A stretch of 42,869 nucleotides of DNA. Source: a virus. Positions 1 through 42,869 of this stretch are shown in pieces. Where the stretch lies: IMG/VR virus record IMGVR_UViG_3300034198_027426, positions 1 to 42,869 of that record. The stretch is one strand, 5' to 3'. The position numbers and the translations under genes are program-made. The notes beneath the pieces are model-generated. The model searched no databases and was not told the DNA's origin. It worked only from the letters and a program-made list of their open reading frames with translations. Position 1 is the first letter of the stretch, and each line of letters begins with the position of its first letter.

Positions 1-87
1 AAGCAGATGTTCCAGCTTCCCGACGACACGGACGTCAAGAAGACACACGCCGGCTTGCGAAAGGCAGCCAAGATTATCCACCTCGGC
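1..87. repeat. Left copy of 87-bp terminal direct repeat
   Basis: Bases 1-87 are identical to 42783-42869. The polymerase frame continues without interruption across the join, so the repeat marks a circular or circularly permuted molecule. Its short length and its position inside a coding gene fit an assembler overlap better than a true packaging end. Confidence 0.97.
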
Positions 88-591
88 CGCCAGTACGGTG
101 CCGGCCTGAAGGTGATTCTGCAGCAGGCGCTGCGGCAGGACCGGCGCTTTAGCCTCGCCCGCGTGAAGACCTTCACCAACGCCTGGGACAAGCTGTACTA
201 CCGCACGGTCCGGTACTGGGAAGAGGAGATGGGCCGGGTGATGGAGTGTGGGTACAGCGAGTCGCGCATCATGGGCCGCCGCCGCACCTACCCCCGCCCG
301 CCCGAACGGTCGGAAGTGGCGAACTACCCTGTCCAGAGCAGCGCAGCAGACATCATGAACGTGGAAGTGCTCAAGACTTGGCGGCGTCTGAAGCAAGAAG
401 TGCCCTCCGCCCGAGTGGTAATCCAACTCCATGATGCGATAGATGTAGAGTGTCCGGAACGGGAAGCCGGACGGGTCGAGCGCATCATCGACGAGGAGCT
501 GAACAGTGAATGGACCATCGCAGGACGACGGGCCGCGTTCCCCATCGAACGTAAGACCGCCTCCTTCACCGACACCTGGGCCGCGGTCTGA
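1..591 (+). CDS. DNA polymerase family A, C-terminal part (gene crosses the join)
   Basis: This is the second part of a 429-residue polymerase whose start is at 42084. The frame at 42869 continues at base 88. It holds motif B, RKAAKIIHLGRQYG (about residues 253-266 of the full protein; R253, K257, Y265), the O-helix that binds the incoming dNTP. Motif C is IQLHDAIDVE (H377, D378), with a catalytic metal ligand. The protein would extend primers in phage DNA replication. It has no exonuclease domain; that is the preceding gene (41410). The stop at 589-591 lies inside the next gene, whose GTG start is at 506. Confidence 0.93.
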   Translation, partial: KQMFQLPDDTDVKKTHAGLRKAAKIIHLGRQYGAGLKVILQQALRQDRRFSLARVKTFTNAWDKLYYRTVRYWEEEMGRVMECGYSESRIMGRRRTYPRPPERSEVANYPVQSSAADIMNVEVLKTWRRLKQEVPSARVVIQLHDAIDVECPEREAGRVERIIDEELNSEWTIAGRRAAFPIERKTASFTDTWAAV

Positions 592-1450
592 GCCAAGGAA
601 GAGCCCGCCCCCAGCGTGGCGCTGCAAGCGCTGCGGCAAGACAGCCATCGAGGTGGGCGGCAGGGTGCAGTGGTGCCAGCCCAGCAAAGACAAGCCAGGC
701 TTCTTCAGGCTGCACTGCAACGCCTGTCACTGGCAGGCCCGGAAGCAACGCCAAGGTCACAGCACAGACGTCGTGGTGGTCGGCGACCTGCACGAGCCCT
801 TCAGCAGCGACGCAGTGGTGAAGTGGATTCACGAGTTCATCTTCACCAAGCAACCCGGCCTCGTCATTCAAGTCGGCGACCTGTACGACCGCTTCAGCCA
901 GAGCCGCTTCCCCAAGCGCAGCTCCTTCATCACCCCCGAGGCCGAGCTGGAACTGGGACGCGAACGCGCGGTGAAGTTCTGGGCGGAGGTTGCTCGGGCC
1001 GCCCCGGCCGCCAAGCGAGTCCAGCTGTACGGCAACCACGACGACCGCGTCTTGAAGCGCGTGCTGGAGGTGATGCCTGAGATGTTCGAGTTCGTGAAGC
1101 CGAGCGTCCGCGGCCTGCACGAGTTCGACGGAGTCGAGACGATTCACGACTCCAAGGACGAGTACCTGCACAACGACATCGTCTTCATGCACGGCTGGCA
1201 GTCACGCATCGGGGCGCACGCAGACGAGCACCGAATGAACACCGTCCACGGTCACACCCATCACGGCGGCACCTGGTTCCGCAACGACGTCCGCGGGGCA
1301 CTGTGGGAGCTGGACGCTGGCTGTGCCGTGGACCTCAAGCACGAGGTCTTCGACTACCGCATTTCGAAGAAGTTCTACGGGGTCACCAACGGTCTGGGCT
1401 ACATCGACGAGCACGGTCCCCGCTTCATCCTCTACCCAGGCTCACGCTGA
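506..1450 (+). CDS. Calcineurin-like metallophosphoesterase with N-terminal zinc ribbon
   Basis: A 314-residue protein with the full metallophosphoesterase signature in order: GDLHEP, GDLYDR, GNHDDR, MHGW and GHTHH, the di-metal ligands of this superfamily. Before it, at about residues 39-75, are two Cys pairs (CKRC and CNAC) that look like a zinc ribbon, and a proline-rich leader. Substrates in this superfamily include nucleic acids, nucleotides and phosphoproteins, so the substrate is unknown. It is last in the rightward block and overlaps the polymerase by 86 nt. The GTG start is chosen because GAGGAG lies seven bases upstream. A role in DNA processing is inferred from position only. Confidence 0.88.
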   Translation: MNGPSQDDGPRSPSNVRPPPSPTPGPRSEPRKSPPPAWRCKRCGKTAIEVGGRVQWCQPSKDKPGFFRLHCNACHWQARKQRQGHSTDVVVVGDLHEPFSSDAVVKWIHEFIFTKQPGLVIQVGDLYDRFSQSRFPKRSSFITPEAELELGRERAVKFWAEVARAAPAAKRVQLYGNHDDRVLKRVLEVMPEMFEFVKPSVRGLHEFDGVETIHDSKDEYLHNDIVFMHGWQSRIGAHADEHRMNTVHGHTHHGGTWFRNDVRGALWELDAGCAVDLKHEVFDYRISKKFYGVTNGLGYIDEHGPRFILYPGSR

Positions 1451-1483
1451 CGTTCCACCTCCCGGCGGCAGCGTTTGAAGCCC

Positions 1484-1518
1484 GAAGCCCCGCTCCCTTC
1501 ACTGGCGAGCGGGGCTTC
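1484..1518. terminator. Bidirectional terminator between converging blocks
   Basis: A perfect 12-bp stem: GAAGCCCCGCTC at 1484-1495 pairs with 1507-1518, with an 11-nt loop. It lies between the last rightward gene (stop at 1450) and the last leftward gene (stop at 1544). A short GTCTTT follows on the plus strand. Position and stem strength suggest it stops transcription from both sides; T-tracts are short. Confidence 0.75.
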
Positions 1519-1543
1519 GTCTTTGGTGCAGCTGCAGCCTCAG

Positions 1544-1816
1544 CTACTTGATGGCCTTGCTGATGCCGTAGCCGGCGGCACCGCCGACCAGCACGCCGGC
1601 AACCGCGATGCCGACCACCAGCCACACCGGGATGTTCGAGTCCAGGTGTGCGGTGAGGTAGGCATTCTGCGCTTTGCAGTCGGCCGCCGCCTTGCCCTCG
1701 GCGATGCGCACCTCGGCAGGCACGAAGACGCCCCCGTCGACCTCTTGGACGGCCAGCGGGGCATCGCCAGCCTGGGCCGCAGTGGCCAGAAGGACGGCGA
1801 GCGCGAGGGCCTTCAC
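1544..1816 (-). CDS. Small exported protein with C-terminal membrane helix
   Basis: 90 residues. The N-terminus (MKALALAVLLATAAQA) looks like a Sec signal peptide with an AQA cleavage site. Near the C-terminus, about residues 63-84, is a second hydrophobic glycine-rich helix (VWLVVGIAVAGVLVGG), followed by a short lysine-containing tail. The mature domain has one Cys. The GTG start overlaps the upstream holin-like gene's stop as GTGA, so translation is probably coupled. Placement after a holin-like gene suggests a lysis or envelope role, perhaps spanin-like, but no lipobox is seen. It is the last gene of the leftward block. Confidence 0.72.
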   Translation of the reverse strand: MKALALAVLLATAAQAGDAPLAVQEVDGGVFVPAEVRIAEGKAAADCKAQNAYLTAHLDSNIPVWLVVGIAVAGVLVGGAAGYGISKAIK

Positions 1817-2127
1817 GGGGTCACCTTGGGGGGCAGGGCCAGCGCCGCGTCAGCCTGAGCGACCGTAGTCACAGCGGCAGCTGCAGAGGCCCCGGCAGTC
1901 ACCGAGTCAGCCTTCTTCTGGGCCACGCTGTTGGCACCCGACTGCGCCAGCCAGGTGAGGATGACGCCCGCGATGGCCAGAATGTGGGTGTCGGTCAGCA
2001 CCGGCAGACCCTTCGACTCCAGCACCGGGTTGATGATGCCGAGGCCGATGGTGCTCAGGACGAGAACGATGAACCGCTTGAGCGAGGCGGGGTCATCGAG
2101 GTGGACGGCGGCGAGCAGCTTGTTCAC
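1813..2127 (-). CDS. Holin-like membrane protein
   Basis: 104 residues with two predicted membrane helices, about residues 18-36 (FIVLVLSTIGLGIINPVL) and 47-64 (HILAIAGVILTWLAQSG). A polar alanine-rich tail with lysines follows. Length and two-helix layout fit class II-type holins, which open the inner membrane at lysis. The GTG start overlaps the previous stop (GTGA) and has GGAGAAG upstream. No sequence motif proves holin function; the call rests on topology and on its position among small membrane genes near the end of the late block. Confidence 0.65.
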   Translation of the reverse strand: MNKLLAAVHLDDPASLKRFIVLVLSTIGLGIINPVLESKGLPVLTDTHILAIAGVILTWLAQSGANSVAQKKADSVTAGASAAAAVTTVAQADAALALPPKVTP

Positions 2128-2405
2128 GGCTTCTTCTCCAGTTCAGCGTTGATGAAGACACGGGCCTGCGCGTCGCTGAAATCACGCTTCCCATCTGCAG
2201 TTGAGTCGATGAGCCGGAACGCTTCAACCGCATGAAGCATCCGCTCCGGGCCGTGGAACTGGCCGGCATGAAGGACGGCGAGCCGAGCGTAGTCCCGACC
2301 GAGCAGCGCGCGGTCCTCCTTCGAGGTGGACTGGCGGCGCAGGTGCAGCAAGATGTTGAGCGCGTTGGTAGCAAGGAAGAGAGAGATTTCGACGAAGCTG
2401 TTCAT
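2124..2405 (-). CDS. Small protein with hydrophobic N-terminus and EF-hand-like loop
   Basis: 93 residues. The ATG at 2405 is chosen over longer open frames because TGGAG lies just upstream and the previous gene stops at 2408. Residues 2-21 (NSFVEISLFLATNALNILLH) are hydrophobic enough for one membrane helix. Near residues 67-78 the segment DSTADGKRDFSD has acidic residues at positions 1, 5, 9 and 12 and Gly at 6, the pattern of an EF-hand or dockerin calcium loop. The family is not recognised. The neighbours suggest a lysis or envelope role. Confidence 0.65.
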   Translation of the reverse strand: MNSFVEISLFLATNALNILLHLRRQSTSKEDRALLGRDYARLAVLHAGQFHGPERMLHAVEAFRLIDSTADGKRDFSDAQARVFINAELEKKP

Positions 2406-2407
2406 GG

Positions 2408-3034
2408 TCACTCCACAGCGAAGACGATGGAAATCGAGCCCGACGCCAAGCCGCCCGCGCCCGGTGCCGATACGTTGAGGCTGACGCCGTTGGCCACTCC
2501 GGCCAGCACGAGCGGAGCCTTGCCGCTGCTGGGCTCGTACCCGCGGCAGAACACCGGCAGCGAGTCCTGCGAGGCCACGACGCCCGTTTGGAAGCCGACC
2601 TGGTCGAGGACCGCACCGGCCGTACCCAACGTGCTGGTCAGCCGGCAGATGCCGCCGAAGTTGGAATCGGCCGGGTCCATCTTGCTGACGGCCGGGGTGG
2701 CCGTGCCCTCTGCCGTCGCCGCCGTGCCGCCAGTGCTGGCTGTGGTGCGTCGCTGCAAGGTGACGGTGACGGCAGCCGCCGCCGTGGCCGTGGACGCGCC
2801 CACGCACCAGCCGAGGATGCGGACGTTGTTGGCTGCCGGGGCCTCGACGCTGAGGTTGTACAACGCCGTGGTGACGAGCGCGCCAGCCGAGCAGATATAG
2901 GTTGCCCGAGCCGACTTGCCGGTGACCGTTTCGAGCGCCTTCTGCGTGTTGACGCTCGCGAGGTCGGTGGAAGCGCCGCCCTTGACGGCAACGCCCTGCC
3001 CGAGAGTGAGTGCCGCGATGAGTGTGAGAAGCAT
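2408..3034 (-). CDS. Secreted beta-rich virion-type protein
   Basis: 208 residues. The start at 3034 is preferred to an upstream one because AGGAG lies seven bases before it and the upstream gene ends at 3037. The N-terminus (MLLTLIAALTLGQGVA) is a short signal-peptide-like stretch without a basic N-region. The rest is Thr/Ala/Gly-rich with few charges and several Cys, typical of beta-sandwich decoration or fibre proteins. It lies in a run of tail-fibre-like genes, so it is probably a virion or receptor-interaction component. No catalytic motif was seen. Confidence 0.68.
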   Translation of the reverse strand: MLLTLIAALTLGQGVAVKGGASTDLASVNTQKALETVTGKSARATYICSAGALVTTALYNLSVEAPAANNVRILGWCVGASTATAAAAVTVTLQRRTTASTGGTAATAEGTATPAVSKMDPADSNFGGICRLTSTLGTAGAVLDQVGFQTGVVASQDSLPVFCRGYEPSSGKAPLVLAGVANGVSLNVSAPGAGGLASGSISIVFAVE

Positions 3035-3036
3035 GG

Positions 3037-4011
3037 TCAGACTCCTGAGTAGGAAACGAGGAAGGTCCCGTACGCGCCACCCTCGGCGGTGCAGGTGATA
3101 CCGAACGAGACGCCGACGGTGAGGGTCGTCACAGAGCACTCAATCTGCGCGAGGAAGCACTCCTGCACGGTGCTTGGTGCGGACGTGCGCGCGCATGCTG
3201 GCGTGAGGACGATGTTGCTCGTCGCTGTCACCCAGGTTGCGGCCACGGTAACTTCGGCCGCGTAGGAGGCCGACACCACGCCGTCCGCGAAGGCGATGGT
3301 GGCCGTGCCCAGGTTTGGCCCCGAGCCCGTCCCCGCTGGCGTGGAGCAGGAACAGGTGGTGCCGGTGCAGGTGACGAACTGGCCCGCGCTGCACGTCGGC
3401 TGCGCTGCCCCGAAGCCACCGTTGGCCGCTCCCACGGTGCCGAGGGTGAGGTTGGGCGCGGTGCCGCCGCTGCTTGAGAGTGGGGCGCTGGCCGTAACCG
3501 CGGTGACTCCTGTTCCAGGCGGTGTCGAGCACGTCAGTACGCCCGACGCCGACTGGGCGCTGGCGTATTGGCCGCCAGGGCACGCGGCGGGCGTAGCCGC
3601 GAAGGCCGTGGCCGTGTCCGCCGTCGTGGCGCTTGGCACGGTGCCGGTCACGGCGATGCCTACCTGCCCAGCGGTTGCCGTGCTGATGGCAATGTTGCTG
3701 CCTGCGGTGATGACTCGACTGGCGGTCAACGTGCCGTCCGCCTGCCACACCGCGAAGGGCGAGCCGACCGACGCTGACACGCCGCCGTCGACGCTGCCTC
3801 CGCCACCTCCACCACCGCCCGAGCCGCCGCCCGGCACCACGAGGGTCATGATTCCCCCGTCTGCCGAACAGGTGATTCCCGCCCCGGTGCAGTCGATGGC
3901 GTAGCTACGCCGAGTGCTCAAGCGAGTGCCCTCGTCCCGGGCATCGATGGGCGCGAGGTTCAAGTTCATGCTCGCGGGCTGGGCGAGCAGCAGCGCAAGA
4001 ATCAAGCTCAC
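3037..4011 (-). CDS. Tail-fibre-like protein with polyglycine linker
   Basis: 324 residues. It opens with a short hydrophobic stretch (MSLILALLLAQPAS) resembling a signal peptide. Near residues 61-71 is a linker made almost only of glycine, joining a small N-terminal domain to a Thr/Ala/Ser/Gly-rich beta region with Cys pairs. This composition is common in phage fibres. The GTG start overlaps the upstream gene (GTGA) and has GGAGG upstream. Likely a minor tail or receptor-binding component; no enzymatic motif was seen. Confidence 0.7.
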   Translation of the reverse strand: MSLILALLLAQPASMNLNLAPIDARDEGTRLSTRRSYAIDCTGAGITCSADGGIMTLVVPGGGSGGGGGGGGSVDGGVSASVGSPFAVWQADGTLTASRVITAGSNIAISTATAGQVGIAVTGTVPSATTADTATAFAATPAACPGGQYASAQSASGVLTCSTPPGTGVTAVTASAPLSSSGGTAPNLTLGTVGAANGGFGAAQPTCSAGQFVTCTGTTCSCSTPAGTGSGPNLGTATIAFADGVVSASYAAEVTVAATWVTATSNIVLTPACARTSAPSTVQECFLAQIECSVTTLTVGVSFGITCTAEGGAYGTFLVSYSGV

Positions 4012-4346
4012 AAGACCTCCACGAGTATTCCGGCAACGGTGGCGCTGAGCCCCGCCCCACTGGCGGTGGCGCGAAGCTGCACCTCATAGGTGCCACGGAT
4101 GTCGATGTCAGCGCAACGACTCTCACCCGGCTGCATTCCTGCGAAGTCAGGCAGGCTAGTCTGACTCCACGCGCTGGCAGAGGTGAGTCGACGCCAGACT
4201 GAAACGTCCATCACCTGGCTCACGTCCTGGTTCAACAGCTCGACCGTCAGCAGCGCCCACTCAGGAACATGGGCGTTGAGGATGACGGTGCTGGTCGGCT
4301 GGACCGAGACGCCCGTCCGCTGTGGAAGCTGTTGAACCTTCCTCAT
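4008..4346 (-). CDS. Small beta-rich hypothetical protein of the fibre cluster
   Basis: 112 residues with no signal peptide and no recognised motif. It alternates hydrophobic and polar residues as in a beta-sandwich (for example VILNAHVPEWALLTVELLN). Its ATG overlaps the endolysin gene's stop (ATGA), and its own stop overlaps the next GTG start, so it is translated within a tightly coupled run. It may be an accessory structural protein or fibre chaperone; nothing in the sequence decides this. Confidence 0.68.
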   Translation of the reverse strand: MRKVQQLPQRTGVSVQPTSTVILNAHVPEWALLTVELLNQDVSQVMDVSVWRRLTSASAWSQTSLPDFAGMQPGESRCADIDIRGTYEVQLRATASGAGLSATVAGILVEVL

Positions 4347-4876
4347 GGGGCGGCCGGAGGGGTGAAGAGGCGGGTCTTGCTGACGAAGAAGCGGACTGGC
4401 AGCTTGCCGAAGCCGGCACTCACCGGCTTGCCCACGAAGTTGGTGCCACCGGCCTGAGCGGTGGTGCCCTCGGGGAGCAGGACGCTGACGTGGCCGATGC
4501 CGCCCGGGTTCCGCCAGCCGCAGATGACCAGGTAGCCAGTCGCCGCGGCATCACGCGCGGCCGCCTCAGGCATCGGGGTCCAGTTCTTGTCCAGCCATTC
4601 GACCTGCCGGTTGGCGTGCATCTCAATGCCGTTGCCGACCTCCAGCGGAGCGCCGGTCTGCTCGTCGTACCAGTGGGGAATCTCGTCGCCCGCGGCGCGG
4701 CTGACGTCCCACGTGAAGATGTTGCAAAACGTGGTGCTGCCCTGCTTGCGGTAGCGAAGCGCGCCCTCGGGGTCGAGCGCAGCGACTATGGAATGCAGGT
4801 CGACCCGCGCGCTGGGCGGCAGGTTGACCGGCAGCCACGGGGGCGTGTTCTTCCAGGGAGTGGTGGTGATTGCCAT
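4343..4876 (-). CDS. Endolysin-like CHAP/NlpC-type cysteine peptidase
   Basis: 177 residues. The segment STTFCNIFTWDV carries the probable nucleophile C51. GGIGHVSVLLPEG carries the probable catalytic H129. AQAGGTNF and a later GFG match conserved positions of CHAP-like phage and bacterial peptidoglycan hydrolases. Such enzymes cut amide or peptide bonds in murein. There is no signal peptide, so release to the periplasm would need the holin or another route. It lies about 2.2 kb from the holin-like gene, so the lysis genes are dispersed. A secreted-protein-processing role is possible but less likely. Confidence 0.78.
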   Translation of the reverse strand: MAITTTPWKNTPPWLPVNLPPSARVDLHSIVAALDPEGALRYRKQGSTTFCNIFTWDVSRAAGDEIPHWYDEQTGAPLEVGNGIEMHANRQVEWLDKNWTPMPEAAARDAAATGYLVICGWRNPGGIGHVSVLLPEGTTAQAGGTNFVGKPVSAGFGKLPVRFFVSKTRLFTPPAAP

Positions 4877-4885
4877 TGCGTTGCC

Positions 4886-5395
4886 TCAGGGTGCGACGAG
4901 AGTCATGGACAGCGTGCCGGTGGCGGTCATCGTGACGCCAGCGTTGAGCCGGATGAACTTCAGTTGCAGTCCGCTCGCATTCACCAAGTCCAGCCGGCAG
5001 AGTCCGCAGAACGTGACGCCGTGGGGAACGCCGGCCGAGCCGAAGGTGGCGCACTGCGTGACGCTGATGAGGCCGACACCTTTGTCCGTCTGCACCGTGA
5101 TTGCAAACGCCTGCCCGTCCGAGCTGGGCTTGGTGAGGTTCAGCTGCGCGACTACCAAGTACAGCCCGGCCATGCCCGGGTACAGAATGCCGGCCGAGTC
5201 CACCGTACCGGCGAAGCCGGCCTCGTTGACCGTGCTCGCCGCCAACAGCGTCGGCCCCAACACGGTATCGCTTAGCGCCGTGCCTGGGATGGACGCGGTG
5301 ATGACGTTCTGCCCGAGCAGCTCACTCGCCCGGTCGGGAATGAGCTGCACGTAGCGGTCGGTGAAATTCGTGCGGACTGGGACGCGGCGAGCCAT
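4886..5395 (-). CDS. C1q/TNF-like jelly-roll virion protein (putative)
   Basis: 169 residues, no signal peptide. The central part (PGMAGLYLVVAQLNL, then FAITVQTDKG) has the G-x-Y-x-V spacing of C1q/TNF-like jelly-roll domains often found at tips of phage tail fibres. The C-terminus is also beta-rich, with three Cys near residues 112-131. GGAG lies upstream of the ATG. A receptor-binding or virion-surface role is inferred from fold pattern and position; this is a pattern reading, not a confirmed family hit. Confidence 0.65.
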   Translation of the reverse strand: MARRVPVRTNFTDRYVQLIPDRASELLGQNVITASIPGTALSDTVLGPTLLAASTVNEAGFAGTVDSAGILYPGMAGLYLVVAQLNLTKPSSDGQAFAITVQTDKGVGLISVTQCATFGSAGVPHGVTFCGLCRLDLVNASGLQLKFIRLNAGVTMTATGTLSMTLVAP

Positions 5396-5398
5396 GGG

Positions 5399-5554
5399 TT
5401 ACGCTCCGAAGAGGCCGAGCAGCTTGGCGACCAGCAGGCACGGCCCCTGGTAGGGCGGAGGCAGCAGCGTGCAGATGTAGCCGGTGAGGATGCCTGCGGC
5501 CGCCACCAACACCAGCCTACTTCTTCGCTTCGATGTGAGCTTCTTTTGGTCCAC
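5399..5554 (-). CDS. 51-residue membrane protein
   Basis: A small gene with a GTG start and GGAGGG eight bases upstream. The product starts with a basic stretch (KKLTSKRRSR), then a membrane helix at about residues 14-31 (LVLVAAAGILTGYICTLL), a PPPYQGPC turn and a second hydrophobic segment. The basic-in, hydrophobic layout is that of small phage inner-membrane proteins, so a holin, antiholin or spanin-associated role is possible. It overlaps the next upstream gene by 38 nt in another frame. Confidence 0.65.
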   Translation of the reverse strand: MDQKKLTSKRRSRLVLVAAAGILTGYICTLLPPPYQGPCLLVAKLLGLFGA

Positions 5555-5660
5555 CGCACGACCCTCCGACGTTCGACTTCACACAGGAACCAGCGGTGAT
5601 GGCCACGCTCATGATGAACACGACCAGGAGTTCTACAGCTTCAGTCAGCTTGTCTTTCAC
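5517..5660 (-). CDS. 47-residue membrane protein
   Basis: Starts with GTG at 5660, overlapping the lipoprotein gene's stop as GTGA, so it is translationally coupled. Residues 10-24 (ELLVVFIMSVAITAG) form one membrane helix, followed by a polar tail with two Cys and a lysine-rich end. Its 3' end overlaps the 51-residue gene. Paired with the adjacent lipoprotein it might form an inner/outer membrane couple, but it is short for an i-spanin and has no evident coiled coil. Function unknown. Confidence 0.6.
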   Translation of the reverse strand: MKDKLTEAVELLVVFIMSVAITAGSCVKSNVGGSCGGPKEAHIEAKK

Positions 5661-5905
5661 AGGTCACCCGGAGGGACTGGCTTCTTGAGGGACTTCATCA
5701 ACTGCGTCGCCACGAGGCGAAGGTCGGCGCACTGCATCTCAAGGTCGCCGTCCTTGTCGCGCGTGACCTCGCAGACGACTTCGGGAGCAGGAGCCTGCCC
5801 CATGAAATCGACCTTCACCCAGCCCGAGCGAAGCTCGGCGCAGGACGAGAGCAGCATGAGGGCCGCGAATGTCAGGACGAGTTGCGAGAGGCGAGCGCGG
5901 TTCAT
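5657..5905 (-). CDS. Small lipoprotein (possible o-spanin-like)
   Basis: 82 residues. The N-terminus MNRARLSQLVLTFAALMLLSSC has a basic n-region, a hydrophobic core and a lipobox ending at C22, so the protein should be lipidated. The mature part has two more Cys, an acidic patch (RDKDGD) and a proline-containing tail. The ATG at 5905 is chosen because it overlaps the previous stop as ATGA; a TTG two codons upstream is less likely. Its position in a group of small membrane genes fits an outer-membrane lysis partner, but this is not proven. Confidence 0.75.
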   Translation of the reverse strand: MNRARLSQLVLTFAALMLLSSCAELRSGWVKVDFMGQAPAPEVVCEVTRDKDGDLEMQCADLRLVATQLMKSLKKPVPPGDL

Positions 5906-7296
5906 CGGCAACGTCCCGGGGTCGAGTCCCAGCAGATTTGCTTGATGACGCCGTCGATATGATTCAGGGCGACCGTGTTGTCGGCAAGACCCGTTGTCGT
6001 GCTCATGGTGTTGGCGGGGGCCTGAATGGCCGAGGGTCCCGCGATGCTGGTGCCGTTCTGGTAGAGCGTCGTGCTGAGCGACGCGTAGTCAGCGGCAAAC
6101 CGCTGCGGCACGTATGCGCCCGCGATGGTGATGGTCCCCGAGGTGACGCTGCCGCAGGTGCCCGCCCCGCAGTTCTGGTTTCGCAGCGACAGGCCGACGA
6201 GGAACATGTCGGAGCCGCCCGTCGTCGAAACCTCGCCCGCGATGAGGTTCGGCGTCGTCGGAATGTTGCCTGCGCTGAACCACGGGACGACGACCGTAGC
6301 GGCCTTCGAGTAGCCAGCGACGAGCGGGAGGGTCGAGCCGTTGATGGTGGCAGTTTCGAGGCTCCGCGTCGCCGCCGCCGCCGTGGTGGCGATGTACGAC
6401 GTGGCGTAGTTGTTCAGTTCCCCTTGCACACCCCAAACGAGCACGTCCGAGGCAGCGCGGGGGCCTGTGGCGTAGCCCGTAAGACTCATGTTTCCGATGA
6501 ACACTTGGTTACCGTTGGTGCCGACACCGGAAACGCACCGAGCCCAAGCCGTCGCCGTGAACGAGCAGATCACGCATTGCTTCACGAGGGTGTTCCAGCA
6601 CAGGTCAATGACACCCGAAGAGCCGTTGCCCTTCACAAACATGGAGGCGAGCGAATTGCCAGCACCGATGGTGACCGGCTGAAAGACCGCTGAGTACTGA
6701 ATGCCGCTCGCATCGGTCGCAGGAATCTGAAGGCGAGTCGCCGTGGTCGTCCCATCAGGGGCGACAGCGAAGTTGTTCGTCACGGTCGGCGCGGCAACAA
6801 CACCCGAAGTCCCGGCCCACGGGGACGTGCCGAGGGCCTGCGACTGGAACACGGAGTTTGTCGCGGTAGCCTCCACCAGCAGCCCCAGCACGCCGCTCGG
6901 GTCGAAGCCGGGCATCACGCGGGGCTGGTTGCTCGCGCACGTCACGAGGTCGCCGTTGGCGATGTTCGTGGCCGACGTGCTCTTGAGGCAGGTGCCGGAC
7001 GACGCCCGCGTGAACGTCAGCGCCTCGCCCTTGGCTCCCGTGGGCGTGGTGCAGGCGCACGGCGAGCCCATGCCCGCGCCGCTGAGCGGGGCGAATTCGA
7101 AGAAGGCGGGCACGTAGTCGGTGAACCCGCGGTCCGGCCGCCCATTGCTGCGGTTCCACCGCGGCCGGGGAATCGGCGCGGTCTTCTTGTTGATGCTGGG
7201 GCTCGCGTAGAAGTTCCCCGGCGGGGCACTCGCGGGAGCCAGCTGCGGCCCTGTCCCGGTCTGGGCGAGGGCCAGGCTGAGGAGCAGGGCGAACAT
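5902..7296 (-). CDS. Tail-fibre/receptor-binding protein with lectin-like domains
   Basis: 464 residues after choosing the ATG at 7296 (ATGA overlap with the upstream stop). It begins with a short signal-like MFALLLSLALAQ. Around residues 110-280 is the pattern GLLVEATATNSV, then W, then PDGTTTATRL, seen in phage fibre domains that resemble carbohydrate-binding jelly rolls. The last 150 residues look like a concanavalin/LamG-type sandwich. It probably binds host surface glycans. The signal-like start is odd for a fibre protein. Confidence 0.75.
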   Translation of the reverse strand: MFALLLSLALAQTGTGPQLAPASAPPGNFYASPSINKKTAPIPRPRWNRSNGRPDRGFTDYVPAFFEFAPLSGAGMGSPCACTTPTGAKGEALTFTRASSGTCLKSTSATNIANGDLVTCASNQPRVMPGFDPSGVLGLLVEATATNSVFQSQALGTSPWAGTSGVVAAPTVTNNFAVAPDGTTTATRLQIPATDASGIQYSAVFQPVTIGAGNSLASMFVKGNGSSGVIDLCWNTLVKQCVICSFTATAWARCVSGVGTNGNQVFIGNMSLTGYATGPRAASDVLVWGVQGELNNYATSYIATTAAAATRSLETATINGSTLPLVAGYSKAATVVVPWFSAGNIPTTPNLIAGEVSTTGGSDMFLVGLSLRNQNCGAGTCGSVTSGTITIAGAYVPQRFAADYASLSTTLYQNGTSIAGPSAIQAPANTMSTTTGLADNTVALNHIDGVIKQICWDSTPGRCR

Positions 7297-7664
7297 CACT
7301 CGTTCCTCTCGCGGTGGATGTACACGTAGCAGCTGCCGGCCGCGGTCAGCGCGAGGAAGCAGGCGTTGCGCTGGTCGCTCGTGGTGGGCAGGTCGTACAG
7401 CTTGTTCGCGCTGAGCACCTGGTCCTTGTTGGACGCGCCTGCGTTGGTGGTGTCGCTCGTCACGCGGCCGTACGTATCGGTCGTGCAGCGGAACGCGTAG
7501 TTCTTGTTCGCGCGCAGCAGCGGAGTGCAGCTGCTGGTGCTGGTGTTGGTGGTGACGTCGTTGGCCGCACCAGTGTAGTCGTCGCCGGCCAGCACAATGC
7601 CGCCGAGGGTCAACACCAGAACAACCGCACACAGCGCATACAGCTTGTAACCGAGAGTCTTCAT
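7296..7664 (-). CDS. Secreted small Cys-containing protein
   Basis: 122 residues. MKTLGYKLYALCAVVLVLTLGGIVLAG is a good Sec signal peptide or membrane anchor with a basic N-region. The mature domain has four Cys (near residues 46, 60, 102 and 112) that could form disulfides outside the cytoplasm. AGGAG lies upstream of the ATG, and its stop overlaps the fibre gene's start (ATGA). No family is recognised. It may act at the envelope, for example in exclusion or virion egress, or decorate the virion. Confidence 0.7.
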   Translation of the reverse strand: MKTLGYKLYALCAVVLVLTLGGIVLAGDDYTGAANDVTTNTSTSSCTPLLRANKNYAFRCTTDTYGRVTSDTTNAGASNKDQVLSANKLYDLPTTSDQRNACFLALTAAGSCYVYIHRERNE

Positions 7665-7665
7665 G

Positions 7666-10600
7666 TCACTTGCTCCTGTTTTTGAATTGCTTGACGTCTG
7701 ACTTCATCTTGTCACTGGCGTACTTCATATCCTGTTTGGGGTTGGTCATCCCCTCAAAGGCACCCTTCAGTTGGTTGGGTGCTTCCTTGCCAGCCTTGCG
7801 GATGTCCTTGATGTCCTGCTTCTCGGTGCGAGTGAACTCCTGCCGCGGGGTGCCAGGCTTGCCGGCAGGAATGACGCGCGCCCCGAGCAGCTTGGCGGCC
7901 GCCTGCCCGGTGGTCAGAACAGGCTTCGCCGGGTACCGGTGGTCCTGGCCGCCCAGCTTGCCCGTCTGCTTCAGCGTGTTCAACGTGCGCGGCACCACCG
8001 GGAGCATGTAGTCCAGAGCCATGTCTGCGACCTGCGGCTTGGCGTCCCGCCACGTCTTGATTTCAGGGTTGTACTGCGGAGCGACCGGAGCGCCGAGCGC
8101 CTGCAGCTTGGGCTGAATGGCGTACTTGTCGACGAGCGAACCTTCGAACGGGAGGCGGCCGCAGTTGAGCAGCACCTTCGCGATGGTGCTCCCTTCCGGC
8201 GTACCCTGCAGGTATGGCAGGAACTCGTTGAACGCCTGCATGTCCCAGTACTGCGGACGGCCCTTGTCGTCGTGCCACCAGAGCGCCATCGCGCCCGGAT
8301 GCAGCGCCTTCACCTGCGCCGGCTGGTTCTCCCAGCCCTTCTGAATCTGCTCGTCGGTGACGCCGTTGATGTGACGAGCAGTCAGAATGCCGCCGTAGAC
8401 GCCACCCAGCACCGCAGCCATCTTCAGCGCGTGAGCGCGCAGGCCAGGTTCGCCGTCCAGCAGGCGACCTGCGAACTGCGTGTACGTGCGCGCCATCTCG
8501 GTCTTGATGCCGAGGTAGGGGTTGAGCCCGAGGCCCACCGCCGCGCTGTTCTGTAGCCGGCGGATGGCCGGGGCAGTGCGGTCCAGCATCGGGAAGGATG
8601 CCTGCACGCGACGCGCTGCTTCGCGCTCGATGAGCTTCTGCACTTCCCGCTGGTCGCCCGCGCCGTACCGGAATTGGTCACCGAGGAAGGACTTCGCCTT
8701 CTGGATGTCGGTGACTCGGCCGGTGGTCAGGTCGATGCCACCGCGCTCCAGCAGCCCAGTCCAGCTGGTGTACTTCGCCGCCTCATCGACCATCGAGAAC
8801 ATGTGGCCGAGCCCGTTCTTCGCCTGGCCGACGCCCTCCATGCCTGCCTTCATGCCGTTAATGGCCATGCCCATCAGGCCGTGGTCCTTCTCCTCGTACT
8901 TCCCAGCGAGGTGCTTCTCCAGCATGTTGGTCGCGCCGCGCATCTCAGCCGCGTCGTATGTGCCGAAGCTGCCGAACAGCTCCTTCGCGCGCAGCATGCG
9001 CGCCGAGCGCACCGCCACCTCGACGTCCTTGATGGTGCTGGACTCACCGATGCGGCCGAGGAACGCACCGCCGCCCTTGCCGAACGCCTTCATGTCCTGC
9101 GACATGTTGACGAGGTGGCGCGTCATCGACCACGGGCTGACGTTCGCGCCGCTCATCATCATGCCGACGGCGTTGCCCTGAATCTGGTTCATCCATGGGC
9201 CGACACCGCCGAGCACGACCTGGTTGAACTTGACGAAGCGGGCCAGCTTGTTGAACGCGCTCGCCGACTCCTTGGCCGCCCGCGGCATGTCCACCAGCAT
9301 CTCGTGAAAGTCCGGATGCAGGAACCCGCCCGCCGCCAGCCCGTGCAGACCCTGATGCGGCTGGCCGTTCTGGCCGAGCAGCTGTACGAACTTGCGTCCG
9401 TCCGACGTCAGCCCCTGCCCCGCCGCGTACGGACGGAAGATGTCCGGCCCCATCAGGCTGACGTCCTTCCACACGGTCAGGTTGGCGATGAGTGCCTTCT
9501 GCCGGCTGATGGTGGTCGCGAGGCGGATGAGCCCGTGGTCCGTCTCACCGAGAATCTCGCGAATCATGTCGGGCAACTCGGCCCGCGCCTTGGTGCTGCG
9601 CAGCCAGCCCGAGAGGACCGGCGACTCGTGCGCCGACTCGTTGTACCCGTCGGTGCCGATGAGCGTGTTCAGCTGGATGTTGGCCTGCCGGCGCTGCTCC
9701 GCGGGGCTCGCGGTCTGGAATCGCGGGTCCTTCTTGATGTTGTTCTCGATGAGCCAGTCTTCCCACTTCCGCATCTTCGCGGCGTCCTTGCTGACAATCT
9801 CGGCGTACCGGCCGGGCTTGAGCATGTAGCGGTCGTACAGGTTCACCGCGTAGTGGCGGATGAAGTCGTCCATCTCCGGGCTGCCGGTCGTCTCGCCGGC
9901 TTCACCCAACCTGGGCGCGAGCTGGTGAATCAGCTGGTCGTCGAGGCTGATGCCCTGCTTCACGCGCTCCGCGAACTCCTGCGCGTGCTGCGCCCACTGC
10001 GACCAGTTCCGGCCGAACTGCTCGGGGTCCATCTCGTTCAAGAGAACCTTGTTCCAGTCCTCGACGAAGCCCTGCATCCGGTCCTTGGGGATGCCGCCGA
10101 ACTGCTCGGCTACGCCCTTCATCACAGCTTCGCCGATGCCCTCGGAGAACTGGCCAGACTGCAGCGTGTACTGCGTCATGGCCAGCTGAGCGGCCGAACG
10201 GCGCACCTTGTTGAAAGTGCCACGAGCGGTGACCGGGATGAACTTCTTCACCAGCTGGAATGCAGCTTCGCCCGCCTGCTGCATCCAGGTCCCCAACACC
10301 TTGCCCTGCGCAGGGTTGTCGTCAGGCCGCGGGGGCGGAGGCTCGCCGGGTGGGGGCGGAGGAGGCGGCGGCTCACCCGGAGGAGGTGGCGGAGGCGGGG
10401 GCAGCTTCTCGGCCGCGGGAGCAGGAGCGTCCAGCGGAGGCAGGACGATGCTCTTCGGGTCAGCGATGGCCGGGTCGGTCGGCGGAGGCTGGCCGGCCTC
10501 AATCATCTGCGTGCGCTGCTTGGCGAGCGCCTCTTCCTTCGTGCGCTCCGCTTCGAAGTCGGCGGCCGCCTTCAGCTCCTTCTGCTTCTTGATGATGGCG

Positions 10601-12756
10601 TCGAGTTCAGCGTCGCCGTGCTGGTCGCGAAGCGCGCCAACCGCCTTCACGTCTTCGGCCGGGACCTCATGCAGCAATCCGAACTGCATGTCGCTGTAGC
10701 GATGACCGAGCACCTCGCCGTTGTCACCCAGCTTCACCTCGGCGGAGATGTCGCCCGGCGACGGCTGAGGTAGCGGGTTGGGCAGATGCTCCGAAGGCTC
10801 GGGCGGCATGATGCGCAACATCCCGTTCTGGCCGTCGGACGCGAGGAAGCCCAGCTTCTCGCCCATTTCGGTCTTGACGCGAACAAGGCCACGCGCGCGC
10901 AACGACTCCCGCTTGATGTACGGGTCGTTGATGGCATGAATGCCAACGCTGCCGTCGTCGTACGACACCATCACGACGCCGTTCTCCAGCAAGTCTGGAG
11001 CCTGGTGCGCGAATTCGAGGTCCTCCGCCGGAATCGACGCCAGGTCGGTGCCCAGCCCACCGAGCCGGCCCTTGGGCAGCTTCGCGGTGGCTGATTCGAC
11101 CTTGCCGGCGTAGTACCGGCGGAGGATTTCAGAGTACATGGGGCTGTTCAGCGCTTCCTGCGTCGCGAAAGTGCTGTTCTTCATCAGGTCTTCCAAGTCT
11201 TTCTGCGAAAGACCGTCGAGACTCTGGATGTTGTGCGAAATGGCGGTGCCGTCCGGCTGAACGGTGACGTCTTTCACCACCAAGTCGCCCTTCGGCGTGG
11301 TGGTGATGACCTGCGCGGCCGGTTCCGGCGGACGAACGCGGCGATTCGGCGACGCTGGAGTGCCATTCGGCCCGAACTTGGCCGACGGCTGCGTAGTCGG
11401 AGGCGTGTACTCGACGTGCGGAGCGCTCGCGAGAGCGTTCACAAGGTCGTGAGCCTGCTCCGGAGGCGTGAAAGCCACCGGCCGCATGGCGCTCTCCATG
11501 CCTGCGGCGGTTTCCTGGCTGAAGTCGGTGAGGTTCCGAGCCGCGCCCAGCAGCTTCCCGCCGCCATGGAAGACGCCGTTCATCACCGCGCCCTCGATGG
11601 GGTTCTCACCCTGCACCGCAGAGGCGAAGGCACCACCACCGAGCGCCGTTCCGAAGGTTGCACCCTCCCCGAGGCCTACTCCGTAGAGGGGCAGCACGAC
11701 ACCTTGGTGCAGGATGGGCTTCATCACCGCTGAAGCGTCCTCCGCGGTGACCGCGCCGGGCTTGGTCTTCGGCAGCCCACGCACGCCCTCGCCCACGTTG
11801 CCGCCACCGGCAAGCGTGTCGAGCGCAGCTTGGAAGCCCGCGGTCAGGTCCGTCTCGCCAACCTTCATCTTCGTGGGGTCGACAGGCTGCCCGGCCACGC
11901 CCTGATTCGCGGGCTCGCCGCTGATGGGGCTGACCGCCTCCCGGTACGCGTACTCCATCGCAGGACCAACGCCCGGAGCCTTGCCGATGACGTTGGCCAT
12001 GCGGCCGCCCGTGTTGTCGACGACAGCCTTGGCCGCGGGCTGCACGTACTTCTTCGCGATGTCGCCGGCAGCGTTGTACGCCGGCCGCACGCCGGGGCTC
12101 ACTGCGTCGGTGAAGGCTGCGAGCGCCTTGAGCACCGGATGCTCAGTCGGCGGCTCGGGCGGAGCGGGCTGGCCGCGGGTGGCCTGCTCGACCGTCGGAG
12201 CGCCACCCAGGTATTGCGACTCGGGCGTCTCAGCGGGAGCCGCCTCGCTCCGGTTCGCACCGAGTGCGGCCGCGCCGGCACCGACGGTCGCAGCCCCACC
12301 GAACACGTCCTTCCAGAAGAGGTCGTGCTTGTCTCGAAACTTCGCTGCCTCGGCGCGCCCGGCCGGAGACTCGAACTCCCGCAGGTCAGAGCGACGTTCA
12401 ACCGAGTTGGCCAAGTTGGTAGTCTCCGCCACCCTCGTTCGCGTCATTTTCTCGAACATAGGAGCGGCCGGAGCATATGGGTCCTGCATCTTCTTCGCGT
12501 CTTCAGGCACGACCCAGTTGTTGTACGAAGGAGTCACTCCGTTGACTTGAGCCGGCAGCACAGAGCCGGCACCGGAGAAAGCCGGGTCGACGCTGTGCTC
12601 TTGGGTGAGCGGGATGACCGGCGTGCCCAGCTCGTGGAGCTTGTCCGAAACGATTGCCGCGGACGCACCCTTCTCCGCGGCAGTCTTGCCCGCGTCCTTC
12701 CCGACCGTGCGCGCAAACTCTTCCAGCGCGTCGAGGATTGCAGACCCTTCGGACAT
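7666..12756 (-). CDS. Giant internal virion/ejection-type protein (1696 aa)
   Basis: 1696 residues, the largest gene. The N-terminal third is Ala/Gly/Pro-rich, with a glycine-rich hydrophobic stretch near residues 350-415. At about residues 775-812 there is a polyproline tract with repeated GEPPPP units, preceded by a charged coiled coil. The second half is helical and rich in charged residues (residues about 815-1600), ending in a basic lysine-rich tail. Size, composition and position next to two other Q/G-rich proteins fit ejection proteins that leave the capsid with the DNA. A hidden enzymatic domain cannot be excluded. Start supported by AAAGGAG. Confidence 0.75.
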   Translation of the reverse strand: MSEGSAILDALEEFARTVGKDAGKTAAEKGASAAIVSDKLHELGTPVIPLTQEHSVDPAFSGAGSVLPAQVNGVTPSYNNWVVPEDAKKMQDPYAPAAPMFEKMTRTRVAETTNLANSVERRSDLREFESPAGRAEAAKFRDKHDLFWKDVFGGAATVGAGAAALGANRSEAAPAETPESQYLGGAPTVEQATRGQPAPPEPPTEHPVLKALAAFTDAVSPGVRPAYNAAGDIAKKYVQPAAKAVVDNTGGRMANVIGKAPGVGPAMEYAYREAVSPISGEPANQGVAGQPVDPTKMKVGETDLTAGFQAALDTLAGGGNVGEGVRGLPKTKPGAVTAEDASAVMKPILHQGVVLPLYGVGLGEGATFGTALGGGAFASAVQGENPIEGAVMNGVFHGGGKLLGAARNLTDFSQETAAGMESAMRPVAFTPPEQAHDLVNALASAPHVEYTPPTTQPSAKFGPNGTPASPNRRVRPPEPAAQVITTTPKGDLVVKDVTVQPDGTAISHNIQSLDGLSQKDLEDLMKNSTFATQEALNSPMYSEILRRYYAGKVESATAKLPKGRLGGLGTDLASIPAEDLEFAHQAPDLLENGVVMVSYDDGSVGIHAINDPYIKRESLRARGLVRVKTEMGEKLGFLASDGQNGMLRIMPPEPSEHLPNPLPQPSPGDISAEVKLGDNGEVLGHRYSDMQFGLLHEVPAEDVKAVGALRDQHGDAELDAIIKKQKELKAAADFEAERTKEEALAKQRTQMIEAGQPPPTDPAIADPKSIVLPPLDAPAPAAEKLPPPPPPPPGEPPPPPPPPGEPPPPRPDDNPAQGKVLGTWMQQAGEAAFQLVKKFIPVTARGTFNKVRRSAAQLAMTQYTLQSGQFSEGIGEAVMKGVAEQFGGIPKDRMQGFVEDWNKVLLNEMDPEQFGRNWSQWAQHAQEFAERVKQGISLDDQLIHQLAPRLGEAGETTGSPEMDDFIRHYAVNLYDRYMLKPGRYAEIVSKDAAKMRKWEDWLIENNIKKDPRFQTASPAEQRRQANIQLNTLIGTDGYNESAHESPVLSGWLRSTKARAELPDMIREILGETDHGLIRLATTISRQKALIANLTVWKDVSLMGPDIFRPYAAGQGLTSDGRKFVQLLGQNGQPHQGLHGLAAGGFLHPDFHEMLVDMPRAAKESASAFNKLARFVKFNQVVLGGVGPWMNQIQGNAVGMMMSGANVSPWSMTRHLVNMSQDMKAFGKGGGAFLGRIGESSTIKDVEVAVRSARMLRAKELFGSFGTYDAAEMRGATNMLEKHLAGKYEEKDHGLMGMAINGMKAGMEGVGQAKNGLGHMFSMVDEAAKYTSWTGLLERGGIDLTTGRVTDIQKAKSFLGDQFRYGAGDQREVQKLIEREAARRVQASFPMLDRTAPAIRRLQNSAAVGLGLNPYLGIKTEMARTYTQFAGRLLDGEPGLRAHALKMAAVLGGVYGGILTARHINGVTDEQIQKGWENQPAQVKALHPGAMALWWHDDKGRPQYWDMQAFNEFLPYLQGTPEGSTIAKVLLNCGRLPFEGSLVDKYAIQPKLQALGAPVAPQYNPEIKTWRDAKPQVADMALDYMLPVVPRTLNTLKQTGKLGGQDHRYPAKPVLTTGQAAAKLLGARVIPAGKPGTPRQEFTRTEKQDIKDIRKAGKEAPNQLKGAFEGMTNPKQDMKYASDKMKSDVKQFKNRSK

Positions 12757-12765
12757 GTGGCTCCT

Positions 12766-14148
12766 TTACTCCTCTTCCTGCGGAAGCGGCGGGTACGGCT
12801 CCAGACCGCGGGCGACTCGCAGCTCGTTCGCCAGCGAGCGCGTGTCCTTGAGAATCTGCAAGGTGGTGGGCGAGTTGAGCAGCTCGGGATGCGCGGCGAG
12901 GTTGGAGTACGCCGTGCTGATTTTGCCGAACAGCGCGTCGTCCTTCGCGTTCAGTGCCATCTTGCGGCCATCCGCCTTGTCCTTCAGCGCGGCACGAGCC
13001 GTCTGCGCACGCTGAAGAATGCCCTGCAGCTGCACGTTGGTCTGCTGCATGCGGTCCCAGTGCGAGATGAACGCGCGCTGCTGCTTGTCGTCCAGACCTT
13101 CCAGTTCCGCCTGCGCGTGAAGTGCATAGCGCCGGTCGAGCCCTTGCTCGGTCAGCTGCTTCACATCCATGCGCGTCTGACCCTTGACGGTGTTGTTCGC
13201 CAGCTGGCCGACCTGAGTCACTGCGTTCGCATCGATGCGACCCTGGGCCTGCAGGTCGTACTTCTGCTGCTCGTACATCTTCAGCAGGTACGGCATGTCC
13301 TTGCGGCGCACTCGCTGATGGACGAACTGCTCGTGCTGCTGCTGCTCGGCCTCAGCCTGACGCTGCTCTGGCGTCAGCGACGCCTGCCGCTGCGCTTCCA
13401 TCCGCTGCTCGGGCGACATCTGGTCGACCGTGCCCGGCTGCCCGTAGCCGTTCAGCTGCTCAGGCCGCATGCCTTCACCCTGCTGGCCCTGCCACACAGG
13501 CAGCTCCTGAGTGCTCGGAATCTCCGGACCCTGGTTGCTGCCGAGGAAGAGCGAGTTCTGCGTGTCCTGCGGCCGGCCGATGGGCTGCGACGAGCCAAGC
13601 ATCGGTCGCTGGCCTTGCGGAGGCGCGGTCGGACCAGACTGCTGGGGCGGAGGAGCGGCTGTCGCGGGCTGACCGGCGAAGCCGCGGGCACCAAGACCGG
13701 GCTGAGGAGGCGGAGCGTAGCCGGCTCCAGCCGGACCCATGGGGCCACCGCTCGGGCTGACCGTGCCGGGGGCGCTGACTCCGTCGGGACCGACATCCGG
13801 AACAGAGCCGGCGGCTGCCCTGTCGAGGTACGAGAGCGTGGCGCTCGGGTCGCCGATGCGAGCCTTGTGCTTGCGCAGTTCAGTCTGCGCATCCGACTGA
13901 CCAGACCGGATGAGGTCGATGGACTCCTTGGTCTTGGGGTGGCCCAAGCCGGCGATGCCGCGCAGCAGTGGCTCCGAGATGCCCGGCTCGACGAACTCGT
14001 TGTCCGCGGCCTCCTGTCGCAGACGCTCGTCTTCCTGACGCTTCAGGTCGTCGTTGCGCTGCTTGAAGGACGAGAGCCCGCCGGCCAGACCCTCCGCACC
14101 CTGGGTAATCAGGTCGACCGGTCGGAAGCTCGTGTACATGTCTGCCAT
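12766..14148 (-). CDS. Q/P-rich coiled-coil internal virion-type protein
   Basis: 460 residues. The N-terminal 50 residues are a charged helix, residues about 95-240 are Pro/Gly/Gln-rich and probably disordered, and residues about 245-440 form a long Gln/Glu-rich coiled coil. There is no signal peptide and no enzyme motif. GGAG precedes the ATG. It lies between the giant protein and a G-rich protein, matching the trio of internal core proteins in many podoviruses. A role in capsid core or DNA ejection is inferred from that order. Confidence 0.68.
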   Translation of the reverse strand: MADMYTSFRPVDLITQGAEGLAGGLSSFKQRNDDLKRQEDERLRQEAADNEFVEPGISEPLLRGIAGLGHPKTKESIDLIRSGQSDAQTELRKHKARIGDPSATLSYLDRAAAGSVPDVGPDGVSAPGTVSPSGGPMGPAGAGYAPPPQPGLGARGFAGQPATAAPPPQQSGPTAPPQGQRPMLGSSQPIGRPQDTQNSLFLGSNQGPEIPSTQELPVWQGQQGEGMRPEQLNGYGQPGTVDQMSPEQRMEAQRQASLTPEQRQAEAEQQQHEQFVHQRVRRKDMPYLLKMYEQQKYDLQAQGRIDANAVTQVGQLANNTVKGQTRMDVKQLTEQGLDRRYALHAQAELEGLDDKQQRAFISHWDRMQQTNVQLQGILQRAQTARAALKDKADGRKMALNAKDDALFGKISTAYSNLAAHPELLNSPTTLQILKDTRSLANELRVARGLEPYPPLPQEEE

Positions 14149-14157
14149 GGTGTCTCC

Positions 14158-15192
14158 TCAGTACGGCGCAGGACCTGAACCGGCACGGCCCAACCCACTC
14201 AGGCCGCCGCTCGGACGGCCAGTGTTCATCGCTCTGCCGCCACCACCATTGGCGCTGCCTGCCGGTGGCACCGGATTGCTGTATCCACCCTGCGGCGGTG
14301 CGTACCCACCGGGGTAGCTCTGCCCTCCGCCTGCCCCGCCCGAGTAACCCGTGGGGTAGGCCAGCTGTCCACCAGGCACAGCAGCACCCGCTAGACCAGC
14401 GAACCCCTTGCTCCCCGCGCCGCCGTCGTTGATGCCGTACGCTCCCAAAACGCCGTCGAGGATTCCGCCGACCAGTGCGCCGCCGGCACCCGCCCGGTTC
14501 TGAGCCAGGCCGTAGTTCGACTTCGTCACGTCGTTGGCGACCTGCAACGCATTCAGCCCAGCCTGCCGCTGACCGAGGTCAGCGCTGTTGAGAAGGTTCA
14601 GCGCCTGGCCGCGCAGCTGTTCACGCTGCTGCAAATACGGCATGGCCGACGCGTACGCGCCCTGCTGCCCCATCAGACTGCCGTAGCCACCTTGAATGCC
14701 GTTGTTGCGCGCGTTGCTCGCTCCTTCGGCCGCCCCTGTCTGAACGAGGCTGTTGTATACCGGGTCCTTTGCGGGGTCGCCGCTCAAGCCGTCGATGTAC
14801 GACTGAATCTGGCTGTTGACTCGGTCATTGGCGGCGGCATTGGGGTCGACCTGCGGTCCGGCCGGCTGTGCGCCGGGGTACTTCATCGACTTCAACTGCG
14901 CGAACAGCGCGTCAGCCTGGGCTGGGTCGGCGTGCGGGTCGTGCATGTAATGCACGGCTGCCATCAGAGTGTTCCACTCTTGCGACCCGGGCTTAATACC
15001 AAGCTGGTTGGCGATGGTGCTGGCGGCGTCGCCGTAGCCGCCCAGGATGTACTTGCCTGTCTGGTCAGTGCCAGTGGCAAAAGTGTCTCCGCCGGCCCAC
15101 TGAGTGAGCGCGTTGATTTGACCCGGGTTCAGCTGGCCGAGAATGCTGTCGAGGTACGCCCTGAGTTCTGCCTGTCCTGAAGAGTCACCCAT
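14158..15192 (-). CDS. Glycine-rich internal virion-type protein
   Basis: 344 residues. The N-terminal 110 residues are helical and acidic. The middle (about 120-235) is helical with many Asn/Gln/Ala, and a glycine-rich hydrophobic patch follows (AGGALVGGILDGVLGAYG). The last 90 residues are Gly/Pro/Tyr-rich and disordered. A hydrophobic patch plus flexible tail resembles membrane-interacting ejection proteins. AAGGAG lies upstream of the ATG. It is probably the first-ejected partner of the two following genes; no homology can be asserted from the sequence alone. Confidence 0.67.
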   Translation of the reverse strand: MGDSSGQAELRAYLDSILGQLNPGQINALTQWAGGDTFATGTDQTGKYILGGYGDAASTIANQLGIKPGSQEWNTLMAAVHYMHDPHADPAQADALFAQLKSMKYPGAQPAGPQVDPNAAANDRVNSQIQSYIDGLSGDPAKDPVYNSLVQTGAAEGASNARNNGIQGGYGSLMGQQGAYASAMPYLQQREQLRGQALNLLNSADLGQRQAGLNALQVANDVTKSNYGLAQNRAGAGGALVGGILDGVLGAYGINDGGAGSKGFAGLAGAAVPGGQLAYPTGYSGGAGGGQSYPGGYAPPQGGYSNPVPPAGSANGGGGRAMNTGRPSGGLSGLGRAGSGPAPY

Positions 15193-15201
15193 GGCCGCTC
15201 C

Positions 15202-15774
15202 TTACGGGTTGTTGTCGTCGAACATCAAGACGGAGAAGACAGCGTCGGCCGCGGTGTTGGCCGCTGCGTCGAGTCGGTAGCACTGCACGTTCAACACCGT
15301 GGTTCCGACGCCGCTCATCGCAGCACAGACACACGGCTTGGTGACGTCACAGTACGACGAGGTGATGGTTGGAATCCAGAACGCGTTCGTCCGGCTGGCG
15401 TAGACCACCGTGTACGTGCCGCTGCCCGCCGCACCGATGTGAGTCACAGTCACCGACTGACCGAAGGCCATCAGCTGCGTGCAGGTACCGGTAGTACAGG
15501 GCGTAGTGGCCGCGGTCCCAACCTGAACGCCCGAGCGCGCGATGCCGCCAGTGTTGTTCAGCTTGGTCAGCGCGATGTTGGCAACCGCGCTCACGTCGCT
15601 GTTGACCAGCCGCGCGCCATGACCGCCCACCATCGTCTGGTGGATGTGGTCGAAATTCGCGTTGAGGTCAGTCGTGGTGAAGACGTCGCCAACCGACCAG
15701 ACCTTGATGGGACCAGCCAACGTCCCAAACGCAACCACGAGTACAGCAACGATGAAGGGAATCCACTTTTTCAT
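15202..15774 (-). CDS. Signal-peptide-bearing fibre-like protein
   Basis: 190 residues. MKKWIPFIVAVLVVAFGTLAG is a clear signal peptide or anchor. The mature protein begins with WSVGDVFTTTDLNANFDHI, a pattern frequent in phage tail-fibre N-domains, and then MVGGHGARLVNSDV. Six Cys in the second half suggest disulfides. Its ATG overlaps the stop of the nozzle gene (ATGA). It is likely a tail-associated protein, and the combination of an export signal with a fibre-type domain is unusual. Confidence 0.7.
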   Translation of the reverse strand: MKKWIPFIVAVLVVAFGTLAGPIKVWSVGDVFTTTDLNANFDHIHQTMVGGHGARLVNSDVSAVANIALTKLNNTGGIARSGVQVGTAATTPCTTGTCTQLMAFGQSVTVTHIGAAGSGTYTVVYASRTNAFWIPTITSSYCDVTKPCVCAAMSGVGTTVLNVQCYRLDAAANTAADAVFSVLMFDDNNP

Positions 15775-18569
15775 TGGGGCTGCCTCTTGAAGATTCGGTA
15801 CCGCAGTTGGAGGTTGGCGAAACGAAGGATGGGCGGCTGCGTGAACGTCGGCAGATTTTCAGCGTAGGTATACGAACCGAGGAACATAGCAATGCTCGTG
15901 TTGACGCGGTTCATATTGTATCCCAGAACACGCATGATGCGCCGGTTGGTCAAACACTGTGCCTCGGTGATGCCAGACCACCCACCTACCTGTACAGGGA
16001 TGTTGAGTTGAGTGGGAGTCCCCGAGTGCTTCATTCCGAACACACGAGCCGGACTATGCACGGGGTCGGCAAGGTACGTATCCCAGCTCGTATCCAAACT
16101 GGACAATCCATACACGCCGAGTGCTGACACGAATGCGGACTTCATCGCCGTCAGCAGCGTGCAGACGTTGGCGTACCACCCAGAGGGGATAGTGACTGAG
16201 TCGAAGTTGTTCAGACTGTTGCTGACGATGACAGTCAACGGTCCCCACGCTGGGTCGATATAGATGCCGGGCGTGTGCGTCAGCTGAATCTGCATCGACG
16301 GGCCGACCGCGCGAGCCGCGGGCGTGGGGGGCAGAAGCCTGCTCAGCCACGACCGCAGAACAAGGGGGCTGACGTTGTCCAGCAGAGTTGCGTCGCCTTC
16401 GATGACCGGGGTTGCACCGAGGTTCGAGAGGCTGACCACCTGCGCCTGGGTGCCGCCGATGATGCGTGTGTGCCCGGCCTGCCAAGGCTGGCTTGCCCAG
16501 TACCCAAGTTCCATCGCGTCACAGAGCTTGTCGCTGGTCGCGTCGCCGAGGATGAACTCTTTCGACCGCAGCACCGGCACAATCTCGCTGCCGCCGAAGT
16601 AGTTGGAGCCCTCGACCCAGGGGCCAGTGTTCGGGCCAATCGGATTGTTGTTCAGTCCCTGCCATACCACCGTCCCGTCGGTCAGCGGCCCAGTGGCCGC
16701 GCTTGACCAAGTCGGCTCCGACAACCCCGAGTTGCCGCCAGTCGTGCAAATGAACGCACTCATCGGCGAGGTGATGCCGATGTTGCCCCGACCCAGGGGA
16801 ATCATGATTGCGCCTTCCGCGTAGGCAGTGCTTGCCGTCCAGACGGAACTGAACCCCTGCGGCGCGCACGAGTCGCGACCACCTTCGTCGTCGAAGCCTA
16901 CGAAGCTGATGCCTTGGTAGTAAATGCCAGCGCCGTCCATGTACGGCTGCCTGAACGCGTGCAGCCCAAGCAGCTGCGGAGTCGACTCCTGTCGGTCATC
17001 GACCTGCATGCAGTACGTGCCGCGGTCTGACGCGCTGCTGGGCACGTACCGCTGCGGCCCCCACCACACCGCTTCGTCCGGGTTCTGCGGCCCCGCGGTC
17101 TGGTCGACGCTCTTCCGCAAGTCGAGCCACCACTGGTCCCAGCAGGCGCTGAGACTGGTCGGGCCTTGGCCCGGGGCGAACACGGCCAGACGGTAGGTCT
17201 TCTTGTAGAACGCCGCGTGCCACTTCCAGGTCAGGGCCGCGGGGGTGTTCCGAAGCGCGGGCGAAATCTTGGTGCCGACACGCACAGGAATCGAGCCGCG
17301 CGGCATGAACCAGACATCTTCTTCGCTCGCCCAGAACAGTCCATAAGGCGAGTCGCAGATGGTGCCGTGCCCAGCGCAGCCTGCGGCCACGTTCATCTTG
17401 ACGACCTGAACCGCCTGGCTGCTGCCCAGCTGAGCCAGACCCTGTAGGTCGGTGGTGACGATGGGGTCGCCCAGCATGTAGTACAGGTTCTTCCGCGTCC
17501 AGATGAAGAGCGCCGACTGACCGGGCGAACCGGCTTCGTGCATCGCAACCTCACGCACGGCGACGATGTCGTCCGGCAACGAGAAGAACGCGCCGTTGGT
17601 CGACAGCTGGTCAGGGAACACGGTAGCCGGCTGACCCGGGTCGCTGAAGAACAGGGCGTTGGAGAACTGGCCGCCGAAGTTCGCGAACACCATCCGGTCA
17701 TTGCGGATACACGCGAACTTGGGGCGAATGCCGCCGTTGGTGTCGTTGGTCCCCGTCTTCGTGGTGCTGAACCCAAACGCCAGAATCTTCCACGGCTGCT
17801 GGTCCTGGCTTGCACTTTCGATATAGGACCGACCGGGTCGGCTATTGCCACCCAGACCTTGAGTGTTGTCTAGCACACCCATCTGCAACACAAGCGGCGG
17901 GCTCTCGTTCTTCTTGACGACCCAGCCGGTGTCGTTGCCGGTGAAGCAGTATACGGCCCCGCGGTACTTGAGCAGCGTCGGCCGCGAGCCCAACTCACCC
18001 AGTGCCACACACTGCGTCGTGTACGTGCTCAGTGTCGGCAACACCAACAGGTACGAGATGCCTGAAGACGTGTCGGTCGCGACAACTACAATCTCGGCAC
18101 CCACATCAGTGAAGACGAAGTCGACCGGAACGAGCGGTCCGGCCAAGCCAGCCAGATACGTGGAAACATAATTCCACGTGACACTGCCGTCGGTGATGCC
18201 GGCTCCAGTCGTAACTGGACCAGACCCGGTAGTGGCCGAAGTGCCTGCGACCGTGCAGATGTAGATGTTGGCGTTGTTCACCACCTGCGCGCCGACCGCA
18301 TACGCACGCGACTGCTGCCACAGCGTGTATGCGCCGGCCATGCCCATGACCAGCAACGAGTTCAAGTCGCCAAGGTAAACGGGCGGGTGCGTGTCCTGCT
18401 GATGCACGACATTCCGCTGCCAAGTCATGGCGTCGCGCGTACCCGGAATGCCGAACTGCTTGGGAAAGATGTTCTGCGCCCACGCCGACTCGGTGTCCTT
18501 GATGGACGTCGGGTCGGCAAGGAGGTTCACACCATCCAGGCCCAGCAGCTTGATTTCGGCCAGAGCCAT
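15771..18569 (-). CDS. Tail nozzle / tail tubular protein B-like
   Basis: 932 residues, the size and position of podovirus tail tubular B (nozzle) proteins, directly after the adaptor gene. The N-terminus (VNLLADPTSIKDTESAWAQN) and the many beta strands fit a propeller-like nozzle that forms the tail tube tip. Two inserted segments, about residues 84-134 and 572-640, share the pattern W-x5-Y-x2-G, a Gly-rich turn and DG-x-V-x-W, like small carbohydrate-binding modules. No enzyme motif was seen. Coupled to the following gene by a 4-nt overlap. Confidence 0.78.
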   Translation of the reverse strand: MALAEIKLLGLDGVNLLADPTSIKDTESAWAQNIFPKQFGIPGTRDAMTWQRNVVHQQDTHPPVYLGDLNSLLVMGMAGAYTLWQQSRAYAVGAQVVNNANIYICTVAGTSATTGSGPVTTGAGITDGSVTWNYVSTYLAGLAGPLVPVDFVFTDVGAEIVVVATDTSSGISYLLVLPTLSTYTTQCVALGELGSRPTLLKYRGAVYCFTGNDTGWVVKKNESPPLVLQMGVLDNTQGLGGNSRPGRSYIESASQDQQPWKILAFGFSTTKTGTNDTNGGIRPKFACIRNDRMVFANFGGQFSNALFFSDPGQPATVFPDQLSTNGAFFSLPDDIVAVREVAMHEAGSPGQSALFIWTRKNLYYMLGDPIVTTDLQGLAQLGSSQAVQVVKMNVAAGCAGHGTICDSPYGLFWASEEDVWFMPRGSIPVRVGTKISPALRNTPAALTWKWHAAFYKKTYRLAVFAPGQGPTSLSACWDQWWLDLRKSVDQTAGPQNPDEAVWWGPQRYVPSSASDRGTYCMQVDDRQESTPQLLGLHAFRQPYMDGAGIYYQGISFVGFDDEGGRDSCAPQGFSSVWTASTAYAEGAIMIPLGRGNIGITSPMSAFICTTGGNSGLSEPTWSSAATGPLTDGTVVWQGLNNNPIGPNTGPWVEGSNYFGGSEIVPVLRSKEFILGDATSDKLCDAMELGYWASQPWQAGHTRIIGGTQAQVVSLSNLGATPVIEGDATLLDNVSPLVLRSWLSRLLPPTPAARAVGPSMQIQLTHTPGIYIDPAWGPLTVIVSNSLNNFDSVTIPSGWYANVCTLLTAMKSAFVSALGVYGLSSLDTSWDTYLADPVHSPARVFGMKHSGTPTQLNIPVQVGGWSGITEAQCLTNRRIMRVLGYNMNRVNTSIAMFLGSYTYAENLPTFTQPPILRFANLQLRYRIFKRQPQ

Positions 18570-18573
18570 CAGG

Positions 18574-19275
18574 TCACCCGTACTGGCGAGCGCGCTTGAA
18601 GCGCGAAGGGTTGAGCCGCGTCAGCGAGTTGATGCTGTCGACGCTGCCGTAGCGAATGCGGTCGTTGGCGATGGACGAGGCCAGCAGCTGCTGCGCAGCT
18701 TGCGTCTGGTCATCGTCCTTGCCCTGGAAGTATTCGAATGTCTTGAACGCGATGGCCTGCACCATCGTCTCATCGTTCGGGTACCACGGCACGTCGCTGT
18801 CCGACGCGAGCGCGGCCGGCAGAACGATGTACGGGATGCTCAGCAGGATGGCCTGGTTCGGGTACGGGCTCAGGCCGATAGTCCACGTTCCGAAAACGGG
18901 GTTGAACAACCTCGCTCGGGTCGGGGTGCCGGTGTTGCCGGGGACCGTGATGTGGTCCTGAGGCGAACTCTGCTGCTGCACGAGCGGCAGCGGAATCGGG
19001 CTGGGTTGAGCCGCGGTGTACCAGTACATGTTGTCGATGATGCGCAGCACCTTGCGCGTCTCACCGACACTGCCAGCACCACCGACGCTGATGCTCTGCA
19101 CACCCGCGGCGACCGGAACACCAATCGCCTCCTGATGCAGCAGCGGCCAGGGCCAGCTGGCCGCCACCGAGTCGAGCCAACGCTGCAGCCACGCGGCAGC
19201 CTGCGCGGCGATGTCCTGGCGCTGGCCCAGGAGCATGCCTTCGGTCACAAGCTGGAGACGCGTGAGCTGAGCCAT
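18574..19275 (-). CDS. Head-tail adaptor / tail tubular protein A-like
   Basis: 233 residues. The helical N-terminus (LTRLQLVTEGMLLGQRQDIA, then WLQRWLDSVAASWPWP) matches the usual start of podovirus tail tubular A or gp4-type adaptor proteins, which sit under the portal. The C-terminus has the typical helix with KTFEYFQGKDDDQTQAA followed by a basic end. Position between head genes and nozzle supports the role. No signal peptide. The ATG lies directly after the upstream stop. Confidence 0.75.
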   Translation of the reverse strand: MAQLTRLQLVTEGMLLGQRQDIAAQAAAWLQRWLDSVAASWPWPLLHQEAIGVPVAAGVQSISVGGAGSVGETRKVLRIIDNMYWYTAAQPSPIPLPLVQQQSSPQDHITVPGNTGTPTRARLFNPVFGTWTIGLSPYPNQAILLSIPYIVLPAALASDSDVPWYPNDETMVQAIAFKTFEYFQGKDDDQTQAAQQLLASSIANDRIRYGSVDSINSLTRLNPSRFKRARQYG

Positions 19276-19276
19276 G

Positions 19277-19498
19277 TCAGTGGTTTTCCGGGGTCAGGAG
19301 GACGGGCGTGGTGGTCCCGTGGAGGTCGACTTCACCGCCGGGCTGTCCCGGGTTGAGGTCGAGCACGGGGGTCGCCACCAGCACCTGCGAGATGTTCAGG
19401 AACGGGAAGCTGTCCGGAACCTGAATCACCACGCCCGCTGGGAGCAGGTCCCCGTTGATGCGGACCGACTGCGAGAGAATGACGTCAATCAGCGCCAT
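19277..19498 (-). CDS. Small hypothetical head/tail protein
   Basis: 73 residues, no recognised motif. It is predicted beta-rich (VILSQSVRINGDLLPAGVVI), acidic and without a signal peptide. The start overlaps the upstream gene by 10 nt. Its position between capsid-associated genes and the adaptor suggests a small structural or assembly protein; the sequence does not say more. Confidence 0.65.
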   Translation of the reverse strand: MALIDVILSQSVRINGDLLPAGVVIQVPDSFPFLNISQVLVATPVLDLNPGQPGGEVDLHGTTTPVLLTPENH

Positions 19499-19998
19499 GC
19501 GGCAACTCCTGCGTTGTGGGGTTCGATGCGGCGCGCGTTCGCGATGTGGCCCGAGTTGTGGTCCTTGCGGCGACCGACGCGGGTGACACGCTCGTTTTCC
19601 TCGTACTCGCGAATCGCGTTCTCGGCCGTGGTCACCATGACCTTCGGCACGACGATGGCGTGGCTCTCATCGTTGCTGAGGTACTTCACGCCGTTGACGA
19701 TGTAGCCCGGGAAGAACTCGCCGAACTCGGGGTACTTCGTCGGGTACACCACCATCTCGACGTGGTCCTCTTCCTTGCCGCCGCACGCCGACGTGTACTG
19801 CCGGCAGTAGGGGCAGAGGTCGCCGAAGTTCCGCGTCTGCGCGGGAGGAAGCTTCGGGGCGTTCGCCTGGTTGTTCGCGTTCATCGCAGCCATCACCGCG
19901 ACGGTGGTGTCCTGGATGATTTTCGAGATTTCGCTGAGCGGAACCGAGGCTTCGGGGGTCTTTGCGGCGGGGGCAGTGAGGGGCTTTTCGTTGCTCAT
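19489..19998 (-). CDS. Hypothetical head-region protein with Cys/His cluster
   Basis: 169 residues. The first 55 are disordered (Pro/Ala/Asn-rich). Then comes a C-x2-C-x6-C-x6-H arrangement (C62, C65, C72, H79) that could hold zinc. The rest is beta-rich, with a basic C-terminus (RVTRVGRRKDHNSGH). It lies two genes after the capsid gene. It may be a structural or assembly protein; DNA binding is possible from the zinc-like cluster and basic tail but is not shown. Confidence 0.66.
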   Translation of the reverse strand: MSNEKPLTAPAAKTPEASVPLSEISKIIQDTTVAVMAAMNANNQANAPKLPPAQTRNFGDLCPYCRQYTSACGGKEEDHVEMVVYPTKYPEFGEFFPGYIVNGVKYLSNDESHAIVVPKVMVTTAENAIREYEENERVTRVGRRKDHNSGHIANARRIEPHNAGVAAWR

Positions 19999-20038
19999 GA
20001 GAATGGTCGCCTTCTTCGGGGCAGATGTGGAACAGCTG

Positions 20039-20503
20039 TTACTGGCTGCTGATGACTCGGACGGAGATGCTCGACGTGGCTGGGGTGAGCGAGCCGGCGC
20101 TGCCGTTGCAGAACCGAATCTTCACCGTGTTCGCCGCAGTGACGACGCAGCTGAACGAGCCGACACCGTTGGTCATCTGGGTGGCCGGCAGGCTGAGGAA
20201 GCACGGGTCGTTCACCTGAGCACCGGTGACGGTGATGGAGGTGGTCGAGTCCGCACAGGTCACAGCGGTCGCAGCAGCGAAAGTGATGCTCTGGTTGAAC
20301 GCACCCAGAATGCGAGTCACCTTGTTGTCGGTGTTGCTGTTGGGAGTGGTCGACAACGGGCCGACGTAGATGCCCGAGACGAACCACGTGGGACGGATGG
20401 TGCTCACCAGTTCGACGATGGGGTCGGTGACACCTGCGAATGCCGCACCCGCGAGCAGCGCGAGGGTGAGGACGACAGCGAACTTCTTGGCGTTCTTGGT
20501 CAT
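20039..20503 (-). CDS. Secreted beta-sandwich protein next to capsid gene
   Basis: 154 residues from the ATG at 20503. MTKNAKKFAVVLTLALLAGAAFAG is a textbook Sec signal peptide with AFA cleavage. The mature part shows SITVTGAQVNDPCFLSLP and later AANTVKIRFCN, the pattern of a small beta-sandwich common in phage and bacterial surface proteins. Four Cys may form disulfides. It is the first gene after the capsid gene, where decoration proteins usually sit, but the export signal argues for envelope or periplasmic delivery. The ribosome-binding site is weak (GAGAA). Confidence 0.7.
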   Translation of the reverse strand: MTKNAKKFAVVLTLALLAGAAFAGVTDPIVELVSTIRPTWFVSGIYVGPLSTTPNSNTDNKVTRILGAFNQSITFAAATAVTCADSTTSITVTGAQVNDPCFLSLPATQMTNGVGSFSCVVTAANTVKIRFCNGSAGSLTPATSSISVRVISSQ

Positions 20504-20528
20504 GATGGTTCTCGGGTTGAAGACAGAA

Positions 20529-20555
20529 GGGTGGCCCGGTTTGCCCAGGCCACCC
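20529..20555 (-). terminator. Hairpin after the capsid gene
   Basis: GGGTGGCC (20529-20536) pairs with GGCCACCC (20548-20555) around an 11-nt loop, 16 nt beyond the capsid stop. On the minus strand TTCTGTCT follows. It may end or attenuate transcription to set capsid mRNA above downstream genes. Confidence 0.5.
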
Positions 20556-20570
20556 AACTGTCAGTTCACA

Positions 20571-21938
20571 TCAGAACGTCGAAGCGACTTCCAGCCGCAG
20601 CAGACGGTTCGGGTCCTTGATGACCGACTTGCCGAAGAACTTGTACCCGGCCGTGCGGTACTGGTTCAGGGGGTCGACCTTCTCAGCGCTGTTCGACGAC
20701 ATCAGGAACTTCGGCTTGTAGAAGCCGACCCAGCCGACCGCCGCTTCACCGAAGATGAAGAAGGGGTAGATGGCCGCGGGGTCCTGGCCGTCGCCCGTCG
20801 CGCGGAGCGCAGTCGGGGGCGCGACAGCCGAGACGCTCACGGTGCCGACGGTGGTCACCGCGCTGGCCGCGATGTTCTGCGCGACCAGACCGAGGTTCGA
20901 GTCGGCAGCCGAGCCACCGCCGACGGTCTTGTCGAAGTACAGGTTGTACACGAACCCTGCAGTCGACGGCATCGTGAAGATGACCGAGCTGGTGGCCGCG
21001 GCGGTCGCGATGGTGTGGGGGATGCTGATGGTTTCCTCGAAACCACGCAGCAGGTCCTTACGCGTCAGCTTCCACGCGTAGGTCGCGTTCGCCAGACCGG
21101 ACGAGCCACCGATGCTGGTGGTCAGACCGGTGATGCCCGCGGTGCTGGCACCGACGGTCGCGAGGGTGGTCTTGTTGCCCAGGAGGGTGAACTTCGGGAG
21201 GAAGTTCGTCTCGATGAGGCGGAAGCCCAGCCACTGGCCGACCTCGGCGTTGTACAGCGCCTTCGCGTTGGCGTACACCGCCGACGACACGAACGAGCCG
21301 AACGAGGTCGACGGCTGCATGATGTCCGAGATGATTTCCGGACCGCAGGCAGCGGCGTACGCCACGCCGTTCTGGAAGTTGCCCTGGGCAGCGACCTGAC
21401 GCGCATCGCCCGCGGGGCCACCGCGAGGAGGAGCACCGAGCCCGACGAGGACCACGCGGCTCTTCTGGAGCACGGTGTCCGAAATCTTCATCGTCGAGGT
21501 GATGGTGTCGCGGGTCACGACCGAGCCGTCGCCGAACTGCACGTTGGTGCCGGCGAGCAGAACGATGGTGATTTCACGGTCCATCACGCGGGCCGCGTTG
21601 TCGGCCAGCAGCTTGACCGCTTCCTGCACCACGGGGTGCTTGGCGGTCAGCTGAGCGATGTCCGTGATTTGGACGTAGTCGCCCCACTGGTCGAGCGTCA
21701 CGGTCACCTGCTCCAGCGCGAACGAGCTGGCCGACGGCACGACGCCTTCGGTCAGGGTCACGTTGGGCACGTTCATGCGCTTGTAGCGCACCATGTACGC
21801 GGTCAGGCCAGCGCCCTCCTGCATCTGGTCCATGTCGCACAGGCTCGCCATGACGAGCTTGATGTACGAGCGCTGGAGCAGCTTGGACGAGAGGTACTTC
21901 TGCTGGTCGAGGGTAATCGTCGGGTTGTCAATTGCCAT
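20571..21938 (-). CDS. Major capsid protein, N4 gp56-like, with inserted domain
   Basis: 455 residues. The N-terminal and central parts (TLTEGVVPSASSFALEQVTVTLDQWGDYV, shown here only in outline by TEGVVPS and LDQWGDYV, then AEVGQWLGFRLIETNFLPKF) match the N4 gp56 family of HK97-fold capsid proteins. Between about residues 253 and 385 is an inserted Thr/Ala/Gly-rich segment with an FN3-like strand pattern (VIFTMPSTAGFVYNLYFDK). The fold resumes with VGWVGFYKPKF. It forms the icosahedral shell. No good Shine-Dalgarno precedes the ATG; translation may be coupled to scaffold, whose stop is 9 nt upstream. Confidence 0.9.
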   Translation of the reverse strand: MAIDNPTITLDQQKYLSSKLLQRSYIKLVMASLCDMDQMQEGAGLTAYMVRYKRMNVPNVTLTEGVVPSASSFALEQVTVTLDQWGDYVQITDIAQLTAKHPVVQEAVKLLADNAARVMDREITIVLLAGTNVQFGDGSVVTRDTITSTMKISDTVLQKSRVVLVGLGAPPRGGPAGDARQVAAQGNFQNGVAYAAACGPEIISDIMQPSTSFGSFVSSAVYANAKALYNAEVGQWLGFRLIETNFLPKFTLLGNKTTLATVGASTAGITGLTTSIGGSSGLANATYAWKLTRKDLLRGFEETISIPHTIATAAATSSVIFTMPSTAGFVYNLYFDKTVGGGSAADSNLGLVAQNIAASAVTTVGTVSVSAVAPPTALRATGDGQDPAAIYPFFIFGEAAVGWVGFYKPKFLMSSNSAEKVDPLNQYRTAGYKFFGKSVIKDPNRLLRLEVASTF

Positions 21939-21947
21939 TGTGGTTGC

Positions 21948-22637
21948 TTAGAGCGGCTGGTCGCCCAGTCCGTTCTTCTCCATGTAGTTGATCTGCTGGT
22001 CGAGGGTCCACGTGTCGTAGCCGGCGGGGACAGCCTTGGAAACTGGCGAGGTGACCTGAGGGTTCGGAGCGTTGAAGCCAGGCGACGGAGGGCTGAAGGC
22101 AGTCGTCGGCACGCCGAGGACTGCTTGGCCCTTCGCCATCTGCGCCAGCGCGAAGTCGCCCATCGCATAGCGAAGAGCTTCCTCGGGGGTGGCGGCAGAA
22201 CCGTTGAGCTTGCTCTGCTCGTACAGCTGCGCGGCTCGCTGAGCGACTTCGGGCGGGAGCCCACGCATCGCGGCGGCCTGCTGCTGAATCTGCATCGCAC
22301 CCGTCTTCGCTTCCAGCTGCATCTGCATCTGCCGCAGCTGCCCGGTGTACTTCGACTCCATTGCCTTCATCGTCTCGATGAGGCGGGGGTCGAGGTCAGC
22401 CGAGTACTTCTCGACGGGACTCACTTCGGCCGGGCGGGCAGGCTGGGTGTTCTGCGCCAGCTGCACGGTGGCCTGGGTGAGACGCTCCATCAACTCCTGG
22501 TTCTGCTTCGACAGCTCGTACTGCTTGGCGGTCATCTCGTCGAATCGCTTCTGGATGCCTTCCGACGGGTTCGGCGCGGGAGTCTCGGTGGGGTTGGTGT
22601 TGGGCTGCGCTTCGACCTGAGCGGTGGTCGGTTCCAT
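21948..22637 (-). CDS. Scaffolding-like protein
   Basis: 229 residues, very rich in Gln, Glu, Ala and Pro. A disordered N-terminus is followed by a long coiled coil (about residues 28-125, for example KQYELSKQNQELMERLTQA) and a helical C-terminus (TWTLDQQINYMEKNGLG). It is placed between portal and capsid, the usual site of scaffolding genes that shape the procapsid. Not recognised by motif; the call rests on composition and position. A near-consensus promoter lies just upstream. Confidence 0.75.
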   Translation of the reverse strand: MEPTTAQVEAQPNTNPTETPAPNPSEGIQKRFDEMTAKQYELSKQNQELMERLTQATVQLAQNTQPARPAEVSPVEKYSADLDPRLIETMKAMESKYTGQLRQMQMQLEAKTGAMQIQQQAAAMRGLPPEVAQRAAQLYEQSKLNGSAATPEEALRYAMGDFALAQMAKGQAVLGVPTTAFSPPSPGFNAPNPQVTSPVSKAVPAGYDTWTLDQQINYMEKNGLGDQPL

Positions 22638-22681
22638 GGGTCGCTCTCACTTTCGCCCGTAAGCCGGCGGCGCTGTGTTTG

Positions 22682-22710
22682 AGTTAACTGCTTGCCTTTG
22701 ATGCTGTCAA
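22682..22710 (-). promoter_or_regulatory. Promoter before scaffold and capsid
   Basis: On the minus strand, TTGACA (22705-22710) is followed by exactly 17 bases and TTAACT (22682-22687). This is a perfect sigma-70 -35 with a fair -10, 45 nt before the scaffold ATG. It would boost scaffold and capsid mRNA above the upstream genes. Confidence 0.6.
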
Positions 22711-22985
22711 CGCTTCGCCTCTTTCTGCATTCTCTCAGCTTGCGCCTTGAGTACAACACCCAGCCGTTCCGGGCGCTGGGGCAACTTCGTCAGCTGTACG
22801 TACTCGCGAGTCATTGCGACCAGCTTGTTCGGGTCGGCTTCCTGCGCCATGCGCTCGAACAGCTGAGCCGCATCCTTCGCGGCGTATTTGCAGAGCACAG
22901 CCCAGCCCGGGTGCAACAGCAGGTCACCCAGGTTACGTGCGTCATCGAACAGCTCGTTCACCACATCAGCGCGGTCCAATGCCAC
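22707..22985 (-). CDS. Small helical head-module protein
   Basis: 92 residues, helical and charged (DARNLGDLLLHPGWAVLCKY, later VLKAQAERMQKEAKR). The family is not recognised. It overlaps the portal gene end and lies before scaffold. GTG at 22985 is the longest start; GGAGG directly before it would fit better with a TTG at 22979, two codons further in. It may be a portal-associated or assembly protein. Confidence 0.68.
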   Translation of the reverse strand: MALDRADVVNELFDDARNLGDLLLHPGWAVLCKYAAKDAAQLFERMAQEADPNKLVAMTREYVQLTKLPQRPERLGVVLKAQAERMQKEAKR

Positions 22986-25029
22986 CTCCCTGCGCGCCAG
23001 CTGCCGCGCTCATCTGGTCTGACTGCTGCCTCACCTGATTGAACGCCTCACCTTCACCCGGAGCCATCGGGTGCTGCGGCGTTGCCTGCGCGACGGTCGA
23101 GCGCACCCCAGCGGCGGGGTTCTGTCCCGGCGGGCCTGCCGGCGGCGAGCCGCCCGGCTTGGGCGGCGGGGCCTGACCGGGAGCGCCAGCGATGGGCATG
23201 CCGCCCTGCACCTGAGCCCCCATCTGGTCCGGACCCATCTGGCTGAGGACCGAGTCGAAGTCGCGGAAGCCCATGCCCTCCTTCGCGATGCGCGTGATGA
23301 GCTTGGTCGGGTCGTACTTGTACCCGAGCTGCATGAACATCGGCACCATCGGCTGCATCATCTGGAGCAGCTGCATCGCCTGCTGAGCGCGCTGCTGCTG
23401 GTTCATGCTCTGGCTGGAGGCCAGCCACTGGAAGCCGAACTGCCCGACGAGGTCCTCTGGCTTCACGATGATGAGCCCGCCCGCGGTCGCGAGCTGCAGG
23501 TCTTGGTCCTGGTACTGCTGACCGAGGCAGTGGGCCATCTCCATCAGCGGGATGAGCACGTCCAGCTCGATGTCTTCGACCTCGTCTTTCAGGTCGGTCG
23601 TGACGTTCTGCTGGAGAATCTGGCTGCCGGTCGCTGTCTTCGCCGCGCCGCCCGTGTTGTTCCCCTGCATGACCGGCGGCGTCCCGAGCAGGTCGTTCAG
23701 CTGGCTGCTCAGCATGTTCACCAGCTGCATGCCGTACTGCATCTGCTCGATGGGCGGGCGGTCGAACTTCACGCCCGTGCCAACGTCCGTCATGTACCAC
23801 GTGCGCCCAGGCTCCATCGGCTCCAGCGGACCGACCAGCATGTTCGGGTTCGCGAACACCATCGGGTTCAACCCGTAGCTCGCGTTGTCGTTCGTCTGAT
23901 TCATGAAGTCGTTGGCCAGCGCCTGCAGGCTCTTTGCCTGCCGACCCATGCCCGTGCCGTAGAAGCTGTCGGGCGTGTCGTTGGTGCGGCTGACGACGTA
24001 CGGCGCGTGCTGGAACCAGAACGGGTTCCGGCGGATGAGGATGGGGATGGAACCGGCGAGGATGACCTGCACCGGCACGTGGTCGCCCGGCGTCTCGTTC
24101 TCGCGGTACAGCGAGGTGGGCACGGGCATCGTGAAGTACGCCTCAGTGAGGAACGCCCAGTGCGCCTTGTCACCCATTGCGCGCGTGTCCGCGGCGATGC
24201 TCGGGTCGAGCTTGATGGAGTTCTGAATCTCCTGCATGTCGCCGTTGATGTTGTCCATCGGGTTACCCCAGATGGCCTGGTCCAGATTCTTCCAGCCCTG
24301 CAGCTTCCCGTACTCCATGATGGCCTGCTTGCTCATCTGGATGTCTTCGAAGACGAGCGTCGCTTCCTTGATGTCGTCGACCGTGGGCGGCCACATGTGC
24401 CACGAGAACATCGAGCGGGTCTTGAAGCGGCAGCCTTCCTTGCGTCGGTCGTACGCGCTGTAGTCCATGACGAGGTCGCCGATGGCCGGCAGCTTCGTGG
24501 TGCGCGCCTTCTTCTTGATGGCCTTGTCGTAGCCAATCTTCCCGACGCTGATGCCGTAGTTGTACAGCTGGCGGAGGAACGGCTTGATGGTGGTCCGCAC
24601 CTTCATCTGCTTCTCGAACTGGTACTGCATCCAGTTCTTCACCGCCTCGACCTGGTCCTCGTTCTGGTCCGGGTCGAGCGGCCGCACGTCCACGTACTCG
24701 TCGGTGGGGAAGAGCGCGCGGCTGATGTGGTTCACCCGCGTCTGATGCGCCCTCGCGTACAGCGGCAGGTAGCCGTTGCTCATGCCCTTGTACGTCTGGT
24801 TGCTGTCGTGCTCCAGCGTGGTCATCCGCAGGATGTCCTTCCACTCCTCGCGAATGGGCATGTCGGCGCTACGCGCGTAGCTGATGAGCTGCCAGATTTC
24901 GCGCATCACGTAGTCCTTCGCCTCAGGGTCGTCGGCGAAGTTGGTGATGGAGTCTGGCGCGGGGACGAGCTGGTTCGCTTCGTCCTTCTTGTCCAGCACA
25001 TGAATCGGCGTCGAGGGAATGTTGTTCAT
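22966..25029 (-). CDS. Portal protein
   Basis: 687 residues, typical for large podovirus portals. It has the N-terminal helical clip region, a central part with TNDTPDSFYGTGMGRQAKSL and SLQALANDFMNQTNDNAS (the conserved stem-type stretch), and a Gln/Met-rich helical C-terminus with a Pro/Gly-rich tail (about residues 610-687). It would form the dodecameric vertex for DNA entry and exit. Directly after terminase (ATGA overlap). The long disordered tail is a possible contact with scaffold or internal proteins. Confidence 0.88.
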   Translation of the reverse strand: MNNIPSTPIHVLDKKDEANQLVPAPDSITNFADDPEAKDYVMREIWQLISYARSADMPIREEWKDILRMTTLEHDSNQTYKGMSNGYLPLYARAHQTRVNHISRALFPTDEYVDVRPLDPDQNEDQVEAVKNWMQYQFEKQMKVRTTIKPFLRQLYNYGISVGKIGYDKAIKKKARTTKLPAIGDLVMDYSAYDRRKEGCRFKTRSMFSWHMWPPTVDDIKEATLVFEDIQMSKQAIMEYGKLQGWKNLDQAIWGNPMDNINGDMQEIQNSIKLDPSIAADTRAMGDKAHWAFLTEAYFTMPVPTSLYRENETPGDHVPVQVILAGSIPILIRRNPFWFQHAPYVVSRTNDTPDSFYGTGMGRQAKSLQALANDFMNQTNDNASYGLNPMVFANPNMLVGPLEPMEPGRTWYMTDVGTGVKFDRPPIEQMQYGMQLVNMLSSQLNDLLGTPPVMQGNNTGGAAKTATGSQILQQNVTTDLKDEVEDIELDVLIPLMEMAHCLGQQYQDQDLQLATAGGLIIVKPEDLVGQFGFQWLASSQSMNQQQRAQQAMQLLQMMQPMVPMFMQLGYKYDPTKLITRIAKEGMGFRDFDSVLSQMGPDQMGAQVQGGMPIAGAPGQAPPPKPGGSPPAGPPGQNPAAGVRSTVAQATPQHPMAPGEGEAFNQVRQQSDQMSAAAGAQGGGIGPR

Positions 25030-26480
25030 GACGCGGTCTTGCTCCAGTAGGCCACGCTGCTGGGCAGACCGTGGGTGGTTGTGATTGTGGTGCCGAACAG
25101 GTTGTAGACACCGTACCGCAAAGCGTCGATGAGGTGGTCATACAGACCCTTCATCGGTGTGACGCCGTCGTCCTTGTAGTGGTACCCGCCGGCCAGCCCA
25201 TCAATCAGCAGGCGGCAGCTGTCGTCAATCAAGACCGACGGCTGCCCCTCGTCCAGCATCTCGAACCGCTTCCGCAGCAGGTTCATCGAGATGTCGAAGG
25301 GCGTCTTCTGGTAGCGCACCAAGATGCCTGCCCGGTTGAGGATGGCCAGCATCTGGCCGGTGTCCTTGGTCTGCGCGACCGCGGGGTCGCCAAAGTCCAG
25401 GAAGCGGGTGGCGTTCGGGAACATCTCCGACGTCTTGCGGATGAGCAGGTCTGCGAAGGCCGAGCCCTCGACCTTGCTGCCCTTGTACTCAGCCAGAATC
25501 TCCATGCCGCCAGACTTCTTCACCTGGGCCCACAGACAGGCGGGGTGGTTGTACCCGAAGTCGAGGAAGCGGTAGAGCGTGCCGCCCTTGTACGTGAGGC
25601 CCTTTCGCACATGCGTCTCACGCCTGAACTGCTTGATGACTGGCTCGCCCGGGAACGTGCTGCCCCACACGCCCTCGACCAGCCGCTGCAGTAGGTCTGC
25701 CGGCAACGTGCTGGCCATGCTCTCGTAGTAGCCCTGCGGCAGGTTGCGGATGTTCTCCCGCGGCTTGGGGCGGAACAGATGAATGGTCGGCTCGGCCACC
25801 TGCTCGCCGTTCTCATCCATGCCGGTGCATTGCTTGTACAGCCAGTGGCTGGTGGCCGGTGGGTTGAAGGCGAGCCCGATGTGGTAGTTCTTGTCTGGGT
25901 ACCCAGGCCACGGCTTGTGACGAAGGCGGCCCTTCAGCTGCTGGAAGTAGTGCTCCTCGACCTCGTCCGCCTCGTCGATGAAGCCGCCGTTGAACTCGTA
26001 CGAGCCGACGTTGTCCGTCAGACCCATGAACGTAATCTCGCTCGGCTCTGCTTCCGCGGCCCCGTCGCCAATCTGCGTCATCGGCTTGAGCCACCACTTC
26101 ATCGGCGGGTTCTTGCTGCGGTCGATGAGTGTGCCATTGGGCAGGCGGCTGAGCACATCGGTGGCCGTGCGTACGGTGGTGTCGAGCAGGTCGTTGTAGT
26201 TCTTGCGCGCGATGAACCACTTGGTGCCCGGCATCATGAGCGCGCGGAAGATGATGTCCAGCACGCCGGTCGTGGTCTTCGCGCAGCCGGCCGGCCCCAT
26301 GTACCCCTTGTAGCGTTCGTCGCTCAGGATGTACGCGAGCTGCGTTGGGTTGACCTCTCGCTGCTCTGGCGGCCGGTCGTCAGCCATCAGCTTGAGCAGG
26401 TCCTCGATGGAGTTCAGCTCGATGATTCCGGCCTTGCGCTTGGCCTTCTCCTGCCACCGTTCGACGTTCGTCTTCCTCAT
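25026..26480 (-). CDS. terL: Terminase large subunit
   Basis: 484 residues. The ATPase domain has Walker A GPAGCAKT (62-69) and Walker B GGFIDEADE (165-173; D169, E170). The C-terminal RNase H-like nuclease has Asp residues in FLDFGYN (D307), FLDFGDPA (D362) and LYDHLIDALRYG (D448, D452). It packages DNA into the procapsid and cuts the concatemer. It starts inside the stop of the upstream small-terminase-like gene (ATGA). All key residues are present. Confidence 0.95.
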   Translation of the reverse strand: MRKTNVERWQEKAKRKAGIIELNSIEDLLKLMADDRPPEQREVNPTQLAYILSDERYKGYMGPAGCAKTTTGVLDIIFRALMMPGTKWFIARKNYNDLLDTTVRTATDVLSRLPNGTLIDRSKNPPMKWWLKPMTQIGDGAAEAEPSEITFMGLTDNVGSYEFNGGFIDEADEVEEHYFQQLKGRLRHKPWPGYPDKNYHIGLAFNPPATSHWLYKQCTGMDENGEQVAEPTIHLFRPKPRENIRNLPQGYYESMASTLPADLLQRLVEGVWGSTFPGEPVIKQFRRETHVRKGLTYKGGTLYRFLDFGYNHPACLWAQVKKSGGMEILAEYKGSKVEGSAFADLLIRKTSEMFPNATRFLDFGDPAVAQTKDTGQMLAILNRAGILVRYQKTPFDISMNLLRKRFEMLDEGQPSVLIDDSCRLLIDGLAGGYHYKDDGVTPMKGLYDHLIDALRYGVYNLFGTTITTTHGLPSSVAYWSKTAS

Positions 26481-27001
26481 TCGCCCTTCTTCACGGCGTC
26501 AACCGTGCGTTGGAGGAATGGAATCTTGGACATGTCGCCAGCCAGGTTGACGATGATGGTCGAGCCGGTCGCGTTGTTCGCTTCCTTCTTGGCCATGCCG
26601 TTGGCGTTGAGCACGCGATCCACAGCGTCTGCCCGCTGGCGCTCGGTGCCGTACCGCAACTGATGCTGCAGCTCAGCCACCGCTTCGGGCAGCAGCTCGG
26701 CCAGCTTCTTCTGAGCCCAGGCCGCAGCCTCATCAGCGCCCAGGTTGGCCGGCACGCCCGCGGCTCGGACACGCTGCAGGAATAGCGCGTGGGCCGCGGT
26801 GAGCGTGTCGTCGTCGTCGGCAGCCTTCGGGCTTGTGGCTCGGTCGGTCGCCAGCTTGGGTGGCGGCTCGTACTTCTTCTTGCCCTTCTTCGGTGGCAGC
26901 GGCTTGCCCAGCGGCGGCAGCGCCTTCTCGCCGCACACCAGCTGCGTGCATTTCCGCGACTCCCAGGCAGTGCCGACGTCGTGTCCGTTAGGGCACTTCA
27001 T
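26477..27001 (-). CDS. Small terminase-like protein with zinc-binding N-terminus
   Basis: 174 residues. The N-terminus has C3, H7, C18 and C23, a zinc-ribbon-like arrangement. A Lys/Pro-rich linker follows, then a helical domain with LAELLPEAVAELQHQLRYG and RADAVDRVLNANG, the helix pattern seen in TerS oligomerisation domains. It is coupled to terL by a 4-nt overlap, the usual place for the small subunit, which recognises the packaging site. It overlaps the HTH gene by 14 nt. The call is by position and pattern. Confidence 0.65.
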   Translation of the reverse strand: MKCPNGHDVGTAWESRKCTQLVCGEKALPPLGKPLPPKKGKKKYEPPPKLATDRATSPKAADDDDTLTAAHALFLQRVRAAGVPANLGADEAAAWAQKKLAELLPEAVAELQHQLRYGTERQRADAVDRVLNANGMAKKEANNATGSTIIVNLAGDMSKIPFLQRTVDAVKKGE

Positions 27002-27464
27002 CGAGCACCTTGGGGTCGGCCTTCACAATCTCCAGCCACTCCGCGAAGAGCTGCTGCATGCGACGCTTCACATCTTGGTGAACGAAGAAGCCAGCCCCGA
27101 AGGGTCGACGCTCCATCCAGTTCTGCATCGCCACGCCTTGCCGCTCGGTGGCCATGGTCAGCTCTGCGCGGACCGCGGGGTGCTTGGCCCAGTCCGCCTG
27201 CGTGAAGCCACCGCTGGTCGCCTGCTCGATGACGATGCTCTCCCACATGTACACCGGGTGGGTGCCGGCGCGGAGCGTCATCAGCCTGTAGGGGCGAATG
27301 CCTGTGCGGATGGCCAGCTCGCGGAGGTCGATGTTGTTCGCCTCCAGCCACTCAGCGAAGTTGTTCGGGATGGTGGCCAGGTCGACGACTCGGATGTGGT
27401 GCCGTCGCTCTGCGACGTGCTTCCCAATCTTGTCTCGCTTGGAACGACGGCGGCCCAGCTCCAT
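26988..27464 (-). CDS. Cro/CI-like helix-turn-helix protein in terminase operon
   Basis: 158 residues. After a very basic N-terminus (RRRSKRDK) comes FAEWLEANNIDLRELAIRTG, then RLMTLRAGTHPV and IEQATSGGFTQADW, matching the XRE/Cro-CI/YdaS pattern with a recognition helix and the typical IE-AT-G tail. It may be a repressor, or the DNA-binding half of the small terminase. The ATG at 27464 has no Shine-Dalgarno and sits within a few bases of the expected start point of the promoter at 27472-27501, so the mRNA may be leaderless. A dyad overlaps that promoter. Confidence 0.75.
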   Translation of the reverse strand: MELGRRRSKRDKIGKHVAERRHHIRVVDLATIPNNFAEWLEANNIDLRELAIRTGIRPYRLMTLRAGTHPVYMWESIVIEQATSGGFTQADWAKHPAVRAELTMATERQGVAMQNWMERRPFGAGFFVHQDVKRRMQQLFAEWLEIVKADPKVLDEVP

Positions 27465-27471
27465 GCCGCCG

Positions 27472-27501
27472 GTTGTATTGGCTTGGCAAGCGATATGTCA
27501 A
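27472..27501 (-). promoter_or_regulatory. Promoter of the HTH gene
   Basis: Minus strand TTGACA (27496-27501), 18 bases, then TACAAC (27472-27477). The expected transcription start is near 27465, almost at the ATG (27464). The -35 lies in the spacer of a perfect dyad, so a bound protein would block it. Confidence 0.55.
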
Positions 27502-27515
27502 ATCCGCTTGCCAAG
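27482..27515. promoter_or_regulatory. Perfect dyad over the HTH promoter (operator candidate)
   Basis: CTTGGCAAGCG (27482-27492) and its exact reverse complement (27505-27515) with a 12-nt spacer holding the -35. The centres of the arms are about 23 bp apart. It could bind the adjacent HTH protein, giving autoregulation; it could also fold as a hairpin after the HNH gene. No T-tract follows, so a terminator is less likely. Confidence 0.6.
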
Positions 27516-27526
27516 GTACAAGCCGC

Positions 27527-27889
27527 TCAGCTCCTGCCAGACCAGCTGCGGCGTGGCCGCAACACAGCCGCCGGGGCCGACCCACCGCCGTTCCCATCCT
27601 TGATGAGTTCGAGGTCGGCCACAGCCTTCATCTCCTCGGTGAAGTCGAGGTGGTCGGGGTTGACGCAGTTGATGACGTGGCAGGTGTGCTTCAGCTTCTC
27701 ACCGGTTGGCAGCTCCTCATTGCCGGCGATGACCCAGGCGACCATGTCCGCCCAGTACCGCTCGAACCGCAGCGTGAAGAACTTGGGGTAGCCCTTCTTC
27801 GTGCTGGGGCCGCGCCACAGGTGGCAGCCGGACTTGTGCTCGAAAACGAACGTGTGGAACTTCTCGACATCTGCGTCGGTCAGCTTCAT
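27527..27889 (-). CDS. HNH endonuclease
   Basis: 120 residues. CHLWRGPSTKKGYPKFF is the first strand pair, and LKHTCHVINCVNPDHL holds the HNH His, Asn and metal-binding Cys/His pattern of small phage HNH nucleases. Residues 100-120 are a basic proline-containing tail. GGGAGG lies eight bases before the ATG. HNH nucleases near terminases can help packaging cleavage or be mobile homing enzymes. First gene of the leftward block, after a roughly 150-nt 5' leader. Confidence 0.82.
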   Translation of the reverse strand: MKLTDADVEKFHTFVFEHKSGCHLWRGPSTKKGYPKFFTLRFERYWADMVAWVIAGNEELPTGEKLKHTCHVINCVNPDHLDFTEEMKAVADLELIKDGNGGGSAPAAVLRPRRSWSGRS

Positions 27890-27978
27890 GTGTGTATCCT
27901 CCCTACTGCGCCTTACTTCTTACTACTCCAATTCCCGGCTGCTGTGGGTCGTACAGCGCGATGACAGTCAGTCACGCA

Positions 27979-28003
27979 GGGAATTTTCTCCCAGAAAATT
28001 CCC
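27979..28003. promoter_or_regulatory. Long palindrome in leftward 5' leader
   Basis: GGGAATTTTCT (27979-27989) is followed by three bases and its exact complement (27993-28003). Flanking ACGCA and TGCGT can extend the stem past a two-base bulge. It lies in the 5' leader expected from the promoter at 28046-28074. No T-tract follows, so it is more likely an operator or RNA control element than a terminator. Confidence 0.6.
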
Positions 28004-28045
28004 ACTGCGTTTGGGACTCCGTGGGAATCTCTGTGTGCTGAGTCG

Positions 28046-28074
28046 CTTGTACGCCCACCAGCCAGCCTTGTCAA
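28046..28074 (-). promoter_or_regulatory. Leftward promoter for packaging block
   Basis: Minus strand TTGACA (28069-28074), 17 bases, TACAAG (28046-28051): a perfect -35 and a 4/6 -10. It overlaps an AT-rich stretch. The next leftward gene, the HNH nuclease, begins about 150 bases on. Confidence 0.6.
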
Positions 28075-28238
28075 CTTTTAACAAATCCAACAGGTTAGCA
28101 GCAGCCAGGCACCAACCTCAGACCCAGAATCTAACCTCGCCAAAGGACTGGGCCGGAGGCCCGGGCCGCGGGGCTCCACCTCTAACCCCTTAGCAACACT
28201 AGGTCAGCCGACGACCTAACGACCTATGGCATTGGTGT

Positions 28239-28261
28239 CATGTAGGACAAATACCTACATG
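28239..28261. promoter_or_regulatory. Perfect dyad in control region
   Basis: CATGTAGG (28239-28246) and its reverse complement (28254-28261) around ACAAATA. The 8-bp arms and 7-nt spacer suit a dimeric regulator. No gene within 400 bases on the right, so its target is unclear. Confidence 0.45.
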
Positions 28262-28370
28262 CTGAAAAAGGGTTAGTGCCGGGGAGTCAGTACGAATATC
28301 CCCCACCCCACCCCAGGGGTCGGTAGGGCCGGGGTCCCTCTTGGCCGGACTGTCTGTACCCTGTTGCTGA

Positions 28371-28505
28371 GTACAAGCTGTGGCCCAGAAGTACAGACTG
28401 CCGTGGCTAGCGTACAGACCGAGTACAGCTAGCTGACGACGTGCCGCAGTGGGGTCGACTGTCCACCACACATGCGGCGTACAAACCACACGGCCGTAGA
28501 GTACA
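28371..28505 (+). repeat. Phased GTACA repeat array (iteron-like)
   Basis: GTACA followed by A or G occurs in direct orientation at 28371, 28391, 28412, 28423, 28479 and 28501. Spacings are 20, 21, 11, 56 and 22 bases, mostly one or two helical turns. Longer units recur: GAGTACARCTAG at 28421 and 28499, and GCGTACARACC at 28410 and 28477. Three further GTACA boxes (27951, and inverted at 28049 and 28355) lie nearby. It could be a regulator array or replication iterons; some boxes could also serve as -10 elements. Confidence 0.5.
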
Positions 28506-28528
28506 ACTAGGCCATGACACTGGTGTCG

Positions 28529-28556
28529 TTGACGAACAGTCGCCTAGACCTAAGAA
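28529..28556 (+). promoter_or_regulatory. Candidate rightward early promoter
   Basis: TTGACG (28529-28534), 16 bases, TAAGAA (28551-28556). The -10 is poor (3/6), so it would need help from an activator; the GTACA array lies just upstream. About 115 bases before the first rightward gene. Confidence 0.3.
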
Positions 28557-28671
28557 AGAGTCGTTTCGACCTGTAGCCTGGTTTCGAGACCTTGCGATTT
28601 TGGCACGCACACTGCAGTAGCCGCCGGGTGCCGCACCGCAGGTCACTCGCTGTCCTCGAAAGGCTTCACCC

Positions 28672-28857
28672 ATGACTGCCCCTGTCTCGAACTGGCCCAC
28701 TGTCGCTGAAATCGCCGCCTCCCTCGCCGCTTGCCGCGCCTCCCAGCTTGCCAACCCCGAGACTGTCACTGTCCGCGTAGACGGTGGTTGGACCGCGACC
28801 GTCAGCATCGACGGGCGTACGCTGGTCACTGTCGGTCACGCCGTGGTGTCACGATGA
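28672..28857 (+). CDS. Small early hypothetical protein (61 aa)
   Basis: The first rightward gene. 61 residues with a helical N-terminus (VAEIAASLAACRASQLA) and a beta-rich second half (VTVRVDGGWTATVSIDGRTL). No recognised family. A leader with GAAAGG before CACCCATGAC is shared with the DUF932 gene. Its stop overlaps the next ATG (ATGA). Early position suggests a host-takeover or regulatory role. Confidence 0.62.
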   Translation: MTAPVSNWPTVAEIAASLAACRASQLANPETVTVRVDGGWTATVSIDGRTLVTVGHAVVSR

Positions 28858-29120
28858 GCACCTACTCCAGGGTTCGCGCGGAGCGCCTGCAGCCCGGCTT
28901 CAAGGTGTGTCTGTCCGCTCCCGGTCCGTCGTTCAACGTCATTGACGCTTACCCGGTCATGGGTGGCCACACGGCTGTAGTTCTGGCCATTCCTGAGGGC
29001 GGGCGGTTCGTACCGATGGCGCTTCATGCTCCCTCGACGTTCATGTTCGATTGCCTCGAATTCGCCTGCCTGCTCTGCGGCCAACACATTCGAGAGGGAG
29101 AACGCTGCAACTGTACGTGA
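28854..29120 (+). CDS. Early hypothetical protein with C-terminal Cys cluster
   Basis: 88 residues from the ATG at 28854, coupled to the previous gene by ATGA. It is beta-rich (LQPGFKVCLSAPG, then HTAVVLAIPEGGRFVPM) and ends in CLLCGQHIREGERCNC, a C-x2-C and C-x-C cluster likely to bind zinc. The family is not recognised. A tight early pair with the 61-residue gene suggests joint function soon after infection. Confidence 0.65.
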   Translation: MSTYSRVRAERLQPGFKVCLSAPGPSFNVIDAYPVMGGHTAVVLAIPEGGRFVPMALHAPSTFMFDCLEFACLLCGQHIREGERCNCT

Positions 29121-29144
29121 GCCGTGACGCGTTGATCGGGCCGC

Positions 29145-29172
29145 GTGACTTGCCCGGTCACCATGCAACACG
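29145..29172 (+). promoter_or_regulatory. Candidate promoter of the DUF932 gene
   Basis: GTGACT (29145-29150), 16 bases, AACACG (29167-29172), then TAGCAC. It is weak on its own but mirrors the promoter at 30560-30587 in spacing and in the following TAGCAC and CTCGC-GT leader. Confidence 0.35.
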
Positions 29173-29205
29173 TAGCACCCCTCGCAGTCTCGAAAGGTCG
29201 CACCC

Positions 29206-30498
29206 ATGACGACACTTCCCGCCGTTCCCCAGTTCAAGTCAGACGTTCCCGCGCTGGACACCAAACCGCGCAAGCCGGCCGTCCCCACCTACTTCGACCA
29301 GAACGGCCAGACCTTCGGTCATGACGCGATTCTGCAGACTGATGAGCGCGCTAGGTTCCGCGCCGCGCCTGACGCCCTCTGGCGTGACGTGCTCGCCCAG
29401 TGGCAGACCGGCATTCAGAACGAGTCGCTGGTCGACGTCAGCGTGAGTCACTTCCGCACGCCAACCACCCTCTCGCCGCTGGGCATGCAGCTTCGGCCGG
29501 GTGACGGTGCGCTGATTCGCACGGTCGGCGGGCAAGCCCTCGCGTTCCAGCCGTCGGCATGGGGCCAGCTGTGCTCGCTCCTCATGGTCGAACAGGGCGT
29601 GCCCCGCTTCGCTGAAAGCCTCGCATGGCTGTCGCCTCCGGTCCGCGCCATCGCCTTCGGTGATATGCGCGACCGTTCGCGGCGCATCGAAGGGGTCAAC
29701 CGGCCGCTCGTGCTTCGGTCGCACGTCGACGGCCGCACGGGTCTTCGGGCGCTCCGCGCAGTGCTCAGCGGAACGCACAGCGGGGTTCACTTCGACGACT
29801 TGGCGCTCGCTCACGCGCTGGGGTCGATTCTCCGCCCCGATGCCCCGGCGTACGTCAGCCGTGGGGTCACCGAAACCTACGGGTTCGCGGTGCTGAACAC
29901 GGCCGGGAACGGCGCGCCCGGGGAAGTCAGCCCGACCCTGACGTGGGGCAACTCGGAGACTGGGGCGGGTTCGCTGCGCTTCGGTGGCGGTCTGTTCATT
30001 CGAGCCGTGGGCCAGTCGCTCCGCTTCGCTGGGGTGGAACGGGCGGTCACTGTGGCCAGCGCAAGCGCGAACACCCGGCGTCGTCACACCCTGCCTCGGG
30101 TCAACGTGAGCGAGTCCTACCGCGCCGAGGAGGCACAGCGGCGCATGCGTGCCGACATCGGGAACGCAACCCGCGGGGCCATCGAACTGGCCACGAAATG
30201 GGGCGACGCCCTGCGGTCGTTCCCTGAGGGGTTCGACGTCGCGGTACGCCCCACCGACCTGCAGGTAGCCGCGGCCGTCGCCATGGACGCAATCACCGAA
30301 CGGTCCAGCGACTTGGACGCGGAGACCATCGGAAACCTGGAACGCGTGCTGAGCGCTGAGAACGGCCTGAAAGGCCTGCCATGGTTGTCGGCCGCGTACG
30401 TGGCGGCCGCCTTCGCACTGGTGGCCAGCGAAGCAACCACCGTGGCCAAGGGTGTGGCCCTGCAGGAAATCGCAGGTTCATGGGTGACCGGCTGGTGA
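29206..30498 (+). CDS. DUF932-like phage protein
   Basis: 430 residues. LRALRAVLSGTHSGVHFDDL and WGNSETGAGSLRFGGGLFI match the two best-known segments of DUF932 proteins of phages and plasmids (the usual RAFLS and NSEVGAGAL regions). The C-terminus is helical. The family's biochemical role is not settled; it often lies in early or mobile-element regions. It has its own leader and is followed by a strong hairpin (30514-30538), so it may be a separate, highly expressed early unit. Confidence 0.75.
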   Translation: MTTLPAVPQFKSDVPALDTKPRKPAVPTYFDQNGQTFGHDAILQTDERARFRAAPDALWRDVLAQWQTGIQNESLVDVSVSHFRTPTTLSPLGMQLRPGDGALIRTVGGQALAFQPSAWGQLCSLLMVEQGVPRFAESLAWLSPPVRAIAFGDMRDRSRRIEGVNRPLVLRSHVDGRTGLRALRAVLSGTHSGVHFDDLALAHALGSILRPDAPAYVSRGVTETYGFAVLNTAGNGAPGEVSPTLTWGNSETGAGSLRFGGGLFIRAVGQSLRFAGVERAVTVASASANTRRRHTLPRVNVSESYRAEEAQRRMRADIGNATRGAIELATKWGDALRSFPEGFDVAVRPTDLQVAAAVAMDAITERSSDLDAETIGNLERVLSAENGLKGLPWLSAAYVAAAFALVASEATTVAKGVALQEIAGSWVTGW

Positions 30499-30513
30499 CT
30501 CGCAGGCTGCATG

Positions 30514-30538
30514 GATACCCCAGCGAAACTGGGGTATC
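30514..30538 (+). terminator. Hairpin after the DUF932 gene
   Basis: GATACCCCAG (30514-30523) pairs perfectly with 30529-30538 around the loop CGAAA, 15 bases after the DUF932 stop; TGTTG follows. Stem strength and position suit a terminator, though the T-run is poor. Confidence 0.65.
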
Positions 30539-30559
30539 TGTTGCGGCGTACGATTCATG

Positions 30560-30587
30560 TTGACGTGAGGTACAGACCGCGTATACG
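30560..30587 (+). promoter_or_regulatory. Promoter of the Gp88-like gene and early operon
   Basis: TTGACG (30560-30565), 16 bases, TATACG (30582-30587). The spacer carries a GTACAGACCG box identical to one in the control-region array (28412). It probably drives the long rightward operon. Confidence 0.6.
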
Positions 30588-30620
30588 TAGCACACAACTC
30601 GCCGTAGGGAGGTAGCACCC

Positions 30621-31325
30621 ATGACGCGACACTTCGAACAACCCGTACTCGGTTTCCAGAACGCAAAGACGGTCAAGGGCGAGTCCCTTGGCTACGTGAC
30701 CGCCATTCGGTACTTGGCCCCAGCGGACGAGTCGGGCATGTACGATGTCTGCCCAAACGCTGGCGCTTGCCGGTCGGTCTGCCTGTACACGGCTGGCCGC
30801 GGCGAATTCGCACAGGTGAAGGAAGCGCGCATCTGGAAAACCTACGCGCGCTTCGCAGACCTGCCCGCGCACCTTGCGCAGGCCAAGCGGGAAATCATCG
30901 CGGCGGAGCGCAAGGCGCGCGCGGCTGGCCTGACTCTGGTCGTGCGCATGAATGGTACGTCAGACTTGCCGGGTGACGCCATTGCGCTCGCTTACCAGCT
31001 GCCCGGCGTCCAGTTCTACGACTACACGAAGTTGCACGGTCTGTTGCTGCGCGACCTGCCCGCGAACTACCACCTGACTCTGTCGTACGACCCTCAGACG
31101 GTGCCGTGGGACATCTGCGAGCACGCGTTGACCGCCGGCTACAACGTGGCGGTCGCGTTCAACGTGCGGCGCAACGGCGACCTGCCCGAAACCTGGAACG
31201 GGGTGCGTGTCATCGACGGTGACGACCATGACCTGCGATTCCTCGACCCCAAAGGTGTCATCGTTGGGCTGCGCGCGAAGGGCGCGGCGCGGGGCGGTGC
31301 CTCTGAGTTCGTGGTGACCCCATGA
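30621..31325 (+). CDS. Gp88-like conserved phage protein with Cys motif
   Basis: 234 residues. CPNAGACRSVCLYTAGRG gives a C-x5-C-x3-C motif (C44, C50, C54). VVRMNGTSDLPG, YDYTKLHGLLL and IVGLRAKGAARG complete the pattern of the Gp88-like family known from mycobacteriophages and other phages. Function is unknown; the Cys triad and barrel-like layout suggest a metal or Fe-S site. GGGAGG precedes the ATG. Its stop overlaps the next ATG. It opens the long operon that ends in replication genes. Confidence 0.75.
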   Translation: MTRHFEQPVLGFQNAKTVKGESLGYVTAIRYLAPADESGMYDVCPNAGACRSVCLYTAGRGEFAQVKEARIWKTYARFADLPAHLAQAKREIIAAERKARAAGLTLVVRMNGTSDLPGDAIALAYQLPGVQFYDYTKLHGLLLRDLPANYHLTLSYDPQTVPWDICEHALTAGYNVAVAFNVRRNGDLPETWNGVRVIDGDDHDLRFLDPKGVIVGLRAKGAARGGASEFVVTP

Positions 31326-31600
31326 ACGCGCACGCACAGCGGGTCGCCATGACGGCCGCACAGCTGGCCTTCCACGTAGGTGAGCCGCAGACCGCGGCAG
31401 GTCGCGACTACTGCGCGGAAGCCTGCATGCGTGCGGCTCAGACCATTGAGCGGCGGCCGCCGAAGTTCTGGGCAACCCACGACTATGCGACCGCCGTGAA
31501 CTTGGTGGCGGCGTACATCCGCGATTTTCATGTGGAACCTGGCAGGTGGTGCCTCGACAAGGGCAACGACTGGGAAGTGATGTCGCGGCAGGTCAAGTGA
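31322..31600 (+). CDS. Early hypothetical protein (92 aa)
   Basis: 92 residues, all-helical appearance, with three Cys (around residues 31, 35 and 77). Coupled to the Gp88-like gene by a 4-nt overlap. No motif is recognised. It is followed by a 126-base gap holding a tRNA-like hairpin. Confidence 0.62.
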   Translation: MNAHAQRVAMTAAQLAFHVGEPQTAAGRDYCAEACMRAAQTIERRPPKFWATHDYATAVNLVAAYIRDFHVEPGRWCLDKGNDWEVMSRQVK

Positions 31601-31653
31601 CCGGCCGCGGCAGGCGGAAAGGCTGGGCACGTTTACGGGTTAGGCAGGTCGGC

Positions 31654-31692
31654 GCGCGTTGGCCACGCCCGGGTTCGATTCCCGGGGCGCGT
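31654..31692 (+). ncRNA. tRNA-like acceptor/T-arm minihelix
   Basis: CCGGG-TTCGATT-CCCGG (31669-31685) is a standard T-arm with the invariant TTCGA. The next seven bases (31686-31692) pair with GCGCGTT (31654-31660), some by wobble. No D- or anticodon arm fits, so it is not a full tRNA. It lies just before the gene at 31727 and shares 27 of 37 bases with 39076-39112. A decayed tRNA, a tRNA mimic or an RNA control element are all possible. Confidence 0.4.
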
Positions 31693-31726
31693 CTTGCTGT
31701 ACACTCGCAGTGGGAGGCAACACACC

Positions 31727-32032
31727 ATGAGCATCGAAGATGGAATGACCAAGGCGGAACGGGCGGCGTACGACGAAGAGTTGCCCGACTTGTTGGGCGA
31801 CGCACGCAAGGCATTGCGCGCAAGCGAGGAAAAGGCGCGGCTCGAATTCGTAGCGCGCGACCAGCGCATGCGCGCCGAACTGGCAGAGTCCAAGGCGGCC
31901 CGCCTGCAGGCTGCGCTTGACTTGGCGCTGACCAAGCTGTCGGCAGCCGAGAAGGAATGCCGCCGGCTTGACGACGTGGCCAAGCGCATGGAGCGGGAAC
32001 TTGACCGCTACATGGGCGAGGCGGAGGGCTGA
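31727..32032 (+). CDS. Coiled-coil early protein (101 aa)
   Basis: 101 residues from the ATG at 31727, chosen for GGGAGG upstream. Almost fully a charged coiled coil (ARKALRASEEKARLEF, later KLSAAEKECRRLDDVAKRME). No family. It is first after the tRNA-like element at 31654-31692, which may lie in its leader. Confidence 0.62.
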   Translation: MSIEDGMTKAERAAYDEELPDLLGDARKALRASEEKARLEFVARDQRMRAELAESKAARLQAALDLALTKLSAAEKECRRLDDVAKRMERELDRYMGEAEG

Positions 32033-32035
32033 CCC

Positions 32036-32458
32036 ATGAGGTTCGAAACCTGGACACGCGCCGAGGCAAATGCTCGGTTGCCCGAGGTGGTGCGGCACGA
32101 GTTGCATGCGTGGTGCGGCCCGCTGACTGACAGCGAGCGCGAGAACCAGCTGCTGACCGTGGCGCTGAGCAGCATCGACGGGGCAGTGATGGGGTTCCAG
32201 CTATATCAGCCGACGGCCGACCCCCGACAGCTGACGCGGAGCAAACGCGGGCGCAAGGCGACTGGCCTGTGGTCGCGCTTCACGTGGATCGCGCCCAAGT
32301 TCCGCGGCGTGGGACTGGCGGAGCGGCTGTGGCGGCAGACGCTGTCCAACATGCAACCGACGTACGTTGAAGTGCAGGCATGCAGCGCGGCGGGTAGCGC
32401 GCTCGTACGCAAGCTGAAGGAAGCAAACCCGAACCTGGAGTGGGAAACCAATGTCTGA
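32036..32458 (+). CDS. GNAT-like N-acetyltransferase
   Basis: 140 residues. FTWIAPKFRGVGLAERLW is the acetyl-CoA-binding motif A (RGVGLA), and VEVQACSAAGSALVRKLKEA is the following motif B type helix, both typical of GNAT enzymes. Substrates of phage GNATs range from small molecules to host proteins, so the target is unknown. It overlaps the next gene by 8 nt. Possible roles are counter-defence or host takeover, by position only. Confidence 0.72.
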   Translation: MRFETWTRAEANARLPEVVRHELHAWCGPLTDSERENQLLTVALSSIDGAVMGFQLYQPTADPRQLTRSKRGRKATGLWSRFTWIAPKFRGVGLAERLWRQTLSNMQPTYVEVQACSAAGSALVRKLKEANPNLEWETNV

Positions 32459-32669
32459 CATCACGCCGTACACGCTGGCCGACGTTGAACGCATCGAAGT
32501 CGAGCGCGAGAAGCCGTACGACCGACTCCGCGCGACCGTCGCGGCGCTGGACGAGGCGCGGGAGGTGTTGCGCGAACTGCTCGACTCGCACGAGGTGTAC
32601 CACCAAGACGGCGGAGCGGCGCACATCGAAGCGCGCGCCCGCGCCGTACTGGCCCGAGGTGGGCGATGA
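32451..32669 (+). CDS. Small helical hypothetical protein (72 aa)
   Basis: 72 residues, helical and charged (ATVAALDEAREVLRELLDS) with an LLDSHEVYHQDGG turn. Not recognised. Overlaps both neighbours, so it is translated within the early operon. Confidence 0.6.
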   Translation: MSDITPYTLADVERIEVEREKPYDRLRATVAALDEAREVLRELLDSHEVYHQDGGAAHIEARARAVLARGGR

Positions 32670-32995
32670 AGGCACTGTACGACTCACCGCCAGCACTGGA
32701 GTGTGTGGCGCTGGTACCTGGCGGCTACATCTTCGCGGAATACCTAGAGCAACACAGACGTGAACTGTTCTTCAGCCACCGGTTCCAAGCCATCGAGTGG
32801 GCGCTGCGGCGTGGGCTGAAGTTCAGCATGGAGGACAACCAGCCGCCCGAGTTGCACGCGCTGGACTTCATGCCGCGCGAGCAGGACGTGGACGACGTGA
32901 GCACGTGGGCGAACGGGCTGAACGCGCTCAACGCGGGGTCGCACGTCGGCAACGACACCAGCGTGCCTGACTCTGTGGTAGGCGGTGACGTATGA
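32666..32995 (+). CDS. Early hypothetical protein (109 aa)
   Basis: 109 residues, mixed alpha-beta (VALVPGGYIFAEYLEQHRRE, then HRFQAIEWALRRGLKF) with an acidic disordered C-terminus. No family is recognised. Starts by ATGA overlap with the previous gene and ends by overlap with the RepA-like ATPase, so it may assist it. Confidence 0.6.
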   Translation: MKALYDSPPALECVALVPGGYIFAEYLEQHRRELFFSHRFQAIEWALRRGLKFSMEDNQPPELHALDFMPREQDVDDVSTWANGLNALNAGSHVGNDTSVPDSVVGGDV

Positions 32996-33819
32996 GCCAC
33001 GGCTTGAGCGAAGAGGACGTGTTCGGAGTTTGGTCAGACCTCAGCGCGGCGGTGAAGCAGCCGCCACAGTGGGTCATCGAGAACCTGCTGCCGGCTGGCG
33101 TGGTGTTCCTCGCTGGCCCACCCAAGGCACAGAAGACCACGGTCGAAATGGCCATGGCGCTGACGGTGGCAGGCATCGAACACACCGTGCTGCCCGAGGA
33201 ACTGCGCCGCTGCCCTGAGCCTGGCCGCGTCATGCTCATCAACGCCGAGCACACCGCGGGCGAGTTGCTCGAAATGGTGGAGGACGGGTTCCGCGTACAG
33301 GTCGAGGTGGCGAACGCAATCATGGTGGCAGACGAGCCGTTCCAGTGGCGGCTCGACGACCACGACGGCGGCACGAAGCTGATGAAGTGGCTGGACTTCT
33401 ACCGCCCCAAGCTGTTCGCCATCGACCCGCTGCGCGACTTCCACGACCTCGACGAGAAGGAGTCAGGCGAAATGAACCGGCTACTGCGTCCGATTCAGCG
33501 GTGGGCGAAGAACGCCGGCAGCACCGCGCTCATCGTGCATCACGCACGCAAGCCTGGCGGCTCGAAAGAAGACGGCGACAAGCTGTACACGGCGGCCGAC
33601 ATGCGCGGCAGTAGCGCGCTCTTCGGTCTGGCAGATGGGGTCATCGTGCTGACGCCGCGGGGTAGGGCTGGCGTGCATTTCGACGTGGTGACCAAGCGCG
33701 GCGGAGCGCCGTGGTCGCGGACGGTGAAGCTGGGTGCGTGGGTCAAGCCCGCGCCCGAAGAGGTGAAGGCGGCGGTCGAGCAGGCAACCAAGGCGGCAGA
33801 AGAGGGAGACATGCAATGA
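32992..33819 (+). CDS. RepA/AAA_25-like RecA-fold ATPase
   Basis: 275 residues. Walker A AGPPKAQKTT (41-50), Walker B LFAIDPLRDF (D145), and IVHHARKPGG (H183, H184) followed by ADMRGSSALFGLAD match the RSF1010 RepA-like / AAA_25 group of RecA-fold ATPases used as replicative helicases or recombination motors. The C-terminus is Lys/Glu/Ala-rich. Its place in the early operon supports a DNA-unwinding role in phage replication. No other DnaB-like helicase was seen. Confidence 0.8.
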   Translation: MSHGLSEEDVFGVWSDLSAAVKQPPQWVIENLLPAGVVFLAGPPKAQKTTVEMAMALTVAGIEHTVLPEELRRCPEPGRVMLINAEHTAGELLEMVEDGFRVQVEVANAIMVADEPFQWRLDDHDGGTKLMKWLDFYRPKLFAIDPLRDFHDLDEKESGEMNRLLRPIQRWAKNAGSTALIVHHARKPGGSKEDGDKLYTAADMRGSSALFGLADGVIVLTPRGRAGVHFDVVTKRGGAPWSRTVKLGAWVKPAPEEVKAAVEQATKAAEEGDMQ

Positions 33820-34142
33820 AATGGAAGGCACACATCAGCACGTTCGCAGCGTCGGTCGTTGAGATTGAGGGCGTCTCGTTCGACGCGGCCGGCGACCAGC
33901 ACCACATTCAGTTCAAGCTGGAGCCGAGCAGCAACCCGGTCTTCGACATGGCGGTGTTCCCTGTCGACGAGGAGGCCGCCCAGTTCCCCCAGTCCAAGGC
34001 GCAGTACATCGCGTTCCTGGCGATGGAGTTGCTGCTCAAGCGCATGCTGTCGCACGTGCAGGACCGGCTGGGCATGGGCATTGAGGAGAAGTCGTGGGCG
34101 CAGCCCATCGAGCCCGACTCGGAGAAAGTGGGCAAGGCTTGA
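33816..34142 (+). CDS. Hypothetical replication-operon protein (108 aa)
   Basis: 108 residues from the ATG at 33816, which overlaps the ATPase stop (ATGA). A beta-rich N-half (AASVVEIEGVSFDAAGDQHH) is followed by a helix (YIAFLAMELLLKRMLSHVQD). The family is not recognised. It lies between an ATPase and a helicase, so an accessory replication role is plausible. Confidence 0.63.
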   Translation: MKWKAHISTFAASVVEIEGVSFDAAGDQHHIQFKLEPSSNPVFDMAVFPVDEEAAQFPQSKAQYIAFLAMELLLKRMLSHVQDRLGMGIEEKSWAQPIEPDSEKVGKA

Positions 34143-35671
34143 AGCTCGACATCGCAATCAAGGCCGGCGTCTGGGAGGTTGGCCCCGTCGACCCGTCGGT
34201 GACTGAGCACATTCCCGGCATGCTGATGCGCGGCCTGAAGGCTGTCGGCTCGCGAGACGCAGCGTCGGTGCTCTTCAAACGGCTGGGCTACAACTACGTG
34301 ACGCAGTCACAGCCGCCGGCACCGTACCTCAGCCCTGACTGGGGCACACTGCGCTCGTACCAGCGGGACGGCGTGGCTCGGCTGCGGCAGATGCTGAGCG
34401 GCGAAGGCGGGGCCATCCTCGCCGACGACATGGGGCTCGGGAAGACGGCGCAGACCATCGCGACGTGGGATGCGCTCAAGCGGCCGTGGCCCCTGATGGT
34501 GTGTGCGCCTGCCTCGGTCCGCCGCACCTGGCTGCGCGAGTTCAACCGCTGGGTGCCCGGCGTGCCCGTGCTGCTGGCCGACACGTCGAAGAAGCTGACG
34601 CTCGCCGGGCCACACACACCCGTCGTGGTGACCAGCTACGAGTTGGCGGCGAAGAGCACGCCGGCTGCATTCTCACCGGCCATGCTGGTGTTCGACGAGG
34701 CGCACCTGCTCCGCGGCCGACAGGCGCAGCGCAGCCAGGCTCTGTTCGAACTGGCGCGGGTGGCCAGCTACCGGCTGGCGCTGACCGGCACGCCCATCTG
34801 GTCGCGACCGCGCGACTGGTGGATGCTGCTGAAGATTCTGTACGGCTACCGCTTCGGCACCGCGGACCAGTTCGACTACGCGTACTGCGCCGCGTTCGTG
34901 AACCAGTGGGGCGGCAAGGAGAACGCAGGCATCAGCCGTCCTGAAGAACTGAAGCAGCGCATCGCCCACGTGATGCTGCGCCGCCTCAAGGAAGACGTGG
35001 CCACCGAGATTCCGCCGCTCACCCGGCTGGTGAAGTGGGTGCCTGGAACGAAGGAAGCGAAGCGGGCCAGCGAGGCTGCGGTGCTGGGCAACCTGCACGT
35101 GAGCGACGCGCTGGAGGCGACGCTGCTCGCCAAGATTCCGGTGGCAGTCGAGGCGATGCGCGAAGCGGGCATCAGCGTCGTGTTCACGTGGCGCAAGGTC
35201 GACGCGTACAAGTTGGCGGAGGACTTCACGGCAGACACAGGCGAGCCGTGCGAAGTCATCACGGGCGACATCACGCACAAGGAGCGTCAAGCCATCGTCG
35301 ACCGCTGCGTGGCCAAGCGTACAAGCCTGGTCGCGACCATCGATTCGACGGGTACAGGCGTGGACGGGCTGCAGAACATTTCGAGCAACGGCATCTTCCA
35401 CGCGCTTGACTATACCCCCATCAAGCTGGCACAAGCGGAGGCTCGCCTCCACCGCCTCAATAGTACAAAGCCGGTAACATGGACGTACATCGCCATGGAA
35501 GACACGGTGGATGAGGCGGTGGTGGAGACGGTGGTCGAGAAGCTCGACCAGTGGAGGCAGCTGATGGGTGAAGACAGCACTGCAGGCATCGGGACGGGTC
35601 TGCAGAACAACGCCGCGGCGAGCGAAGAGGCTGCGCTTAACGCAATCCTGGAGGCAATGAAAGATGAGTGA
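34094..35671 (+). CDS. SNF2-type superfamily 2 helicase
   Basis: 525 residues. Q-motif Q90, Walker A ADDMGLGKTAQT (about 110-121), DEAH (201-204) and TGTP (231-234) in the first lobe; TSLVATIDSTGTGVDGLQ and QAEARLHRLN (motifs V and VI) in the second. This is the SNF2/helicase order used for DNA translocation. The GTG at 34094 is chosen for GAGGAG five bases upstream; a TTG at 34139, overlapping the previous stop, would remove 15 residues. Probably acts in replication or recombination. Confidence 0.87.
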   Translation: MGAAHRARLGESGQGLKLDIAIKAGVWEVGPVDPSVTEHIPGMLMRGLKAVGSRDAASVLFKRLGYNYVTQSQPPAPYLSPDWGTLRSYQRDGVARLRQMLSGEGGAILADDMGLGKTAQTIATWDALKRPWPLMVCAPASVRRTWLREFNRWVPGVPVLLADTSKKLTLAGPHTPVVVTSYELAAKSTPAAFSPAMLVFDEAHLLRGRQAQRSQALFELARVASYRLALTGTPIWSRPRDWWMLLKILYGYRFGTADQFDYAYCAAFVNQWGGKENAGISRPEELKQRIAHVMLRRLKEDVATEIPPLTRLVKWVPGTKEAKRASEAAVLGNLHVSDALEATLLAKIPVAVEAMREAGISVVFTWRKVDAYKLAEDFTADTGEPCEVITGDITHKERQAIVDRCVAKRTSLVATIDSTGTGVDGLQNISSNGIFHALDYTPIKLAQAEARLHRLNSTKPVTWTYIAMEDTVDEAVVETVVEKLDQWRQLMGEDSTAGIGTGLQNNAAASEEAALNAILEAMKDE

Positions 35672-35855
35672 CCCTGAAGATGTGGGCAAGGACGCACGCA
35701 TGGCTGCGTTCGTTCAGGCGTACGACGCCATGACCGAAGCGGTGATGCACCTGTCGGCGGAAGACCGGGCGGACGTCATCGCCGACCTCATCGAAGCGTT
35801 GGACGCAGAGTTGGACGCCATCGACGGCGAACAGAAGGACGGGGAGGAAGAATGA
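35664..35855 (+). CDS. Small acidic hypothetical protein (63 aa)
   Basis: 63 residues, very acidic and helical (DRADVIADLIEALDAELDAI). It overlaps both neighbours and so is part of the operon. DNA-mimic or partner-binding roles are possible for such acidic proteins, but nothing here is specific. Confidence 0.58.
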   Translation: MSDPEDVGKDARMAAFVQAYDAMTEAVMHLSAEDRADVIADLIEALDAELDAIDGEQKDGEEE

Positions 35856-36802
35856 ACGACGACAAGGTGGACATCGAGCCGTTGCTCGGTGAGGGCGGTC
35901 CGTCTCCCTTCGGCTACCACGCTGTCGAGAGCTACCTCTGGTGCCCGAAGGAGTACCAGTACGACAAGGTCCGCAAGGTGACGGTGCCGCGCGCTGCGAC
36001 GCCTGACTACTTCGCGGTCGGCAGCATGGTCCACGCCGGCCGGGCGAAGTGGTTCGCTGAGAAGTTCAACATGGCGACCGAGAGCATCGCCGCGGTGATG
36101 CAGGCGACCGAAGACGCGGCTGCGAAGTACCCGCTGCCCGTGTCAGGCGAGGCCATCAAGGAAGCGAAGCGGTACGTGACGGAGTACATCGAGCACTACT
36201 CCATCCAGGCCAAGCCGAAGGTCATCGCCGCGGAGTACCCCATCGAGGGCGACCTCTACGTGCCGTTCGTGTCCACCAAGCGGACCGCCCGGTTGGACGA
36301 CGTCAGCTTCTACGCCGAGGCGCAGGGCAAGCTGTGCGTGGGCGAGTGCAAGACCACTGGCAGTGACATCCCCTCGACCGTGCTGCAGTACACCATGCAC
36401 GGCCAGCCCTCGCTGCAGGTGCTGCTCTGGAAGAAGAACGCCGCGCACATGTACGGCGACGTGGCCGGGGTGATGCTCGACATCATCAAGAAGGGCTACA
36501 AGGGCAAGCGCTGCGAGTTCGCCCGCCGCTTCGTCGAAGTCACGCCGCACATGCTCGCCTGGTACGAGCGGAGCCTCGCCGCGAACGTGGTCGACGCGGG
36601 CCTCGTGAAGTGGGACAGCGAGCCCGAACGGCGCATCACCAGCTGCACTCGCATGGTCGGCCGCGGTCGGGTGCAGTGCCGCTACTTCGACCTGTGCCGC
36701 TTCGGCAGGGACGCGGCGCTGTCGTACGTGACCGAGAACGATGGGAAGCGCCTCACCGACTACGAGCCCAAGCCGGGCCAGGAGAAGATGCCATGGGAGT
36801 GA
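35852..36802 (+). CDS. PD-(D/E)XK nuclease, Cas4/RecB-like with Fe-S Cys set
   Basis: 316 residues. GSMVHAG (H61), RLDDVSF (D149), GECKTTG (E165, K167) and LQYTMHGQ give the RecB/Cas4 nuclease core. C31 together with C265, C276 and C282 forms the one-plus-three cysteine set that holds an Fe-S cluster in Cas4, AddB and related nucleases. It would resect or trim DNA ends. Next to a Sak4-like recombinase and SSB-like gene it fits a phage recombination system. No other Cas genes are present. Confidence 0.85.
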   Translation: MNDDKVDIEPLLGEGGPSPFGYHAVESYLWCPKEYQYDKVRKVTVPRAATPDYFAVGSMVHAGRAKWFAEKFNMATESIAAVMQATEDAAAKYPLPVSGEAIKEAKRYVTEYIEHYSIQAKPKVIAAEYPIEGDLYVPFVSTKRTARLDDVSFYAEAQGKLCVGECKTTGSDIPSTVLQYTMHGQPSLQVLLWKKNAAHMYGDVAGVMLDIIKKGYKGKRCEFARRFVEVTPHMLAWYERSLAANVVDAGLVKWDSEPERRITSCTRMVGRGRVQCRYFDLCRFGRDAALSYVTENDGKRLTDYEPKPGQEKMPWE

Positions 36803-37209
36803 GCGATATCTGCCGCTGCGGTCACGAGCGGCTGCAGCATCCACTGGGTCGATGCACCGTCTGCCGCGACGACCGAACGTCTCTGGGCTGTCGTATGTTC
36901 GTGGACCGGAGCGATGAGCGCCCGCCGGTCAGCCCGGCCCGCATCGAGCCTCCGGTGGACGTGAGACCCGACCCGGTGAACAAGCCGGCCCACTACCGAG
37001 TGGGTTCGTTGGAAACCATCGACATCATCGAAGCCATCGCCGAGTCCTACAAGGATGACCCCGCGGGGGCGTACCTTGCCGGCACCGCCGTGAAGTACAT
37101 CGGCCGCGCCATGCACAAGGGCAACGCGGTGCAGGACCTGGAGAAGTCCGTTCGCTACATCGTCCGTCTCATTAACCACATCGAAGGGAAGAAATCATGG
37201 GAACGCTGA
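36793..37209 (+). CDS. DUF3310-like protein with N-terminal zinc knuckle
   Basis: 138 residues from the ATG at 36793 (GGAG upstream). C-x-C and C-x2-C near the N-terminus (CRCGHERLQHPLGRCTVC) look zinc-binding. The C-terminal half, with VNKPAHYRVGSLETIDIIEA and VKYIGRAMHKGN, is the DUF3310 domain common in phages and of unsettled function. Overlaps both neighbours by about 10 nt. May take part in nucleotide or DNA metabolism, by context. Confidence 0.75.
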   Translation: MGVSDICRCGHERLQHPLGRCTVCRDDRTSLGCRMFVDRSDERPPVSPARIEPPVDVRPDPVNKPAHYRVGSLETIDIIEAIAESYKDDPAGAYLAGTAVKYIGRAMHKGNAVQDLEKSVRYIVRLINHIEGKKSWER

Positions 37210-38057
37210 GGGAAGACAAGAGCCGGTCGCAGTACCTGAAGACGTACCTCGTGGCCGGTGGCAAGGAAGGGAAGACCACCTTCCTCACCGCCAGCATCCT
37301 TGGCGCGCTGCCGCACCAGAAGGAGGGCGGGCTGGTGGACAAGCCGCAGCACCTCCACGTTCTGGCCATCGACAGCAACGCGGTCGGCGGGCTCGGCGAC
37401 TTCATCACCAAGCTGTGCAAGCGGCCCGAGTCGTACCTCGACGTGGACGTCATCAACCTGCAGGACCAGGCGCGGACGACGTCGCTCGGCAGCAGCGACT
37501 GGGACTACAGCTTCTTCAACGCGATGGTCCTCTCCGTGAAAGAGGTCAAGGAGAAGATTGCCAAGTCGCCGGGCGTGCATGCGGTCGTCATGTCCTCGCT
37601 GACCGGCCTGGCCGAAGCGCTGCAGCGTGGCCTGTCTGGCCCGCCGAACCCGATGAAGAAGGGCGGCGGCATGGACGAGAGCAAGTGGCAGGACCTCAGC
37701 CGGCAGCTCATCGAGATTCGCAACCTGCTGCAGGTCGACACGCATCACGTGTTCTGGGAAGGCCACGTTTTCCGCAGCGGCAGCAAGGACCAGGTGCATG
37801 ACGAGGTCGGCGTGCCCGGCAAGGTCGGTCGCAACTGGGGCTTCAACGTGGACCAGGTGTTCCGTCTGCGGCGGGAACTGCGAGTGATGTACCCCAACTC
37901 GCAGGTGGAGAAGCAGTACGTGGACACCAAGCCCACGCTCGACTTCACGAGCGGCGGTCGCGGCTTCACGGGGGTGTTGGCTGACAAGGAATACGACCTT
38001 GTTGACGTCGCCAAGCGTCTCGGGTACAAGGTCGGTGGCTGGAAGGCCGAGTCGTAG
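37197..38057 (+). CDS. Sak4-like RecA-fold recombinase
   Basis: 286 residues. Walker A VAGGKEGKTTF (G21-T28 region), then AVVMSSLTGLAEAL (Walker B-like) and THHVFWEGHVF match AAA_24/Sak4 phage ATPases that anneal or exchange single strands with SSB help. It sits just after the nuclease and before the SSB-like gene, a common Sak4 setting. A pure ATPase role in replication is an alternative. Confidence 0.78.
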   Translation: MGTLREDKSRSQYLKTYLVAGGKEGKTTFLTASILGALPHQKEGGLVDKPQHLHVLAIDSNAVGGLGDFITKLCKRPESYLDVDVINLQDQARTTSLGSSDWDYSFFNAMVLSVKEVKEKIAKSPGVHAVVMSSLTGLAEALQRGLSGPPNPMKKGGGMDESKWQDLSRQLIEIRNLLQVDTHHVFWEGHVFRSGSKDQVHDEVGVPGKVGRNWGFNVDQVFRLRRELRVMYPNSQVEKQYVDTKPTLDFTSGGRGFTGVLADKEYDLVDVAKRLGYKVGGWKAES

Positions 38058-38085
38058 TACACACGAAGTACAAGGGAGACACACA

Positions 38086-38331
38086 ATGACTGAGAAGACG
38101 AAGAGCCGTACGGCGTTCAAAGACCTGTGCAACGCGGTGCCGGTGGTCGGTGCCCTGGACGTGACGAAGTACTTCCTCAAGCGCGGCCACACGAAGGAAA
38201 CGCTGTCGAAGAAGGTCGGCAGCTACCGCACCGCGGCGCGCAGGAACGGGATGTACCTCAAGACCGATGGTGGCCGCGCGTTTCTCATGACGGTCGGCTA
38301 CGCGAAGAACCAGAACTTCACCACGCTCTGA
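38086..38331 (+). CDS. Small basic hypothetical protein (81 aa)
   Basis: 81 residues from the ATG at 38086 (AGGGAG upstream). Basic, with a helical middle (LDVTKYFLKRGHTKETLSKK) and a basic KVGSYRTAARRNG segment that could contact DNA. Not recognised. It lies between recombinase and SSB-like genes. Confidence 0.6.
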   Translation: MTEKTKSRTAFKDLCNAVPVVGALDVTKYFLKRGHTKETLSKKVGSYRTAARRNGMYLKTDGGRAFLMTVGYAKNQNFTTL

Positions 38332-38395
38332 CTCACGAACTTCACTTCCGCAACTTCACAACGCAGTACCAAATGCAGGACAGAAAGGGTCGCAC

Positions 38396-38902
38396 ATGAC
38401 TACGGGTGAGAAGCGCTTCAGCACGGCAGGTCGTCAGGTGAAGTCTGGTTTCCCGGTGATTCCTCAGGGCGAGTACGAGCTTGTGCTCAAGCCCGGCAGC
38501 GAGGTCCGCACCGCGGATGGCCCCGGGAAGATTCCGTACGTGAACTGCCAGTTCGAGGTTCTCGGCACGGCGAAGAAGGAAGGCGGCAAGAACCTCACGG
38601 TGTACCACCGCTTCCTGCTCGGCCTGAACCCGGGCAAGGACGGCATCATCAACATGGACCGCGGCAACGGGCTGACCGCGTTCAGCGCGGTGGTGGACCA
38701 GGCCATCGATGCCGGCATCACCGAGCGGGACGTCGAAGTCGACGGCTCGTCGGTCCACCAGGAGTTCCTCAACCCCCGCGAGGTGGTGGAGTTCCTGAAC
38801 ACGCTGGAAGGCAAGACGGTCCGCGCCTACATCAAGGTGAAGAAGAGCGAGGGGTACGACGACTCGAACGAGATCGGCCGCTTCTCTCCCAACAAGAAGT
38901 GA
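38396..38902 (+). CDS. SSB-like / DUF669-type DNA-binding protein
   Basis: 168 residues. IPQGEYELVLKPGSEVRT, PYVNCQFEVLGTAKKEGG and the ending KSEGYDDSNEIGRFSPNKK follow the pattern of OB-fold DUF669-like phage proteins that often accompany Sak-type recombinases. It probably coats ssDNA and loads the Sak4-like protein. It has its own leader with GAAAGGGTCGCACATGAC, like the early genes, and is followed by a hairpin. Confidence 0.65.
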   Translation: MTTGEKRFSTAGRQVKSGFPVIPQGEYELVLKPGSEVRTADGPGKIPYVNCQFEVLGTAKKEGGKNLTVYHRFLLGLNPGKDGIINMDRGNGLTAFSAVVDQAIDAGITERDVEVDGSSVHQEFLNPREVVEFLNTLEGKTVRAYIKVKKSEGYDDSNEIGRFSPNKK

Positions 38903-38913
38903 CGTAGAACAGA

Positions 38914-38940
38914 GGCGAACGGTAGGGGTTGCCGCTCGCC
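38914..38940 (+). terminator. Hairpin after the SSB-like gene
   Basis: GGCGAACGG (38914-38922) pairs with CCGCTCGCC (38932-38940) except for one A-C mismatch, with a 9-nt loop. It is 12 bases beyond the stop; TTCCGGTGTT follows. Terminator or mRNA 3' stabiliser. Confidence 0.5.
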
Positions 38941-39011
38941 TTCCGGTGTTGTGATTGGGCACGCCGAACAACCCCAGCCCAGTCTGACAGGGAGGAAAGA
39001 CTCCCACTTGT

Positions 39012-39101
39012 GCCCTGCTGGAGAAATGGCAACTCGCTCGGTCTGACCTCGGGGTGAAACCCGACTACGAGAGGACCTCGGTTCGTATCCGGGGGCGGGG
39101 C
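39012..39101 (+). ncRNA. Degenerate type II tRNA-like element
   Basis: GCCCTGC (39012-39018) pairs with GCGGGGC (39095-39101). GAG (39021-39023) and CTC (39033-39035) close a D-arm with the standard AAATGGCAA loop, and CTCGG-TTCGTAT-CCGGG (39077-39093) makes a T-arm. The 90-nt length fits a long-variable-arm tRNA (Leu/Ser type). The anticodon loop is not canonical (no U33) and position 58 is T instead of A, so decoding is doubtful. It lies between the SSB-like gene and the gene at 39128 and shares sequence with 31668-31704. Confidence 0.45.
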
Positions 39102-39127
39102 TTGCAGCACAACCTGGGAGGTTGCAC

Positions 39128-39619
39128 ATGACGGAAGAACAGAAGAGCACCGGCCTCGTCGTCCGCAGTGAACTGATGCGCGAACTGCAGAAGTTCGGGC
39201 AGTGGCTGAGTGAGATGACCGACGCTCAGCTGCCCGAAGTCCTCGACTTCGTGACTCGGCTGGAGAAGAACATCGAGGGCACCCGCAGCATCCTGAAGGA
39301 ACGGGCGCTGCTGTACCTCAACGTCCACGGCATCGCCGAGGGTGAGAAAGGCACGAAGGCGGCGCAGGTCGGGCAGTACACGGTGAAGGCGATTCCGACC
39401 CGGACCGGCCTCGACCCGAAGAAGCTGGAGAAGGCGCTCCGCACGAAGGGCATCGACCCCAACGTGGCGATGAAGCCGACCGTGTCGTACGCGGTGGACC
39501 CCGACAAGGTGGCGGCGATGCGTGTCGCCGGCACTCTCACCGAGCAGGACATCGAGGCGTGCCAGTACGACCGTTCGTACCGCATCGACGTGAAGCGTGG
39601 CGAAGACGAAGAGCAGTGA
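39128..39619 (+). CDS. Hypothetical operon protein (163 aa)
   Basis: 163 residues from the ATG at 39128 (GGGAGG upstream). Helical N-half (LMRELQKFGQWLSEMTDAQL) and a basic middle (KAIPTRTGLDPKKLEKALRT). No family is asserted. It starts a new run after a 225-base gap holding a terminator-like hairpin and a tRNA-like element, and leads into the polymerase genes. Confidence 0.63.
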   Translation: MTEEQKSTGLVVRSELMRELQKFGQWLSEMTDAQLPEVLDFVTRLEKNIEGTRSILKERALLYLNVHGIAEGEKGTKAAQVGQYTVKAIPTRTGLDPKKLEKALRTKGIDPNVAMKPTVSYAVDPDKVAAMRVAGTLTEQDIEACQYDRSYRIDVKRGEDEEQ

Positions 39620-39636
39620 ACCAAGGAGGCAACACC

Positions 39637-40299
39637 ATGGAAGAGCAGCTGAAGTTGGACATCGCAGACACCGCATCGATGGAGCCGAGCATGAAGTACA
39701 ACCCGCTCCAGGAGTACGTGCCGAAGGAGCGCCGGCTGGTCGTCGACTGGCCGGGGCTCATCAGCATTGCTGGCGACCGGGGCTACTTCCCCGGCTGCCG
39801 CATGGTCCGCTTCACCGACGGGGTCGCCCCCGACGGTTTGAGCGAGGAGGACCGGGAGCGGCTGCGTGAGCAGCTGAAGCCGCTGAACGATGGCTGGGCC
39901 AGCGCGGCTGACCAGCTGAACGTGCTGTGCCAGTGGCGCGGCAACCTGTCCATCGTGGACTGGCGCATCGAGGGCAACAGCATCTGGTGCGTCATCACCT
40001 TGCAGCTGGAAGCGCAGCAGCTGGAGGACTTCCAGGAGGCGGGCCGCATCCTCGAAATTGAGATGCGCCGGCTGAAGCAGGAGCGGGCCGAAGCCGGGGC
40101 GAAGGACCAGGCCAAGGTGCAGGAGGAGAAGGGCAACGACGCCATGTTCCTCGCGCTCGGCAAGAAGGCGCACGAGCACAACCTGCTCGGCAAGCTCCGC
40201 GAGCTGGAAGAAGAGAACGCCAAGCTCAAGGGCGAGAAGAAGGAGCTGTCCGCGGTCATCACCAAGTTCGAGAAGGCCGGCCCGAAGAAGGGGAAGTGA
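39637..40299 (+). CDS. Hypothetical protein with C-terminal coiled coil (220 aa)
   Basis: 220 residues from the ATG at 39637, preceded by AAGGAGG. A mixed N-domain (residues 1-140) contains RLVVDWPGLISIAGDRGYFP. A long charged coiled coil fills about 125-215 (LGKLRELEEENAKLKGEKKE). It may be a replication-complex scaffold; no catalytic motif was seen. Confidence 0.63.
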   Translation: MEEQLKLDIADTASMEPSMKYNPLQEYVPKERRLVVDWPGLISIAGDRGYFPGCRMVRFTDGVAPDGLSEEDRERLREQLKPLNDGWASAADQLNVLCQWRGNLSIVDWRIEGNSIWCVITLQLEAQQLEDFQEAGRILEIEMRRLKQERAEAGAKDQAKVQEEKGNDAMFLALGKKAHEHNLLGKLRELEEENAKLKGEKKELSAVITKFEKAGPKKGK

Positions 40300-40302
40300 G
40301 CC

Positions 40303-40620
40303 ATGCCCTTCGTTCCTGGAGGCACGAAAGCGGAGGTGCCGGTCGGGCCGCACTTCGCGCTGCAGGTCATCGAAGATGACGTGCCGATGAGCGTCGCCAT
40401 TCCGCCGGGTTCGCAGCTGTACCTGGTGGAGGACGCGAGTCGCGTCGACAAGGTGTTCCCGTTCATCCTCAAGAAGCTCAGCCACGAGAAGATTGTCTTC
40501 CACATGGCTGACGCTGACGGGCACGTGAGCGAGTACGTCTACAAGCTGGCCAGCGGCAAGCCCCTGTCGAAGGGTGCGCTTGACCGCATGCGGCGGAACG
40601 GGGCGAAGGTCCGCCGATGA
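40303..40620 (+). CDS. Hypothetical protein before UDG (105 aa)
   Basis: 105 residues, beta-rich N-half (GPHFALQVIEDDVPMSVAIP) and a basic C-terminus (ALDRMRRNGAKVRR). Coupled to the UDG gene by a 4-nt overlap. Not recognised. The basic end may contact nucleic acid. Confidence 0.6.
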   Translation: MPFVPGGTKAEVPVGPHFALQVIEDDVPMSVAIPPGSQLYLVEDASRVDKVFPFILKKLSHEKIVFHMADADGHVSEYVYKLASGKPLSKGALDRMRRNGAKVRR

Positions 40621-41168
40621 AGCCAGCCTGCGAGCACTGCCCGTTTGCGAGGGACGGAGGACCACATCAGCAGGTGAAAGCGCTGGGTCCGACCAAGCCG
40701 CTCGGGGTGCTTGTGGGGGAGGCCCCGTCTCGGGATGACTACCGAGACGGGGAGCCTCTGTCTCCTCGCAGCCCAACCGGGCGCGAGTTCGATGAACTGT
40801 TGAAGGAGGCCGGCCTGGACCGCAGCGACCTCCTGCTCATCAACGCCATTGCCTGCGTCCCAACGGAGCCCCGCGATGACCGACAGCTGGCACTCGCTGC
40901 AACTTGTTGTCGCCCTCTACTGGCAGACCGCCTGGCAAGTCTTCATCCTGATGTACCTGTGCTGGCGCTTGGTTCGGTCGCCCAGTTCGCGCTGGATGGG
41001 AAAGCCAAGAGCATCGGGCGCAACCGCGGCTTCATCGACTACGATTGGACCCTCACCAACGCAGTCAACAACCCAATCCGTGAGGCACAGTTCAATGCAG
41101 TTGTTCAACGAAAGCTGGGTGCAGAAGCTGCGCCTGGCGTCGATGCTGGGGGGAGTGAGCCTGAATGA
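40617..41168 (+). CDS. Uracil-DNA glycosylase family protein lacking HP motif
   Basis: 183 residues. C5, C8, C80 and C97 (C-x2-C-x71-C-x16-C) match the Fe-S set of family 4/5 UDGs. VLVGEAPSRDD is motif 1, and NAIACVP matches the N-x-x-x-C region. The third motif, normally H-P before the C-terminus, reads NNP (about 151-153), so activity may be lost or altered. The last 25 residues use low-GC third positions and overlap a separate frame that looks coding (41095-41328). May repair or limit uracil in phage DNA. Confidence 0.72.
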   Translation: MKPACEHCPFARDGGPHQQVKALGPTKPLGVLVGEAPSRDDYRDGEPLSPRSPTGREFDELLKEAGLDRSDLLLINAIACVPTEPRDDRQLALAATCCRPLLADRLASLHPDVPVLALGSVAQFALDGKAKSIGRNRGFIDYDWTLTNAVNNPIREAQFNAVVQRKLGAEAAPGVDAGGSEPE

Positions 41169-41328
41169 GCACGAATGCGCCGTCCTCGCGAAGCACATCG
41201 AAGAAGCCCTCGACCACCGCAACCACCTCCTCGTCGCCGAAGTTGGCCAGCTGCGAGAACGAATGGAGGACGGTTGTCTTCGCTGCGGACTGCGACGAGG
41301 ACGGGAACTGCCCGACGTGCGGCGTTGA
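41095..41328 (+). CDS. Overlapping small helical ORF (77 aa)
   Basis: A second frame with GC-rich third positions from 41095. GAGG lies nine bases before the ATG. It reads SLNEHECAVLAKHIEEALDH and further helix-like sequence to about residue 50; the last 20 residues look less protein-like. It overlaps both the UDG tail and the next gene. It may be a true gene, or the first half of a protein joined to the next frame by a frameshift or a sequence error. Confidence 0.45.
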   Translation: MQLFNESWVQKLRLASMLGGVSLNEHECAVLAKHIEEALDHRNHLLVAEVGQLRERMEDGCLRCGLRRGRELPDVRR

Positions 41329-41422
41329 CTTCGCCGACTGCCCCTGCCCCGGCCCGACCCAGGATGGGTTCGAGTACCGGGTGAGGAACCGTCGGCTGGA
41401 GGCGCGGCGATGCGCATCCTGA
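41165..41422 (+). CDS. Cys-rich small protein with CPCPGPTQD motif (85 aa)
   Basis: 85 residues, coupled to the UDG stop (ATGA). The C-terminal half has CDEDGNCPTCGVDFADCPC followed by PGPTQDGFEY; this Cys cluster plus PGPTQD recurs in many phage proteins as I recall them, and likely binds zinc. The first 28 residues are Ser/Thr/Lys-rich and lie antiphase to the 41095 frame, so this N-terminus is doubtful. Overlaps the exonuclease gene by 13 nt. Confidence 0.58.
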   Translation: MSTNAPSSRSTSKKPSTTATTSSSPKLASCENEWRTVVFAADCDEDGNCPTCGVDFADCPCPGPTQDGFEYRVRNRRLEARRCAS

Positions 41423-42087
41423 CTTGGTCGCCGGGCCACGCGTTGTTCGGCCAGCCGTACGAGATGGGCAACCTCGCCTGCGACCTGGCCCGCTTCGGCC
41501 GGATGATTCGCGGCGAGTTGGAGCCCAAGCCCTCACAGCTGCGGACGTGGGCCACGCACCACGACCTCGCCTCGCTGGTGAAGACGGGCGAGCCACTGGC
41601 CTGCGACATCGAGACTGCGCCGGCCAACTCGGCTGAGCCGTGGACCGGCAAGGACCCGACCCGCGCCAAGCTAAAGACCATCGGCTTCGGCACCTGCATG
41701 GAAGCGCTCAGCATCTACTGGCCGGACGCTGACGAGACGACCCAGCTGATGGTGCGCGAAGTGCTGGCAGATGCAGCGGTGAAGAAGGTCTTCCACAACG
41801 GGCCGTGGTTCGACCACCGCGTGCTGAACCGCTACGGACTGCCGACCACCAACTTCGACGACACCCGCGACATGCGTCGGGTGCTGTCGTCCACGTCGCG
41901 CCTGTCGCTGCTGTACCTCGGCTCCATCTACACCGACTTTCACAACTGGAAGGACGCGGAGGAGGACGAGGAGAAGACGTGGGAGAGCACCGACCTGGAG
42001 AAGCTGATGCTGTACAACGCGTTGGACTGCATCGTGACCGCCCGCGTGTACCGCGGCATTCTGCGTGACTGGGAGGCAGCCGAATGA
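41410..42087 (+). CDS. DnaQ-like 3'-5' exonuclease (split from polymerase)
   Basis: 225 residues. LACDIETAP (Exo I; D and E), FHNGPWFDHRVL (Exo II) and LYNALDCIVTARVY (Exo III) give the DEDDy proofreading exonuclease of family A polymerases. The N-terminus (about 1-60) resembles the linker before that domain. Its stop overlaps the polymerase ATG at 42084 (ATGA), so the two halves are probably made together and pair as a proofreading enzyme. Confidence 0.88.
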   Translation: MRILTWSPGHALFGQPYEMGNLACDLARFGRMIRGELEPKPSQLRTWATHHDLASLVKTGEPLACDIETAPANSAEPWTGKDPTRAKLKTIGFGTCMEALSIYWPDADETTQLMVREVLADAAVKKVFHNGPWFDHRVLNRYGLPTTNFDDTRDMRRVLSSTSRLSLLYLGSIYTDFHNWKDAEEDEEKTWESTDLEKLMLYNALDCIVTARVYRGILRDWEAAE

Positions 42088-42869
42088 GCAGACTCCTTGA
42101 CCTGCACGAGCAGCACCGCGGTCTGAGCGCTCTGTGCGCTGAGATGCACACGACGGGCATCTGGGTGAACAAGCTCTGGCGCGACGTCATGCTGAGCTTC
42201 ACCGCCCAGGCTGTCGAGGAGAAGGCCGCCGCTCTCGTTGCGCTGGTCGACCACCCAGAGTTCCGGCCGACGCCGAACTCGATGCGGAGCCTCATCTACA
42301 AGAAGCACGAGACGAAGAAGCTCAGTCGCTTCAGCCTGCCGGACCCCATCGACAAGCGGATGTACAGCAAGAAGCGGCCAGAGAACATCAGCGTCAACGA
42401 GAACAGCCTGCTCCTGCTGATGGTTAGCGGTGCCTGCTCGCCAGAGCTGACGGCCATCATCGAGGCGTGGTGGGAGTACCAGGGTGAGTACAAGCGGCAG
42501 GGCTACCTGAAGAGCGAACTGCTCGACCAGGCCATCGGGCCGGACGGCCGACTGCGACCGGGCTGGAACAGCTGCGGCACCGACACAGGCCGCTTCAGCT
42601 GCAGCGCCCCCAACGTGATGAACATCGAGCAGCTGCTCCGCCACATGTTCGGCCCAGCACCGGGCAACGTGATGGTCCACGCCGACAAGAGCCAGCTTGA
42701 GTTGCGCGTAATGGCTGCGGTTGCGGCAGACAACACACTGCAGGACGCGCTCAACACTGGCGACGTGTACAGCTTCAATGCCAAGCAGATGTTCCAGCTT
42801 CCCGACGACACGGACGTCAAGAAGACACACGCCGGCTTGCGAAAGGCAGCCAAGATTATCCACCTCGGC
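42084..42869 (+). CDS. DNA polymerase family A, N-terminal part (continues at base 88)
   Basis: The first 262 residues of the 429-residue polymerase, running off the right end. TDTGRFSCSAPNVMNIE (about 167-181) is the conserved template/primer-binding segment, and HADKSQLELRVMA is motif A (D201), the first catalytic metal ligand. The thumb is shorter than in Pol I and there is no exonuclease. The ATG overlaps the exonuclease stop (ATGA). After the join the protein carries motifs B and C and ends at base 591. Confidence 0.93.
   Translation, partial: MSRLLDLHEQHRGLSALCAEMHTTGIWVNKLWRDVMLSFTAQAVEEKAAALVALVDHPEFRPTPNSMRSLIYKKHETKKLSRFSLPDPIDKRMYSKKRPENISVNENSLLLLMVSGACSPELTAIIEAWWEYQGEYKRQGYLKSELLDQAIGPDGRLRPGWNSCGTDTGRFSCSAPNVMNIEQLLRHMFGPAPGNVMVHADKSQLELRVMAAVAADNTLQDALNTGDVYSFNAKQMFQLPDDTDVKKTHAGLRKAAKIIHLG
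42783..42869. repeat. Right copy of 87-bp terminal direct repeat
   Basis: Identical to bases 1-87, inside the polymerase gene. Removing one copy gives a circle of 42,782 bp with an unbroken polymerase frame. Confidence 0.97.

Follow-up and report, generated by a model that had tools for sequence, protein, structure and literature searches.

A tRNA-like element without an anticodon arm recurs at phage gene junctions and may mark early mRNA for processing

Why does a virus carry two related tRNA-like stretches just ahead of two early genes? The window (the whole 42,869-nucleotide stretch analysed, positions 1 to 42,869 of IMG/VR virus record IMGVR_UViG_3300034198_027426) holds such elements, E1 and E2, for which a sequence-only reading had suggested decayed tRNAs, tRNA mimics cut by host RNase P, or translation-control leaders. 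A recount of 31668-31704 against 39076-39112 agreed with the 27 identical positions out of 37 given in that reading. The parts said to be shared were all present in both elements: a T-arm closed by 5 bp (6 counting the next pair), seven acceptor-side bases, CTTGC, then GGGAGG and then ATG. Shuffled E1 never reached 27/37 anywhere in the window (0/300), but a random 37-mer of the window did so once (1/300), and thus the identity alone is only modest evidence. The arrangement of T-arm, 10 nt and CTTGC had 0 occurrences in 400 Markov-resampled windows.

The anatomy of E1 is as follows.

31651 to 31697, plus strand: E1, anticodon-less tRNA-like element of acceptor, D-loop-like linker, T-arm and UUGC tail (covariance model R1, fold)
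31651 to 31657, plus strand: acceptor 5′ strand GGCGCGC, pairing with GCGCGUC at 31687-31693 (sequence, pair probabilities)
31658 to 31667, plus strand: linker GUUGGCCACG, with a D-loop-like UGG as in relatives (sequence, linker table)
31668 to 31686, plus strand: T-arm CCCGGG-UUCGAUU-CCCGGG (sequence)
31694 to 31697, plus strand: UUGC tail (sequence, tail enrichment)
31692 to 31715, plus strand: alternative hairpin in which CUUGC pairs with some of the ribosome-binding site GGGAGG (leader minimum free energy structure)
31712 to 31717: GGGAGG (sequence)
31727: ATG (sequence)
31727 to 32032, plus strand: downstream gene, 101 aa, function unknown

When the E1 fragment was folded alone, exactly this acceptor/T-arm structure was predicted (P about 0.93), with acceptor pair probabilities of 0.97-0.99. 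There is no room for an anticodon arm. The element had been described as keeping only acceptor and T-arm; both are present, but the linker with its UGG was overlooked. A stop codon lies about 50 nt upstream, and the start codon lies 29 nt past the tail.

E2 is longer and was resolved into the following parts.

39012 to 39105, plus strand: E2, long-form tRNA-like element (fold, R1 score)
39012 to 39018 with 39095 to 39101, plus strand: 7-bp acceptor (sequence)
39021 to 39035, plus strand: D-arm-like stretch GAGA-AAUGGCAA-CUC (sequence; the model gives a pair probability of just 0.11)
39037 to 39053, plus strand: possible, unstable anticodon-arm-like stretch with loop UCUGACC (sequence; pair probability 0)
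39076 to 39094, plus strand: T-arm CCUCGG-UUCGUAU-CCGGGG, with U replacing A at position 58 (sequence)
39102 to 39105, plus strand: UUGC tail (sequence)
39110 to 39124, plus strand: hairpin CAACCU-GGG-AGGUUG over the ribosome-binding site (fold constrained to keep the tRNA-like element)
39116 to 39121: GGGAGG (sequence)
39128: ATG (sequence)
39128 to 39619, plus strand: downstream gene, 163 aa, function unknown, 39% identity to a protein of MW202637

The 7-bp acceptor and the T-arm of E2 had a probability of about 0.72 in the isolated fragment. E2 sits about 110 nt past a stop codon and 22 nt before its ATG. Its description as an element with a 7-bp acceptor and a D-arm-like stretch but no normal anticodon arm was borne out: the loop UCUGACC carries C at position 33, and the predicted ensemble gives its stem a probability of 0.

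Both elements have the T-arm and acceptor stem of a canonical tRNA, and in neither was an anticodon arm of 5 bp with a 7-nt loop and U33 found. ARAGORN called no tRNA, and Rfam scans of the elements gave no family at gathering thresholds. At the E2 stretch tRNA families were absent among the Rfam matches even at E values up to 10. The sole Rfam match in the scanned loci was a Glutamine-II riboswitch, which is a separate element. A circularly permuted tRNA was considered for loci L034 and L098; E1 and E2 do not fit this form.

Recurrence of the structure was addressed with a pool of 38 non-tRNA T-arm/CTTGC stretches from IMG/VR, of which not all are proven members. Acceptor pairing in the pool was 4.76, as against 3.70±0.14 with shuffled partners, and none of 2000 shuffles was as high. 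A descriptor independent of the tail gave 27 matches and 0 in reversed or shuffled DNA. Plain MAFFT put the 5′ acceptor strand in the wrong place, so the model was built from sequences padded with N. In the covariance alignment 89.5% of pair cells were paired and changes on both sides were seen in 10 of 12 pairs, a result that is biased when taken alone because the 5′ strand was picked by pairing. Acceptor pairing is kept in relatives by changing bases. Model R1 was trained without the window sequences and gave E1, thus held out, 32.0 bits (E=3.5e-6; reported span 31654-31697). In the stretches examined from other phage contigs, some 2 Mb in all, nothing exceeded 22 bits (control and helicase-relative contigs: at most 21.7 bits), and the full control records gave one match, of 25.9 bits. 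E2 scored 12.3 bits (E=0.83), which is not significant alone, with a model that leaves no space for its long insert. The two elements are related but not of equal standing: E1 is a clear member of the recurrent phage element, and E2 is probably a long form of the same class.

The CTTGC tail was enriched behind non-tRNA T-arms (26/97, versus 5/103 for the control tail CGTTC), and UUGC was also present in isolate copies picked without regard to tail. The consensus runs from acceptor helix to linker, T-arm, 3′ acceptor strand and N-UUGC. The helix (5-8 bp) is stacked on the T-arm, the anticodon arm is absent, the tail is UU(G)C, and the short linker carries [U/C]GG, resembling G18-G19 of the D-loop. 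Some long forms have an additional hairpin. The position 73 base is paired in E1 and E2, unlike in the best-matching relatives. Unrelated phages share the anticodon-less architecture with conserved [U/C]GG and UUGC, and relatives carry several copies per genome that differ from each other. These comparisons bear on the suggestion of decayed tRNA genes. E2 does have a D-arm-like stretch and resembles Ser(UGA) in its layout, relaxed ARAGORN calls it tRNA-Ser(tga), and the nearest relative of the window has two real tRNAs; the same relaxed setting, however, makes 93 calls across the window. For E1 decay fails as an explanation, because the anticodon-less form recurs with no compact member bearing an anticodon, its pairing is maintained by base changes, [U/C]GG and UUGC are conserved, and multiple copies per genome occupy a fixed junction position in unrelated phages. 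Decay is, on the whole, very doubtful.

Copies are present, unannotated, in cultured cyanophages such as P-SSP2 and NATL2A-133. None was found in MW202637 and MW202477, the nearest relatives of the window, or in 80 helicase-relative contigs, and the distribution is therefore patchy; in MW202637, the nearest relative, the matching place is without such an element. A DNA search of a phage collection with the window region gave no relative, and protein searches with the downstream genes against viral contigs gave no matches. In cellular genomes the combination of T-arm, CTTGC and GGAGG gave only true tRNAs and apparent coding or chance matches (11 stretches). A T-arm with the acceptor 3′ half is typical of a phage attachment site matching the 3′ end of a host tRNA, but the 24-mer core of E1 occurs in 0 of 84,980 GTDB species genomes, no integrase was found among the early genes scanned, and several different copies per genome are found in relatives. 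An attP is thus extremely improbable.

Copies sit between the stop codon of one gene and the start codon of the next. In 15/37 the upstream stop codon lies within or abuts the 5′ acceptor strand, and in a further 9 it precedes that strand by no more than 13 nt; the following gene often starts 27-31 nt past the tail, as in E1. Contig L268 has five copies at five successive gene junctions, with a bacterial-promoter-like sequence preceding the next gene at copies c and e. The fixed stop-to-start placement suggests a role in cis, which makes it highly unlikely that the element is a decoy occupying host tRNA-modifying or tRNA-targeting defence enzymes, even though its fold offers no anticodon to cut.

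We favour, at a rough probability of 0.45, the reading that the intercistronic tRNA-like element, of which E1 is clearly and E2 probably a copy, serves as a processing mark on polycistronic mRNA, with RNase Z the most likely enzyme to cut its 3′ side. The linker UGG would dock into the T-loop in the manner of a tRNA elbow, so that host tRNA enzymes would take the element for a 3′ pre-tRNA. Cleavage by RNase Z behind position 73 would leave a tRNA-like 3′ end on the upstream message, and the downstream one would begin anew with UUGC..., shortly before its ribosome-binding site; co-transcribed early genes would thereby become separately stable and translated. RNase Z is present in cyanobacteria (PMC10989914). 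Published work indicates that it cleaves directly past the discriminator, accepting any base there, and that a C immediately downstream of the cut site suppresses cleavage. Counting against the mechanism, the same work reports that the B. subtilis enzyme, unlike archaeal ones, did not process intron-containing or arm-less substrates. The paired base at position 73 in both window copies, the patchy distribution, the low score of E2 and the better predicted folding of the leader alternatives also weigh against it. Of the proposed mimic cut by RNase P, the mimicry of a tRNA-processing substrate survives as a reading, but RNase P is less likely than RNase Z since a 5′ cut would remove the upstream stop codon, which lies inside the acceptor in many relatives.

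The main rival is the translation-control leader. Here a hairpin covering the ribosome-binding site would be placed by the tRNA-like fold or would compete with it, and the balance would be tipped by a factor that binds the tRNA elbow or by the ribosome terminating upstream. Hairpins over GGGAGG follow both window copies, the alternative one at E1 employing CUUGC itself, and ribosomes reaching the stop codon in the acceptor of relatives would open that helix. The predicted leader alternatives are better than the tRNA-like form by about 3-4 kcal/mol for E1 and 1 kcal/mol for E2, though the model takes no account of tertiary contacts. However, the downstream hairpin is not always over the Shine-Dalgarno sequence (L093), and the promoter-like sequences after copies c and e of L268 point to a 3′ role. 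The leader appears rather unlikely; a direct effect on ribosome-binding-site access may come alongside cutting. A tRNA-like structure might also form or protect an mRNA 3′ end without being cut, the hairpin that follows acting as a terminator. Such a hairpin is found after the tail in many relatives (L041, L044, L060, L063, L078, L093, L111), and in many the element starts at the stop codon. Near the window copies, however, a search found no promoter or terminator, and transcription must continue into a gene within about 30 nt, which leaves an uncut 3′ end distinctly improbable.

Several known systems resemble the proposed processing mark. Mitochondria are a well-known case of transcripts punctuated by tRNAs. 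In the early region of T7, a related phage type, RNase III sites act as intercistronic processing marks, but these are simple hairpins that a double-strand RNase cleaves, whereas the window element is tRNA-like. mascRNA, found at the 3′ terminus of a long non-coding RNA of mammals, shares acceptor, tiny D-like arm and T-arm with E1, which aligns end to end with the mascRNA/MEN beta family (RF01684) at 21.3 bits, below its gathering score of 42.5 bits; unlike the phage elements it has no link to cistron junctions. In tmRNA the tRNA-like domain has acceptor and T-arm and no anticodon arm; only the T-arm matches E1 (12.3 bits), and the phage elements, unlike tmRNA, have no resume reading frame and no CCA. 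Bacterial and phage Y RNAs mimic tRNA through T-loop and D-loop contacts in the YrlA module. With E1, the T-arm alone of the Deinococcus Y RNA matches, like that of tmRNA below threshold. No Y RNA family matched at gathering, a Pfam scan of 10 neighbouring proteins gave no Ro60/TROVE match, and no Ro60-binding stem was seen. Plant mitochondrial t-elements are tRNA-like structures at mRNA ends, where RNase P and RNase Z set transcript ends, and they are CCA-tailed but not aminoacylated (PMC11658184). They share with the phage elements a tRNA-like structure at gene junctions, which in the phages would be mature mRNA ends. The t-elements belong to organelles and are homologues of complete tRNA genes, whereas the phage elements lie between phage genes, lack the anticodon arm and carry a UUGC tail, and their cleavage is proposed here.

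The element class is not annotated in Rfam, and no description of phage elements of this kind was found in the open-licence literature. On these comparisons, E1-type RNA is a recurrent and apparently undescribed phage element, and a multi-copy anticodon-less tRNA-like element at phage cistron junctions likewise appears to be undescribed. A tentative extension is that dedicated anticodon-less tRNA mimics punctuate mRNA in unrelated phage lineages, folding around the stop codon and being cut by the host tRNA 3′-end nuclease. The descriptor is ready for annotating phage intergenic DNA, and the cultured phages with copies make a direct test possible. The element may explain early-transcript processing in some T7-like cyanophages.

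The window, a 42.9-kb IMG/VR virus contig with a G+C content of 65%, may represent a complete genome, since an 87-bp direct terminal repeat is present at its ends. The structural genes lie on the minus strand. The plus strand carries the early/replication genes, and its early region contains both tRNA-like elements, E1 and E2.

Features of E1 and E2 and their neighbours in the window.
31600, plus strand: stop of the 92-aa ORF before E1
31651-31657, plus strand: E1 acceptor 5′ strand, GGCGCGC
Between acceptor 5′ strand and T-arm, plus strand: E1 linker, GUUGGCCACG
31668-31686, plus strand: E1 T-arm, 6 bp
31687-31693, plus strand: E1 acceptor 3′ strand
31694-31697, plus strand: E1 UUGC tail
31727, plus strand: ATG of the 101-aa ORF after E1
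38902, plus strand: stop of the SSB-like gene before E2
39012-39018 paired with 39095-39101, plus strand: E2 acceptor
39076-39094, plus strand: E2 T-arm
39102-39105, plus strand: E2 UUGC tail
39128, plus strand: ATG of the 163-aa ORF after E2

A GP88-family protein (PF17338; 30621-31325) is encoded two genes 5′ of the gene preceded by E1; post-element genes in the IMG/VR loci L041 and L067 appear similar by eye. Elsewhere in the window, the family-A DNA polymerase is apparently split into ORFs 41410-42087 and 42084-42869 (the latter continuing 7-591 through the terminal repeat), which overlap by ATGA (42084-42087) and match residues 3-225 and 230-653 of a single ORF in the nearest relative, MW202637. 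A weak match to the Rhizobiales sRNA Atu_C7 (26.6 bits, below gathering) at 1380-1520 ends in a strong terminator-like hairpin.

In the isolated E1 fragment, the acceptor/linker/T-arm fold was predicted with P ~0.93. For E2, acceptor and T-arm were predicted with P ~0.72; a D-arm-like and an unstable anticodon-like stretch lie between acceptor 5′ strand and T-arm, and the full cloverleaf is ~7.5 kcal/mol less favourable than the best predicted fold. ARAGORN at standard settings called no tRNA at E1 or E2; with relaxed thresholds E2 was called tRNA-Ser(tga), but among 93 calls over the whole window. Neither element matched Rfam at gathering, and E1 is similar to mascRNA but only below the Rfam threshold. 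The 27 of 37 identical bases counted between the two stretches in the sequence-only reading proved exact. By itself this identity is modest evidence, because 1/300 random window 37-mers also reached it (shuffled E1, 0/300). T-arm and CTTGC at fixed spacing did not occur in 400 Markov-resampled windows.

A specific pattern search retrieved at least one further copy, in an unrelated phage, at the junction between the putative major capsid gene and the gene that follows it. Of the unique matches listed for a less strict pattern (T-arm, 10 nt, CTTGC), 26/97 were non-tRNA T-arms that had A58 and a complete 5-bp stem, versus 5/103 for the reversed tail CGTTC in the same collection. An exhaustive scan for the most frequent T-loop yielded at least 45 stretches, counts from these exact-pattern searches being lower bounds and the lineages not independent. 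A pool was assembled from E1, E2 and 38 non-tRNA stretches obtained in these scans; some of these stretches (e.g. L034, L045, L098) are, by inspection, possibly fragments of real tRNAs and not members. Acceptor pairing over the pool was 4.76 versus 3.70 (sd 0.14) when acceptor strands were swapped between loci, and 0/2000 shuffles were as good. A tail-independent descriptor had 27 non-tRNA matches across the loci; reversed or shuffled DNA yielded none. In a 27-sequence alignment 89.5% of pair cells were paired and the covariation score was 0.886 versus 0.165 shuffled; these pair counts are biased, the 5′ strand having been selected by pairing, and the swapped-strand and descriptor tests therefore count as the unbiased ones.

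R1, a covariance model from whose training the window was left out, gave 32.0 bits for E1 (E=3.5e-6) and 12.3 bits for E2 (E=0.83), the E-values being rough. The case for E2 rests on its resemblance to E1 and its context rather than on R1. The maximum in 775 kb of control contigs was 21.7 bits, and nothing exceeded 18.4 bits in 80 related-helicase contigs (1.25 Mb). On full records at E<=0.01, 23/24 element-bearing contigs (selected for the element) were hit, versus 3/24 controls (best 25.9 bits). When GTDB species genomes were searched with a pattern akin to the one that retrieved the first viral copy, the matches were two true tRNAs plus others of apparent coding or chance origin.

Additional copies with other tails occur in contigs already bearing one (L268, L041, L095, L042, L060). 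Compact members lack the anticodon arm, and their linker contains UGG or CGG, resembling G18-G19 of the tRNA D-loop; long forms have a different hairpin in place of the arm. On the minus strand of L098 (near 2668) and L034 (near 3607), T-arm and acceptor 3′ strand run straight into a tRNA 5′ half whose acceptor is complementary, possibly a circularly permuted tRNA or tRNA array fragment in phage.

Five copies occupy five successive junctions in L268, each ~6-15 nt 3′ of a stop codon. Promoter-like sequence follows copies c and e; sigma-70-like sequences are seen 3′ of two of the five elements (11131-11187 and 11857-11903). Among 37 copies, which include related phages and are not all independent, 15 have a stop codon ending 0 to +6 from the element 5′ end and another 9 have it no more than 13 nt upstream, and the tail is often 27-31 nt from the downstream start codon (29 for E1). 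Copies were also found in the cultured cyanophages P-SSP2, P-SSP3, NATL2A-133 (two), S-SBP1, S-TIP37, S-RIP2 and P-GSP1, with no annotation of them among the features inspected around them. Several of these, selected without regard to tail, nonetheless end in UUGC. The psbA-capsid gene interval holds a copy or copy-like stretch in P-GSP1, S-TIP37 and, by reading the sequence, P-SSP2, following a short Y-R-G peptide ORF. In L018 (2348-2401) such an ORF also precedes a tRNA-like element, with a glutamine-II riboswitch match (RF01704) upstream; similar sequence is seen by eye between psbA and the capsid gene of the same three phages.

The acceptor and T-arm core with a D-loop-like GG is the part recognised by several tRNA enzymes. 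We infer that host RNase Z would cut the element on its 3′ side, after N73. The enzyme cleaves directly 3′ of the discriminator irrespective of base identity and is suppressed by a C immediately downstream of the cut (RNase Z paper); the element presents N73, then UU. RNase Z is present in cyanobacteria (PMC10989914). The sequence-only reading had suggested RNase P cleavage as one option; its tRNA-enzyme mimic is retained, but a 3′ cut fits better, because in many relatives a 5′ cut would strip off the stop codon lying upstream. As a caution, the B. subtilis enzyme, unlike archaeal ones, reportedly did not process intron-containing or arm-less substrates (RNase Z paper). The main rival is a translation-control leader: GGGAGG is covered by a hairpin in both window copies, and, in a model that leaves out tertiary contacts, the E1 leader fold is favoured over the tRNA-like form by ~3-4 kcal/mol. 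For tRNA-type processing, plant mitochondrial t-elements provide a proven analogue (PMC11658184). Processing by tRNA enzymes is the likeliest reading of how the element works.
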